A DNA stretch of 48,521 nt from a virus. Positions 1 to 48,521 of the stretch are shown piece by piece. How positions within the stretch are numbered: position 1 is the stretch's first letter; each line of letters opens with the position of its first letter. The position numbers and the translations under genes are program-made. The notes below the pieces were generated by a model that was given only the letters and a program-made list of their open reading frames with translations, did not search any database and had not been told where the DNA came from. The DNA lies in the IMG/VR virus record IMGVR_UViG_3300025889_000185, positions 1 to 48,521 of that record. One strand, given 5' to 3'.

Positions 1-1
1 T

Positions 2-919
2 GAATCTATTGTAAGACTTAGAGGAATAATAAGATCAATAGTAAATACAGTATCAATAGTAGAAACAGTATCCAGATTAAGAATACTATCCAGAGTAATC
101 ACTGATACAGTACAATCTGTAGAATCAATAATTAGATTAAGAACACTTGCAAGAATAATTGATGAATCAGTATCAGTACAATCATTTAGAGACAGAGCAA
201 GACAGTTAATCAGAATAATCACAGAAACAATCAATATTACTGAATCATTCAGACAATCATGGTCTAGAGCATTTACTGAATCAGTATCAATCAGTGATGA
301 CAGAATAAAACTATTGACAATATTAAGAGTAATATCTGAAACCGTAAGATCAATAGAATCCATAATAAGACTTAGAGTTCTTACAAGAACAATAACAGAA
401 TCAGTATCAATTCAATCATTTAGAGATAGATTAAGAACAATATTAAAGGTAATTACTGATACAGTAGAATTAACAGAATCATACATAAAGTACGGTACTA
501 TAAGAAGAATACAAAATGAAACAGAATCTATATCTGAAGCATTGTTATACATAAGAGGTAGAATAAAAGCAGTAAACGAATCAGTATCAGTTCAGGCTTT
601 CAGAAACAAGTTCAGATCTATCATAAGAGTATTAACAGAAACATTAGATGTTGAAGAAGTATTGGTCAGATTCTTTGTAATCACAAAAGTCATAGATGAG
701 ACACTTGAAGTAGGATTCCAATTCATCAAACTATTGCGTGACGGTGCTGTAAGAATAAGAAAGGTAGTAAAAATCAACAGAAGAACCAGAACACAGAAAG
801 TATTTGATAGAACTCAAACAAGTAAAACATCAGAAAAAGGCACAAGTAAGACTAATGATAAGGATAAAGACGTTAAAATTTATAAACGAGATGGTAGTGT
901 AAAAGGTGAAGACAGATGA
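2..919 (+). CDS. 20-residue repeat protein, 5' end missing
   Basis: The reading frame is open from base 2, so the true start lies left of the window. The visible 305 residues contain about twelve degenerate units of roughly 20 residues, pattern R-x-I-x-R-[IV]-I-[TD]-[ED]-[ST]-[VL]-x-[IV]-x-E-[ST]-[FIV]-x-x-R-[LF]; one spacing is 18. The last 65 residues are Lys/Arg/Thr-rich and unrelated to the repeat. No catalytic motif is visible. The alternating hydrophobic/charged pattern suggests an elongated helical or solenoid structure. It overlaps the next gene by ATGA, and that gene looks baseplate-related, so a virion or host-surface role is inferred. It could also be a host-type surface repeat protein. 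Confidence 0.75.
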   Translation, partial: ESIVRLRGIIRSIVNTVSIVETVSRLRILSRVITDTVQSVESIIRLRTLARIIDESVSVQSFRDRARQLIRIITETINITESFRQSWSRAFTESVSISDDRIKLLTILRVISETVRSIESIIRLRVLTRTITESVSIQSFRDRLRTILKVITDTVELTESYIKYGTIRRIQNETESISEALLYIRGRIKAVNESVSVQAFRNKFRSIIRVLTETLDVEEVLVRFFVITKVIDETLEVGFQFIKLLRDGAVRIRKVVKINRRTRTQKVFDRTQTSKTSEKGTSKTNDKDKDVKIYKRDGSVKGEDR

Positions 920-1269
920 GCATGAATATGACAGGAAGATCAACTTCCTTTGTAGTAAAGGCAGGAAGTAGAGCAACATTACAATTAACTATCAAGGATT
1001 CTGACGGCACAGTAAAGGATTTATCCAATGATACTACCTATGCCACAGGTAAATGGAAGGTATGGAAGCCTGACGGTACTCTAATTATTGACGGAAGTAT
1101 TACATTTTCTGACAGAGCTAACGGTATTGTCACATATACTCTTGGAGCATCTGATGCCACAGCAGCAAATGCAGGTGTATGGGAAGGGGAAGTAGAGATA
1201 AAAGATACGAGTAGCGTAATCTCAGAACAAACGGAAACTTTTAATTTTACCATTGAGGAGAGTTACTAA
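916..1269 (+). CDS. Small beta-rich protein, BppU-like baseplate domain
   Basis: This 117-residue protein starts with ATG inside the previous stop (ATGA), so the two are translationally coupled. The pattern 'AGSRATLQLTIKDSDGTVKDLS', split here as AGSRATLQL then a DSDG turn, followed by KWKVWKPDGTLI and GVWEGEVEI, matches the Ig-like N-terminal domain found in phage upper-baseplate (BppU-type) proteins. There that domain docks fibres on the baseplate. No signal peptide or membrane segment is seen. The family assignment is from pattern recognition only; a generic virion beta-sandwich protein is the alternative. Confidence 0.6.
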   Translation: MSMNMTGRSTSFVVKAGSRATLQLTIKDSDGTVKDLSNDTTYATGKWKVWKPDGTLIIDGSITFSDRANGIVTYTLGASDATAANAGVWEGEVEIKDTSSVISEQTETFNFTIEESY

Positions 1270-1394
1270 TGGCAGATTTAAAATTTGTAGCATCTGGAGT
1301 TTGTGCAGAATGTGGACACGGACAACAATACCATGAAGGTAACAATGTCTGTGACGTAGAAGGTTGCGATTGTACAAACATTGGAAGTTATTAG
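1269..1394 (+). CDS. Mini zinc-binding protein (41 aa)
   Basis: The ATG overlaps the preceding TAA by one base (TAATG). The protein has C12-x2-C15, H17, H22, C28 and C33-x-C35, enough ligands for one or two zinc ions, and nothing else recognisable. It is the third gene of a tightly coupled run. The function is unknown; a DNA-, RNA- or protein-contact role is typical for such ribbons. Confidence 0.6.
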   Translation: MADLKFVASGVCAECGHGQQYHEGNNVCDVEGCDCTNIGSY

Positions 1395-1398
1395 AAAC

Positions 1399-1408
1399 AT
1401 ATATATGT
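1399..1408 (+). promoter_or_regulatory. TATA box of Cas4-like nuclease gene
   Basis: atatatatgt is centred 26 bases before the ATG at 1429, indicating a leaderless mRNA. Confidence 0.55.
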
Positions 1409-1428
1409 AATATACTTGTAAGTAATTC

Positions 1429-2196
1429 ATGCTTACATTAGATAACATTAAAGAAAAAATCTACTTTGAGTTTAGACGAGCACAAGTAGAAGCAATGAAA
1501 ACCGAAAGGTTAGGAATCATACATGTATCAGATATTATCAAACCATGTATGCGTAATGTGATATACAAAAAAATATCACCAGATACAGGAATGACAACTG
1601 AAGATTTTAAATCATTATACTTTGGTCAAGTAGTACATTCAAATTCAATGATTGCAGAACCAGAACATCATGAGAAATTCTTGGCATATAATTATGTCAA
1701 AGATGAACCATTGACAAGAGAAGAAGCATTAAAGATACCACCAGAAGATCCAGAGCACTTGGATATTATCTATGGCAGTATTGACGATCTTGTAAAAATG
1801 GGTGACAAGTGGGTTATCTGTGACAAAAAGACTACAGGTTCTATTGACTATTTTAGTAGGGCTACAGCAAAACCAAGTGAAAGCCACATTGATCAGATCA
1901 ACAGATATAGAGTATTATTAAAGAAATGCTATGACATTGATGCAGAGTTTGGTTGTGTCATTTACATATCAAATAAGATAGAGAAAGACAAAAGGGATAT
2001 ACCTGTACCACTTGCTTTCAAACTAAAACCAATAGAAGAAACTCTAAAGGACATGATAGAGAAGGCTAGAACTATAAAGGAATCCATGACTGACTGCACA
2101 TTACCAGAAAGAACCAGATGTTATCTGTGTGATGGTATGTGTCCATACGCTTCAATGTGCTTTGAAGACAACAGAAAGAAATGGAATGAAAAATGA
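1429..2196 (+). CDS. Cas4-like PD-(D/E)XK nuclease with Fe-S cysteines
   Basis: This 255-residue RecB/Cas4-family nuclease would cleave single-stranded DNA ends. Visible motifs are H70 in YFGQVVHS, D119 in GSIDDLV, D132-x-K134 in VICDKKTT, and Q-x3-Y in HIDQINRYR. An N-terminal Cys (C40) plus C231, C234, C238 and C244 match the four-cysteine 4Fe-4S cluster of Cas4/AddB nucleases. A TATA-like element lies about 26 bases before the ATG. There is no CRISPR array or cas1/cas2, so a role in viral DNA end processing, recombination or packaging is more likely than spacer acquisition. Confidence 0.8.
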   Translation: MLTLDNIKEKIYFEFRRAQVEAMKTERLGIIHVSDIIKPCMRNVIYKKISPDTGMTTEDFKSLYFGQVVHSNSMIAEPEHHEKFLAYNYVKDEPLTREEALKIPPEDPEHLDIIYGSIDDLVKMGDKWVICDKKTTGSIDYFSRATAKPSESHIDQINRYRVLLKKCYDIDAEFGCVIYISNKIEKDKRDIPVPLAFKLKPIEETLKDMIEKARTIKESMTDCTLPERTRCYLCDGMCPYASMCFEDNRKKWNEK

Positions 2197-2300
2197 TCTA
2201 CCCTAGTTGTAAACAGGGAGACCATTTCAAATGTCCAATACAATACGGTAACATGCCAAAATGTGTATGTACGTGTCATAAAATTATAGGTGCAGGATAA
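2193..2300 (+). CDS. Mini cysteine-rich protein (35 aa)
   Basis: It starts with an ATGA overlap on the nuclease stop and ends in a TAATG overlap with the next gene, so it sits in the same operon. Cysteines at 6, 14, 24, 26 and 28 plus His 11 and 29 suggest zinc binding. No wider similarity is recognised. Confidence 0.5.
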   Translation: MIYPSCKQGDHFKCPIQYGNMPKCVCTCHKIIGAG

Positions 2301-2500
2301 TGATAGTATATGAACCAAGAAACACAGTAAAGGTAATAACACCAAAAGGTGTGGGTAGAATATGGTTAGTCACAGAATACGGACTAGAGACTCAGAAACT
2401 TTTTACATGTATTTTAGATGACAATGGACAGATATGGGAGTTTACAAACTCACAAATTACAGTTCAATCTAATCCTACAATAGAAGGGTTTAAAGATTGA
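2300..2500 (+). CDS. Small beta-barrel-like protein, unknown (66 aa)
   Basis: The ATG overlaps the previous stop by one base. The sequence alternates hydrophobic strands around VKVITPKGVGRIW, LFTCILDDNG and WEFTNSQITV, which suggests a small SH3/KOW-like barrel. No catalytic residues are seen. It is coupled to the next gene by a TTGA overlap. The function is unknown. Confidence 0.5.
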   Translation: MIVYEPRNTVKVITPKGVGRIWLVTEYGLETQKLFTCILDDNGQIWEFTNSQITVQSNPTIEGFKD

Positions 2501-3264
2501 AGATATATTTTAACGGAAACAATAAGGCACACATTCAGATGTTAGAGGAATGTAAAGTAAAGAATGTAATGTTATCATTCAAATATTCTTATGCAAATAT
2601 AACTAAGTTTAAGGACAAGTTTGAAAAGATATTTGTAGTATCTGGAACTAATACAGAATCAGAAAGATATTATGAACTGTTAAAAAAACATAAAGGATTA
2701 TACGACTATGCAGCACAGTTTGATGTATTCTATGATATGGAAGCAACTATAAAATATTATGAGAATGAAAGAAAGATGGGAATAGACTGGACAATTCCAG
2801 TATTACAGGGAAATTATCTTAATCATTTGGCAAGATTACAATTAGAAAAAGGAAGTTATGTATGTCTAGGTGAGGTTCGTGGAAGAGAGGAAACAGAAGA
2901 TCAGATAAGAAAACTACCGTTTAACTATAAATATCATGGACTTGCAAAAGGCAGATATACAAAGAACAATCTGTTTGAATCACTAGATACATCAGGTTGG
3001 ATTTCTGCTGCTATGTCAAAAAAGTGTGAAGTATGGAACAACAACTCTACTAACTTTATGTTCTTTGGAGAGAAAGGAAAATCAATGATACCAATGTTAA
3101 ACCATGCATGTGAGATTCACAAAGAATATTTAGAGTTAATTAATTTAAATAAACAGGATATAATTGATGGAGATTATTACGCATTAATGAAAGCACCATT
3201 CGCTTTACTATATATGCCTATGTGTAAACAACTGAATATATTAGAACAAAACTTTAATATTTAA
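2497..3264 (+). CDS. Possible tRNA-guanine-transglycosylase/DpdA-like TIM-barrel protein
   Basis: This 255-residue protein starts at TTG overlapping the previous TGA; the first in-frame ATG (Met20) would remove a good N-terminal strand. Successive strand-helix units, WTIPVLQGN, YVCLGEVRG, YKYHGLAKG and the late SLDTSGW resemble the barrel order of tRNA-guanine transglycosylases, where a 'SxDSxxW' element follows a conserved Gly. Viral relatives (DpdA) put 7-deazaguanines into DNA. Here no queuosine or archaeosine precursor genes are visible, and the zinc site of true TGTs is absent. The assignment is tentative; an unrelated phage TIM-barrel family is possible. Confidence 0.4.
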   Translation: MKIYFNGNNKAHIQMLEECKVKNVMLSFKYSYANITKFKDKFEKIFVVSGTNTESERYYELLKKHKGLYDYAAQFDVFYDMEATIKYYENERKMGIDWTIPVLQGNYLNHLARLQLEKGSYVCLGEVRGREETEDQIRKLPFNYKYHGLAKGRYTKNNLFESLDTSGWISAAMSKKCEVWNNNSTNFMFFGEKGKSMIPMLNHACEIHKEYLELINLNKQDIIDGDYYALMKAPFALLYMPMCKQLNILEQNFNI

Positions 3265-3267
3265 ATA
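3258..3267 (+). promoter_or_regulatory. TATA box of terminase operon
   Basis: AT-rich tatttaaata lies about 28 bases before the ATG at 3292 and decides that start over the upstream TTG. Confidence 0.5.
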
Positions 3268-3291
3268 CTATTGTTTTGTTTACTGTTATAT

Positions 3292-3810
3292 ATGTCAGGA
3301 GATATATTTAAAATAAAGCCATTAGATGACAACGCATCAAAGGTTGTAGTAGATGGACACAAGACTGTATCACCATTTAACTCTGCCAAACATTTAAAGA
3401 CAGCAAACATTCCTGCTCTATGTGACCAATGTGTATATCGTAGCATAGATGAGGGTGGTAATGGCAAGTGTCCTAAATATGAAAAGGGAGCAATGTGTGC
3501 AATTAGAAAAGACTTTGTAGAATTAATTAATCAATTAGATACTAGAAATCCAGAGCATGTAAAAACCATGTTAGATATGTTAGCCAAGTTATCATTTGAA
3601 AATGTATTGATGGCATTAACTGAATCCAAATTTGATGGTAATATTCCAGATAGAAATACCAAATCAGAAGTTAACACCTTGTTAAAAATTATACAGACTA
3701 TAGGAGAAATATCAAACAAGATTGTCATAAGTGAAGAACAGAAATTCAACAAGCAGGGTGACATTGAATCAATCTTCCGACAGATAAAAGCACAGAAATC
3801 TGGTGATTAG
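3292..3810 (+). CDS. Putative terminase small subunit with zinc-binding N-terminus
   Basis: The 172-residue product starts at the ATG 28 bases after an AT-rich TATA box; an upstream in-frame TTG (3271) would lie in the promoter. Residues around 44-75 carry CDQC, a later CPKY and C-A-I, forming a four-cysteine site. The rest is helical and ends basic. Its stop directly abuts the large-terminase ATG, the usual position of TerS, which recognises the packaging site and stimulates TerL. The assignment rests on position, size and helical content; no helix-turn-helix is clear. Confidence 0.5.
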   Translation: MSGDIFKIKPLDDNASKVVVDGHKTVSPFNSAKHLKTANIPALCDQCVYRSIDEGGNGKCPKYEKGAMCAIRKDFVELINQLDTRNPEHVKTMLDMLAKLSFENVLMALTESKFDGNIPDRNTKSEVNTLLKIIQTIGEISNKIVISEEQKFNKQGDIESIFRQIKAQKSGD

Positions 3811-5193
3811 ATGCCACAACCTACAAAAGAATTAGTAGAAGAAAGACAGCAGTTCATGCAAAGTATATTGGATTGTGTAAATAAACCAAGTGTATTCAGT
3901 GAGGTATTTCTAGGTCACAAGTTATTTGATTATAACAAGAAATATGTAGATTGTATGGATAGATTCATAGTATATCGTTCAGGAAGACAGGTAGGTAAAA
4001 CAATGTCAACAGCAGCAAAAACAGTACACTTTGCTTTCTTTGCTCCATTATTATCAGAGACAGTAAAGAATGAATGTATCATAGTTATCGCTGCACCTAC
4101 ACAAAATCAGGCAAGTATTATGTTTGATAGAATTAGAACACTTGTAGTAAAGAATGAGTTTCTAAGTGGGTATGTTGTAAGAAATACACAGACAGAATTG
4201 TGGTTAAACTTTTTGGATAATACAGGTATTAGTAAAATCATTACAAGGGCAACTGGTGAAACTGGTACAGGACTTAGAGGTTATTCACCACATGTAATCA
4301 TTGCTGACGAATGTTCATTTATCAAGACAGATATTCTTAGGGCTTTTTTACCTTCTGGTATGGCAACACAAGCAAAAGTTTGGTTGACATCTACACCATT
4401 TAGTAAGGCAGGTTATTTCTATGAAGCATGTCAGAACTCCAAGCCAAGAAATCCAGATGGAATGTGGACAGAGTTTCATGTAAAGTCAATTCAAAACCCA
4501 CTGATTCAAAAAGATCCTACATTCATAGAAGAAATTAAGAGACTTACTAGAGAAGAATATACACAAGAGGTAGAAGGTGAGTTCCTAGATATTGGTGATG
4601 CATTAATTCCAAACAGTTTGATTACAGAATCCATTACAGATGGACAACCAAGAGGAAATGTAAGATACTATATGGGAGTTGATATTGCAAGAACTGGTAG
4701 AGACGAAACAGTATTCACAGTAGTTAAAGTAGATGATGATGATGTGGTTTATGTAGAACATGTAGAAGCAGAGAGTCAATCTAATGTTGTAGAAGTGGCA
4801 GGTAAAATACAGGACATGGTTAGGGATTATAGAATAGAGACAGTATATGTAGATGAGACAGGATTGGGTGGTGGACTTGTAGATCTTTGTAGAGAAAGAA
4901 GAGTGCCAGTAAGAGGTGTCATGTTTTCATTACAGGAAAAGGCAGATATGTATAAGAGTCTTAGATTACTATTTGAAAACCATAAGATTAAACTTAAACA
5001 AGTTAACAAACTGGTCTATCAGTTATCATATCTTAGAAGGGAATATACTGAAACAGGTATAATGAAGATTAAATCAGATGAGCATGACGACTATCCAGAT
5101 AGTTTGGTTCTAGCGTGTAGGGCAGTCAGTGCAGGTGGTGGGTGGTACGTGGTAGATATGGGTAAAGAACTCAGAAGAGCATTGTTCGGTTAA
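3811..5193 (+). CDS. terL: Terminase large subunit (packaging ATPase/nuclease)
   Basis: This 460-residue DNA-packaging motor has both domains. The ATPase has Walker A SGRQVGKT (57-64), Walker B VIIADECSF (162-170, D166/E167) and a TSTPF coupling motif. The RNase-H-fold nuclease has D291 (GVDIARTG), D348 (VYVDETG) and D430 (DDYPDSL), the three metal-binding acidic residues of the family. It starts immediately after the putative TerS stop. The length is typical and no frameshift is seen. It would cut concatemers and pump DNA through the portal encoded at 27936. Confidence 0.95.
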   Translation: MPQPTKELVEERQQFMQSILDCVNKPSVFSEVFLGHKLFDYNKKYVDCMDRFIVYRSGRQVGKTMSTAAKTVHFAFFAPLLSETVKNECIIVIAAPTQNQASIMFDRIRTLVVKNEFLSGYVVRNTQTELWLNFLDNTGISKIITRATGETGTGLRGYSPHVIIADECSFIKTDILRAFLPSGMATQAKVWLTSTPFSKAGYFYEACQNSKPRNPDGMWTEFHVKSIQNPLIQKDPTFIEEIKRLTREEYTQEVEGEFLDIGDALIPNSLITESITDGQPRGNVRYYMGVDIARTGRDETVFTVVKVDDDDVVYVEHVEAESQSNVVEVAGKIQDMVRDYRIETVYVDETGLGGGLVDLCRERRVPVRGVMFSLQEKADMYKSLRLLFENHKIKLKQVNKLVYQLSYLRREYTETGIMKIKSDEHDDYPDSLVLACRAVSAGGGWYVVDMGKELRRALFG

Positions 5194-5202
5194 ATATAAA
5201 TA
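5192..5202 (+). promoter_or_regulatory. TATA box of 5224 gene
   Basis: aaatataaata is centred 27 bases before the ATG; the spacing suits archaeal TBP/TFB promoters. Confidence 0.55.
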
Positions 5203-5223
5203 CAATCAATATCTTATTTATAT

Positions 5224-6300
5224 ATGGTTAAAGCAGAAAGTAAACCTATACCAGAAAAAGAATTACAAGAAGAATCAGAAATAGAAGAAGAAGTTCAAAA
5301 AGAAGAAAAGAGTTTTAGAGATAAAGACGGAACAGGTTATGGTGATCTTATGACTACAAATGTTATGCCATACAATGTAAATACTGACTCAGAAACATAC
5401 GTTGGAAAACCTGCACCTAGTAATGATGAAACTTATATACAAGAAAGTAAGACTAAAAACATGGTAGACTTGAATAAACTTACACATACCAGAATTGGAG
5501 ATCATATTAATTACTATCAAAACGGTATTCAAGATAGTGGTGTTGTTGCCAAAATGGCAGGCACATATATAACTATATTTAAAGAAGATGGTACTTTCCA
5601 TGACGTACATGTCAATGATACATTCTTTGTTAGCGACATTCTAGTTAACAAGACTTGGAACGATATGAATATGGAAGAGAGAACAGAACAATTAATGAAA
5701 GTAAAAGCATATTCACCAAGATATTTATCAAAGACTTGGGAGCAATTACCAAAAGAATTACAATCAGTATTAAAAGTAAGTCAATTTCAAAGACAATCAA
5801 CAAGTGCTAGAATAGGTAACAGAGATCACATGAGAGGCACAACTAATGAAGATAAGATAAAACTAAGAGAAGCAGCTTCTACTGAAACAGCAATAGAACC
5901 ACCAATGAATAGAAGTGATCCTTATAAAATTGATCCTACAAAACCAGCTCCAACAAGAAAAAGAGGTGGTAGAAAATCTGATTATAGAACAATTAAACGA
6001 TCAGATCAAGAACAAGGAGCATACGGTAACATTGGTGGAAGACCAAACGTAGGTATCTCAACTGATACTAAGATTGATGCTGATGATGATTATGAAGGAA
6101 ACTCACATGATGATATTCAAGTGGAAAACCAATTCCAACATGATGCAACTGTACCAAAAACTGACAAAGATCCAGTAAAGAAAGCAGGTGAATTTGTATA
6201 TACTGATAATCCCAAAGTATACAAAGTACCAGAACAAACACAAAAAGGATATGGTATGAAGTATGGGGTAAAATATATAAGCGAAGAGGATAGTGAATAA
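5224..6300 (+). CDS. Hydrophilic protein of unknown function (358 aa)
   Basis: The start ATG lies 27 bases after a strong AT box (taaatataaata), so the mRNA is probably leaderless. The N-terminus (about 35 residues) is very Glu/Lys-rich. A central ~110-residue part has hydrophobic strands (THTRIGDHINYY, VVAKMAGTYITIF) and looks folded. The C-terminal half is polar and low in complexity. It lies between terL and a very basic protein. A virion-internal or assembly role is a guess from position. I do not recognise the family. Confidence 0.75.
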   Translation: MVKAESKPIPEKELQEESEIEEEVQKEEKSFRDKDGTGYGDLMTTNVMPYNVNTDSETYVGKPAPSNDETYIQESKTKNMVDLNKLTHTRIGDHINYYQNGIQDSGVVAKMAGTYITIFKEDGTFHDVHVNDTFFVSDILVNKTWNDMNMEERTEQLMKVKAYSPRYLSKTWEQLPKELQSVLKVSQFQRQSTSARIGNRDHMRGTTNEDKIKLREAASTETAIEPPMNRSDPYKIDPTKPAPTRKRGGRKSDYRTIKRSDQEQGAYGNIGGRPNVGISTDTKIDADDDYEGNSHDDIQVENQFQHDATVPKTDKDPVKKAGEFVYTDNPKVYKVPEQTQKGYGMKYGVKYISEEDSE

Positions 6301-6304
6301 TTAC

Positions 6305-7045
6305 ATGGCAGGAAAAATTAACAGACCATTATCTCGTTCACAGATTAGAAGACAAAAAGAAACAAAAGCAAAGAGATTATACGGATCAAAAGTTCCTTCT
6401 GATAAAGACGTAAAATTTAAAGAAATTAAAGATAGAATTGATAAATTAACTGGTGGTCAATCTAAAAACGAAGATTATGCAACATCAGTAAGAGGAGCAA
6501 AACGTGCAAACAGAAGAGCAACCACAAGAGCAGGTGGGCAAAAAGGAGTATCAAGTTCTGTAGGTGCAGATCCTTACGGTACAGGAGCAAGAGCAGTATA
6601 TAATAAACCTAAGAAAACTAAGAAAATAGTAGGATTAGGAAAATCATTAGATGATATTCAAAACTCAATTCAAATTTTAAAACAAGGATTCCAAGAACAA
6701 GCAACACAAGCAAGAATGACAGGTGTCAATGCAGATACCAAAATCCAAATGCCAAAGAAAGAAGGACAGAAAGGAGTCAAAGAAGTAAAGACAGGAAACA
6801 GATTTAACTTACAAAATAGAATTGGTGATCCTGCACTAAGAAAAGGTCTTAATGATAACTTTAATGCATTACTAGATGCATATCAAAACAGATGGTATAA
6901 CAAAGCAAAAGACTTTATGGGAAATGAAACAGGTAAAGTAACTGAGAGTGCCTACGGTAAAGGTAAACCAAGAGCAGGAGATGTAAGTAAAAAACCAAAA
7001 GCTATTGGTGAATCCAAAGAAGATCAAAAAGTAATGCAGTCATAA
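6305..7045 (+). CDS. Very basic low-complexity protein (246 aa)
   Basis: I chose the ATG at 6305; an in-frame GTG at 6293 overlaps the previous gene and would add four residues. The protein is rich in Lys, Arg, Gly, Gln and Asn, with segments such as RGAKRANRRATTRAGG, and has a weak helical stretch around LDDIQNSIQILKQGF. There is no signal peptide, membrane segment or catalytic motif. The charge suggests nucleic-acid binding, perhaps DNA condensation inside the head, but this is inference. Confidence 0.7.
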   Translation: MAGKINRPLSRSQIRRQKETKAKRLYGSKVPSDKDVKFKEIKDRIDKLTGGQSKNEDYATSVRGAKRANRRATTRAGGQKGVSSSVGADPYGTGARAVYNKPKKTKKIVGLGKSLDDIQNSIQILKQGFQEQATQARMTGVNADTKIQMPKKEGQKGVKEVKTGNRFNLQNRIGDPALRKGLNDNFNALLDAYQNRWYNKAKDFMGNETGKVTESAYGKGKPRAGDVSKKPKAIGESKEDQKVMQS

Positions 7046-7076
7046 CCTTTAAATATAACACATATATACTTTTATT

Positions 7077-7196
7077 ATGCGTAAAGATGAACCTAAGAAA
7101 TGTATAAATTGTGGTGCAACTTTACCATATAGATACAAAGGTCGTCAAAAAATATATTGTTCTGACATGTGCAGAAAGAGTTATAGGCGAGAATAG
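7077..7196 (+). CDS. Mini zinc-ribbon protein (39 aa)
   Basis: The ATG lies about 25 bases after a TATA box (tttaaatata, 7049-7058), fitting a leaderless transcript. C9-x2-C12 and C28-x3-C32 form a four-cysteine zinc knuckle in a basic context, typical of nucleic-acid contact. It precedes the RNase H gene by 12 bases, so they may be co-transcribed. Confidence 0.65.
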   Translation: MRKDEPKKCINCGATLPYRYKGRQKIYCSDMCRKSYRRE

Positions 7197-7208
7197 TTAA
7201 ATCATTCT

Positions 7209-7553
7209 GTGGACATTTACATAGACGGTGGAACAAGACATTCAAATATCTGTCTAGTAGATGGTGATCATGTTGTTGTCAAGTATAGAAAAGGTAAACC
7301 AACAAACAATGAATTAGAATACTTGGCATTATTATATGCACTAGGATATGTTCGTGATAAATACAAGGGGGAGAAGGTAACAATATACAGTGATTCACAA
7401 CTCATGGTTAATCAGATGAATGGTAAGTGGAGAGTAACCACAGATAATCTCATAGACTTACATGATAAATGTTCTAGTATGATCACACATAAAATAAAAA
7501 TTAAATGGATCTCAAGAAAAATTAATCTTGCAGGTCATGTACTTGAGAAATAG
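7209..7553 (+). CDS. rnhA: Ribonuclease HI-like protein
   Basis: This 114-residue protein with a GTG start would degrade RNA in RNA-DNA hybrids. The fold motifs are present: first Asp in YIDGGTR, Glu in NNELEYLALL, and Asp in IYSDSQLMVNQ. The usual last Asp of the 'N-x2-A-D' motif is replaced in NLAGHVLE, where Gly-His follows Ala; a His near this point could take over part of its role. The protein ends abruptly, shorter than E. coli RNase HI (155). Its 3' end overlaps a convergent gene by 32 bases. Confidence 0.8.
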   Translation: MDIYIDGGTRHSNICLVDGDHVVVKYRKGKPTNNELEYLALLYALGYVRDKYKGEKVTIYSDSQLMVNQMNGKWRVTTDNLIDLHDKCSSMITHKIKIKWISRKINLAGHVLEK

Positions 7554-7764
7554 AATCTTTTCTAGGATATGTATTATGTGGAGTATCAGCAGTATTATAT
7601 TGTTTAAATAATTCTAACATTCTATGAAATATAGCAGCATCACTTTCATACATATTACCATTCTTAGTTTTCTTTACTAACTTTGCAAACTTTCTAAACT
7701 CTTCTTTATCATTCCAAGTTATACAAATGGTAGTATGAGAGTTACCTATTTTTCTTTTAGCCAT
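7522..7764 (-). CDS. Small basic protein, possible DNA-binding regulator (80 aa)
   Basis: I chose the Met beginning MAKRKIGNS because a TATA-like element (TTTATATG) lies about 25 bases upstream; a longer frame starts at 7788. The N-terminal strand IGNSHTTICITWNDKEEFRKFAKLV resembles the strand-helix of ribbon-helix-helix regulators (here split: a short beta strand, then helix). It is the only minus-strand gene in this part and faces a divergent operon start at 7846. A regulator role is inferred. Confidence 0.55.
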   Translation of the reverse strand: MAKRKIGNSHTTICITWNDKEEFRKFAKLVKKTKNGNMYESDAAIFHRMLELFKQYNTADTPHNTYPRKDSISQVHDLQD

Positions 7765-7845
7765 ATACAAATTATAATTCATAGTCATATAAATGTTTAT
7801 CTCTATCAGATAGATTTATATAACACGTTTAATATTACTTAACCA

Positions 7846-8223
7846 ATGGGTTCTAAAATTAAAGCAAAGTATGACGGTGGTTGTAAAATGTGTGGAGATA
7901 GTTGGAATGTCGGTGACGATATTTACTATCAGAAAAATCCAAAAGCCATTTGCATAGATGAACAATGTTTTAAACAACAAGGTGGAACAGTTAGAGATTA
8001 TGTTGTAAAGAAAGATGATGTAATCATAACAAAGTTACCTGAAATTGATGTAAGTGATTCTGTTAAACAAGTAGCAGAAAGTTTACAGCAATACATTGTA
8101 GTTGCACATCACCTCACAAAATCTCTGTACCCAGAACTAGATGTCAACACACATACCTTCGGACAAATTCGTTCAAAGATTGTTGACCAACTTCTGTACT
8201 GCACTGACATACAGAGACAATAA
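7846..8223 (+). CDS. Protein with PARP-type-like zinc finger
   Basis: In this 125-residue protein the first 45 residues have C13-x2-C16, then GDDIYYQKN and C36-x4-C41. This treble-clef layout is common in phage proteins of the form 'aky.g.C..C...i..Gd.iyy'. The remaining 80 residues are helical, with no motif recognised. A TATA box (tttatata, 7815-7822) is 28 bases before the ATG. It probably binds nucleic acid; the function is unknown. Confidence 0.65.
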   Translation: MGSKIKAKYDGGCKMCGDSWNVGDDIYYQKNPKAICIDEQCFKQQGGTVRDYVVKKDDVIITKLPEIDVSDSVKQVAESLQQYIVVAHHLTKSLYPELDVNTHTFGQIRSKIVDQLLYCTDIQRQ

Positions 8224-8231
8224 TTTTTTTT
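8224..8231 (+). terminator. T-tract terminator after 8223
   Basis: A run of eight T follows the stop codon; oligo-T is enough for intrinsic archaeal termination. Confidence 0.45.
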
Positions 8232-8238
8232 GAGTAAG

Positions 8239-8248
8239 CTTTATATTA
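8239..8248 (+). promoter_or_regulatory. TATA box of 8270 gene
   Basis: ctttatatta is centred 26 bases before the ATG, directly after a T8 tract that ends the upstream unit. Confidence 0.55.
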
Positions 8249-8269
8249 CCCAAACAAATATTACTATCA

Positions 8270-8602
8270 ATGCACGTAAGTGATGTATTAGACATTGAAT
8301 CAAACTACGGAAATTCTGTTGCACTTAAAGCAGGTGACAAAATCACCATTCAAGGCTTTAAAGTAAAACATGTAGAAGGAGTTGGAGCAGATGTCGCAGA
8401 GATCAAAACTACTGAGGGTATGAAACATTCTTTTGGTAAAGCCATTATTGGTCAAGCAAAAAGTGAATACTGGAATGATGTAGTTGCAAAATGTTTAGAG
8501 AAAGATGCAAGTGATGGACTTGACTGTTGGATTGTTGAAAGACAAGCCGAAGGTACTAATCGTACAATGTTGAGTTTATCAATGTTTCCACCTAAACAAT
8601 AA
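8270..8602 (+). CDS. Small beta-rich protein, possible OB-fold (110 aa)
   Basis: The start lies 26 bases after TATA sequence ctttatatta and after a T8 tract ending the previous gene, so this is its own leaderless unit. Strands around KAGDKITIQGFKVKHVEG, AEIKTTEG and DCWIVERQ suggest a small barrel. In front of the replication genes, a single-strand-binding or accessory role is conceivable but unproven. Confidence 0.55.
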   Translation: MHVSDVLDIESNYGNSVALKAGDKITIQGFKVKHVEGVGADVAEIKTTEGMKHSFGKAIIGQAKSEYWNDVVAKCLEKDASDGLDCWIVERQAEGTNRTMLSLSMFPPKQ

Positions 8603-8617
8603 TCTTTTTTCTTTATT

Positions 8618-8836
8618 ATGACTGACATTGAATATATGAAGATTGAAACAAATCAATTAGAGTATGGTGCTTTTTGTTCACTTGGTATATGTGAAGATGA
8701 TTTTGAATTGGGAGAAGTTGTAGTAAGACAGAGAGGAAATCTATTTCATGTAAGATGTTTTTATTCAGATGAAGATATTCCTGATATAAAAATAGGTATA
8801 AATAAAACGTTTGATAATGCTAAACATCTAAAATGA
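8618..8836 (+). CDS. Small LIM/treble-clef-like zinc protein (72 aa)
   Basis: Residues 20-47 (CSLGIC, then a GEVVVRQRG strand, then LFHVRC) resemble the 'C-x3-G-...-lfHvxC' half of LIM or PARP-type fingers, with few cysteines. It follows 8602 by 15 bases and overlaps the next gene by ATGA. The function is unknown. Confidence 0.5.
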   Translation: MTDIEYMKIETNQLEYGAFCSLGICEDDFELGEVVVRQRGNLFHVRCFYSDEDIPDIKIGINKTFDNAKHLK

Positions 8837-8940
8837 TATGCGATAGGTGTGGTTTTGAAATGGATAAGATGACAGTGTGTCATCAGATATGTCCTAACTG
8901 TGGAGCAGTTGTGGATTGTTCTGATGGTGTTTTCGATTAA
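8833..8940 (+). CDS. Mini zinc-ribbon protein (35 aa)
   Basis: It starts in an ATGA overlap. C3-x2-C6 and C20-x2-C23 make a classical four-cysteine zinc ribbon, with further Cys at 16 and 29. The protein is essentially only the ribbon. Confidence 0.6.
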   Translation: MICDRCGFEMDKMTVCHQICPNCGAVVDCSDGVFD

Positions 8941-8969
8941 CTTATATAATAGATACCATAAATCTACCT

Positions 8970-9512
8970 ATGGAGATTACATTTACTACTGAAAATATTG
9001 ATAGAAAATTCTATGAACAATTAATATTATTCTATATCTATGAACATTATAATTATAAAGACCATAAAAGAATTGTAGAACAAGACAAGTGGAAGATTGA
9101 AATTAAAAGAACACAAGATTTCAATACAAGTTTTTACAATGACAGTGCTAGACAAAACGAATTAGATTACTCATTACCACATGGAGTTACAGGACTTGGT
9201 AAAGTTACCTGTTATGTTCAGGATATTAATAATGATATGTACACAATGCAAAACATGTCTGTGATTTGTCATGAACTTGCACACATGATACTCATGATTT
9301 ACTATCCAACAAAAACTGTTCAACAAAGATACAATGATTATTATGGTAGAGCAGGAGATACAAGAAAGTTCTTCTCATGTGAGGTACATGACAGAGTGAC
9401 AGAAGGTAGAACAAAGATATTCAATAGAAAAATATCATTAAGAAAAACATTCAGATTCATTGGTGTTGATATTGCTGACATCACAAACGATAGGAAGGTG
9501 ATAAGAGTTTGA
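8970..9512 (+). CDS. Zincin-like metalloprotease homologue (HELAH)
   Basis: This 180-residue protein is preceded by a TATA box (ttatataa) 25 bases before its ATG. H101-E-L-A-H105 fits the HExxH zinc-protease motif on a hydrophobic helix (VICHELAHMILMIYY); possible third ligands lie downstream, such as C138 or H140 in FSCEVHDR. There is no signal peptide, so it should act in the cytoplasm. The substrate is unknown; it may act on host regulators or be an inactive relative. Confidence 0.6.
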   Translation: MEITFTTENIDRKFYEQLILFYIYEHYNYKDHKRIVEQDKWKIEIKRTQDFNTSFYNDSARQNELDYSLPHGVTGLGKVTCYVQDINNDMYTMQNMSVICHELAHMILMIYYPTKTVQQRYNDYYGRAGDTRKFFSCEVHDRVTEGRTKIFNRKISLRKTFRFIGVDIADITNDRKVIRV

Positions 9513-9679
9513 ATCCTAGAGATGAGATAAGATTAAACAAAGGTCACGTAGGTAAGAAGACTAGAGAAGTATTAGAACAAGAGATGTTCTCAATGCTTAA
9601 CACAAAGAAAGCATTTAGAAAACCTGATTGGCAGGAAACATTTAAATCTCTCATAAACGAATACCTATTACTTGAATGA
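9509..9679 (+). CDS. Small helical basic protein (56 aa)
   Basis: It starts at TTG overlapping the previous TGA and overlaps the next gene by 8 bases, a dense coupled arrangement like the rest of this operon. It is charged, with an amphipathic C-terminal helix (DWQETFKSLINEYLLLE). No family is recognised. Confidence 0.45.
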   Translation: MNPRDEIRLNKGHVGKKTREVLEQEMFSMLNTKKAFRKPDWQETFKSLINEYLLLE

Positions 9680-10037
9680 TAAAACCTGTAATAGATGTGG
9701 AAGAAAAGGTCTCGGTTGGGACTATGATTTTAAGAACAGAACTGGCAAGTGGAAACTAGAGAACCATAAGGTAGATGGCAAGTGGTGTAACAAACCTACT
9801 GAAGTATCAATGATTAGAAAGAAACATGAGCTAGTAATGTGTGAACTATGTAGTGATTCTAACTTTGGTTTATGTACACCTGAAACAATAGAAGATCATC
9901 ACAGAAAGTATCACCCTAATAATAAACCATTGACTAATTTAGATTACATGATGATGGTGGGTGGCATACCAAAATATGTATTACATTATTGGAAAGACGA
10001 TCCACATTATAGTATGTACGAAAATCAGAAAGGTTAA
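9672..10037 (+). CDS. Double zinc-finger protein (121 aa)
   Basis: It has a TTG start inside the preceding gene. An N-terminal knuckle, CNRCG with a later W-C-N, is followed by a C2H2-like finger C57-x2-C60, C68 and HHRKYH (76-81). Spacing to the next gene leaves room for a separate promoter. A nucleic-acid-binding role is likely; the partner is unknown. Confidence 0.55.
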   Translation: MNDKTCNRCGRKGLGWDYDFKNRTGKWKLENHKVDGKWCNKPTEVSMIRKKHELVMCELCSDSNFGLCTPETIEDHHRKYHPNNKPLTNLDYMMMVGGIPKYVLHYWKDDPHYSMYENQKG

Positions 10038-10064
10038 TATAACGGTACTACGTACCACTAATAG

Positions 10065-10865
10065 ATGTTTTGTATAAGAAAAACAATCGAACTTCCAAAG
10101 AAAGATTCTATCATAAACTTGAGACCTTTGGGCGACATTCATCTTGGTAATCTTGGGTGCGACATTGAAAAGTATATGAAGAATATAGAATACATAGCAA
10201 AACATGATGACTATATCACAATAGGTATGGGTGATTACATTGATAATGTAATGGCTTATGCCAATGGTAGTATAGACAAACGTTGGAATCCTGAAACAGT
10301 TGACAGAAGAATGTTAACTACTGAGGAGCAGACAGAAGTTTGGCTAGATTCTTGGAAGCCGATAGCACACAAAACTATAGGACTTCATGCAGGTAATCAT
10401 GAGTGGAAGACAATAAATCAAAAGAGATTTATCACTGATTTCTGTAAGCCATTAGACCTACCTTACATGGGTAGATTGGCATACACATCATTGACTTTCA
10501 CACATAAGGGCAAGGAGATAAGAAACTATCTAATCCTATCCATGCATGGTGGTTATTCTGGACTACAAGCAGGGGGTGCAGTCAATAGAATGAAAGCAAT
10601 CACAGGAGACTTTGATTGTGATCTAGTTCTAATGGGACATAACCATGATACTTGGGTAAGACCAATAGTAAGAACAGGCTATGACAGAAAACATAACCTT
10701 CCTGTAGAAAAGAAAGTTCTCATGGGAAACACAGGTACATTCCTTAGAGGATATGAGAAGGGCGTAGATTCCTATGTCGAAATCAATCCAAAGGAAGCAA
10801 AGAGAGTAGGTACAATTACCATTACCTTCGATCCATACAAAGGAGATTTGTTCGGACATGACTAG
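10065..10865 (+). CDS. Calcineurin-like metallophosphoesterase
   Basis: All five motifs of the two-metal phosphoesterase fold are present in order: GDIH (23-26), GDYID, GNHE, a GH-like SMHGG, and GHNHD near residue 192. The 266-residue length fits a catalytic domain alone, without the capping or DNA-binding domain of Mre11. TATA sequence ttaatataac is 26 bases upstream. The substrate could be DNA ends, nucleotides or phosphoproteins. It overlaps the next gene by 8 bases. Confidence 0.85.
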   Translation: MFCIRKTIELPKKDSIINLRPLGDIHLGNLGCDIEKYMKNIEYIAKHDDYITIGMGDYIDNVMAYANGSIDKRWNPETVDRRMLTTEEQTEVWLDSWKPIAHKTIGLHAGNHEWKTINQKRFITDFCKPLDLPYMGRLAYTSLTFTHKGKEIRNYLILSMHGGYSGLQAGGAVNRMKAITGDFDCDLVLMGHNHDTWVRPIVRTGYDRKHNLPVEKKVLMGNTGTFLRGYEKGVDSYVEINPKEAKRVGTITITFDPYKGDLFGHD

Positions 10866-11139
10866 ACCAACAGGTAAACTACTCAAATCTGATTCTGTTA
10901 GTGCAATTCTTGACAGAAAAGAAAACAATAGTATGTCACCAGAGAATACAATCAAATATAAAATCTACTTGTATATAAAACAATCAAAAAGACCAGTGAT
11001 CACAAACGATATACACAAGGCAGTAGCACCAACTTCTCCTAGAAGAACAATAGAGAAGAGACTACTTGACTTGTACAATGATGGTTCTATCAAACGTGAG
11101 AAATGTGTCTGTGGTTGTGCATACATATATACAAAGTAA
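10858..11139 (+). CDS. Winged-helix DNA-binding protein (93 aa)
   Basis: Residues 35-80 form helix-helix-recognition helix-wing: YLYIKQSKRPVITNDI, then SPRRTIEKRLLDLYNDG and a wing ending in KCVCGCAYIY. Two adjacent cysteine pairs at the end may bind metal. It is translationally coupled to the phosphoesterase. A transcription factor or replication initiator accessory is plausible. Confidence 0.6.
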   Translation: MTRPTGKLLKSDSVSAILDRKENNSMSPENTIKYKIYLYIKQSKRPVITNDIHKAVAPTSPRRTIEKRLLDLYNDGSIKREKCVCGCAYIYTK

Positions 11140-11205
11140 CTTTATATTTCTTTTTATATTTCTTTAATGCAATAATTTAAATAGGGTATCTGCATAATGC
11201 TCTCT

Positions 11206-11331
11206 ATGTTCATTGAATTTAAGATAGATGGATTAGATCAACCACAAGTTATACCTATTGAAAAGGCTTCCTCTGTTGCTAAAGAATTAGAGAAGAGGGG
11301 TAAGAAATTTCAACTAGGAAAAACTCTCTAA
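11206..11331 (+). CDS. Small protein, unknown (41 aa)
   Basis: A TATA box (atttaaata, 11175-11183) lies about 27 bases before the second ATG, so I start there; the ATG at 11197 would add three residues but sits too near the box. It has a strand EFKIDGLDQPQVIPI then a basic helix. A T8 tract directly follows the stop. Confidence 0.5.
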   Translation: MFIEFKIDGLDQPQVIPIEKASSVAKELEKRGKKFQLGKTL

Positions 11332-11339
11332 TTTTTTTT
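11332..11339 (+). terminator. T-tract terminator after 11331
   Basis: T8 directly after the stop of the 41-residue gene, ahead of the mcm operon promoter. Confidence 0.45.
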
Positions 11340-11377
11340 CATAAAGACTTATATTATCCGTTACATATTATAATGTG

Positions 11378-11701
11378 ATGAATTTTAATTGTGGTGTAAA
11401 ATCAATTTCAATTAGTTCTCATGCCAAAAAAGTGTATGAAGAACTAGATGCAATAAGACCAAAACATATTTCTTTTAGTTTGATGTTGGCTATTGCAGCA
11501 GATGATTACATAAAGAATCATAGCAAAGGACTTGTAAAGTTAGACGAGTTCTCAACAGAAAATATTGGTGAAAGAGTTCCAAGTTTCTTTTCAGATGTAG
11601 ATGAATGGATTGGATATATTTCAAGAATAGATGGTGATGAAAGAAAAAGATTTCAACAACGTTTATTACAGATACAAACTATTATAGAGGACAGGTCATG
11701 A
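11378..11701 (+). CDS. Unknown helical protein coupled to MCM (107 aa)
   Basis: The TATA-like ttatatta at 11350-11357 puts the start at the ATG 11378 rather than the GTG at 11375. The N-terminal part (ISISSHAKKVYEELDAIRPKHIS) could be a small DNA-binding helix pair. It overlaps the mcm ATG by ATGA, so a replication accessory role is suggested by context. No family is recognised. Confidence 0.6.
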   Translation: MNFNCGVKSISISSHAKKVYEELDAIRPKHISFSLMLAIAADDYIKNHSKGLVKLDEFSTENIGERVPSFFSDVDEWIGYISRIDGDERKRFQQRLLQIQTIIEDRS

Positions 11702-13668
11702 GTGTAACATATACTGACTCTGCAATAGTTGATGCTCTGTTTGATATATTTAACAAGCCAAAATATTCTGACGTAATAGAATCATTGTTACCAAACAGCA
11801 TATTCACATTGAATATAATGAATGATAATATCTATGAGTTCTTTACAATGAAGAAAGAAGAGTTTAAACAACTTGTTAAACAGGCAGTGATTAGAATAAA
11901 AGAACAACAATTTGCTGATAGTTCAAGTATAGATTATGAGTTTAGAAATCTAAAGATAAGTTTAGTATCAGATGATACAATAAAAATGCACAAGTTAAAT
12001 GCAAAGGAACATGAGAGAGCAGTAGTATCATTTGACTGTGAGATTGTAGCAGTTGAGAGAGAGAAAACTTACATTAAAAAAGCACAGGGTTATTGCCCAT
12101 TATGTTATGCAACACAAGAAATAACATGTGATTATGAAAGAGACATCAATGATATTATATGTAGTAACATCAAATGTAAAAGACATAAACTTACAATAAG
12201 TAAGACAGGTTTGGTAACAGATAACATACAGTATGTATATCTACAAGAACTATTATCTGATTCAAAGAATAGTACACCTGTAATGATGAGAGGTGTAGCA
12301 ATAGATGAACTATCTGGTACATTGTATGTAGGACAGAAGAAAAGAATAACTGGTATGTATAAATCAGTAATCAATCTAAGTAAAGGAAACGTAAATGATA
12401 TTATCATAGAGATATTTTCAACACAAGATTTGGAAAAGAAAAATGATAGTTGTTTATCAGATGATGACTTGAAGATGTTAAAGGAAGAAGCAAAGAAAGA
12501 TGAGTTCATGGATAAACTTGTAGGTAGTTTTGCACCACTCATTATAGGATACAAGGACATAAAGTTTTCAATACTATTAATGTTAGCAGGTGGATACTCT
12601 AAGGTAAAACGTGGAGACATAAACGTATTACTTGTAGGTGATCCATCACTTGCCAAATCAGAACTACTAAAAGAATGTTCAAAGATTTCTAACAAGTCTA
12701 TGTACACATCAGGTAGAGGAGCAAGTGCAGCAGGACTTACCATTGGTCTAGTCAAGATGGACAATGGCAGTCAGGTAGCACAAGCAGGAGTTCTACCATT
12801 ATGTAACGAAGGACATGCATGTATTGATGAGTTCGATAAGATGAGTCCCAACGACAGAAGTGCAATGCACGAAGGTATGGAACAACAGACAGTCAGCATA
12901 GCAAAGGCAGGTTTTAGAATGACATTACCTGCAAAGACTAGCATACTGGCAGCAGCAAACCCCAAGTACGGCAAGTATGATACAAGCATGTCACTCATTG
13001 ACAACATTGACATACCAGTTCCACTCGTATCAAGATTCGATTTGATATGGTTGATACGTGACAAGGTAGATGTCCAAGAGGACAGTATCAAAGCAGAACA
13101 TGTACTAGATACTTTCACAGGTGATGATATGTCAAGTAAAATATTCTTGACAAGAGATCAGTTCTCATCTTATCTAAGTTTTATTAGAGATTCTAAACCA
13201 ACAATCAGTGAGGAAGCAAAGAAAAAACTTGCAGAGATTTATCAGAGGATGAGATCATTATCTGCAAACAACGAGTCACTTGCTGTAGGTATCAGACAGT
13301 TAGAAGCACTGGCAAGATTGTCAACTGCACATGCAAAATTATTGTTTAAAGATATAGTAGATGAACAAGACGTTCAGGCAGTAGAAGAACTACTCAAAAG
13401 AATGTATGAATCATTGGGAGTAAGTATGGACAAGGGATTTTCACAAGCAACACTTGTACTTGGTAAGAAAGAAACCAAAGAACAAACTGCAAACAGAGTG
13501 TGGAAAGAATGTGAGAACGAAAACAAATCAGTAAAGTATCAACTGTTTGTAAAGAAACTTGTTGACACAGGAATGTTTGACGAGTCATCTGCAAAGTCTC
13601 TATTCTCTCAGTGGGAAATGAAATGCATGATAAAACTAAATGGTGATGGGACATATCGGAAGATTTAG
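11698..13668 (+). CDS. mcm: MCM replicative helicase
   Basis: This 656-residue minichromosome-maintenance helicase would unwind DNA as a hexamer. It has an N-terminal domain with zinc ribbon C133, C136, C155, C160; the AAA+ core with Walker A GDPSLAKSE (314-322), Walker B CIDEFDKM (375-382) and arginine finger SRFD (445-448); and a C-terminal winged-helix tail. The length matches cellular archaeal MCM. No Orc1/Cdc6 or primase gene is recognisable here, so initiation probably uses host factors. It starts in an ATGA overlap with the upstream small gene. Confidence 0.95.
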   Translation: MSVTYTDSAIVDALFDIFNKPKYSDVIESLLPNSIFTLNIMNDNIYEFFTMKKEEFKQLVKQAVIRIKEQQFADSSSIDYEFRNLKISLVSDDTIKMHKLNAKEHERAVVSFDCEIVAVEREKTYIKKAQGYCPLCYATQEITCDYERDINDIICSNIKCKRHKLTISKTGLVTDNIQYVYLQELLSDSKNSTPVMMRGVAIDELSGTLYVGQKKRITGMYKSVINLSKGNVNDIIIEIFSTQDLEKKNDSCLSDDDLKMLKEEAKKDEFMDKLVGSFAPLIIGYKDIKFSILLMLAGGYSKVKRGDINVLLVGDPSLAKSELLKECSKISNKSMYTSGRGASAAGLTIGLVKMDNGSQVAQAGVLPLCNEGHACIDEFDKMSPNDRSAMHEGMEQQTVSIAKAGFRMTLPAKTSILAAANPKYGKYDTSMSLIDNIDIPVPLVSRFDLIWLIRDKVDVQEDSIKAEHVLDTFTGDDMSSKIFLTRDQFSSYLSFIRDSKPTISEEAKKKLAEIYQRMRSLSANNESLAVGIRQLEALARLSTAHAKLLFKDIVDEQDVQAVEELLKRMYESLGVSMDKGFSQATLVLGKKETKEQTANRVWKECENENKSVKYQLFVKKLVDTGMFDESSAKSLFSQWEMKCMIKLNGDGTYRKI

Positions 13669-13703
13669 AAAACATTGATATAGTAGATGATTCTACTACT
13701 GAT

Positions 13704-14687
13704 ATGCAAGAAGAAATAGTAGAAGAAAAACAAATAGATTTGACAGTAGATCAACTAGATGGTGTTGGTGCTGTTACAAAAAAGAAATTAGAGTCATTTG
13801 GTATCAAAAGTATTATAGATATTTGTGTCAGAGGTGCTAAAGAAGTACAGGAAATCACAGGTGTTGATAAAGGTAAAGCAAACTCTTGGGTATTTAATTC
13901 ACAAAAAATACTAGAAGAGAATAACTTTATCAGAAAATCTGACATGAGTGTAACAGAACTTATGGCTTATCAGGACAATCAGGAAAGAATAGCAACAAAA
14001 TGTACTGAGGTAGATGAACTATTCAGTGGTGGACTTACACCTGAATCAGTCTATGAAGTATATGGTGAGTTTGGTTGTGGTAAAACACAATTCTGTTTGT
14101 CATTGACAGCAGAAGTAATTGCAAAAGGTGAGAAGGTTATCTGGATTGATTGTGAAGATACATTTAGACCAAGAAGACTAGGAGAAATTCTAGTAGCAAG
14201 AGAACTATGCACACAGGAAGAAGTCATGGACAAACTAGATAATATAAAGTATTTCTATACACCAAACTCAGAACAACTAATGGGTACAGTAGATTCATTA
14301 TCAGATATGATGATGGAACTTAGACCAAAGATTGTAATACTTGACGGTTCTATTGGACAGTTCAGAGAAGAGTATCTTGGTAGAGGTACACTTGCAGAAA
14401 GACAGAATCAACTAGCAAGATTGATGACACACTTGAAGAACATATCATTCTACTTTAGATGTGTAGTTATCTTTACAAACCAAGTACAATCAGATCCATC
14501 TGTTATGTTTGGTGATCCAGTGAAACCTATTGGTGGTAACATTGTAGCACATGCATCTACATACAGAATCTATTTTAAGAAGTCTGGAAAAAAGAGAATT
14601 GCTAGAATGGTTGACAGTCCAGAACACGAACAGAAAGATGCTTCATATATTCTAACCGTAAAAGGGATAGACAATGCCGAAGACTGA
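13704..14687 (+). CDS. radA: RadA-family recombinase
   Basis: The 327 residues comprise an N-terminal helix-hairpin-helix domain (about 14-75, DQLDGVGAVTKKKLESFGI region) and a RecA core with Walker A GEFGCGKT (121-128) and Walker B KIVILDGS (D214), followed by FTNQVQ with L2-like surroundings. That is the full archaeal RadA architecture at the normal length. It lies 35 bases after mcm and would act in recombination-dependent replication and repair. No ATG exists further upstream in frame. Confidence 0.95.
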   Translation: MQEEIVEEKQIDLTVDQLDGVGAVTKKKLESFGIKSIIDICVRGAKEVQEITGVDKGKANSWVFNSQKILEENNFIRKSDMSVTELMAYQDNQERIATKCTEVDELFSGGLTPESVYEVYGEFGCGKTQFCLSLTAEVIAKGEKVIWIDCEDTFRPRRLGEILVARELCTQEEVMDKLDNIKYFYTPNSEQLMGTVDSLSDMMMELRPKIVILDGSIGQFREEYLGRGTLAERQNQLARLMTHLKNISFYFRCVVIFTNQVQSDPSVMFGDPVKPIGGNIVAHASTYRIYFKKSGKKRIARMVDSPEHEQKDASYILTVKGIDNAED

Positions 14688-14787
14688 TAACTTTTGCTTT
14701 AATTGTAAATGTAAAGTAAAAGAAAAAGAACCATTCTGTTCAATAAACTGTTACAACATCTTCTTTTTTAATAGTACACCTGCATGA
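14674..14787 (+). CDS. Mini zinc-knuckle protein (37 aa)
   Basis: It overlaps the end of radA by 14 bases and the next gene by ATGA. Cysteines C8, C11, C13, C22 and C26 in a Lys-rich context form a knuckle with FC-x3-C. It is part of the replication/recombination operon. Confidence 0.55.
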   Translation: MPKTDNFCFNCKCKVKEKEPFCSINCYNIFFFNSTPA

Positions 14788-15125
14788 ACCCAAGAGCACG
14801 TATGAGGTTTTCCAATAGGAAAGCAGTTCTCTGGTTACTTAAAAATAATTATGATGAGATATGGTTAAAGCCACATACAAGAAGACATGACTTGGTATAT
14901 ACTAGGGGTGAGTGGTATAGGGCATTGGATCTCTGGAATCTATTTGATGGTATATGTTTTGATGAAAATGATAATATCATATTACTACAGATAAAAACAA
15001 ACGCATGGGCAAAGGCAAAACCTTTGGAAGACTTTGTAAAAACACACAAAAATATCAGGGTATTATCCATGAATGTAAAGGGTGAAAATGGCAAGTGGAA
15101 TGTCTACACCAGAAAATACGAATAG
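14784..15125 (+). CDS. PD-(D/E)XK-like nuclease (Holliday-resolvase style)
   Basis: In this 113-residue protein the centre reads LDLWNLFDGICF, then a strand IILLQIKTNAW, fitting the D-x(n)-[EQ]-x-K metal site of small archaeal resolvases (Hjc) and related nucleases, with Gln instead of Glu. The basic N-terminus could grip DNA. It directly follows radA and a zinc protein by ATGA overlap. Junction resolution during recombination is the likely job; the fold is inferred from motif and size. Confidence 0.55.
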   Translation: MNPRARMRFSNRKAVLWLLKNNYDEIWLKPHTRRHDLVYTRGEWYRALDLWNLFDGICFDENDNIILLQIKTNAWAKAKPLEDFVKTHKNIRVLSMNVKGENGKWNVYTRKYE

Positions 15126-15134
15126 ATTTATATT
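15126..15134 (+). promoter_or_regulatory. TATA box of GTG-started 15156 gene
   Basis: atttatatt is 26 bases from GTG 15156 and supports a leaderless GTG start. Confidence 0.5.
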
Positions 15135-15155
15135 CTACAAATCATATAACATTAT

Positions 15156-15557
15156 GTGCATAAAGATTCTCAAGGAAATATTATAGGTTTTGGAGAGGAA
15201 ACAACACTAGAATTATTAATACAATTATTTCCTCTAAGTGATATAAAAACACAGGTAAAATTCAAAGATTTATTAAAAGGAGAGTGGGTGGACACTGTTA
15301 CAGAGAGACAGGAAAAAGAAACCATAGATATTGTGGTTTATACTGATCCAATTATAGCAGTAAGAGTTCAAGATCCACACCATACTGGCAGAATAACTGC
15401 CATGAGAGACACGGTTCAAAGAAAAACATTAGAATGGAATAATATCAGAGTCGTAGATTTGAATCATTATGACTGTGTAAATATAATGAAAGAGAAAAGA
15501 AATGATGAAGCAATGAGAGAGTTATTAGAAGCACTTAGTCACGAAGGAATACATTAA
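15156..15557 (+). CDS. Putative PD-(D/E)XK-superfamily nuclease, GTG start
   Basis: The start is GTG: a TATA box (atttatatt, 15126-15134) sits 26 bases upstream, and the ATG two bases earlier is out of frame. The 133 residues include ETIDIVVYTDP then IIAVRVQDPHH, in the order D-strand-strand-[EQ] of restriction-like folds, but the catalytic Lys is not obvious (V-Q-D). It may be a diverged nuclease or an inactive relative. It is convergent with the next gene, overlapping by 4 bases. Confidence 0.45.
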   Translation: MHKDSQGNIIGFGEETTLELLIQLFPLSDIKTQVKFKDLLKGEWVDTVTERQEKETIDIVVYTDPIIAVRVQDPHHTGRITAMRDTVQRKTLEWNNIRVVDLNHYDCVNIMKEKRNDEAMRELLEALSHEGIH

Positions 15558-15787
15558 CCGTAAATTCCGTGTGGTTTTTTCTCACTTTGTTGTTCTTCAG
15601 ATTCCATCTGATTTAAAATTCTATGTTTCTCTTGTCTGATTTTTTCGCACACCATATACATAGCCATATCTATCTCTAAAAAATTCATATCATCTTCTAT
15701 ACCTTTATCAACAATTTTATCTAACTCATCAGATAATTTTTTAATCTTTTTCCAATCAGGAGAATACTCCTTCTCTTCTTCAGACAT
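15554..15787 (-). CDS. Small helical acidic protein (77 aa)
   Basis: A TATA element (atatataa on the minus strand) lies about 24 bases before the ATG. The product is almost all helix, with an acidic start and a possible coiled coil (LSDELDKIVDKG). No family is recognised. Confidence 0.55.
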   Translation of the reverse strand: MSEEEKEYSPDWKKIKKLSDELDKIVDKGIEDDMNFLEIDMAMYMVCEKIRQEKHRILNQMESEEQQSEKKPHGIYG

Positions 15788-15808
15788 AATTCTGTTAGTT
15801 TATATATG

Positions 15809-16051
15809 TTATTTAAGTTTATGCCTTAATTTTGAAATAATTGCAAGGGTAATTGCAGTAATTGGTATTAATTCTATTAAATCTACACCATAAAGTAGAA
15901 AATCTAACACAGGATTAATTCTAGTAATTATGCCTAGTTGTAGGAAGGCATCTCCTGCCCATATAAAGTGAGGTATCTGTAGGTATAAAATTATAGCCGT
16001 GACTAGCATACTTTCAGTTATATGTCGTTCGTACCAGTCAAAAAAACCCAT
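15809..16051 (-). CDS. Small membrane protein, two transmembrane segments (80 aa)
   Basis: There are hydrophobic stretches at about residues 14-33 and 48-70, with a short basic tail. The start ATG lies about 25 bases from an AT box in the 16052-16096 spacer, which it shares back-to-back with the plus-strand gene at 16097. A membrane-active or holin-like role is possible; nothing more can be said. Confidence 0.6.
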   Translation of the reverse strand: MGFFDWYERHITESMLVTAIILYLQIPHFIWAGDAFLQLGIITRINPVLDFLLYGVDLIELIPITAITLAIISKLRHKLK

Positions 16052-16096
16052 ATTATAATCAATAATCTTTATAATTTAAGTGTTATCATTAAACAC
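16052..16096. promoter_or_regulatory. Divergent promoter region
   Basis: This 45-base spacer holds tttataat (16070-16077) for the plus gene at 16097 and an attataa element for the minus gene at 16051; both spacings are about 24-25. Confidence 0.5.
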
Positions 16097-16342
16097 ATGG
16101 AAGATTCCAAGATAAGTGTTGATATAAGAGTAGTTGGAGATGGAAACAGGGGTATATATTACCCAGATACACAGAGAGTAATAGTATATTTAAATAAACA
16201 TGAATCCTATGATGATTTATTAAAATCTATTAACCATGAGTTGATACATCACTGTATCAATATATGTGGAGAAACAATGGACGAAGATCAGGAGGAAAAA
16301 TGCATTTTCTGTATGAGTTGGGCAGACCACTCATTGATTTGA
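16097..16342 (+). CDS. Small HExxH metalloprotease-like protein (81 aa)
   Basis: I chose the ATG 24 bases after tttataat (16070-16077); a longer in-frame reading from 16022 crosses the divergent promoter. H47-E-L-I-H51-H52 lies on a predicted helix after a beta pair (GIYYPDTQRVIVYL), as in minimal zincins. A C-x2-C follows (CIFC). It is very small for an active protease, so it may need a partner. Confidence 0.55.
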   Translation: MEDSKISVDIRVVGDGNRGIYYPDTQRVIVYLNKHESYDDLLKSINHELIHHCINICGETMDEDQEEKCIFCMSWADHSLI

Positions 16343-16627
16343 GTCAATATAGACGAGACTTTCTTTACCACTATCCAAGAGTACATTTATTTTTGTATAG
16401 TATTGTGTCTCATATCTGTCAAGTCTTTGCAAGTCTTCGCTAGTAACATCAAATACTTTACCATATACAGTACCATCTTTGAATGGAACAATGGTAGGAT
16501 AAGGCAAGAGAGTATGATCTGATACTTTATAACCTTTTAGAGTATCAGTCTCACCATCTACGTGTTTATCCAATACTCTATACCTAATATTATCATCTAA
16601 TAAAGAACCATAAGTAAAAATTCTCAT
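16331..16627 (-). CDS. Gamma-glutamylcyclotransferase-like (AIG2/GGCT) protein
   Basis: This 98-residue GGCT-fold protein begins with IFTYGSLL, the substrate-binding glycine-rich loop, and ends with DLQRLDRYE, containing the late Asp-x-Tyr-Glu feature. Such enzymes release 5-oxoproline from gamma-glutamyl amines or peptides. In phages this fold often accompanies amidoligases and amidotransferases, as found here 6 kb away. It overlaps its upstream mini zinc gene by ATGA. The catalytic Glu is not certain. Confidence 0.75.
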   Translation of the reverse strand: MRIFTYGSLLDDNIRYRVLDKHVDGETDTLKGYKVSDHTLLPYPTIVPFKDGTVYGKVFDVTSEDLQRLDRYETQYYTKINVLLDSGKESLVYIDSNQ

Positions 16628-16728
16628 TGTGGTAACTTTTCCATGACTTTTCTATAACATTCGACACACAAGTCTAATGTATCATACTTTGTAGTCTTTA
16701 CATCACATATACAGATATTACACACCAT
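16624..16728 (-). CDS. Mini zinc-binding protein (34 aa)
   Basis: It begins MVCNICICDV and has a later CVEC pair, so C3, C6, C8, C21 and C24 can form a zinc site. Its stop overlaps the ATG of the GGCT-like gene, making the pair a small operon. Confidence 0.55.
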   Translation of the reverse strand: MVCNICICDVKTTKYDTLDLCVECYRKVMEKLPQ

Positions 16729-16765
16729 AATGATTGTTATATAAAATTCAATTTAAGCATTTCGT

Positions 16766-16778
16766 TTAAAAAAAAATG
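16766..16778 (-). terminator. T-tract terminator of long minus operon
   Basis: On the minus strand a run of T lies about 30 bases beyond the last gene (16806), flanked by the short GCATTT/AAATGC arms. Confidence 0.45.
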
Positions 16779-16792
16779 CTATTTTTGCGATT

Positions 16793-16807
16793 TTGTTGTG
16801 TACAACT
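16793..16807. repeat. 15-bp repeat at gene 3' end, copy 1
   Basis: TTGTTGTGTACAACT overlaps the stop of the last operon gene. An identical copy is at 21959-21973; the core GTTGT-GT-ACAAC is an inverted repeat. Confidence 0.6.
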
Positions 16808-17306
16808 ATGCATGGCATAACCATGCAGGTTGTTCACGCTTGGTATACTTTAGTATGTGTTGCTTGCCGTTGATATAATAGTTATGATATGATTTTATTA
16901 CATTGGTGTATGTCCTATCACCAATCTTGTATTCATCTGACATTGCTCTAGCCCATGGTGTCATTTGTTCAACAGGTAAGTCAGGTATCGGTAGGTCTTT
17001 GATTGCTGTCCATGATTTGTGGTCAACATCTTTATTATATCTATATCTATATTCATTGTTTAATTCTTCAGTTAATTTAAACAACCAATAATAATTAAAC
17101 AAACTATCACGTAACCATTTATTACATGGGTGATTAGTGTGTGTTTGTTTGTATGGTATGTCGTATGATTTTTCATAACGACTTGGGTGTAGATGATGGG
17201 TGGTGCATATCATCTGTGCTGATTCAAGTATCATCTTGACTACATGTTTGTCACAATGCATCTCTGCACATCTACGTGGATCAGAATCTAAAACAAATAT
17301 GTTCAT
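16806..17306 (-). CDS. Conserved phage protein of MNIFVLD type, unknown function
   Basis: This 166-residue protein belongs to a family I recognise from many marine phages by MNIFVLDxDP, a DKHVVKMILESAQ helix, and the C-terminal YHNYY...K...QPAWL pattern. Sometimes it is labelled pyrimidine-dimer glycosylase, which I cannot support. I chose the start with a Shine-Dalgarno GGAGG eight bases upstream and an ATGA overlap with the preceding gene. It is the last gene of the long minus-strand operon. Conserved His and Lys suggest an enzyme. Confidence 0.7.
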   Translation of the reverse strand: MNIFVLDSDPRRCAEMHCDKHVVKMILESAQMICTTHHLHPSRYEKSYDIPYKQTHTNHPCNKWLRDSLFNYYWLFKLTEELNNEYRYRYNKDVDHKSWTAIKDLPIPDLPVEQMTPWARAMSDEYKIGDRTYTNVIKSYHNYYINGKQHILKYTKREQPAWLCHA

Positions 17307-17509
17307 CAGTATTCCTCCCATATTGTTTTACCTAATATCAATTCCATTTTGATTGCTGATGTCAAATCTATTATCTCGTCTGTTGTTAAATTTCTGCATC
17401 TGTTTTTTCTTATGTGATCTATCACATGTTTTACTTCATACCCATCTGCTATACCAATGAGTGAATGAGTTAGATGAAGTATAAACTTCTCTCTCTCATT
17501 GAGTTCCAT
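17306..17509 (-). CDS. Small helical protein (67 aa)
   Basis: I start at MELNEREKF, which has a Shine-Dalgarno-like GGTGAG about five bases upstream; a longer frame to 17611 would lie mostly inside the upstream gene. It is helical (FILHLTHSLIG, TTDEIIDLTSAIKMEL). The function is unknown; it is operon-internal. Confidence 0.5.
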   Translation of the reverse strand: MELNEREKFILHLTHSLIGIADGYEVKHVIDHIRKNRCRNLTTDEIIDLTSAIKMELILGKTIWEEY

Positions 17510-17864
17510 ACCACTCACCTGAGAAACATTCTCTACACTCATCATTGTACCACTCCAGTTCTCCATCTTCACCTGTGATTTTGTTTTCACATTTTCCGAC
17601 TTCCTTTCCACATGTTAGACATGTTTTTGGGAACACTGGTTTGTGATCGTACTCTGCCCACAACTCGTTATGCATACGCCATTGTCTTCTCATCTCACCA
17701 TCATTCTCTTCATTGTTTAATGAATCGATTTGATCTGGTGTCATTCTATCGAAAGCAACCCACATGCTTTGCATTGTTTTGAGTTGTGAAGCCATCTTCT
17801 TTCTTTCTCTCGCCCTAAGTTGTAGTTCTTGTGGCGTTAGTTCTCTTTCTAATTCATTTGTCAT
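17496..17864 (-). CDS. Zinc-ribbon protein with helical N-terminus (122 aa)
   Basis: The start is fixed by a full-length Shine-Dalgarno (AGGAGGTGAT, three bases from ATG) that overlaps the stop of the VWA gene. The N-terminal ~75 residues are helical and charged. The C-terminus has CLTCGKEVGKC and CRECF, a six-cysteine ribbon. It is coupled downstream of the MoxR/VWA pair and may be part of that system. Confidence 0.6.
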   Translation of the reverse strand: MTNELERELTPQELQLRARERKKMASQLKTMQSMWVAFDRMTPDQIDSLNNEENDGEMRRQWRMHNELWAEYDHKPVFPKTCLTCGKEVGKCENKITGEDGELEWYNDECRECFSGEWYGTQ

Positions 17865-17867
17865 GTT

Positions 17868-17877
17868 ATCACCTCCT
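17868..17877 (-). promoter_or_regulatory. Full Shine-Dalgarno deciding start 17864
   Basis: The minus strand reads AGGAGGTGAT, three bases before the ATG and overlapping the VWA stop; it complements the archaeal 16S 3' end. Confidence 0.7.
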
Positions 17878-19651
17878 AGTTTTTCATGCAACGAATTATC
17901 TCCTTGCGAAGATTGTTGACCATAAAGTTCTCTACATCTTCTATGCCTCTACACCTAATATATTTGTTACCAAACATTCTGGACATGTAACTTGAATTGT
18001 ATATCTCGTTACCAAATCCTATGATGGTAATGTTAGGTGTAGTCTTTATGGCTTTCTTGTATGCGACTATGGTTTCTTTACATGTCACATCACTTCTGAT
18101 TTGTACACCATTCTTTTTGTATTGTGGGTATCCATCTGTCAATACAATGAGTAACTTTCTTTTGCCACTCATCTTACGAAGTTCTTTTTCACCCTGTTCA
18201 ATACCAAAGTGTGTTGGTGTGTAGCCTGATGTTTGATATGGTAGATAACCAATGTCATTGATGTTATTGTATCTTCTGATTGACATGTTACCTTTATTGT
18301 CTGAACTCCAAGTAATACATTTGATTTGTATTGACTTTTCATCTTCAACAGATTTCCATAACGTTGATACAAGTTTTACAACTGATGAATTTACTCTATG
18401 CATACTACCTGAACCATCAATGCTTATGACAACTGATAAACCATTTGTCTCTCTGTCATCAATAAAGCAATCACCATAACCGTTTGCCTTGAGTGTAATG
18501 TATTCACCTACATCAACCTCGTAACCATCTTCAACGATTGCCTGTTTTGGTTTCTCTTTGAAGTTCTTGAGTAATCTCTTAAAGTCTCTGATTACTTTGT
18601 TGTTGTATTCTACTTTCTGTGGTTGTCCTCTCTTTACCAAAGGACTTTCATAGACTGATACTTTACCACTTGGCATAGAGTTACCTTCTAGTGCAACTCT
18701 GATTTCGTTTACTGTATCTCTTGCTTCATCTGCTAGTTCTTCAAGTGTATTTTCATAAGAAATGTCACCGAGTTCTTCATCTGTATATTCTTCTTCATCT
18801 TCGTCAACATCATAACCTCTACTTGAATCAACCTGTCTGCCTTCATCAAATCTTTTGTCCTCGTTGTTTAACTCTTCAACAATGTCATTGAATTGTTTGA
18901 TTGTCTTTTGTTTCTCTTCGTCTAATTGTCTTAACTCGTCCAAGTCTTTTGCTTGTTTGGACATTATTTCTTTTGTTTTATTCTTCAACTCTTTAACTTG
19001 TTTCTCTTTGTTTATTCTATTCTCAATGTATTCATCAAGATATGGTTTGATTCTTTTTAGTACAACCATAGTTGCTCTAAGTTCTTTGAACTCTACATCT
19101 TTTAATCTGTCAGCAATGAATGGATACTTTGTCTTTGCAACCAAGTCATCTCTGTAGAATCTCTTTGCTAACATTGTCATGCTTGGGTGGTCAACAAACT
19201 CTAGTTCTTTACCAAGATTCTTTCTTGTTCGTACAAACTCATGAACGTTACCAAGATATATCTTACCCCAAAGTGATTCTATTCTCTGGTCTTCTATTAC
19301 ATTCATGCACTCATGGTATACATTAAATGCTGTAGTTGCATCATCACCCCATCTCTTTGACCATTTATTAATTGTCTTGAGTGCTCTCTTATCAAATGAG
19401 TTGAACAATACATGTGCAAGCTCATGGTTGATTGCAGTGTTACCATCAATACCTCTACACTTTGGACTTGCTTTTGTAACAAGATAACCTTCACTTGTTT
19501 GCATTGCATAGTTTGTTTTTGGTTCATATCGTAACTCAATCGGTGAGTTAACAATCTTACTGATGATACCAACCTTTTTCTTGTCGTAATCTTTCTCTGA
19601 TAAATAATCAGAAGAGGAAAGAGTTACCTCGTTTAGAGTAGGTATAGGCAT
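17876..19651 (-). CDS. VWA-domain protein with N-terminal HExxH (CobT/CoxE-like)
   Basis: This 591-residue protein has three parts. The N-terminal zincin-like segment has H76-E-L-A-H80. A long acidic and coiled-coil middle covers about 200-300. The C-terminal von Willebrand A domain has the metal-dependent adhesion motif D412-G-S-G-S416, a TSGYTPTH threonine loop and VLTDGYPQ. VWA proteins of this type team up with MoxR AAA+ ATPases to insert metals or remodel complexes. The MoxR gene ends immediately before this ATG, with a Shine-Dalgarno GGAGTTGAT near the junction. Confidence 0.85.
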   Translation of the reverse strand: MPIPTLNEVTLSSSDYLSEKDYDKKKVGIISKIVNSPIELRYEPKTNYAMQTSEGYLVTKASPKCRGIDGNTAINHELAHVLFNSFDKRALKTINKWSKRWGDDATTAFNVYHECMNVIEDQRIESLWGKIYLGNVHEFVRTRKNLGKELEFVDHPSMTMLAKRFYRDDLVAKTKYPFIADRLKDVEFKELRATMVVLKRIKPYLDEYIENRINKEKQVKELKNKTKEIMSKQAKDLDELRQLDEEKQKTIKQFNDIVEELNNEDKRFDEGRQVDSSRGYDVDEDEEEYTDEELGDISYENTLEELADEARDTVNEIRVALEGNSMPSGKVSVYESPLVKRGQPQKVEYNNKVIRDFKRLLKNFKEKPKQAIVEDGYEVDVGEYITLKANGYGDCFIDDRETNGLSVVISIDGSGSMHRVNSSVVKLVSTLWKSVEDEKSIQIKCITWSSDNKGNMSIRRYNNINDIGYLPYQTSGYTPTHFGIEQGEKELRKMSGKRKLLIVLTDGYPQYKKNGVQIRSDVTCKETIVAYKKAIKTTPNITIIGFGNEIYNSSYMSRMFGNKYIRCRGIEDVENFMVNNLRKEIIRCMKN

Positions 19652-20584
19652 CTATACATCAACTCCAAATATCTCTTTGACTTGCTTCTTTACTAACTCT
19701 CTTTGTGCAGGATCACTGAACTTTGAGAGTATAGAGTTCTTGATACTTCTCTCTAATGGTTTCTTCATCTCAGTAGATGACCACATTCTGTAACACTCTG
19801 TAAACTGTGCCAAGTCTCTTGGTGACAATGAGTATTCAACATCTGCATTGAGTCTCAAGTTATGTATGTTCTGAGTCAATGTCATGAGTGGTGCAATCAC
19901 TGTATCATCTGGAATACCACGCCAGTCAATAATCTTTCTGAGATTATCACTTGATGGATACTCCCAGATAGAACCAATGAATCTGCTTCTTGCATCTTCT
20001 GTCAATGTATTGACACCTGCGTATGTGCTTGGGTTCATTGTTGCAACGACTGATAGTTTTACACCATCATTCAATCTGTATATCTTTCCGTTTGCACTTA
20101 TCTCTCTTCTGTCATCTGTGACAGAGTTGGTTGCTTTCTGTATCTCATGTGCCAATGCATTAAACTCATCAAGGTATAGCAATGCTTTACCGAAATGATT
20201 GGCTACTTCAATAACTGTTGGCAGTACACCTAGTTGGAAGTAACTACCGAACTCATTAATCTGTGGTCTACCAATCAAGTCACCGACTCTAGTTCCTTCT
20301 GAACAGTTCAGTGATACGATAGGCATGTTATGTTTGACACAGATGTTATGAACTAACTGAGTCTTTCCCAATCCTTTGTCGCCTTCAATAAGATAGTTCT
20401 TACCTGCAAGCATACAGGCTTCTAACTCCCTTGCTTCATCATCAAGTTCGATATATTCTACACCCCATTTGCGAGGTAAGTAATTGTCGAAATCAATTTG
20501 GGCAGTGGGAACTTTATACACCCTATCTTTTGGTGTGTTCTCGTTGGTCGTCTTTAACGACTCTATGTATTCTATTTTATCCAT
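19652..20584 (-). CDS. MoxR/CbbQ-type AAA+ ATPase
   Basis: This 310-residue ATPase has Walker A EGDKGLGKT (67-75), Walker B ALLYLDEFN, sensor-1 VVATMNPS and an arginine-finger region EDARSRFIG. I chose the ATG at 20584 because GGAGATG lies upstream and it overlaps the SWIM gene stop; longer starts run back into that gene. With the VWA gene it forms the classic MoxR-VWA chaperone pair that matures metalloenzymes or remodels assemblies. The target in this virus is unknown. Confidence 0.9.
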   Translation of the reverse strand: MDKIEYIESLKTTNENTPKDRVYKVPTAQIDFDNYLPRKWGVEYIELDDEARELEACMLAGKNYLIEGDKGLGKTQLVHNICVKHNMPIVSLNCSEGTRVGDLIGRPQINEFGSYFQLGVLPTVIEVANHFGKALLYLDEFNALAHEIQKATNSVTDDRREISANGKIYRLNDGVKLSVVATMNPSTYAGVNTLTEDARSRFIGSIWEYPSSDNLRKIIDWRGIPDDTVIAPLMTLTQNIHNLRLNADVEYSLSPRDLAQFTECYRMWSSTEMKKPLERSIKNSILSKFSDPAQRELVKKQVKEIFGVDV

Positions 20585-20840
20585 TTGTTTCATCTCCATA
20601 TTTTTCTTGTACTCTTGCATGTTCAACCTCTATCATCTCAATCATAGTGACTGCTATGATATGATAACAGTTCTCTGTGAACTGATAGCCCATGCAATCG
20701 CACTCATACTTGTCGGACTTTATGACAGTATGGTATTTGTTTTCGTCTGATGCTGATGGTAACAACCATGTGTTTTCTTCCACATGGATTACTTTACCGA
20801 GCACCTGTTTTGCTTTTAATACTTGTGATTCGCTCATCAT
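20577..20840 (-). CDS. SWIM zinc-finger protein (87 aa)
   Basis: C47-x-C49 then C58-x-H60 (YECDCMG and ENCYHI) is the SWIM signature, preceded by the typical strand pair ending SDKYECDC. GAGGAG stands five bases before the ATG. The protein is little more than the domain. It lies directly ahead of the MoxR and VWA genes, an order also seen in bacterial SWIM-MoxR-VWA clusters, so it probably belongs to the same machine. Confidence 0.8.
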   Translation of the reverse strand: MMSESQVLKAKQVLGKVIHVEENTWLLPSASDENKYHTVIKSDKYECDCMGYQFTENCYHIIAVTMIEMIEVEHARVQEKYGDETNG

Positions 20841-21019
20841 AAATTCTCCTCATCAAAATGTCTTCTATGTTGTTGACATACATGTACTTCATGTTCTTGC
20901 AATCCTTTATCCTTTACATCAATCATACATTTGTATGTTACTACTGCATCATTGGTACATTTTATATCACCAATCATTACATTACATTTATCCAAGTTGA
21001 TTATCTCTCCATTCATCAT
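20837..21019 (-). CDS. Small zinc-finger protein (about 60 aa)
   Basis: CNVMIGDIKC, a later YKC and VCQQH provide C-x9-C and C/C-x2-H-type ligands. The start is uncertain: ATG 21019 is the simplest, but a TTG at 20995 preceded by GGAGAG would avoid the overlap with the upstream gene. It overlaps the SWIM gene by ATGA. Confidence 0.5.
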   Translation of the reverse strand: MMNGEIINLDKCNVMIGDIKCTNDAVVTYKCMIDVKDKGLQEHEVHVCQQHRRHFDEENL

Positions 21020-21149
21020 AGGCTTGATCTTCATCTGGATAACAACACTCACATACTACTGTCTTTATACCATCAGAAGAGTATCTCCATTGTATATCGT
21101 AAGTGCCTTCACCATCACAGATAGGACAATCGGGGATTGGTTTAGTCAT
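20988..21149 (-). CDS. Small zinc-ribbon protein (53 aa)
   Basis: C8-x2-C11 (DCPICDGEG) and VVCECCY (C33, C35, C36) form a DnaJ-like/rubredoxin-type knuckle. The start overlaps the previous stop (TAATG), with GGAG about a dozen bases upstream. It is operon-internal; function unknown. Confidence 0.55.
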   Translation of the reverse strand: MTKPIPDCPICDGEGTYDIQWRYSSDGIKTVVCECCYPDEDQAYDEWRDNQLG

Positions 21150-21274
21150 TATAATCCTATCTCCATTAGCTTCTTATGTATTATTTCCTGTGCTTCTTCT
21201 GGTATATAATCCCAATACTCCATAAGTATATCATAGGCTTCTTTGTATCTATATTCAACTTTTTCTTTAGTCAT
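21149..21274 (-). CDS. Tiny helical protein (41 aa)
   Basis: Composition is Glu/Tyr-rich and helical (EAYDILMEYWDYIPEEAQEI). It sits between two zinc proteins with 1-2 base spacing, so it is probably real. No family is recognised. Confidence 0.45.
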   Translation of the reverse strand: MTKEKVEYRYKEAYDILMEYWDYIPEEAQEIIHKKLMEIGL

Positions 21275-21276
21275 GT

Positions 21277-21396
21277 TCAATCCATATCACTCCAATCATA
21301 TCTTGGTTCATCATCTGATCTAAATGCATCACTACATTCATCACAGTATTCTCCTTCTTCCACTTCCATTTCCATACAGTTTTCGCATATCTTCAC
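21277..21396 (-). CDS. Mini zinc protein, GTG start (39 aa)
   Basis: The start GTG at 21396 lies four bases from a perfect Shine-Dalgarno (AGGAGGTGAT, 21410-21401); the ATG inside the Shine-Dalgarno itself is a worse choice. C4-x2-C7 and C18-x2-C21 form a zinc ribbon followed by an acidic tail. Confidence 0.55.
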   Translation of the reverse strand: MKICENCMEMEVEEGEYCDECSDAFRSDDEPRYDWSDMD

Positions 21397-21400
21397 TACC

Positions 21401-21410
21401 ATCACCTCCT
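21401..21410 (-). promoter_or_regulatory. Full Shine-Dalgarno deciding GTG start 21396
   Basis: The minus strand reads AGGAGGTGAT, four bases before the GTG and overlapping the upstream stop. Confidence 0.65.
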
Positions 21411-21677
21411 TTGTTTTTGTAGTATTCCATGCATCATCATCAGCACACAAGCATAATCAAAAAGAGCTTGCATATCTGTGATGTTATATTCTTTGACAAG
21501 TGTTCTAAGTACAACGTCCGTTGTCATGTCTGATGGTTCGATTACTCCTGAACGTGTAATGAATGACCTACTCAATCTGAGTATATCAGGCTTCTCACGA
21601 TCAATCAATCCTGCAACCATCATCTCATCATACAGGACATTCATCTCTGCATTTGTCATATTTGTTATATCTTTCAT
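21402..21677 (-). CDS. Operon-leading protein, unknown (91 aa)
   Basis: A clean TATA box (ATATAAAT on the minus strand, 21706-21697) lies 25 bases before the ATG, so this is the leaderless first gene of the eleven-gene operon that runs to 16806. The protein is helical (MTNAEMNVLYDEMMVAG; LVKEYNITDMQALFDYA). Family unknown; as first gene it may regulate the operon. Confidence 0.6.
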   Translation of the reverse strand: MKDITNMTNAEMNVLYDEMMVAGLIDREKPDILRLSRSFITRSGVIEPSDMTTDVVLRTLVKEYNITDMQALFDYACVLMMMHGILQKQRR

Positions 21678-21696
21678 TGTAATGTGAGGATTGCCA

Positions 21697-21706
21697 ATTT
21701 ATATGA
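21697..21706 (-). promoter_or_regulatory. TATA box of long minus-strand operon
   Basis: The minus-strand catataaatt is centred 25 bases before ATG 21677 and should drive the eleven genes ending at 16806. Confidence 0.6.
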
Positions 21707-21833
21707 GTATTTGGATTATCCTCGAATCTTTTACTCGCATCATTCTGTTTGTTTGATCTTTACGTGTCGGAAACAGAGTCGCACGACTGAAACGCACACG
21801 CTTACCGAAATACAAGGTAAGTATAATGAAGTA

Positions 21834-21871
21834 GATAGTAATGACAACCCCCTATAATTATCATTACTATC
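21834..21871. repeat. 11-bp perfect inverted repeat
   Basis: GATAGTAATGA and TCATTACTATC are separated by 16 bases, in the 298-base gene-free stretch 21678-21975 between two minus-strand operons. The rest of that stretch holds only the operon promoter and the 15-bp repeat. It could end the upstream transcript. Confidence 0.6.
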
Positions 21872-21958
21872 GTGGTTATGATACACTAATGTGTATGCAC
21901 TAAAGTATAAAATTCCATTGGTAATTTGTTTCATAGAAAACATTCTATTCTGTGTGTG

Positions 21959-21973
21959 TTGTTGTGTACAACT
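21959..21973. repeat. 15-bp repeat at gene 3' end, copy 2
   Basis: TTGTTGTGTACAACT lies three bases beyond the stop of the minus gene at 21976, the same relative place as copy 1. Confidence 0.6.
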
Positions 21974-21975
21974 TT

Positions 21976-22116
21976 CTAGAGAACTTGCCATGACACAACA
22001 CCATTGGTTGTGTTACGTTTCTGCACTCTAGCTTTACTGTGCCATTCCTCATGCCTAGACTTGCCATGCATGTTATCATCTTGTGTTTGCCAACCACATA
22101 GATTACACTCAATCAT
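21976..22116 (-). CDS. C2H2-type mini zinc finger (46 aa)
   Basis: C4-x2-C7 (CNLCGW), H22 and H26 give a C2H2-like spacing in a basic protein. A GGTGAT element precedes the start, and the frame overlaps the upstream mini gene by eight bases. A 15-base repeat element follows the stop (see repeats). Confidence 0.5.
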   Translation of the reverse strand: MIECNLCGWQTQDDNMHGKSRHEEWHSKARVQKRNTTNGVVSWQVL

Positions 22117-22207
22117 TACCATCACCATTAAATAAAATCATGCGAGAGATATGTCTCTCACTGTATCCATATCTCTCCAGTGTTTGCCTTAGTTCTCTAT
22201 TGTTCAT
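22109..22207 (-). CDS. Mini basic protein (32 aa)
   Basis: The ATG overlaps the end of the amidotransferase gene by 11 bases, and the stop overlaps the next gene. It is basic and helical (RELRQTLERYGYSERHISR). It is very short, supported only by coupling. Confidence 0.35.
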   Translation of the reverse strand: MNNRELRQTLERYGYSERHISRMILFNGDGND

Positions 22208-23057
22208 ACATTTTTCCTACTGCATAGTTCTGCATGATTTCTAACTCATCATCACTGGCATGCATGTCTTTTATTCTTCTGTCTTCTTCATCTAAAAAGT
22301 ATTGTATGTCATACACACTGTAACCATAAGATATGTAATCATCTATCTCGTCTTGTGTTATGTCATATTCTTTTTTCATTGTGTCAATGATTTCTTGCTC
22401 ATACTTTTCATAGTTATTTTGTTTGTGAATGAAGTTGCCATAACCAAATTCATTCCATGCACCGAATGGTGTTGGTACAAAGTAGTCGTTACTACATTTA
22501 TTACCCTTGACGTCACACCAACCTGTACCATATCTAATGATACCTTTGGGTGTTAGTATTGCAATCTTGTTCCAACCTGTAACAAGTTTAGCCATGTCTT
22601 TGTGACCTAATCTGTATGCAAGGTAAGCCATGACACGACTGTCACTGTATTCACCGTAAGGAATAGCAACAGGTTTGTGTTGATTACCTAGATACTTGAT
22701 GAACTCGTCTGCATAATCTGACCACGTACCATTGTGGAATAACAGGGGGAACTTGCACTTACTACCTGCAAGGTTGAGATCTACACGTTTGGTTATCTCG
22801 AATGGGTGGCACAGTTTCTTATTGACTGAACCTACACTAGCAATCCTGAAATGAATGACTGCCGTTTTGATACCCTCTGGTTTTAGTTTGTGTTCAATGA
22901 TGTTGTGAATCTTCTTGGAAGATATACCTTTACGATAGTAGGTATACTTACCATCAGTCCAACCGATTGAACCACCATGACTATTCAATGCTTCTGCATC
23001 TTCTAGTGTTGATTTGGCAGGGTATTTGCCATCTTCTATACATATTACAACGCACAT
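22197..23057 (-). CDS. Class II glutamine amidotransferase
   Basis: This 286-residue Ntn-hydrolase starts MCVV, so Cys2 becomes the N-terminal nucleophile after Met removal. HGGSIGW, HFRIASVG and FHNGTW match the glutamine-binding and oxyanion elements of GATase II. It releases ammonia from glutamine for a partner ligase. AGGAGGTGAT stands three bases before the ATG. The amidoligase gene ends just upstream, so the two probably form one amide-forming system. The C-terminal 90 residues are acidic and helical and extend beyond the core. Confidence 0.85.
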   Translation of the reverse strand: MCVVICIEDGKYPAKSTLEDAEALNSHGGSIGWTDGKYTYYRKGISSKKIHNIIEHKLKPEGIKTAVIHFRIASVGSVNKKLCHPFEITKRVDLNLAGSKCKFPLLFHNGTWSDYADEFIKYLGNQHKPVAIPYGEYSDSRVMAYLAYRLGHKDMAKLVTGWNKIAILTPKGIIRYGTGWCDVKGNKCSNDYFVPTPFGAWNEFGYGNFIHKQNNYEKYEQEIIDTMKKEYDITQDEIDDYISYGYSVYDIQYFLDEEDRRIKDMHASDDELEIMQNYAVGKMYEQ

Positions 23058-23060
23058 AGT

Positions 23061-23070
23061 ATCACCTCCT
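23061..23070 (-). promoter_or_regulatory. Full Shine-Dalgarno of amidotransferase gene
   Basis: The minus strand reads AGGAGGTGAT, three bases before ATG 23057, promising strong translation of an operon-internal gene. Confidence 0.7.
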
Positions 23071-23133
23071 AATGTCTATATGACGTAGACACAAAATGTG
23101 TTTCGGGTATTGAACCCATCATCAGTACGCCTA

Positions 23134-24180
23134 TTAAATACTAACACGCATTAATTTAATGTCGTCTTTGTATTCCTCTACAAACTCATCAACAATATGT
23201 GCTAGTGCGATAGTTGATGCACGCATTAGACTGAACTTCTGAAACTCTGGTAACACTCTGATTTCCATTGTCTCATGTAATCCATAACAATAGTTGACTC
23301 GTCTGTATCTGTATTCTTCTTTGGTTCTGCCTGACATGAGTTGACCAATAGCATCATAGTTACGCTTGCACCAATGCACATTACCTGCTAGTCGTTGGTA
23401 AAATGCACTGTCATGGTTGATGTTTGCCGTTTTACCCCAATACTCAAGCCATGTTGGTAGCCAACGGTCATTGAACTCTCTGTTCAATAGGATTGACTGT
23501 GCTCTCATATTGGATTTGAATGAGAAGTGTCTATGACCACCACATGAATTGTTGGATTGTATTACGTGATGCTTATCCATAAACTCAAGGACTTTTTCGT
23601 ATGGTAATGCAGGAGATACAATCTCACCATCAACACCATCACCACTATTACCACAATCATGCTCACAACCACAGTTCATGTCACAAGAAAGATATGTTCC
23701 ATTAGAACCACTCTCACAATCCGTTATGGAATTTTCATCAAATGCTTGACGAGCACAAGTATTACATGTACGATTATCATTATCAATACATTCTTGACAA
23801 CCTTTTTCCATGTATTCATCATCATAATAACAGTCACAGTTTTCCCAAGTACCATCACATTCTGAACAAATGGTACAATCATAACAATCACAATCAACTG
23901 TTCTGCAATCACATGCACTGCAACGTCTACAATCACTGCACTCACAGTACTCACGACAATTACAATCACCATCATTATCACCAACTACTTCGACTGAACT
24001 ATCGTAGTGGTAAAGGTCAGTATCACGCAGTTCTTGTGGCACTGCACCTTCATCTTCTAAGCCAATAAAGGCTATATGCTTCAGGGGTATTTGAGCGAGT
24101 CCATCTGCATCAGTAGCATATATATCTATACGCTGTCTGAGACTGAGGTCGCTATTTTTGGGTGTGGTTTTTCTAGTCAT
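23134..24180 (-). CDS. Amidoligase-family protein with 24-cysteine insertion
   Basis: This 348-residue COOH-NH2 ligase-like protein (GCS-like phage amidoligases) shows IGLEDEG (39-45), EIVSP (186-190), CGGHRHFSF (213-221), YRYRRVNYC and MEIRVLPEF in family order; these bind ATP and form amide bonds. Between the first two motifs lies a 104-residue insert (73-176) with 24 Cys, mostly in C-x-C and C-x2-C pairs, able to bind several metal ions. Neighbour is a glutamine amidotransferase. A bound metal cluster, redox switch or acceptor peptide are alternatives for the insert. Confidence 0.8.
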   Translation of the reverse strand: MTRKTTPKNSDLSLRQRIDIYATDADGLAQIPLKHIAFIGLEDEGAVPQELRDTDLYHYDSSVEVVGDNDGDCNCREYCECSDCRRCSACDCRTVDCDCYDCTICSECDGTWENCDCYYDDEYMEKGCQECIDNDNRTCNTCARQAFDENSITDCESGSNGTYLSCDMNCGCEHDCGNSGDGVDGEIVSPALPYEKVLEFMDKHHVIQSNNSCGGHRHFSFKSNMRAQSILLNREFNDRWLPTWLEYWGKTANINHDSAFYQRLAGNVHWCKRNYDAIGQLMSGRTKEEYRYRRVNYCYGLHETMEIRVLPEFQKFSLMRASTIALAHIVDEFVEEYKDDIKLMRVSI

Positions 24181-24841
24181 GTCCTCTATGTTGTACTCCT
24201 ATATTTCTTATTGGAAAGTCAGGGTATCTAGTCTTTACCATTGACTCTACTTCGTACTGTATTAAATCATCTTCAGCTTCAGTTAGCATTGCAACGAAAC
24301 GCTCGTACAAATGCACTCTGAATTTGTTCTTGACTTTATCACAGAACAACTCAAGACCTTCGAGATAATATGACATCATCTCGGTTGAGTGTGGGGTAGT
24401 GATTACCTTATGTCCGAATGTATTAGCACCTATGGCTCTGAATACACTCAGGTCAACAACATGCTCACCATTCATGTTGTCATGTATGACTGTCTGATAG
24501 TTTCTACCGTATCTAACATGCTCACAATCATAGTCATTATGTTCGAGCATGAAGCTAAGCATATTAGCGAATGACCTATTAGTAAACACTAACACGCAGA
24601 AGTTATTGAACTCTTCAGTAGGGGGAACTATCATAACCTCTACTTTTGGATCAACTGTCTTATAAAAGTCAGGCAGTTTAGATTGGTTTGGGGGTATGTC
24701 AAGCAAGGTCTCTATAAGATAGTGACCATTCTTGGCAGTAATCTCACCACAATTAATATCCATAACAACGTTATGAATACGATTGTAGATCTGGTCAGAA
24801 TATATACATTCCTGCATACTGTAATAATATACACTATACAC
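24173..24841 (-). CDS. Unknown protein preceding amidoligase (222 aa)
   Basis: The GTG start fits a strong TATA box (24863-24870) centred 25 bases upstream; an ATG eight codons later is possible. The overlap of 8 bases with the amidoligase start shows co-translation. It is mixed alpha/beta with HNDYDCEHVRYG and KVITTPHSTEMM segments and no known motif. It probably works with the amidoligase and amidotransferase. Confidence 0.65.
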   Translation of the reverse strand: MYSVYYYSMQECIYSDQIYNRIHNVVMDINCGEITAKNGHYLIETLLDIPPNQSKLPDFYKTVDPKVEVMIVPPTEEFNNFCVLVFTNRSFANMLSFMLEHNDYDCEHVRYGRNYQTVIHDNMNGEHVVDLSVFRAIGANTFGHKVITTPHSTEMMSYYLEGLELFCDKVKNKFRVHLYERFVAMLTEAEDDLIQYEVESMVKTRYPDFPIRNIGVQHRGHD

Positions 24842-24862
24842 TAATAAGAATCTATCTTACTG

Positions 24863-24870
24863 TTATATAT
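24863..24870 (-). promoter_or_regulatory. TATA box of amidoligase/amidotransferase operon
   Basis: ttatatat on this stretch is centred 25 bases before the GTG at 24841, supporting that start. Confidence 0.55.
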
Positions 24871-24979
24871 AGCATACATTTGATTCGTAAGAGACAGGCA
24901 AGAATACCTGCCACTCACGTAATATAAACCCATCGCAATTTAATTTAATTACAGATAGGGGTATTAGTAAAAAGTGGGG

Positions 24980-25008
24980 TGTGGATAGTATATAATATAC
25001 TACCCACA
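24980..25008. repeat. 29-bp inverted repeat
   Basis: Arms TGTGGATAGTATAT and ATATACTACCCACA flank one central base with a single mismatch. It lies about 110 bases upstream of the promoter of the amidoligase operon. Confidence 0.65.
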
Positions 25009-25428
25009 GTCTACCTGAAGTCTACATACGACAGTTATATAACTTGTAGTTAATTTCCTACCGTATGTTTATCTGTATATGTGTGCCTCGCCTACTGGCT
25101 TAATCATGAATCAGTCAGGTATGCCTAGCACTCTCTCGGGGAGCATACCCTTCCTCACACTTCGTAACGTTCCTAACCGTCACTCACACGTGTAACTCCG
25201 TAAGCGTTCCTAAACTGTCCTCAGCATACGCTCAGTTAGGACTAAGCGTTAGCCTTAGACTCGTTGCTGTAAGAGCCCATGTGTCTCGCTGTGAGCGTGT
25301 CACAGAAAGATAGTTCCCTTACCACACCAAGACATATAGCATTTTCATGCGTATCTCCACAGTGTACCGTGCGTGTAATAGCGAGCCAAGTACTCATGGA
25401 AAAAAAATGGTTTTTATGAAACACATAT

Positions 25429-25495
25429 ATACAAGTCGGGAAAAAATTTGATACAAATCGGGAAAAAAGTTAGATACAAATCCGATTGGAAATTT
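25429..25495. repeat. Three tandem 22-23-bp repeats
   Basis: Units begin at 25429, 25451 and 25474 with ATACAAGTCGGG, ATACAAATCGGG and ATACAAATCCGA. The first two are followed by A6 runs, which read as T-tracts on the minus strand right after the last gene of that operon. Confidence 0.6.
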
Positions 25496-25622
25496 AACAA
25501 CAGTCAGGACATAGTATTTTCTTAGTATCCACTATAAGAACATTGGATTTATGGCAGTTGTGACACAACCCATATAAATCTGGGGAGCAACAACCATCAC
25601 ATTTGTGAAACAGTTTGGTCAT
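25494..25622 (-). CDS. Mini cysteine-rich zinc protein (42 aa)
   Basis: CDGCC, CHNC and CPDCC provide three cysteine pairs, enough for one or two zinc ions. It is the last gene of a minus-strand operon, followed by T-rich repeats. Confidence 0.55.
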   Translation of the reverse strand: MTKLFHKCDGCCSPDLYGLCHNCHKSNVLIVDTKKILCPDCC

Positions 25623-25630
25623 AATACTTC

Positions 25631-25768
25631 TTAGTCTTGACATCTTTTTATTAATTCCTCTAATACTTTAAGCCTGTACTCATTAGCAGAAGGATCTTTT
25701 TTCACTCTGTCATAAACCTTTATAAAGTCTTCAAGGTGGGCTTTGCGAATCGCTTCATCACTGTACAT
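25631..25768 (-). CDS. Small helical protein (45 aa)
   Basis: This is a single amphipathic helical protein (LEDFIKVYDRVKKD; YRLKVLEELIKRCQ). It overlaps the upstream zinc-finger gene by 11 bases. The function is unknown. Confidence 0.45.
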   Translation of the reverse strand: MYSDEAIRKAHLEDFIKVYDRVKKDPSANEYRLKVLEELIKRCQD

Positions 25769-26003
25769 GTTCTTCTCCTATCTTGTTTCCTATTACATCT
25801 TCATAGGTTATATGTCTAAAGGCTTTTATGGTAGCATTATGATCTACATCACAACCACAAAATGAACAAGCAGGTTTAGTTCCATCATCAAGAGCAAACT
25901 CTGATTCATGCTTTGGGTGTGTTTTTTCATGTTCAAGCACTTGCTGAATGATTTTTACATCACCGTCAATGTTGAATGAACATTCTCTACATTGGTATTT
26001 CAT
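25758..26003 (-). CDS. Two-zinc-finger protein (81 aa)
   Basis: A C2H2-like finger YQCREC...LEHEKTH (residues 3-28) is followed by CSFCGC with HNA and a late FRH. It overlaps the upstream stop (TAATG). A nucleic-acid-binding protein is likely. Confidence 0.6.
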   Translation of the reverse strand: MKYQCRECSFNIDGDVKIIQQVLEHEKTHPKHESEFALDDGTKPACSFCGCDVDHNATIKAFRHITYEDVIGNKIGEEHVQ

Positions 26004-26161
26004 TACTTTGCTAAACTCCTACCCCATTTATAAATCTTTTGTTCAATCGGTTTTAGTCTAGCTTTTACACGATAAAATTCTTTTTTATCATAATTGCATA
26101 CCATGAGCAAAATTTCGTCATACGACATGTCTTCAAGTTTCTTGTGATACTTTTCTAGCAT
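26003..26161 (-). CDS. Small basic helical protein (52 aa)
   Basis: Charged helices (LEKYHKKLEDMSYDEI and KKEFYRVKARLKPIEQ) are coupled to both neighbours by overlaps of 1-7 bases. No family is recognised. Confidence 0.45.
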   Translation of the reverse strand: MLEKYHKKLEDMSYDEILLMVCNYDKKEFYRVKARLKPIEQKIYKWGRSLAK

Positions 26162-26415
26162 TGCTCATCTTCCTGCTTCATTATGTCTTCTTGAGACTCA
26201 AATTGATTTTTCAGAACATCTGGACTTGTTGTCAATTCGTCCACCATATCAAACACTTTCTTCTTGTTTTTCTCTATAGCCTCTTTTTCGCCTTCGGCAA
26301 CCAATGTACCTTGTACACGAAACAAACATCTAGCAAGTCCGTTCTTTGTATGGTCTCCGATTTTTTCGCTACAGGCTATACATACAATTTTATCTATTTG
26401 TTTAGAACCTATCAT
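26155..26415 (-). CDS. Small zinc-knuckle protein leading an operon (86 aa)
   Basis: I start at MIGSK, 27 bases from a TATA box (atatataaat, 26438-26447); an upstream in-frame GTG (26436) lies inside the box. It has CIAC and a later ARC, followed by a charged helical tail with a C-terminal Cys. It is the first of a five-gene minus operon and divergent from 26494. Confidence 0.5.
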   Translation of the reverse strand: MIGSKQIDKIVCIACSEKIGDHTKNGLARCLFRVQGTLVAEGEKEAIEKNKKKVFDMVDELTTSPDVLKNQFESQEDIMKQEDEQC

Positions 26416-26437
26416 GTTTTGATAAAGTATCCCCACA

Positions 26438-26472
26438 TATATAAATCTATCTTAAATGTATAGCTTTATATT
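26438..26472. promoter_or_regulatory. Back-to-back promoters
   Basis: atatataaat (26438-26447) serves the minus gene at 26415, and ctttatatt (26464-26472) serves the plus gene at 26494; the spacing is 26-27 in both. Confidence 0.55.
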
Positions 26473-26493
26473 GGGTGAAATATAATTGACTAC

Positions 26494-26715
26494 ATGAAAG
26501 GTTGTAAAGGAGTATGCAATAGAGTTAATACAGGAAGACCATTTGGTGATCCTTATCCAACTCATGCATTATGTAGAAGATGTCAAATATGGATTAAACA
26601 TGAAGATTTGATTCCTCATGAATGGTTTAAGCTAGTTTGCCCTTGTTGCAAAGCTAGACCAAAAATGAAATCTTATAGATCCAAAAAAACACAAATGTTA
26701 ACGAAACGCTTGTAG
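26494..26715 (+). CDS. Zinc-ribbon protein (73 aa)
   Basis: TATA ctttatatt lies 26 bases before the ATG. C4 and C8 with CRRC and a later CPCC form two knuckles, and the C-terminus is very basic (SYRSKKTQMLTKRL). It is an isolated plus-strand gene inside a minus-strand region; its end overlaps the convergent membrane-protein gene by 18 bases. Confidence 0.6.
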   Translation: MKGCKGVCNRVNTGRPFGDPYPTHALCRRCQIWIKHEDLIPHEWFKLVCPCCKARPKMKSYRSKKTQMLTKRL

Positions 26716-26844
26716 TGTTTTTTTACTATATCTTTTCTTAATACCTTTGTATTTTATTGATACAATGATTAATGGTATTCCTATTGGCGAAAATAATAAA
26801 GTGCCTGTTAGAAATAATCCTATAAAGAATAATGGAATGTTCAT
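26698..26844 (-). CDS. Tiny membrane protein (48 aa)
   Basis: It has a hydrophobic segment over residues 3-31 (FFIGLFLTGTLLFSPIGIP) and a basic C-terminal tail. The promoter tttatatt lies about 27 bases upstream. It could be a small holin or membrane anchor. Confidence 0.5.
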   Translation of the reverse strand: MNIPLFFIGLFLTGTLLFSPIGIPLIIVSIKYKGIKKRYSKKTLQAFR

Positions 26845-26866
26845 GTATTATATATGTTGTAACCCT

Positions 26867-26875
26867 AATATAAAC
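26867..26875 (-). promoter_or_regulatory. Promoter with GTTTATATTAGG motif (26844 gene)
   Basis: On the minus strand it reads gtttatattaggg, 27 bases before the ATG; the same extended motif recurs at 27617-27625 and 36449-36461. Confidence 0.55.
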
Positions 26876-26898
26876 GATTTGTAAAAACCATCTGTTCT

Positions 26899-26967
26899 GA
26901 GAGTGATGACGTCTCTACGCTCTTTCACTCTCGGAGATGAAAGTCCTAAGAAGGCTACCGTATCTCC
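26899..26967. other. Paired hairpins in gene-free 26876-27089
   Basis: GAGAGTGA/TCACTCTC (26899-26932) is followed by GGAGAT/ATCTCC (26933-26967). The region is less AT-rich than its flanks and has no good gene with a start codon. Candidate structured RNA. Confidence 0.35.
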
Positions 26968-27089
26968 AAAGGGAGAGTTTAATGGTAATCCTTGACGGAC
27001 TATTTTATTTGACTAATGGGTTATATATACTTTATCTGTATTTTACAGATTTTTTCTGTAGATGTCGGATTTTCAATATCGCAATATAC

Positions 27090-27215
27090 TTAACAGATTT
27101 TTGTACCTGCAATAATACGAAATGGACAATCTGTCTGTGGAATATCCACCGTTGATACCAAATAAAATGCTAAAAAAGCAAGTGCTATTGATGTTATTAT
27201 TAGTAACTTACTCAT
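27090..27215 (-). CDS. Tiny secreted or membrane protein (41 aa)
   Basis: The N-terminal hydrophobic stretch (LLIITSIALAFLAFYLV) acts as signal anchor or lipobox-less signal; two Cys lie in the short outer part. Its ATG overlaps the previous gene stop by eight bases. Confidence 0.45.
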   Translation of the reverse strand: MSKLLIITSIALAFLAFYLVSTVDIPQTDCPFRIIAGTKIC

Positions 27216-27381
27216 CTTTTTTGAAGAGTTTCTCTTCCTCGATTAGATCTTCGCACAGAAATGTAATCTTCCAGAACGTTCTTCTATCTTCTAATGAAAT
27301 CTTCTCAACTGGAATTTTTGCAAACGCTAATTCCCACCACTTTATTATTGTACTAAAATCTTTTAATGTTAACTCTACCAT
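27208..27381 (-). CDS. Small helical protein (57 aa)
   Basis: The start lies 24 bases from tatttaaa (27401-27408). It is tryptophan-containing and helical (IIKWWELAFAKIP; RRTFWKITFLCEDLIEEEK). It is coupled to the tiny membrane protein that follows. The function is unknown. Confidence 0.5.
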   Translation of the reverse strand: MVELTLKDFSTIIKWWELAFAKIPVEKISLEDRRTFWKITFLCEDLIEEEKLFKKDE

Positions 27382-27403
27382 ACAAAAAGGTATAAAAGGG
27401 TAT

Positions 27404-27595
27404 TTAAATTCTTTTGTATTCTACTGATTTCTTTCTTGTACGTACATTATAACGTAACACGTACTTACAGCAAGGACAATGTACATCATCTGTCTTGATA
27501 AATACACTGCAAAGTGAACATCTTTTTGATACCTGATAATTTTTTTCACCCTTTTGTGCTTGTATTCTCAGGCATAGGTTTTTACATGTATGCAT
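27404..27595 (-). CDS. Basic zinc-ribbon protein (63 aa)
   Basis: CKNLC, CSLC and CPCCKY give three pairs in a strongly basic sequence. The promoter gtttatatt lies 26 bases upstream on the minus strand. A nucleic-acid-binding role is likely. Confidence 0.6.
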   Translation of the reverse strand: MHTCKNLCLRIQAQKGEKNYQVSKRCSLCSVFIKTDDVHCPCCKYVLRYNVRTRKKSVEYKRI

Positions 27596-27616
27596 AAATA
27601 CTAAATGTGTATTCCT

Positions 27617-27625
27617 AATATAAAC
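27617..27625 (-). promoter_or_regulatory. Promoter with GTTTATATTAGG motif (27595 gene)
   Basis: On the minus strand it reads ggtttatattagga, centred 26 bases before ATG 27595. Confidence 0.55.
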
Positions 27626-27702
27626 CTAGCTGATTCGCTACGTCAGTCCTCTCCCTCAACGTAAAGCATCATAGGAGTATGCAATCGCTCACACCACTAG
27701 GT
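27624..27702. other. Cloverleaf-like inverted repeat element
   Basis: ACCTAG (27624-27629) pairs with CTAGGT (27697-27702), enclosing a CTGA/TCAG stem (27630-27646). At about 79 bases it has tRNA-like size but lacks the T-arm sequence. It lies between divergent genes at 27595 and 27745. Confidence 0.35.
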
Positions 27703-27744
27703 ATTTATAATAATATTTATATGCTTTAAAAATATTATTTTTAT

Positions 27745-27885
27745 ATGCCTAAACCCGATAAAAATGAGATAGTAGAGGAAGAAATAATCATATCAAAACC
27801 AGTTACCAAGTGTACTTGTAACGATGATATAGGTAGAAACATTAGATGTCCTGATCACGGTGATTCTGACAAAAAAGGACAATAA
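27745..27885 (+). CDS. Mini zinc protein ahead of portal (46 aa)
   Basis: C23-x-C25, C35 and H38 (CTCN, CPDHG) form a small metal site after an acidic N-terminus. The ATG follows an AT-rich tract (27721-27744). It is the first gene of the structural block. Confidence 0.5.
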   Translation: MPKPDKNEIVEEEIIISKPVTKCTCNDDIGRNIRCPDHGDSDKKGQ

Positions 27886-27935
27886 ATGACAACTCTTGAC
27901 AAAGTTTATTAAGCACTAATATATGACATATACTA

Positions 27936-29813
27936 ATGGGTATTAAGGATACTTTTGGTAAAATAGGTAATTTATTCACAGTTAACAAATCCTATAGTGA
28001 GACTACCACAAGACCATCTATTGCTCAACCTTATATGAGTACCGATACAGGTGCTAAACTTCCAATTTTCCCATTCCCATTGATTATGATTTATGAGTTA
28101 GCAGAAAACATTGATGCTTTACGTATTCCTATTGAGACTATTAACAGAGAGATGTTTAAGAACGGATTTGAGATTGTAGAGAGATTCAAATACAAGTGTA
28201 ATAATTGTTCTAAAGAATTTCAATATGCACCAAATATCAATGTAGAGGATGAAAGTAAAGGTCAATCAAAAATGATACAATGCGATTCATGTCAAAGTTA
28301 TGACATGAGAAGACCTGTACCAGAACACAGAAAAATTTTAGAAGATCTTATGACACAACCTATTAATGGAAACAACCAAACACTTGAAGATGTTGCAAGA
28401 CAATTAGAAAGAGATTTGGAAATTGCAGATAATGCATACTTGTTGATGTTAAAGAATTATTGGATAGATGATCTTACTGGTGATATTGATTATGATAAAA
28501 CTGAGATCAAAGAATTGTTAAGAGTTGATCCACCACAAGTTGCAATGATTGCAGATAGTGATGGTAGAATTGGTTATGATGATAAAAGACAAAAGATTTG
28601 GGTATGTCCTAGATTTGAACATAGAGATAAGAGATTATATTCTGAAAGATGTGATAGATGTAATGCACAAGGCATTAAAGCAATACTGGAAGTAAACTCT
28701 GTATATTCTGTTGGTGTACCACACCCAAAAAGAGTAATCTATGGTGAAGGTGAAGTAATTTGGAAAGCAGGAAAGTATAGACCTTCATTGATTTATGGTT
28801 ATTCTCCTATCTATGCAGTATGGTCAAAGGCTATGTCATTGTCTCACATGGACGAATATGTCAGAAAATACTTTGATAAGATGAGACCACCAAGAGGATT
28901 GTTAGTTATTGCATCAAGAAACTATGAAACATTCAGAAAATCATGGGACGCTCTCGAGCAGAAGGCAACAGAAGATCCTTACATGATTCACCCATTGATG
29001 GTAGAATCAGAAAAAGGTGGAAAGAATATGGCAAATTGGATAGACTTTACTGGTTCATTACAAGAATTACAATTCATTGAAGTTAGAAAAGAACTAAGAC
29101 AAATCATTGGTGCAGTGTTTGGTGTACTTCCATTGTACTATGGTGAGATGGTAGGTGGTTGGTCACAAGAAGGATTACAAGTTACAATTACAAACAGAGC
29201 AGTAAAATGGGGACAAGATATATTATACAAATCATTTTTCAAGAAATTCACTGAAGTTATGGGTGTAAATGATTGGGATCTTAAACTTGTAGCAGGTGAA
29301 GAGAATGATAAACTATCAGAATTACAAAGAGATGGTGTAGAAATTCAAAACATGGCTATGTTACAACAAATGGGATTTGAAGTAACAAGAACACATACTG
29401 GTGAGTTTAATGTATCAAAAGAATCATCTATTGAAGGACAAAATGAAAACATGGATAACAGTGGAATTGATGGAAGAGGCAGAAGTACAGCAGCACCAGT
29501 AGAAAACAGACAAAGATTCTCTGGATCACCAATGCAGACAAGACCATCAGATATGGGTGGTATTGCACAAGGAAGTCCTTCATCTGGTAGTGGTACAACT
29601 CTAAGTCAGAAGAATTTTCCTGATGGAATTACTCCTGCAAACTTTGAAGTTGTAAAGAAAACATTACAAACTGCAATGGATTATGGGTGGAAGAAAACAA
29701 AAACAGTAGATGAACTTAGAAAATATGCAGGTATGACAGTTAGACAGGCAAGAGAACTTGTAAAGAATGAATTAGGAATGACAAGGAGATGGGAAGATGC
29801 TGAGGAAGAGTAA
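27936..29813 (+). CDS. Portal protein with zinc-binding inserts
   Basis: This 625-residue HK97-type portal forms the ring through which DNA is packaged. The core features are the N-terminal LRIPIETINRE helix, stem-like GYSPIYAVWSKAMSL, and FGVLPLYYGEMVGGWSQEG, as in marine phage portals. Two insertions carry zinc ligands: C88, C91, C116, C119 and C224, H229, C239, C242. The C-terminus is polar with a final helical 60 residues. It lies upstream of the protease and capsid genes, as expected. Confidence 0.85.
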   Translation: MGIKDTFGKIGNLFTVNKSYSETTTRPSIAQPYMSTDTGAKLPIFPFPLIMIYELAENIDALRIPIETINREMFKNGFEIVERFKYKCNNCSKEFQYAPNINVEDESKGQSKMIQCDSCQSYDMRRPVPEHRKILEDLMTQPINGNNQTLEDVARQLERDLEIADNAYLLMLKNYWIDDLTGDIDYDKTEIKELLRVDPPQVAMIADSDGRIGYDDKRQKIWVCPRFEHRDKRLYSERCDRCNAQGIKAILEVNSVYSVGVPHPKRVIYGEGEVIWKAGKYRPSLIYGYSPIYAVWSKAMSLSHMDEYVRKYFDKMRPPRGLLVIASRNYETFRKSWDALEQKATEDPYMIHPLMVESEKGGKNMANWIDFTGSLQELQFIEVRKELRQIIGAVFGVLPLYYGEMVGGWSQEGLQVTITNRAVKWGQDILYKSFFKKFTEVMGVNDWDLKLVAGEENDKLSELQRDGVEIQNMAMLQQMGFEVTRTHTGEFNVSKESSIEGQNENMDNSGIDGRGRSTAAPVENRQRFSGSPMQTRPSDMGGIAQGSPSSGSGTTLSQKNFPDGITPANFEVVKKTLQTAMDYGWKKTKTVDELRKYAGMTVRQARELVKNELGMTRRWEDAEEE

Positions 29814-30003
29814 AAAGAAAGTAGAAGAACCAATAGAAATCAAAGTACCTAAAGAAAAGGTTACTACAAGTAAAGATAAAATAGATAATACCATATCTGA
29901 AATACAATCACAGATAAAAACATTTAGAAATGAAGAAGTATTTGTATGCTTACAAGATTGTTTAAAGAAAATTGAAAACATAAAAAGAGATCATGGCAAC
30001 TAA
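29797..30003 (+). CDS. Small coiled-coil protein (68 aa)
   Basis: It overlaps the portal end by 17 bases, with GGAG nine bases before the ATG. The N-terminus is Lys/Glu/Pro-rich, the rest helical (KIDNTISEIQSQIKTF). Position in the head module suggests an assembly role; family unknown. Confidence 0.55.
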   Translation: MLRKSKKKVEEPIEIKVPKEKVTTSKDKIDNTISEIQSQIKTFRNEEVFVCLQDCLKKIENIKRDHGN

Positions 30004-30439
30004 ATTAGACGTTAATACAGGAAATACAGATTTAGGAAAGAAAATCTGGGACATTCACCAGAATAACGAATACACCAAAGTCAATAATTACAAAGAAGGT
30101 ATGTGTTACAACTGTTTTGAAAGTAACGCAGTAGCAGCATTAGTGCTTGATATATGTGGAGATTGTGCAGGAAAGAGAGGTAGAGAGACAATTTTAGTTC
30201 CAATTAAGCAAGTTTATTATGGTATGTGTTATTTTTGTGGTGATTACAAGTTTAATTTAGAACAGATTAATGGTAGATTATGTACTAAATGTCATAAAAG
30301 ATGTGCAAACCACATCAAAGATTACAACAAAAAAGGTGGTCAATTTGGTGCAGATCCATTCTGGAAGTCAGTAAAACGTAGACATGGACAGGATTGGAAG
30401 TTAATTATGAATGATCCGTCACAATCTTATAGACGTTAA
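29993..30439 (+). CDS. Double zinc-ribbon protein in head module (148 aa)
   Basis: CYNC with CGDC, then CYFCG with CTKCHKRC, form two four-cysteine ribbons, and a basic tail ends SQSYRR. It overlaps its neighbour by 11 bases. It resembles an HNH/treble-clef layout but lacks the His-Asn pair, so an endonuclease call is not supported. Virion DNA-binding or head-assembly function is possible. Confidence 0.6.
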   Translation: MATKLDVNTGNTDLGKKIWDIHQNNEYTKVNNYKEGMCYNCFESNAVAALVLDICGDCAGKRGRETILVPIKQVYYGMCYFCGDYKFNLEQINGRLCTKCHKRCANHIKDYNKKGGQFGADPFWKSVKRRHGQDWKLIMNDPSQSYRR

Positions 30440-30876
30440 TCATTTTTTAAAATAAAATTAATTCTATCCATTTCATAATCATAAAATTTCATATTGTAAT
30501 CTATGATTTTATTTTTGTTAGGAATGGTTGATTCAAAATATCTATCAACTCTCCAAGACAACATTGGTTTTCTTAAAAATCTTGGAAAAAATTCTAATTG
30601 CATTTTTTTCTTGTTAAACTTCATTTTATCATGTAATATTAGAACTGTTTTATCATTTTGATAACCATATATGTTACCATTTCTAAAATGTACCAAAGAT
30701 TTTTGTAATCTAGGTCTTTCTTTTTCTTGATTTGTGTTTGTAACTATCCATAATTTTGATTTGTCATTGATATACATGTCAACAATGTTAATTTTTTTCA
30801 TTGGTTCTGTTAAAAATCCTTTGTAAAATCTTTCAAATTCTTTCATGTTATCGTAAATATATATGGAAGAAGCCAT
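30436..30876 (-). CDS. Unknown minus-strand protein (146 aa)
   Basis: I start at MASSIYIYD, 26 bases from a palindromic AT box (30896-30907) that can also serve the plus strand. The sequence alternates beta strands (LWIVTNTNQ; KTVLILHDK) and is basic. It is an isolated minus-strand gene inside the late block. Family not recognised. Confidence 0.6.
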   Translation of the reverse strand: MASSIYIYDNMKEFERFYKGFLTEPMKKINIVDMYINDKSKLWIVTNTNQEKERPRLQKSLVHFRNGNIYGYQNDKTVLILHDKMKFNKKKMQLEFFPRFLRKPMLSWRVDRYFESTIPNKNKIIDYNMKFYDYEMDRINFILKND

Positions 30877-30922
30877 GAATTTTATTAACAATACTTATTA
30901 ATAAACCCTTTTCTACTATATT

Positions 30923-31012
30923 ATGGCAACTTGTCCAAGATGTAAAGCCAAATATGATGGATTTTGGCAGGAGTGTGCAAAATGCATAGAAAGCGTTTAT
31001 CCAGAGACATAG
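30923..31012 (+). CDS. Mini zinc ribbon (29 aa)
   Basis: C4-x2-C7 and C18-x2-C21 fill most of the protein. It overlaps the next frame by 31 bases. Among the shortest supported genes; the call rests on the perfect four-cysteine spacing. Confidence 0.45.
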   Translation: MATCPRCKAKYDGFWQECAKCIESVYPET

Positions 31013-31203
31013 AAAAATGTGTTGCTTGTAAAAGTAAAATTTACAAGTATGGTAGAAAAGATTTTGAAATTAAATTATGTTACAAGTGTGGAAAGTTTAC
31101 GTGTAATTCAAATGTTTCATTAGGTGATCTTACGTTCATTATATCAGAAGATCCAATGATCATACCATACTTGATTAAGATGGAATATCTAAAACCAATG
31201 TAA
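30982..31203 (+). CDS. Small zinc-ribbon protein (73 aa)
   Basis: I start at ATG 30982 with AGGAG eight bases upstream; a TTG at 30964 is in frame. CVAC and CYKCGKFTC supply the zinc site. The C-terminal half is hydrophobic (FIISEDPMIIPYLIKM). Confidence 0.5.
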   Translation: MHRKRLSRDIEKCVACKSKIYKYGRKDFEIKLCYKCGKFTCNSNVSLGDLTFIISEDPMIIPYLIKMEYLKPM

Positions 31204-31233
31204 ATATAAATACTTGTAAGACTTTTATACTAC

Positions 31234-31479
31234 ATGCTAGAAATTCTTGACACAATATATCAGGAAGCTGTAATTGCAATTGCATTAGGTACAGGTTCAG
31301 GTGTTTTGGCATATTTTAGAAAAATTTCAAGAACACAAAAGAATTTATGCGAAACTGTAGAAAAACTACAGAAAACCATTATTATTTTAGCAAAAGCTGT
31401 TGATAGACAATCAAATAGATTACACCCAGAAGTAAATTCTGATTTTGATGATCTAGTAAAAGAACTACTAGATAAATAA
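31234..31479 (+). CDS. Membrane-anchored coiled-coil protein (81 aa)
   Basis: A hydrophobic segment at 10-28 (EAVIAIALGTGSGVLAYF) is followed by a charged coiled coil (TVEKLQKTIIILAKAV). TATA taaatataaata is 28 bases before the ATG. The layout is spanin- or holin-accessory-like, but archaeal lysis systems are poorly known, so function is open. Confidence 0.6.
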   Translation: MLEILDTIYQEAVIAIALGTGSGVLAYFRKISRTQKNLCETVEKLQKTIIILAKAVDRQSNRLHPEVNSDFDDLVKELLDK

Positions 31480-31541
31480 TATGAATGAATCGTTCACAAA
31501 GTTTAAGTAAGAGTTAAATAGGTCGATATAATACACCTTTC

Positions 31542-31808
31542 ATGGCAGATCCATTACTGATCGCAGTAATTGCAACCATAATTGGTGCAGGATTAAACAC
31601 CGTAAGAGGTTACTTAGGAAGTGAAGACTCATATTCTGCTAAGAAACTTATTGGTGCTTTGATCGTTGCAGTATTTACTGGTGTTGCTATTGCTCAAACA
31701 ATCGCCATAGACGGTATGAGTCTATTAGGTGTAGCCTTGATTGGTCTAACAGCAGGATTCTCTGTTGATTATGCAGTCACAAAGGCAAAAACTACTCAAG
31801 TCGAGTAG
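31542..31808 (+). CDS. Small membrane protein, holin candidate (88 aa)
   Basis: Three hydrophobic segments lie at about 4-22, 36-55 and 58-78, with short polar turns and a charged C-terminus. This is the size and topology of class I holins. TATA gttaaata is 25 bases upstream. It sits between portal and protease genes. A membrane-permeabilising role is inferred. Confidence 0.6.
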   Translation: MADPLLIAVIATIIGAGLNTVRGYLGSEDSYSAKKLIGALIVAVFTGVAIAQTIAIDGMSLLGVALIGLTAGFSVDYAVTKAKTTQVE

Positions 31809-31863
31809 TAAAACTCCTTTTTTATCAAAATATTTATTAATCTTTACCGAACTTGATTTATAT

Positions 31864-33471
31864 ATGGAAGATAAAGTGTTCTTTAACGGTTTTGAATCTA
31901 CTTTAAAGAGTATGGAGAACATAAACTCAGATGAAAGATATTTTGAAGGTCTATTAACAGTACAAATGAAAGATAAACAGGGTGAAATTACCATTGTTGA
32001 TGAGTTATACAAGGTTTTACCTGTATGGATTGACAGAGGAGCACCAATTTCTGACACACATTCTAACAGAATTGTAGGTAGAGGTATCAATTATTCAAGA
32101 ACTGTAGTAAAAAATGACAAAGGTGAAGAACTTCCTGCAATCAAAATCACTGGTAAAATATTCAAAAACTATGAATTAGACAATGTTATTTGGGATAAAA
32201 TCAAGAAAGGAGAGTATAAAGGACTATCATTTGGTGGTGCAACTAGAACAAATAGAGCACCAATCGTTATGAAAGATGGTTCTATTGCTTATGCACTCAA
32301 AGATTTAGAACACTATGAGGTTGCAGTATGTAAAGATCCTGCTGTACCAATGGCATTAATCACTGATTTTAATCCTATTGCAAAAGCACATCATGATGCA
32401 ACTGAAAGAGGTGATGGTAAGATGGTAATTCAATGCAGTAAAATGGGTTGTTATGTTGAAAAAGCAGAAGATCCATGTTGGGAAGGTTATGAACAAGTTG
32501 GAATGAAAGAAAAAGATGGTAAACAAGTTCCAAACTGTGTTCCAAAAGGAGATACAAAAAAAGCAGAACCAGATCCAGAACAATTAAAGATGGGAATCAA
32601 AGTTGAAATGGAACATACTGATGATAAAGAAGTTGCAGAAAAAATAGCAAGAGATCATCTAAATGAAGTTGCAGATTATTATACTAAATTAAAAGAAGTT
32701 GAAAAAGCAGATGAAGATAAACCATTAAACAAACCAATGAGAGATGATGGTGACAAGAAATTCAAAGTATATGTTAGAGATCCAAGCACAGGTAACGTAG
32801 TTACTGTAAGATTTGGTGATCCAAATATGGAAATTAAACGTGATGATCCTGAAAGAAGAGCATCATTTAGAGCAAGACATGATTGTGATAATGCTAAAGA
32901 TATTACTTCAGCACAATACTGGTCATGTAAGATGTGGGAAAAAGAAACATCTGTTACTGAATATACAGAGAAAAACATTGAAGATGTTGCAAAAGCAGAT
33001 TTAACTCAATATGATACATTTGAAGGTAAAGTACAAGCATTAATGAAAGAAGGTTATCCTAGAGAAAATGCAGAAAAGATAGTAGGTGCATTTGTTAAAG
33101 GTGAGAAAAAGAAAGATGGTGAAGGTGGTGCAATGTCAACATCTACTGATGGAACATTTAATGCTGTTCATGGTGGAGAAGGTAAAAAGAAAAAGAAAAA
33201 TGAAGATGAAGACGAAAAAGAAAGTGGGGATCATTCCAATTCTGATGGTGAATTACACGGTATGTACAATCAAAATGGCTCTGATTTAAAGAAACAATAT
33301 TATGGTGGAATAAGAGAAAACTATGATGGAGCTATAAAACAAGGTGGTATGGATATATCAGAAACAGGTGGTATTACTGTAAAAAGAACAAAAAAATTAA
33401 AAGATATTAAACGTTCATTAGAATGGAATGAAAAAATCATACAATTAAAAAAATTAAACCAAAACTTATAA
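31864..33471 (+). CDS. Prohead protease fused to phage accessory domains
   Basis: This 535-residue protein starts at the ATG 29 bases after tatttatt; the longer frame from 31765 overlaps the previous gene. Residues 1-165 resemble the prohead serine protease fold with H66 (SDTHSNRIVG) and S122 (KGLSFGG). Then come a PCW-GY...VPNCVP motif (204-226), a MEHTDD...ARDHL...YYTKL domain (249-275), and a KVYVRDPSTG...FRARHDC...YWSCKMW domain (301-358), both frequent in marine phage head genes. The tail is Lys/Glu-rich. It matures the capsid; the extra domains are of unknown role. Confidence 0.75.
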   Translation: MEDKVFFNGFESTLKSMENINSDERYFEGLLTVQMKDKQGEITIVDELYKVLPVWIDRGAPISDTHSNRIVGRGINYSRTVVKNDKGEELPAIKITGKIFKNYELDNVIWDKIKKGEYKGLSFGGATRTNRAPIVMKDGSIAYALKDLEHYEVAVCKDPAVPMALITDFNPIAKAHHDATERGDGKMVIQCSKMGCYVEKAEDPCWEGYEQVGMKEKDGKQVPNCVPKGDTKKAEPDPEQLKMGIKVEMEHTDDKEVAEKIARDHLNEVADYYTKLKEVEKADEDKPLNKPMRDDGDKKFKVYVRDPSTGNVVTVRFGDPNMEIKRDDPERRASFRARHDCDNAKDITSAQYWSCKMWEKETSVTEYTEKNIEDVAKADLTQYDTFEGKVQALMKEGYPRENAEKIVGAFVKGEKKKDGEGGAMSTSTDGTFNAVHGGEGKKKKKNEDEDEKESGDHSNSDGELHGMYNQNGSDLKKQYYGGIRENYDGAIKQGGMDISETGGITVKRTKKLKDIKRSLEWNEKIIQLKKLNQNL

Positions 33472-33518
33472 ATTTCAGTAATATATATATAGTCAGTATA
33501 TTTAAATCGAGTAATAAC

Positions 33519-34106
33519 ATGACTCTGGAAGAACTTCGTAAAGAAGACCATGAAGAAGAAGAAAAAGTTTCTGAAGAAAAAGAAGACGAGTCAGAAGAGG
33601 AGAACACAAACAAATCTTTTGATGAAGCCTTACTCGAAACTTTATCTACTCTCACAGAGCACGTAAAAGCACTCTCAGAATCTCACGCTGATTTAGAATC
33701 AAGACTTAATAAAGCTCTTGAGGAAAAACCAGAAACCCAACTCGAACTCCAACCTGCAACTTCTGATAAAGAAGACATTGGAGATGAAGTCGTAGTTCCT
33801 GAAGCTTATCAATCCAATTCTGTTCAAGCAGGATTAGATGATGACAAATCTGGTCATCATAAACCAGAAGGTGATCAAAAAGGATTATCTATGCAACAAA
33901 AAGCACAGAAAGTCAACTTTGATTTCACTACAGAAACTCCAAGACCAAGTGCAGCAATCGAATCTGTTAACAAATCAGACATGTCTGACTTTAGCATGAT
34001 TTTGAAAGATGCAAGAGATGTTGGTTATGAAGGTTTATCAACAATCGCAAAGAAGATTCAAAAAGGTGATTATTACACTCCTTCTGAAGAGGAGAGGTGG
34101 TTCTAA
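33519..34106 (+). CDS. Scaffolding-like protein (195 aa)
   Basis: The N-terminus is extremely acidic with a coiled coil (EALLETLSTLTEHVKALSE), then comes a disordered centre, and a C-terminal capsid-contact-like helix region (DFSMILKDARDVGYEGL). Position directly before the major capsid gene and composition match capsid scaffolds. AT boxes at 33481-33507 precede it, but at 17-34 bases, so a short leader is possible. Confidence 0.65.
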   Translation: MTLEELRKEDHEEEEKVSEEKEDESEEENTNKSFDEALLETLSTLTEHVKALSESHADLESRLNKALEEKPETQLELQPATSDKEDIGDEVVVPEAYQSNSVQAGLDDDKSGHHKPEGDQKGLSMQQKAQKVNFDFTTETPRPSAAIESVNKSDMSDFSMILKDARDVGYEGLSTIAKKIQKGDYYTPSEEERWF

Positions 34107-34108
34107 AC

Positions 34109-35329
34109 ATGGCTCAAGTACGAACAATAGACGAACTAGAAGCACTCTATTATGGATATAATAGAAACCTCGTTAGAAAAGCAGATGCTCCAATCACAAC
34201 ATCAACTACTGGTGTTTTTAACGCAGTATTTGGTGCTTATGCATGGGCTCAGCTTAACTTAGAAGCAAACGCTTTCGGTATCTTACCAAAAGTTCCATGG
34301 GACAAATCTGGTTGGCGTACCATTACGGCTAAACCAACTATGACTACAACCAATGGTAATACCACATTAGGTGGTACTGCTGAGGGTGGATCTATTGCCG
34401 AAACTGTCAAACCAACTTTACAAGAGATTGACATCAGACCAAAAACTGCTCAGTTAGCATTTAGTGCATCTGAGGTTATGGAATGGTTAGCAACTCACAG
34501 TAAAGATGACATCTGGGGTGGACTTGGTTCACTTAGATTGTATATGGCAGTTCAGCACAAAGAATTCCTTAATAGAATGTTGCTAGCAGATGTTGAATAT
34601 GATGCAGCAAACGCAAGTGCCAATAACAGTGGTACAACCAACTTTGAAACACTCGACAGAATCATTTCAAGTGATGCTGAAGAAGATGCTTTAGGTGGTT
34701 CATACACTGGATTCTATGATCCATGGGCAGCAAACGCTACCATTGATCGTGACTCAGGCACTACTTATGACTGTACTGTCGAATCTGCTTCTGGTACAAT
34801 CGGTACTAACGGTGTCCTAACTGATGATACTCTGAGAACTTTCCTAAGAAAGATCAGAATCGCAGCAGGAAAAGATCCAAACGTCTTCCTCGGATCACAT
34901 GAGGTATACTCAGAAATCCAAGGACTTTACATGCCTTCTGTAAGAATTCCAAATCCTTACGGTGAAGCATTAGTACAAGTTGACGTAAATGGTATCCAAA
35001 CCTTCAAAGGTACTGGTGTCGGAATTCATGTTGATTCTATCTATGGAATCCCATTCATTCCATCAAAAGATGCTCCAAGCAACTCTGCTGACTCATCAGA
35101 GATCGGTAGATTGTTCGCTTTAGACACTTCTGATGCTGAAGGATATGGTTATCCAAGAATCGGAATCCAAATCGCAATTCCAACAGAATACTATGAAGCA
35201 ACTCGAAGAACACCAGCTTATCCATTCGTAAATGATGCTTTCGTTGAGAAAGGCATTTACAGAACTATGGGTGAGACTGTATGTCGTCATTTCAAATCTC
35301 AAGGTAAGATTAGAGATATTAAACTCTAA
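34109..35329 (+). CDS. Major capsid protein, HK97 fold
   Basis: This 406-residue protein starts at the ATG preceded by Shine-Dalgarno GAGGTGG; a GTG at 34097 is an alternative. Composition, length, place after protease and scaffold, and a GSHEVYSEIQGLY segment with a late P-domain-like strand series fit HK97 capsid proteins of marine phages. There is no large delta domain, since the scaffold is a separate gene. Codon use is more GC-ending than its neighbours, as often in highly expressed genes. T-rich DNA follows. Confidence 0.85.
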   Translation: MAQVRTIDELEALYYGYNRNLVRKADAPITTSTTGVFNAVFGAYAWAQLNLEANAFGILPKVPWDKSGWRTITAKPTMTTTNGNTTLGGTAEGGSIAETVKPTLQEIDIRPKTAQLAFSASEVMEWLATHSKDDIWGGLGSLRLYMAVQHKEFLNRMLLADVEYDAANASANNSGTTNFETLDRIISSDAEEDALGGSYTGFYDPWAANATIDRDSGTTYDCTVESASGTIGTNGVLTDDTLRTFLRKIRIAAGKDPNVFLGSHEVYSEIQGLYMPSVRIPNPYGEALVQVDVNGIQTFKGTGVGIHVDSIYGIPFIPSKDAPSNSADSSEIGRLFALDTSDAEGYGYPRIGIQIAIPTEYYEATRRTPAYPFVNDAFVEKGIYRTMGETVCRHFKSQGKIRDIKL

Positions 35330-35343
35330 ATTGCCAAAACCCA

Positions 35344-35363
35344 ATTTTTTCTTTTTTATTTTT
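35344..35363 (+). terminator. T-rich terminator after capsid gene
   Basis: Several T-runs occur shortly after the major capsid stop, before the HExxH gene; likely limits read-through into the host-interaction island. Confidence 0.45.
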
Positions 35364-35371
35364 GATGACTT

Positions 35372-35689
35372 ATGATAACGTTACCAATTTACATTTTTTC
35401 AATGTGTGCAGTATTAGCAGGGGGAACTGTTGATTGTAATGAACATTGGGCAGTTTATGTTTATGAAGATAAAGATGTTTTTCAATATTGTTATCCAGAT
35501 GTAAGATCATTTCATTATGCAGTAGCAGGGTGTGCAACTTATGATAATGACCGTGGACATAAAATTATACTTGGTAATCTAGGCAAAGGTAAATCACATA
35601 CTGGAGAATCATTATTTGCTCATGAGATACATCATTTACAATGTCTGTGTAATTATCATTCTAATCCACCTGAAAAACCTAGAAGATGA
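35372..35689 (+). CDS. Small HExxH protein with N-terminal hydrophobic segment
   Basis: In this 105-residue protein, residues 1-17 are hydrophobic (ITLPIYIFSMCAVLAGG), a possible signal peptide. H84-E-I-H-H88 on FAHEIHHLQC gives a zinc-protease motif near the C-terminus, with several Cys and His around. If exported it would act outside the membrane. It lies just upstream of amoC and downstream of the capsid gene. Confidence 0.55.
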   Translation: MITLPIYIFSMCAVLAGGTVDCNEHWAVYVYEDKDVFQYCYPDVRSFHYAVAGCATYDNDRGHKIILGNLGKGKSHTGESLFAHEIHHLQCLCNYHSNPPEKPRR

Positions 35690-35743
35690 TAATCACTAAT
35701 GATTAACATAGGCTTTTATTTATATACTCTTTAGGCACGTTCA

Positions 35744-35754
35744 AAATATATATT
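35744..35754 (+). promoter_or_regulatory. amoC promoter TATA box
   Basis: aaatatatatt is centred 27 bases before the amoC ATG, giving amoC its own leaderless transcript. Confidence 0.6.
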
Positions 35755-35775
35755 GATGAAAATTCATATTTATTT

Positions 35776-36339
35776 ATGGCACAAATGCCAAGCTTAATTC
35801 CAAAGGAAGTTGAAATACAACGACTAAAGAAAATTTGGTTGATTGTAATTGCTATGGGATCAACAGCAGCATCAGTCGAAGTAGATAACTTCGTTGATGG
35901 TTCACTTCATCAAACATCAATTAGGGATTCTGCATTTACTCCTGCACATTGGTGGCTATACAGTCACTTTATTGCATTGCCTTTGGGTTGGGGTTCAGTT
36001 GCGATCTATGATCGTAAAGTTCCAATTCTAAGAGGAGTAAATAATTCTATGAATACAGGATTAAAGATGACCATTCTTGGTTACTTGGCTACTATGTTTA
36101 CCATTGGTGTAAACGAGATGTGGCACTTTTGGTTCGTAGAAGAAATCTTCGCAGTACCTAATCACTGGATGTTTAACATGGGAGTTGTAGTTGCCTTTAT
36201 GGGAGCACTAGCTTATGTCGTAAGAGTATATGCTAGACTTGTGGAACTTGGTGTAGAAACTCCAAGTGAGAATCCATACGTTGCAGAAATGTATAAGATG
36301 GCTCTTGAAGGTAAATTATACAGCAGATCAATCCCATAG
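35776..36339 (+). CDS. amoC: Ammonia monooxygenase subunit C (amoC)
   Basis: This 187-residue archaeal AmoC is full length and membrane-embedded, with helices around 20-35, 60-80, 97-112 and 132-155. The metal-site helix has NEMWH (113-117) and H130, with H117 and H130 spaced 13 apart as the two His of the bacterial PmoC copper site. The sequence looks almost identical to the host protein as I know it, with no truncation. The promoter aaatatatatt lies 27 bases upstream. No amoA or amoB is here, so the product must join the host enzyme. It is a host-derived auxiliary metabolic gene. Confidence 0.95.
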   Translation: MAQMPSLIPKEVEIQRLKKIWLIVIAMGSTAASVEVDNFVDGSLHQTSIRDSAFTPAHWWLYSHFIALPLGWGSVAIYDRKVPILRGVNNSMNTGLKMTILGYLATMFTIGVNEMWHFWFVEEIFAVPNHWMFNMGVVVAFMGALAYVVRVYARLVELGVETPSENPYVAEMYKMALEGKLYSRSIP

Positions 36340-36343
36340 TCTA

Positions 36344-36351
36344 TTTTTTTA
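36344..36351 (+). terminator. T-tract after amoC
   Basis: A T7 run starts within ten bases of the amoC stop, separating amoC from the cupredoxin-like gene. Confidence 0.4.
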
Positions 36352-36374
36352 TATTATACTAAACTTAATTAACT

Positions 36375-36390
36375 TAGCTTAATTAAGCTA
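36375..36390. repeat. 16-bp palindrome between amoC and cupredoxin-like gene
   Basis: TAGCTTAATTAAGCTA is a perfect palindrome within a stretch (36362-36425) rich in further TTAATTAA and TTAGCTAA copies. It could be an operator for the downstream promoter at 36449, or a terminator element. Confidence 0.6.
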
Positions 36391-36448
36391 GCTAAGTCGT
36401 ATGCGTTAGCTAATGTTTAATTAACCTATATTTTTTTCATAACAGATT

Positions 36449-36461
36449 GGTTTATATTAGG
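36449..36461 (+). promoter_or_regulatory. Promoter of cupredoxin-like gene
   Basis: ggtttatattagg is centred 27 bases before ATG 36482; it is the same extended box as at two minus-strand genes near 27 kb. Confidence 0.6.
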
Positions 36462-36481
36462 TATATCATACTATCAATATA

Positions 36482-37240
36482 ATGATTAGAGCAATCACAG
36501 TATTAACTGCTTTAGCATTGTTAACAACAATGTCTTTTGCAAATGCAGAGACACCTGAAACTGTAACCGTAACAGGATTTCCATTTGAAGTAAGTGTTCT
36601 TGAAGGTGGAAGTATTACTTTCACAAACAATAATGACACTGTAATGGATTTTGTCAGTTATGGTTGGTTTGAAGGAAGTGTTCAACCAAATGAATCTTTG
36701 ACTATAGATTTACCAATCACTGATTGTGGAAATGTCTGCTTTTTTGCAGAGGATTACTACATTAGAGATTTATCTACAGGTGATTACAGTATTCTACACA
36801 TTATTGCAAAACCAATAGTTGTAGAAGCCATAGCAGAACCAGTAGTTCAAACTGTAGCATTAGAAGAATCATTACAAGTTGAAGAAACAGTAGTAACTGA
36901 AGATGAGGGCATTTATAATGTCACATTAGTTAGTGAAGAACCAGATGTAATTACATTGCAATTACAACTTGCAGAAACAACAAGTAGTTTAAATTCAGCA
37001 CTTGAACAAATAGGAGTCAAGAACGCAGAAATATCTCTATTAAATGAAGAGATAAACAATTTAAATTCACAGTTGGTTATTGCAAATTCAACAGTAGTTG
37101 ATATAACATATACAGAGCAGTTAGAATCACAAATTGTTTCTCTTACAGCAGAGAAAGATAAATGGAAACAACTAGCAAATAGTTGGTACACTGTTGCAAT
37201 GGAACAACTTAGAGTGATGGTACAAGTCTTAGGACTCTAA
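36482..37240 (+). CDS. Secreted cupredoxin-like protein with coiled coil
   Basis: This 252-residue protein has a signal peptide (1-22, ending SFANA). It carries a cupredoxin-like beta sandwich (about 27-110: GFPFEVSVLEGGSITFTNNN, split by turns), then an acidic linker and a C-terminal coiled coil (LNEEINNLNSQLVIAN). The usual copper ligands are missing: only C82, C86 and H106 lie in the relevant loops. Promoter tttatatta is 27 bases upstream. It would act outside the membrane, like the host's many blue-copper proteins, but probably without a type 1 copper. Confidence 0.7.
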   Translation: MIRAITVLTALALLTTMSFANAETPETVTVTGFPFEVSVLEGGSITFTNNNDTVMDFVSYGWFEGSVQPNESLTIDLPITDCGNVCFFAEDYYIRDLSTGDYSILHIIAKPIVVEAIAEPVVQTVALEESLQVEETVVTEDEGIYNVTLVSEEPDVITLQLQLAETTSSLNSALEQIGVKNAEISLLNEEINNLNSQLVIANSTVVDITYTEQLESQIVSLTAEKDKWKQLANSWYTVAMEQLRVMVQVLGL

Positions 37241-37383
37241 CCACTTTCTATATTTTTTCCAAACTTTATACAAAAAGGATTTTGACAATAATATAATGTT
37301 TTATCACTATTTTCACTTTTTGTAGAATATGTTAAAAGATAACAATCATCACAAAGTTTTAATGGAATGTTAAATTTTAGCAC
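37237..37383 (-). CDS. Small zinc protein, GTG start (48 aa)
   Basis: CDDC and C-x4-C (CQNPFC) form a four-cysteine site. The GTG lies 26 bases from an atttaaa element inside the plus-strand promoter of the next gene, so the two promoters overlap. It converges on the cupredoxin-like gene, sharing four bases with its end. Confidence 0.55.
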   Translation of the reverse strand: MLKFNIPLKLCDDCYLLTYSTKSENSDKTLYYCQNPFCIKFGKNIESG

Positions 37384-37389
37384 AACATA

Positions 37390-37413
37390 TTTATATATAA
37401 CCAAATATTTAAA
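37390..37413. promoter_or_regulatory. Overlapping divergent promoters
   Basis: tttatatata (37390-37399) is 25 bases before ATG 37419, and the atttaaag element (37405-37413) is 26 bases from the minus GTG 37383, so the two transcripts start inside each other's promoter. Confidence 0.45.
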
Positions 37414-37418
37414 GATTT

Positions 37419-37766
37419 ATGGCTATTACCACATCTGTAAGTGATTGGACAGCAGCTAACGTGGCAAAAACTTTGTCCGTACAATCTGCTTTGACATCTA
37501 AATTAAGATGTTACAAGATCAAATGCACAGCAGGGGGAAGCGATACTTATGCAACAAACGGTGTTTCTGCCAACGTAAAGGAAGGTAGAATTTCAACCCT
37601 AGTAGCAGTAATCCCAGAGTACAGTAGCACAGATTATGTCGTAAAATATGACAAAGCTAATGAGAAAATCATTCTCTTAGATGAATCTGGTTCTGGACTT
37701 GCTGAGATTGCAAACGCAACTTCTATCGCAAGTGCAACATTTGAGTTCCTAGTATTCGGCTACTAG
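37419..37766 (+). CDS. Putative head decoration protein (115 aa)
   Basis: TATA ttatatata lies 25 bases before the ATG. The beta-rich sequence with a GISTLVAVIPEYSS-like core and a C-terminal strand ending FLVFGY fits small capsid-decorating proteins that follow capsid genes. No direct motif. Confidence 0.5.
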   Translation: MAITTSVSDWTAANVAKTLSVQSALTSKLRCYKIKCTAGGSDTYATNGVSANVKEGRISTLVAVIPEYSSTDYVVKYDKANEKIILLDESGSGLAEIANATSIASATFEFLVFGY

Positions 37767-37825
37767 AGTCCAAAAAGCCTTTCTTTTTTCTTAAACTTTA
37801 TATATTTCGATTAGTACAAATATAC

Positions 37826-38101
37826 ATGGTCGAATATAATCATAATGCAATAACAGTCGGTTCAGCAGATGCCACTATTAAAGCAAGTCATGGTGTAGTA
37901 GTTGCAGTTCATGTCACATTAAAAGGAGCAGCAGGAGATAAACTCGTATTAAGAAATGGAACAAGTAATACTGATCCTATCGAATTTGAAGTACATGGAG
38001 AAGAAGTTCAAAATGTCATTGAAATAAACAGAAGATTTGAAGACGGTATTAGAGCAGATTTTACTGGCAGTACAGCACGTTATATAGTAGTTTACAAGTA
38101 G
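37826..38101 (+). CDS. Small beta-sandwich virion protein (91 aa)
   Basis: Beta strands (GVVVAVHVTLKGAAGD; KLVLRNGT; IEFEVHGEE; RYIVVYK) resemble phage capsid fibre or trimer-stabilising proteins. A TATA box tttatatattt (37797-37807) precedes it by 25 bases. A virion role is inferred. Confidence 0.5.
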   Translation: MVEYNHNAITVGSADATIKASHGVVVAVHVTLKGAAGDKLVLRNGTSNTDPIEFEVHGEEVQNVIEINRRFEDGIRADFTGSTARYIVVYK

Positions 38102-38135
38102 TAAATTTAAATAGTTAGCATACTTTTATATAGTG

Positions 38136-38759
38136 ATGGCTACTACATATTGTACGGTTGCAGATGTCGCAGATTTTCTACGTGTTCCAATCACTGCTAC
38201 TACTACTCCAAATAAGACTCAGGTCGAGAAGATTATCAATAGAAAAGAAGAGGAACTCGACAGAAGAATAGGTCATACATTTGGCAGAAATAAGACTGTT
38301 ACAAAGGAAGTTCATGATTTACCATTACTTTATACTTATGGGTGGGGTACACCAATATTTCTAAAACATAGAAATTGTAGAGATTTAGATTCTGCCGAGG
38401 GTGATAAAATAGAAATTTGGCAAGGTGCAGATTCTACTTATACTGATATTCTAAGTAACACACAATGGTATGATTTTGAACCAGTTTACGGTAGATTATT
38501 TTTAAGAGGATATATTTTTACTATTCTAAGAAAAAACAGAGTTAGAGTTACTTACCGTTATGGTGATGCAACAGTTCCTTATGACATTCAAGATGCCTGT
38601 GTTAAGTTAACTGCAATAGACATTTTGAACTCTAGTTTTAGAATGGACGTATTACCTATGGGTGGAAGTGGTATGGATATTCAAGCTGCAAAAGCAGATT
38701 GGAGAGCAGATATAGAAAACTGTGTTGAGAATCGACAAGAAGTATTCTTCATACCATAA
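38136..38759 (+). CDS. Head-tail adaptor (gp6-like) protein
   Basis: The ATG 38136 is 26 bases after tttaaatag; a GTG three bases earlier is in frame. The 207 residues start TTYCTVADVADFLRV, the familiar first helix of DNA-packaging adaptor proteins, and continue with FLRGYIF-type strands and a helical end. It is placed after the capsid genes and before the tail genes, as HK97 gp6-like connectors are. Confidence 0.65.
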   Translation: MATTYCTVADVADFLRVPITATTTPNKTQVEKIINRKEEELDRRIGHTFGRNKTVTKEVHDLPLLYTYGWGTPIFLKHRNCRDLDSAEGDKIEIWQGADSTYTDILSNTQWYDFEPVYGRLFLRGYIFTILRKNRVRVTYRYGDATVPYDIQDACVKLTAIDILNSSFRMDVLPMGGSGMDIQAAKADWRADIENCVENRQEVFFIP

Positions 38760-39937
38760 TGGAAAAATCTCAAAAGTCTTCTATACCAGATGATATAGAA
38801 ATAGTTTTACATGATGCAAAAGATATACCAAAACAACAAAAATCACTTTATACTAGACACATGACTATGTTGGCAAGAAAAGCTAATCAAGAACTTTATG
38901 ATAGATTTAAAAACACAGCAGATATAGATTTTATACCAATGTATGTTTATTATGATGTTATGAATAAATCTATAAAATTAAAATGTAGAAAAGAATTTTT
39001 AGACAAGTATTTAGAAGTGGAAATTGATTTTGCAAAATGGTTGAGAAGTAAAGGTATGTTTAAAAAAGCAGGTAAATGGGAACAATATAAACAGAATGAA
39101 TTTGCTAAAAAAAGTCCACATTTAAAAGACCAAAAAAAACAATACATAAAAGAAATGAGAGAACAGGGAAAAATAAGTGAATTTGGTAAAACTATTAAAA
39201 AGGATTCAAAGGTATCACAATCAAGCACGATAATGTATTCTAGGAAAGCAGAATATTTACCAAAAACTCAAAGAACAGATAAAACTATTGAGGTTACACA
39301 ACAGCAGTATAATAAACCCATAAAGGGAGCTGATATGTTAAAATTATTTGATCCAGAAAATGAAGACTTAATTTGGGGTGGTAGTAATTTTAAATCTTAT
39401 GTTATAGGAAGAGGAGTAAATCCTAAAATATACAATAAAATAATGAAAGAAACATTAGCATTATTATGGAAAGAGTTTGAAAAAGTAAATGTTTTAGAAC
39501 TTACAGAAGAAGGTGTTGCAGAATTTCAAGAATCATATCTTTCAAGATTTCCTAATATTGAAAGAGTAAGAGATTGGTTTGTAAATAAAGGTATTTACAA
39601 TACATCATCAGGTCATTATTATACATTAGAAAGATTCATGAATTTAAAATCAAACAAAGCTAGGGCAAATTTCATAGATAGGGCAGTATTTCTAATATCC
39701 AACTCAATATACATGAAAGCAAATAATATTAGTCCTTTAACAGTAAGAGGAAAACCAAGATTAAACGCAGGTATGAAAACCAGTATAAAAAGAGCACAAA
39801 AATTCAAGAAAATATCTGCCGAAAGAAAGAAATATTCTACTGAAAGAACAAAGAAATATGATGAGTGGAGATTAGATGATAGAAAAATTGCTGCTAATCT
39901 TAAACGTAAAGTGACTAGGAGTAAAAGGGAAAGATAA
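38759..39937 (+). CDS. Basic neck-region protein, unknown (392 aa)
   Basis: The ATG overlaps the previous stop by one base. It is Lys-rich (pI clearly basic), with a central WKEFEKVNVLELTEEG helix and a tail of RAQKFKKISAERKKYS. The place between adaptor and tail-completion genes suggests a neck or head-tail protein; minor capsid or tail-terminator relatives are alternatives. Confidence 0.6.
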   Translation: MEKSQKSSIPDDIEIVLHDAKDIPKQQKSLYTRHMTMLARKANQELYDRFKNTADIDFIPMYVYYDVMNKSIKLKCRKEFLDKYLEVEIDFAKWLRSKGMFKKAGKWEQYKQNEFAKKSPHLKDQKKQYIKEMREQGKISEFGKTIKKDSKVSQSSTIMYSRKAEYLPKTQRTDKTIEVTQQQYNKPIKGADMLKLFDPENEDLIWGGSNFKSYVIGRGVNPKIYNKIMKETLALLWKEFEKVNVLELTEEGVAEFQESYLSRFPNIERVRDWFVNKGIYNTSSGHYYTLERFMNLKSNKARANFIDRAVFLISNSIYMKANNISPLTVRGKPRLNAGMKTSIKRAQKFKKISAERKKYSTERTKKYDEWRLDDRKIAANLKRKVTRSKRER

Positions 39938-39968
39938 ACTTAATAATCTAGTATTTATATAATTAATC

Positions 39969-40388
39969 ATGACCACTAACTCTACAATGTATGATACAGC
40001 AACGGATCTAAAGAACCTTATAGCTGATAATTGGACATTATCGACAAAACCTGACATCACTTTTGTATGGGAAGAGAAGGCAACAGGATTTATGGACGAT
40101 AGGCGTGACTTTATTATAATAAATCCTACTAATGAAAACCCTCAATATTTTAGCCTTTATGGACAGGATTTCTTTCATGAGATTTATTTGAATATAGATA
40201 TACACACATTTCAAAATATGGATCATAATCAGAATATAGTTAATGAGGTATTCTCAATAATCAAAACGAACATAAGAGGTACTAACTATGTAGACTTGAT
40301 GCTCATAAACTCTAGTCATAATAACGACTTATATAGGAACATATACCGTCACAATATAACGGTTAGATTCAGAAAGATTAATCCATAA
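39969..40388 (+). CDS. Tail completion/neck-like protein (139 aa)
   Basis: It has alternating beta strands (DITFVWEEKATG; FHEIYLNIDIHTF) and a late NITVRFRKI strand, the layout of tail-terminator proteins that form the ring joining head and tail. It precedes the tail tube gene. The call is based on position and fold guess. Confidence 0.55.
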   Translation: MTTNSTMYDTATDLKNLIADNWTLSTKPDITFVWEEKATGFMDDRRDFIIINPTNENPQYFSLYGQDFFHEIYLNIDIHTFQNMDHNQNIVNEVFSIIKTNIRGTNYVDLMLINSSHNNDLYRNIYRHNITVRFRKINP

Positions 40389-40390
40389 TA

Positions 40391-40398
40391 TTTATATG
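40391..40398 (+). promoter_or_regulatory. TATA box of tail tube gene
   Basis: tttatatg is centred 25 bases before ATG 40420. Confidence 0.5.
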
Positions 40399-40419
40399 TT
40401 AAATATTTAAATATCATTT

Positions 40420-41397
40420 ATGGTACGAACAGGTGCTCATGGCTATCTAAAGTATGATTTTGAAACATCTTACGCTAGTGGTGGCACAGCAAACAAAAAA
40501 TTTGGTCTACAAGATAGATTAACTAGCCTTTCATTAACTAACAATAGAATTAATTTACCTGTATTAAATCAAAATACATTAGATAAATTTGCTTATGGTC
40601 AACAACAAGGAACTGCTTCAGTTTCATTTGTTCTTTCTAATCCTTGGGTTTTTGGTACAATTTTAGGAGCACCTTCAACTACTGGTTCAAGTCCTTATGT
40701 TCATGTTTATCCTCATGCATCAAACGGATTAAATAAAACTCCTAGAACAATAGTAACAGAAGTAGGATTTGATGGAGCTTCTGCTGATGTAGTCAGAACT
40801 CTTAAAGGTGGATTAGTTAATTCATTATCAATTTCAGCAGCAGTTGGTGGTCTAGTAGAATGTACTGCTGATATTACTTATGGTAAAGAAACAGCACCAA
40901 GTACAACATTAGGAACTGCTCCAACAGCACCATCACAAGAATTTCCTTATACTTTTGCACATGCTGAATTGACATTTGGTGGAAATGTAGTTGCACAATG
41001 TCAAGATGCAAATATTAGTTTAGCACAAAACAGTGAATTACTTTATGGATTAAATTCTCATCATGCCGTTGATTCTTATAGAAGAGTTTTAGATATTACA
41101 GGATCATTTAGAGCATCTTTCATTAACAAGACTTTATTAGAAGAAGTATTAGAACAAATAAAGGCAGGTACAAGTTCTGGAACATACAGTGAAACAGTAG
41201 GTGGTTCACCAGAATTCCAATTTACATTTATCAAAGATAATACTAATGAGAAAATAGTTATCACTGGATCTGGACTATCAATTTCTGATTTAGGAATTAG
41301 TGGATTTGAACCAGTAGAACCAATCTTTGAAGAAATTAATTGGCAAATGAAGACTGTTACAGTCACGGCAACAAACACAACTTCAGCAGAAGAATAG
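40420..41397 (+). CDS. Major tail tube protein
   Basis: This 325-residue protein starts 25 bases after tttatatg. Small polar residues and beta strands, a GTASVSFVLSNPWVFG hairpin region, GLVNSLSISAAVGGLVECTADITYG and a late ITGSGLSISDLGI match siphovirus tail tube proteins. It lies just ahead of the tail chaperone genes. It forms the DNA conduit of the tail. Confidence 0.75.
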   Translation: MVRTGAHGYLKYDFETSYASGGTANKKFGLQDRLTSLSLTNNRINLPVLNQNTLDKFAYGQQQGTASVSFVLSNPWVFGTILGAPSTTGSSPYVHVYPHASNGLNKTPRTIVTEVGFDGASADVVRTLKGGLVNSLSISAAVGGLVECTADITYGKETAPSTTLGTAPTAPSQEFPYTFAHAELTFGGNVVAQCQDANISLAQNSELLYGLNSHHAVDSYRRVLDITGSFRASFINKTLLEEVLEQIKAGTSSGTYSETVGGSPEFQFTFIKDNTNEKIVITGSGLSISDLGISGFEPVEPIFEEINWQMKTVTVTATNTTSAEE

Positions 41398-41403
41398 AAA
41401 CCC

Positions 41404-41414
41404 TTTTATATAAT
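41404..41414 (+). promoter_or_regulatory. TATA box of tail chaperone gene
   Basis: ttttatataat is 24 bases before the GTG at 41432 and supports that start. Confidence 0.5.
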
Positions 41415-41431
41415 TTATCTTTATTACTTTT

Positions 41432-41824
41432 GTGGCAGTAAAATCTTTTGAAATAGATTGGAACGGTACACCAGAAACAGTAGAATATGAAGATGATATT
41501 ACTTTTGGTGAATTAGAAAATATTCTAAACAAGTGTTTAGATATGACAAAAGTAAATGAACCTAAAGTTAATATTCCACTTTACAGACAATTAATTACAA
41601 GTACGGTTATTACAAAAGCACCATTTGCGATTAAAGATGTCACTGCTATTAGAAATCTTAAAGCAAGTGTTGCTAAAAAGATCATGCAGGAGGTCATGAA
41701 GGATTACCCTTTAATGAAGTATTTGGAAGAGTGGGTGGAGACTTTCGTAGGAGAAGAAATAGATACTTCTCAAGCTTATACTACTTCTTTGCAAGAGAAT
41801 TCGGGTGGACAAAAGAGCAAGTAG
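41432..41824 (+). CDS. Tail assembly chaperone (G-like), upstream frame
   Basis: The start is GTG 24 bases after ttttatataat. The 130-residue protein is followed by an overlapping -1 frame (next entry), the lambda G/GT arrangement. The N-terminal part (VEYEDDITFGELENIL) is beta-helix; the C-terminus is polar. It binds the tape measure before tail assembly. Confidence 0.7.
   Translation: MAVKSFEIDWNGTPETVEYEDDITFGELENILNKCLDMTKVNEPKVNIPLYRQLITSTVITKAPFAIKDVTAIRNLKASVAKKIMQEVMKDYPLMKYLEEWVETFVGEEIDTSQAYTTSLQENSGGQKSK
41707..41713 (+). other. Candidate -1 ribosomal frameshift site (CCCTTTA)
   Basis: The heptamer C CCT TTA lies in the zero frame of the upstream chaperone (codons TAC CCT TTA), fitting X XXY YYZ. 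Slippage gives CCC TTT, and the -1 frame stays open until 41919, joining 94 and 68 residues. No strong hairpin was noted downstream by eye. Confidence 0.55.
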
Positions 41825-41919
41825 ATTCTCAACCATCACTATATTTAGATTCTTTAATATACGAATATCAAGAAGAGGCACGAAGAGAAAGAGCAAATTT
41901 AAATAGAAATAACCGTTAG
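41731..41919 (+). CDS. Tail chaperone T-like extension, -1 frame
   Basis: This frame overlaps the end of the upstream chaperone and continues 95 bases past its stop. It carries YYFFAREFGWTKEQVDSQ and a charged helix, typical of phage T domains that ride on the tape measure. Independent initiation (GTG 41731) is possible, but a -1 frameshift at 41707-41713 would give a 162-residue fusion, so the true N-terminal part is probably borrowed. Confidence 0.65.
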   Translation: MGGDFRRRRNRYFSSLYYFFAREFGWTKEQVDSQPSLYLDSLIYEYQEEARRERANLNRNNR

Positions 41920-41940
41920 GACTTATATGAGGTGTATTAA

Positions 41941-43392
41941 ATGAGTGCAGAAGATGATATGTTTGAAGTAGAAGCTCAAAATGTAATAAAAGTACATAAA
42001 AAAAGATTACAATTAACTACAGAAGAATACAAGAAAAGATTAGACTATGAGAATAAATTAGTTAAAATGAGAAGATTAGAACAAATTTTAACCAGAGCTG
42101 CTCCTATGGGTGGTATAGGTGGTATGGCTTTTAGCATGCTTCAAAACATAGGACAAGCAAAAATGGCAGGTTATCAAAGATTAAAAGAATTACAAGGTAA
42201 AAAAGAATTAACACCAGAAGAAACAAAGGAAAAATCAGTATTAGAACAATCTTCTACAACTAATAAATTATTTGGAAAGTTAGATAGATCGTTTGAAAAA
42301 CATTTTGGTGGTAATAGTAAATGGAATAAATTCTTTGCAGGTCAAGGTAAAACAGCAGCAGTAGGGTTAGGATTAGGAGCAGTAGGTGGTGGAATGGCAT
42401 TAGGTAAAATGATTATTGATTCATCACCTGCATTTCAACAAATGTTAAAATTACTTAACTTTGGTATCATGATGGTACTTAGACCTATAGGTGATTTCTT
42501 TGGATTCTTAATGAGACCTATATTAATAATGTTACTTAGAAGATTAATTATACCATTTTATCAGAAATTCATGCCAATTATGGTAAAAATGGGAAATGAT
42601 ATTGGAAATATATTAGCTGCAATGCCTGATTGGGCAATAGATAATTTAATCAGTAACATGACATTTACTCCAAGAGATGATGATCCTTTATTTGGTACTA
42701 ATGGTGCTATAAAAAAATGGGCAGAAGAATTAGACGGTTATGATTTATCAAAAATATTACCATCTTTACCAGAAGCTTATGGGGAAGAGTTTGAAAATGC
42801 ATATAATAACAGTCTTGAGGGTTGGGTATCAATGGCAGGATTTTTATATTCAGCAGGAGAAGCATTGAAAGAAGGTGGTTGGGTAAATAAACGTTGGAAC
42901 GATTTTACTACATTCTTTTCAATATTGCAATCTGACTCTAGTGGTTGGGTAAAAGAAAGATGGGATTCAATTACTAAATTCTTTTCAATATTGCAATCTG
43001 ATGTAAAAACTTGGGTTTTAGAAAGATGGAATAATTTTACAAGTTTTATATCAAGTACACTTGGTTCTATATGGAATATATTAGGTGGATATTGGAATAA
43101 TTTTGTTAATTTCTTTGCTTCATTAGGTAATACAGTTGGTTATTTAGGTAATTTAGTGGGAATAAAAGCAGCAGATGGATTTGACGGAATGGTTAATAAA
43201 CCTACAATGATGTTAGTAGGTGAAAGAGGATCAGAACATGTAAAAGTAACTCCACATGGAAAATCATCATCAAGTGCAACAACTGTAAACATAAACATAG
43301 CAAATATGAGTGGAGATAACAATGATGTTCAAAGATTAAGAAGAGTTATATTGGAAGTAATGCAAAGTGTTAATACTAACAGAGGTAGATAA
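41941..43392 (+). CDS. Tail tape measure protein (short)
   Basis: The 483 residues begin with a charged coiled region, then hydrophobic helices (GLGLGAVGGGMALGKMII; FGIMMVLRPIGDFFGFLM), three W-x6-W-type repeats (GGWVNKRW, SGWVKERW, KTWVLERW, each followed by FFS/FIS), and the tape-measure hallmark PTMMLVGERGSEHVKVTPHG. Tape length sets tail length; this is short for a siphovirus. It follows the chaperones as expected. Confidence 0.8.
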   Translation: MSAEDDMFEVEAQNVIKVHKKRLQLTTEEYKKRLDYENKLVKMRRLEQILTRAAPMGGIGGMAFSMLQNIGQAKMAGYQRLKELQGKKELTPEETKEKSVLEQSSTTNKLFGKLDRSFEKHFGGNSKWNKFFAGQGKTAAVGLGLGAVGGGMALGKMIIDSSPAFQQMLKLLNFGIMMVLRPIGDFFGFLMRPILIMLLRRLIIPFYQKFMPIMVKMGNDIGNILAAMPDWAIDNLISNMTFTPRDDDPLFGTNGAIKKWAEELDGYDLSKILPSLPEAYGEEFENAYNNSLEGWVSMAGFLYSAGEALKEGGWVNKRWNDFTTFFSILQSDSSGWVKERWDSITKFFSILQSDVKTWVLERWNNFTSFISSTLGSIWNILGGYWNNFVNFFASLGNTVGYLGNLVGIKAADGFDGMVNKPTMMLVGERGSEHVKVTPHGKSSSSATTVNINIANMSGDNNDVQRLRRVILEVMQSVNTNRGR

Positions 43393-43394
43393 AT

Positions 43395-44243
43395 ATGGGT
43401 AAATATCAAATATTTCTTATAGGACGTGACTCATTAGCTTATGAGATAAAAACATTAGGGAATATATCAATTAATAAAAACACACCTATATCACCAATGC
43501 CATTACCAGAAGAAGATTCATCAGAAAACATGTTGATAAAAATTGAAGGTAACTCTACAACAATGAATGTATCATGGACACTTATAGAAGCAAATGACGT
43601 TGTAGGTAATAATACATTTACACATAATGGTGATGAATGGGTAGTAGGAAGTCCAGATTCTTCAATATCAACATCTATTGATCAATTACAATGGTTAGAG
43701 ACAACATTTGCACCAAATAGTTTAAATGATTTTTACAAGATATTAATATTAGATTCTGCTGTATCCTCTTCAAGTAATGCAGCAAAAATATATGAAAAAG
43801 ATGGAATATTTCAAGGATTTAATTTTACAACTGATTCTTCAAGCCCTGTAATTTGGAACGCATCTTTTGATTTTATTGAAGGTTCTGTTATTTCTACGTT
43901 AAGTGGAAATACTCATGAACAACCAACAATTACTGCAAAATCATTTGCAACATCAAGTGGTACAAGATATGGAATAACAGTAGATTTTAAAGAATTTCAA
44001 AATTATTTATCAAATGATAGACCTACTACAACAGGTGCTATATTAAGATACAAATTAGCTACAGGAGTACAGTTCTGGAGAGAAAAAGAAATAGCATTAA
44101 CTGCAAATACTACAAGTCCATATAATTATACACAAACATTCAATTTATCTGATATAGAACAATCTGGTAATTATAAAATAAAATTATCACTTGTCACTGA
44201 CGGAGGAAGAGGGGAATGGTCTATAGAACATACGGTGACGTAG
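43395..44243 (+). CDS. Distal tail (Dit-like) protein
   Basis: This 282-residue protein lies two bases after the tape measure stop. The N-terminal half, with LIKIEGNSTTMNVSWTL and a FQGFNFTTDSS strand, resembles the split-barrel N-domain of Dit/tail tube-like proteins. The C-terminal ~100 residues look like a fibronectin/Ig domain (GTRYGITVDFKEF). It should form the ring at the tail tip. Confidence 0.55.
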   Translation: MGKYQIFLIGRDSLAYEIKTLGNISINKNTPISPMPLPEEDSSENMLIKIEGNSTTMNVSWTLIEANDVVGNNTFTHNGDEWVVGSPDSSISTSIDQLQWLETTFAPNSLNDFYKILILDSAVSSSSNAAKIYEKDGIFQGFNFTTDSSSPVIWNASFDFIEGSVISTLSGNTHEQPTITAKSFATSSGTRYGITVDFKEFQNYLSNDRPTTTGAILRYKLATGVQFWREKEIALTANTTSPYNYTQTFNLSDIEQSGNYKIKLSLVTDGGRGEWSIEHTVT

Positions 44244-46553
44244 TTGGTTTTTACTAGAACTTTTATTAAAAGATATACAAGTCAGTCTCTTACAAAATAC
44301 AGAACTGTTAATTGTATAAACGCAGTTGTAAGAAGAGAAGGATCAAGAATGGTTGATAACGCAGAATTTGAAATATCAGGAAAAAATGATATTCAAATAG
44401 AAGATTACATTGGATATTTACAAGATAATATTGATTTGAGTGGATTGATAGGTTTATGGAATTTTGCAGGAAGTGTAAGAGATGAATCAGGTAATGATTT
44501 ACATGAAGAAAATGCATTGGAAAACTTTACAGCAAAAACAGGATTTACTTTTCCTTCACAAACATCATCAAGTAAAGTATATGGAAAAAGAAGTGCAAGA
44601 TATGTAACAACAAGTGCAGGAAGATATTTAAAAATACCAGATAAAAGAACAAAAACATCTGGTGGTTCTGATAGTGATTACTCCATAGTAGATTTATCAG
44701 GTGATTTTACTTTAACATTTTTTATAAAAATAGAAGGTATTAGTAGTGGTTCATCTACATCTGATGAAGTAAATAGAATAATATTTGATAAATTCAATGA
44801 TAATACAAATCAAGGAATAATGGTTTTTGTTCAAAGACCACAAGGATCAGCATCAACTGTTCAAAATTTAAATGTTAAAGTAGGAGATGGAACTACAGTA
44901 AATACATATTCATATAGTTTAACAGATAGTGATTGGGATAACAAAGATGTTAATATATTTGTAACAAGAATATCTGATACATTAAAAGTATATTTTAATA
45001 ATACAGAAGTAATATCACAGACTGTAACTGGTGATTTAAGTACAAGAGCAGATATTTATTTATGGAAAGAGTTTAATGAAACAGGTACAAGTGGTCAAAA
45101 TTACACTGGTTCTATAGTAGAACCATCATCTACAGGTCAAAACGGTGGTATGATTTGTACATATCATCAAATGAGAATATATAGTAGGGGATTGTCTACA
45201 ACTGAGCTTACTACATTATATGGATTAAACGCTCCTACAATGACTTTAAAATTCTTTGGAAGAATATGGAAATTAGAAGATAAAACAGTAAGTTCTAAAT
45301 GTTTTGCAAAAGGTTTAGGTTCTATAGCACTTAATACAAGAATAGATTCTAGTATATTAAACAATGATGTTAGTAATGTTAGAAATAAAAATATCTATCT
45401 ATCGGGACTAGATACATCTGATATAATAAATGATCTTCTTACCAATATAAGTGAAAAATTTTTTGGTACATCAAATTCAGATTATTTAATATCTAATTGG
45501 AGAGAAGATACAAAAGTATCAGGAGAAGGTCATACATTTAATTCAGAATTTATAGCAGAAGGTAGCATGTTAGACATTTTAAATGATTTATCGGTTTTGT
45601 CAGAAATGACATTTACATTTACACCTTTAGGTATTCTACAAATAGAATTAACAAGTTCATTGTTAACTAGAGGTGGGTTAATATTATCAAATAGAAATTC
45701 TAGAATATTAGGTGGTGGTAAAGATGATACTTTTCTTTGTAATCATTTATACGCATGTGGTAAATTAGAAAACTTTACAACTGAAACTTCAATATCAAGA
45801 ACTCATTCTACAGCTAATAGTTGGTCACAATTAGGAAGATTTTCAGCAAATACAACATCTGGATTTCCAGATGTATTTCCAATATCAATTAACAGTGTAA
45901 CAAAAAATGGAACAGAAATACCTGTTGCTTCTGCATCAGATGCATATCCAAACGGAACACCATCTTCTGACTCATATTGGATAGATGAAAAAACAGCATT
46001 GATTTATTTTTTTAGTACAACTCAACATAGTTCAACTCCTGCTACATATAAATACAAATTTTCATATAATTTAGATTCTGCTGAAATTTCTAATTTAAAT
46101 GGTGGTGCTAATACTGGTTCAATATCAAAAATTATAGACGATGCAACGTCAAAAACTAAAAATGGATTATATGCAAGAAAACTCTCAACACCTAGAATAA
46201 CTGCAAATATATCTGGTGTATCTCAAGATATAGATGAATATTCAACAAACTTTATAGCTAAAAATAAAGGTGATGTAAATGGAGAAATACCATTAAGAGT
46301 TCAAATAGAAACATCATCATTTATAGATCATATAATAGAAAATAATAAAATAGGAGTGTATTATCTAAACAGAGGAATAGGAACTACAACTAATGGAGAT
46401 CCTGATCCTGTATATTTACAAATAAAAAAAATAGAATATCATTATCCAAGAGCAGAAACTATCATAGAAGTAGGTGATTTTGTATATGATTCTTTTGATT
46501 TAGAAAGGGAAAGCAATGAGCAAATTAGACAAATACAATCTAACCAGTTCTAA
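44244..46553 (+). CDS. Baseplate hub/tail-tip protein with LamG-like insert
   Basis: The 769 residues start at TTG directly after the previous stop. Residues 1-65 and about 330-640 look like a tail-hub (gp27-like) scaffold: EFEISGKNDIQIEDYIG, FFGRIWKLED and ILNDLSVLSEMTFTFTPLG. Between them a concanavalin/LamG-like domain is inserted (about 66-326: LIGLWNFAGSVRDESGNDL ... MICTYHQMRIYSRGLS), which usually binds sugars. The C-terminal part is unassigned. It probably contacts the host surface. Confidence 0.7.
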   Translation: MVFTRTFIKRYTSQSLTKYRTVNCINAVVRREGSRMVDNAEFEISGKNDIQIEDYIGYLQDNIDLSGLIGLWNFAGSVRDESGNDLHEENALENFTAKTGFTFPSQTSSSKVYGKRSARYVTTSAGRYLKIPDKRTKTSGGSDSDYSIVDLSGDFTLTFFIKIEGISSGSSTSDEVNRIIFDKFNDNTNQGIMVFVQRPQGSASTVQNLNVKVGDGTTVNTYSYSLTDSDWDNKDVNIFVTRISDTLKVYFNNTEVISQTVTGDLSTRADIYLWKEFNETGTSGQNYTGSIVEPSSTGQNGGMICTYHQMRIYSRGLSTTELTTLYGLNAPTMTLKFFGRIWKLEDKTVSSKCFAKGLGSIALNTRIDSSILNNDVSNVRNKNIYLSGLDTSDIINDLLTNISEKFFGTSNSDYLISNWREDTKVSGEGHTFNSEFIAEGSMLDILNDLSVLSEMTFTFTPLGILQIELTSSLLTRGGLILSNRNSRILGGGKDDTFLCNHLYACGKLENFTTETSISRTHSTANSWSQLGRFSANTTSGFPDVFPISINSVTKNGTEIPVASASDAYPNGTPSSDSYWIDEKTALIYFFSTTQHSSTPATYKYKFSYNLDSAEISNLNGGANTGSISKIIDDATSKTKNGLYARKLSTPRITANISGVSQDIDEYSTNFIAKNKGDVNGEIPLRVQIETSSFIDHIIENNKIGVYYLNRGIGTTTNGDPDPVYLQIKKIEYHYPRAETIIEVGDFVYDSFDLERESNEQIRQIQSNQF

Positions 46554-46561
46554 TAATAATC

Positions 46562-46571
46562 TTTAAATATA
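46562..46571 (+). promoter_or_regulatory. TATA box before fibre-accessory operon
   Basis: tttaaatata is centred 25 bases before ATG 46592. Confidence 0.5.
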
Positions 46572-46591
46572 TCAAAATCTTAGGGTATAAC

Positions 46592-47173
46592 ATGATGTTA
46601 ATTAAAGGAAACGGACAATCACTCCCAACAGAAATCGATCCAAAAAATAATATTTGTTTAGTAGTTACCCACCAAGACGGAAGCAAAGAATGGTGGTACG
46701 GTTCAAACATTGTAACCAATGACGGTGATATTTATTATGCCAAGAAAGCAGCAGGAGAAACCCCATCTTCAAACGAAGACTTTGGTGCTTCAGCATGTGT
46801 TTTACAAAACCCATCTTCAGCAGATACATTAGCAAAGACAGATACCTATGGTAGTGTAAATTCTCCAATTACCACAACTGGTGCTGTTCAAGGCTTATAC
46901 GCAGGTTATCCAAAAACCGATGACCAAGATTCAGATAATACAGGTGCTTCAGCAGATGCAGTATCTTACAGATTTGATTGGACAACAAGCCAAATCGACA
47001 CATCAGCAGGAAACCCAATCACAGGTGGAGCAATTTATGATGTTGGACAAACAAGCCCAGTATCAGGTACTAAAATCCTAACACACTGGAACTTTAGTAG
47101 CCCATCAAGTTTCCACAAGACAAGCACAGATACACTTAAACTATTCGTGAATCACACATTCAACGGAGTATAA
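46592..47173 (+). CDS. Tail-tip or fibre accessory protein (193 aa)
   Basis: TATA tttaaatata lies 25 bases before the ATG. It is beta-rich, with a Thr/Ser/Gly-rich body and WWYGSNIVTNDGDIYYAK, similar to small receptor-interaction or virion proteins. Possibly a second ATG one codon on. Own promoter, right before the fibre gene. Confidence 0.55.
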   Translation: MMLIKGNGQSLPTEIDPKNNICLVVTHQDGSKEWWYGSNIVTNDGDIYYAKKAAGETPSSNEDFGASACVLQNPSSADTLAKTDTYGSVNSPITTTGAVQGLYAGYPKTDDQDSDNTGASADAVSYRFDWTTSQIDTSAGNPITGGAIYDVGQTSPVSGTKILTHWNFSSPSSFHKTSTDTLKLFVNHTFNGV

Positions 47174-47180
47174 CCACACC

Positions 47181-47336
47181 ATGTTTAATTCATGGGGTGT
47201 GTTCAATCTTTTAGAACGATTGAATATGAAATTTCCAAAAGCCACTGGTGGTCTTGATGATAAAGTTAGATACGAAGAAAAAGTAAACTTTGTATTAAAG
47301 AAAGCAGATAATAAAGAAATAAGAGGTCATAGTTAA
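47181..47336 (+). CDS. Small protein before the fibre gene (51 aa)
   Basis: The ATG is seven bases after the previous stop and its TAA shares a base with the fibre ATG (TAATG). It is basic and helical after a hydrophobic SWGVFNLLERL start. No family is recognised; an assembly helper is possible. Confidence 0.5.
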   Translation: MFNSWGVFNLLERLNMKFPKATGGLDDKVRYEEKVNFVLKKADNKEIRGHS

Positions 47337-48521
47337 TGGCACGTAAAGCAATCTATAAACACGCAACTCAGGTAGATACTAATACATATCCTGATGATGG
47401 TTCTTCTCCAGTCGGTTCTAATGAATGGAATGAAGCACCAGATGCAGAGGGAATGTTGGGGTTCTCTCCACAAACAGCAACAATTACAATTTCTTCAGGA
47501 GCATTAGCAGTTACAGATTCAGTATGTGTAGCTTCAGCAGAAACAGGAACTACTGATACGATTGATACTATTTCTATTACAGATACAAGTGAATACGATT
47601 TACTTTATCTCTTTGCAGATGCAGGAGATACAATTACATTAACAAATACAAGTTCACCATCAGTAAGTGGACAAATTAGGACAGTTTCTAACGCAAATGA
47701 GACACTATCAACAACAAGTCCTACAATCCTTATTCGTAAGGGTAACTATTGGTATGGATATGGTGGTGGTGTAGTCAACGCACTTAATGATGTTGGAGAT
47801 GTCACAATTACAAGTGCTTCACAATATCAAACTCTAGTCTATAACGGTTCAGCTTGGATTAATAATTCTCCAGATAAATTATTTTATCTATGTAAAAACG
47901 CTGGTGGTTCAACTATTGAAAAAGGCAAATTTGTTTACATTAGTGGTTATAATACATTAAATTCTTACATTGAAGTTTCTCTAGCAGATAACACAAGTGC
48001 TTCAACAATGCCAGCTTTCGGTATTACAATGGAAGCAATTTCAGCAGGTTCAACAGGTAAAGTCTTACAACAAGGTAAGATGACAGGTCTTAACACTGAT
48101 GGTATTGCAGAAGGTGCGATACTTTACATTGGAACTTCTGGCGATTGGGTAACAACAAAACCAACAGGAACCGCATTAATTCAAAATGTCGGTCTAGTGT
48201 TAAGAGATGATGCTTCTGATGGACATATACATGTTGGTGGTTCAGGTAGATCAAACGATATTCCAAACATTCCAGATGGAAAGATTTGGATTGGTAACGC
48301 AAGTGCAGTACCAACAGCAGTAACTCCAAGTGGAGACGTAACAATATCTAATGCAGGTGTAACAGCAATAGGTTCAGGTGTAATTGTTAACGATGATATT
48401 TCTGCAAGTGCAGGAATCGCACATTCTAAACTAGCAAACCTTACTGACAGTTATGTCCTAGTAGGTAACAGTTCTAACGTTCCAACAGGTGTAGCAATCA
48501 GTGGAGATGTAACACTAGCCA
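47336..48521 (+). CDS. Tail fibre protein, 3' end beyond window
   Basis: The frame stays open to the window end, giving at least 395 residues. The start overlaps the preceding stop. The N-terminal ~130 residues are beta-rich; the C-terminal visible part has GDVTISNAGVTAIGSGVI, a SKLANL segment and GNSSNVPTGVAISGDVTLA, the beginning of the repeat typical of marine phage fibres. It would bind the host surface. Alternative frames on the other strand are shadows. Confidence 0.8.
   Translation, partial: MARKAIYKHATQVDTNTYPDDGSSPVGSNEWNEAPDAEGMLGFSPQTATITISSGALAVTDSVCVASAETGTTDTIDTISITDTSEYDLLYLFADAGDTITLTNTSSPSVSGQIRTVSNANETLSTTSPTILIRKGNYWYGYGGGVVNALNDVGDVTITSASQYQTLVYNGSAWINNSPDKLFYLCKNAGGSTIEKGKFVYISGYNTLNSYIEVSLADNTSASTMPAFGITMEAISAGSTGKVLQQGKMTGLNTDGIAEGAILYIGTSGDWVTTKPTGTALIQNVGLVLRDDASDGHIHVGGSGRSNDIPNIPDGKIWIGNASAVPTAVTPSGDVTISNAGVTAIGSGVIVNDDISASAGIAHSKLANLTDSYVLVGNSSNVPTGVAISGDVTLA

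Follow-up and report, generated by a model that had tools for sequence, protein, structure and literature searches.

What would a virus of ammonia-oxidising archaea (AOA) do with an enzyme set for forming amide bonds, and on which substrate would such a set act? The question is raised by three adjacent minus-strand genes in a 48,521-base virus record, the whole of which was analysed and is hereafter called the window. In the order of transcription these genes encode a partner protein (P222), a predicted carboxylate-amine ligase (ADL) and a predicted glutamine amidotransferase (GAT); a predicted gamma-glutamyl cyclotransferase (GGCT) is encoded 5.6 kb downstream of this module, again on the minus strand. 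In the sea AOA rank among the most abundant archaea, and they drive nitrification. A second nitrogen-related function, handling glutamine and ammonia, beside the amoC gene of these viruses would bear on the nitrogen economy or the surface of infected AOA. Here we explore how far the module is conserved, which families its proteins belong to and which reading of its function fits best.

Gene layout and viral setting

The window is taken as a virus of marine AOA, since it encodes AmoC (PF04896, E = 7e-14) and isolated amoC genes are known to be carried by marine AOA viruses (PMC11849493). It also encodes a tailed-virus portal (PHROG 18178, E = 2e-39), and two further proteins are read as an MCM-like helicase and a RadA-like recombinase. 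The archaeal-virus setting assumed in the earlier note is supported by these four proteins. At 35776-37240 on the plus strand lies amoC, which has 93-96% identity among relatives, followed by a gene for a cupredoxin-like protein (a weak match, E = 0.04). A minus-strand block at 17876-20840 contains genes for a MoxR/CobS-like AAA ATPase, a VWA protein and a SWIM zinc-finger protein; the AAA and VWA genes are kept in close relatives, and divergent copies also occur in viruses that lack the module. Near GGCT, at 16806-17321 on the minus strand, a pyrimidine-dimer-glycosylase-like protein is encoded (PF03013; PHROG 624, E = 1e-53), which is present in some relatives. A 255 aa product of 2497-3264 (plus strand), suspected by eye to be DpdA-like and as such of interest for a DNA-modification reading, obtained no support from Pfam or PHROGs.

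The three minus-strand ORFs of the module, those of P222 and ADL overlapping, were found exactly where the earlier note had placed them (Table 1). The P222 and ADL ORFs share 8 nt and ADL is separated from GAT by 76 nt. Joint transcription of P222, ADL and GAT from one promoter is plausible and compatible with the single TATA-like box; GAT has a strong Shine-Dalgarno sequence of its own. Judged from relatives, the in-frame ATG may be an alternative start of P222, which would then have 214 aa.

Table 1. Coordinates of the module, its signals and associated features (window positions unless a relative is named)
Feature	Position	Strand	Description
GAT	22197..23057	minus	286 aa; predicted class II (Ntn-hydrolase, N-terminal Cys) glutamine amidotransferase and NH3 supplier
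ADL	23134..24180	minus	348 aa; predicted glutamine-synthetase-fold carboxylate-amine ligase (Amidoligase_2-like)
Cys-rich insert in ADL	23653..23964	minus	about residues 73-176; predicted metal cluster; from alignment and motif scan
P222	24173..24841	minus	222 aa; predicted amidoligase partner protein; GTG start, or ATG at 24817
GGCT/GGACT	16331..16627	minus	98 aa; AIG2-like gamma-glutamyl cyclotransferase, PF06094
Archaeal TATA-like box TTTATATT	24928-24921	minus	upstream of P222; found by eye
Shine-Dalgarno of GAT AGGAGGTGAT	23070-23061	minus	strong
Small ORF upstream of P222-like gene	L001 4492-4905; L003 5946-6344; L019 5300-5653; L024 5532-6035; L026 5984-6343		in relatives

Upstream of P222, the 0.9 kb at 24842-25757 hold no convincing gene. 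Two blocks of this region, at about 25327-25536 and at 25595-25738, have 67-86% identity in related viruses, the stretch at 25.0-25.3 kb folds better than its shuffles (z = -2.2) and 22-nt direct repeats occur at 25418-25482. Rfam gave no match anywhere in the window, this region included, which is possibly an origin, an RNA or a control region.

Conservation of the module and families of its enzymes

Single-sequence searches identified no relatives of ADL or GAT in viral contigs and none of ADL in phage records; relatives were reached first via the AAA gene and later via the GAT profile. A scan of genome contigs with short patterns gave distant GAT relatives in Verrucomicrobia MAGs only and none in AOA genomes. 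The GAT-profile scan yielded 80 viral loci, with a ligase directly upstream of GAT in nearly all of them. The adjacency of the predicted ligase and GAT is not due to chance, given that it recurs in nearly all related loci. Since this set had been selected by GAT, loci were additionally sampled by portal. Among loci that extended far enough on the side of the module, the ligase was present in 13 of 13 at a portal identity of at least 78% and in 3 of 13 at 68-76%; the sample contains several near-duplicates, with about nine lineages in either group, which leaves a real contrast that does not stem from independent events. Of the 23 whole records, 11 contained both ligase and GAT and another 11 neither, the remaining record (G023) having a ligase match alone, at the contig end; these counts are drawn from related viruses and hence not independent. 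The module is real and conserved.

The window GAT matches PF13522 (GATase_6) with E = 4.4e-4, below the curated cut-off, and the profile matched five of six GAT relatives (best E = 1.8e-5). The class II signature, consisting of C2 directly after Met1, HFRIASVG (H69-F70-R71), HNGT (H108-N109-G110) and SDxR (S138-D139), is invariant in six relatives; it comprises the N-terminal Cys nucleophile and the Gln-binding R, NG and D. A search of PDB sequences with the GAT profile gave no match. A tree of 67 GATs places the archaeal-virus sequences in one well-supported set (99/90) of 18 rows, 17 plus one unassigned sequence, and the nearest to the window GAT are those of L004 and L014. With PF13522 weakly matched and the signature intact, the class II identity proposed in the earlier note is supported.

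For ADL, which the earlier note had named an amidoligase, the outcome differs between the single sequence and its family. The check set by the earlier note, a profile match of 23134-24180 to amidoligases, is borderline in a single Pfam scan: against PF12224 the window sequence alone obtained E = 0.17, below the Pfam cut-off, and the best among six close ADL relatives obtained E = 0.0022. The cut-off is passed by the ADL homologue of L035, which has no Cys-rich insert (E = 1.1e-7), and by ligases that adjoin GAT homologues (L043, E = 7e-20; L058, E = 2e-9). When six aligned ADL relatives were compared by hhalign with four phage proteins that had been annotated as amidoligases or were interpreted as such, a probability of 95.5% and an E-value of 1.4e-8 were obtained. 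Fourteen residues are invariant in 18 aligned relatives, the window included: E42, E44, D60, S62, E186, H216, H218, R263, Q280, R291, Y292, N296, E306 and R308. ADL has the amidoligase core motifs GxExE, DGS, GExxS, CGxHxH, RYxxxN and TxExR, and its core residues are common to phage amidoligases.

A search of PDB sequences with the ADL profile gave nothing useful. The AlphaFold model of the window ADL has low confidence (pLDDT 53), and its Foldseek matches, among the 50 listed, are nearly all to glutamine synthetase and also to YbdK, all of them weak (best E 0.16). The sister protein of L033 has a confidently modelled core (pLDDT mostly 85-97) with YbdK as top Foldseek match, also weak (E 0.83). 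On this family evidence, profile, invariant core residues and weakly predicted fold taken together, we accept ADL as a predicted glutamine-synthetase-fold carboxylate-amine ligase, which agrees with the earlier note; the assignment stands at the level of family profile and motifs, the single-sequence score lying below the cut-off.

Cys-rich insert, partner protein and predicted mechanism

Between its DGS and GExxS motifs ADL has an insert of about 100 residues, in which some 20 Cys positions are invariant in an alignment of six relatives. It contains two tandem 18-residue units of the form C-x-C-x2-C-x2-C-x2-C-x6 (ADL residues 79-96 and 97-114), and a motif scan found the unit paired in 10 of 11 proteins checked. 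Sister viruses have an ADL without the insert; in several of them the corresponding loop still contains a short Cys motif. The natural reading of the insert is a predicted metal (zinc-like) cluster. A large Cys-rich insert between two core motifs, together with the strong divergence from PF12224, might also be expected if ADL were catalytically dead and formed, with the insert and P222, a metal-binding scaffold or host-takeover protein. We consider this improbable, as the residues of catalytic type are precisely those invariant in 18 proteins with and without the insert, and the GAT signature is intact.

The third protein, the extra partner of the earlier note, is real and conserved, having counterparts beside the ligase in relatives. 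A P222-like gene adjoins the ligase in the AOA-virus loci examined, usually just upstream of it; in L150 the counterpart lies between ligase and GAT and overlaps both by a few bases. The ligases of L027, L028, L031 and L033 carry, as a fusion, an N-terminal domain of about 190 residues. A profile comparison of the P222 group with this fused domain scored 24.3, against a maximum of 12.4 in 100 column shuffles and of 16.1 with unrelated natural alignments. The predicted model of the fused domain has the order strand-strand-helix, then strand-long helix, which fits the P222 sequences by eye. P222 thus probably represents a partner domain detached from the ligase, homologous to the N-terminal fusion in sister viruses; we call the homology probable rather than proven because it rests on the profile score while pairwise probabilities stay low. 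The P222 family is fast-evolving and too divergent for one reliable alignment. Neither it nor the tandem Cys repeats matched Pfam or PHROGs, and both appear to be protein parts that have not been described before. Five relatives have another small ORF, of 117-167 aa, directly upstream of the P222-like gene (Table 1), and the N-terminus of P222 may hold a remnant of it.

GGCT matches PF06094 well above the cut-off (E = 7.7e-16, 59.2 bits against 22.8), and the YG[ST]L loop and LDxYE with the catalytic Glu are invariant in an alignment of 11 sequences, so that its identity, too, is as the earlier note had proposed. PF06094 was found in six of eight long module-bearing records and in none of ten lacking the module (Fisher p = 0.0015, a value that ignores relatedness, and some module-lacking records are fragments). 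In L019 and L024 (= L125 and L123) the gene has been relocated beside the portal, yet retained. The link between this distant gene and the module, which the earlier note had drawn, is supported by the co-occurrence; GGCT is not essential, since two long module-bearing records (G015 and G020) are without it.

We regard it as fairly probable that these proteins constitute a virus-encoded, glutamine-dependent amide-forming system that would be active in the cytoplasm of infected AOA. This rests on the adjacency of ADL and GAT, their joint presence or absence, the family membership of the ligase and the GATase signature; on the GGCT residues, the co-occurrence of that gene and its retention after a move; and on the conservation of P222, its fusion in sister viruses and its counterpart in L150. 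In such a system GAT would split glutamine and release ammonia, as expected from its family and intact signature. ADL would use ATP to activate a carboxylate, which it would link either to this ammonia or to an amine, as its family, fold and conserved residues suggest. P222, with its gene overlapping that of ADL and its probable homology to the fused domain, could be a substrate-recognition or scaffolding subunit, and GGCT might reverse or salvage gamma-glutamyl-amine products. Candidate substrates are precursors of surface or S-layer glycans, carboxylates of host proteins and small metabolites.

As a more specific and tentative proposal, which we hold to be possible though doubtful, a dedicated, metal-cluster-bearing ADL-P222 complex would, with GAT, modify the host during infection by amidating or conjugating carboxylates on its surface (e.g. 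those of acidic precursors of S-layer glycans) or on its proteins. If this were true, the account of the related phage cassette as a peptidoglycan modifier would be wrong or incomplete.

Alternatively, ADL could be a gamma-glutamyl-amine ligase that joins glutamate to a host amine, GGCT releasing the product and GAT only adjusting Gln/Glu/NH3 pools, i.e. a nitrogen-handling auxiliary metabolism. The co-occurrence of GGCT with the module is in keeping with this, as are the presence of YbdK, of the glutamate-cysteine ligase type, among the fold matches and the fact that gamma-glutamyl-amines are substrates of members of PF06094. It is nonetheless unlikely in our view: ADL is strictly paired with GAT, which suggests that ammonia is handed over directly, a simple metabolite ligase needs neither P222 nor the Cys-rich insert, and GGCT is missing from two of the eight long records.

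Class II GATases also take part in 7-deazaguanine pathways, and the module genes sit in a non-structural minus-strand block, both of which would suit a modification of DNA or nucleotides in which GAT and ADL amidate a base-linked carboxylate. This is very improbable, no base-modification gene having been recognised by Pfam or PHROGs among the window proteins scanned, and the ligase-GAT pair occurring in very different viruses. The glutamine-dependent amide-forming system is our preferred reading. In broad terms the earlier note was partly borne out: its observation was confirmed, and the gene identities, the archaeal setting, the GGCT link and the extra partner are supported, while its tagging of proteins or surface polymers is one possible role.

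Comparison with amidoligase cassettes of phages

The closest described gene sets are those of the podoviruses LUZ24, phiEco32 and PSA-HP1, in which an amidoligase, a GATase and a GGCT occur together with an ATP-grasp protein and a second ligase, and which have been described as a 'peptidoglycan modification' cassette (PMC5498523, PMC3890496, PMC11945000). In these and related podoviruses (phiEco32, LUZ24/PaP3/tf, PSA-HP1, RIO-1), as in the window with its predicted ligase and GATase, an Amidoligase_2 ligase, a class II GATase and an AIG2/GGCT protein are found in one virus. LUZ24-like phages also have a small ORF that overlaps the start of the amidoligase gene, as P222 does; P222 and LUZ24 gp17, which has the matching position, show no similarity, hence the shared layout is no evidence of homology.

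Could the window module then be a peptidoglycan modification module such as has been proposed for phiEco32/LUZ24-type phages, with which it shares the core enzymes amidoligase, GATase and GGCT (PMC5498523, PMC11945000)? Neither the RimK-type ATP-grasp protein (PF08443) nor the PF14395 COOH-NH2 ligase was found in the window or in eight relatives, in a search that did detect PF14395 in LUZ24. To our knowledge AOA have no peptidoglycan, and for both reasons we find this explanation scarcely credible; the module would have to act on something other than the peptidoglycan proposed for the phages, since its inferred host lacks it. The anti-superinfection account of peptidoglycan modification by the phage cassette has been held for over a decade, and no experiment behind it was found in the literature searched. 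A conserved version in viruses of peptidoglycan-free AOA allows that explanation to be tested by contrast, and directs attention to a different substrate.

A search of the literature other than Iyer 2009 and Ahlgren 2019 found no archaeal-virus case of this layout, and amidoligases go unmentioned in the papers covered that deal with integrated elements of thaumarchaea, with viruses of soil AOA and with tailed viruses of archaea; in the haloviruses phiCh1 and ChaoS9 a class II GATase alone has been noted. The marine OM43 phages MEP401 and MEP402 have a putative amidoligase gene directly upstream of a GATase gene (PMC10580990), i.e. the same ligase-then-GATase order as the window. In these bacterial phages, however, the ligase is longer (548 aa) and very different, neither P222 nor tandem Cys units are recognised, and the GAT has about 27-29% identity to that of the window over the first 118 residues only. 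The two-gene amidoligase-GATase loci of IMG/VR contigs L038-L093 share the gene order and spacing of the window, and their GAT is homologous (HMM E about 1e-20 to 1e-37). Their ligases, with up to 13 Cys, are without the Cys-rich insert, and neither a recognisable P222 nor, in the flanks, a GGCT of the same family is present. Set against the podovirus cassette, the module differs in its peptidoglycan-free archaeal host, in its Cys-rich insert and in that no PF08443 or PF14395 protein was found. As judged from gene content and family assignments, it is a reduced yet elaborated archaeal-virus variant of the phage amidoligase-GATase-GGCT cassette.
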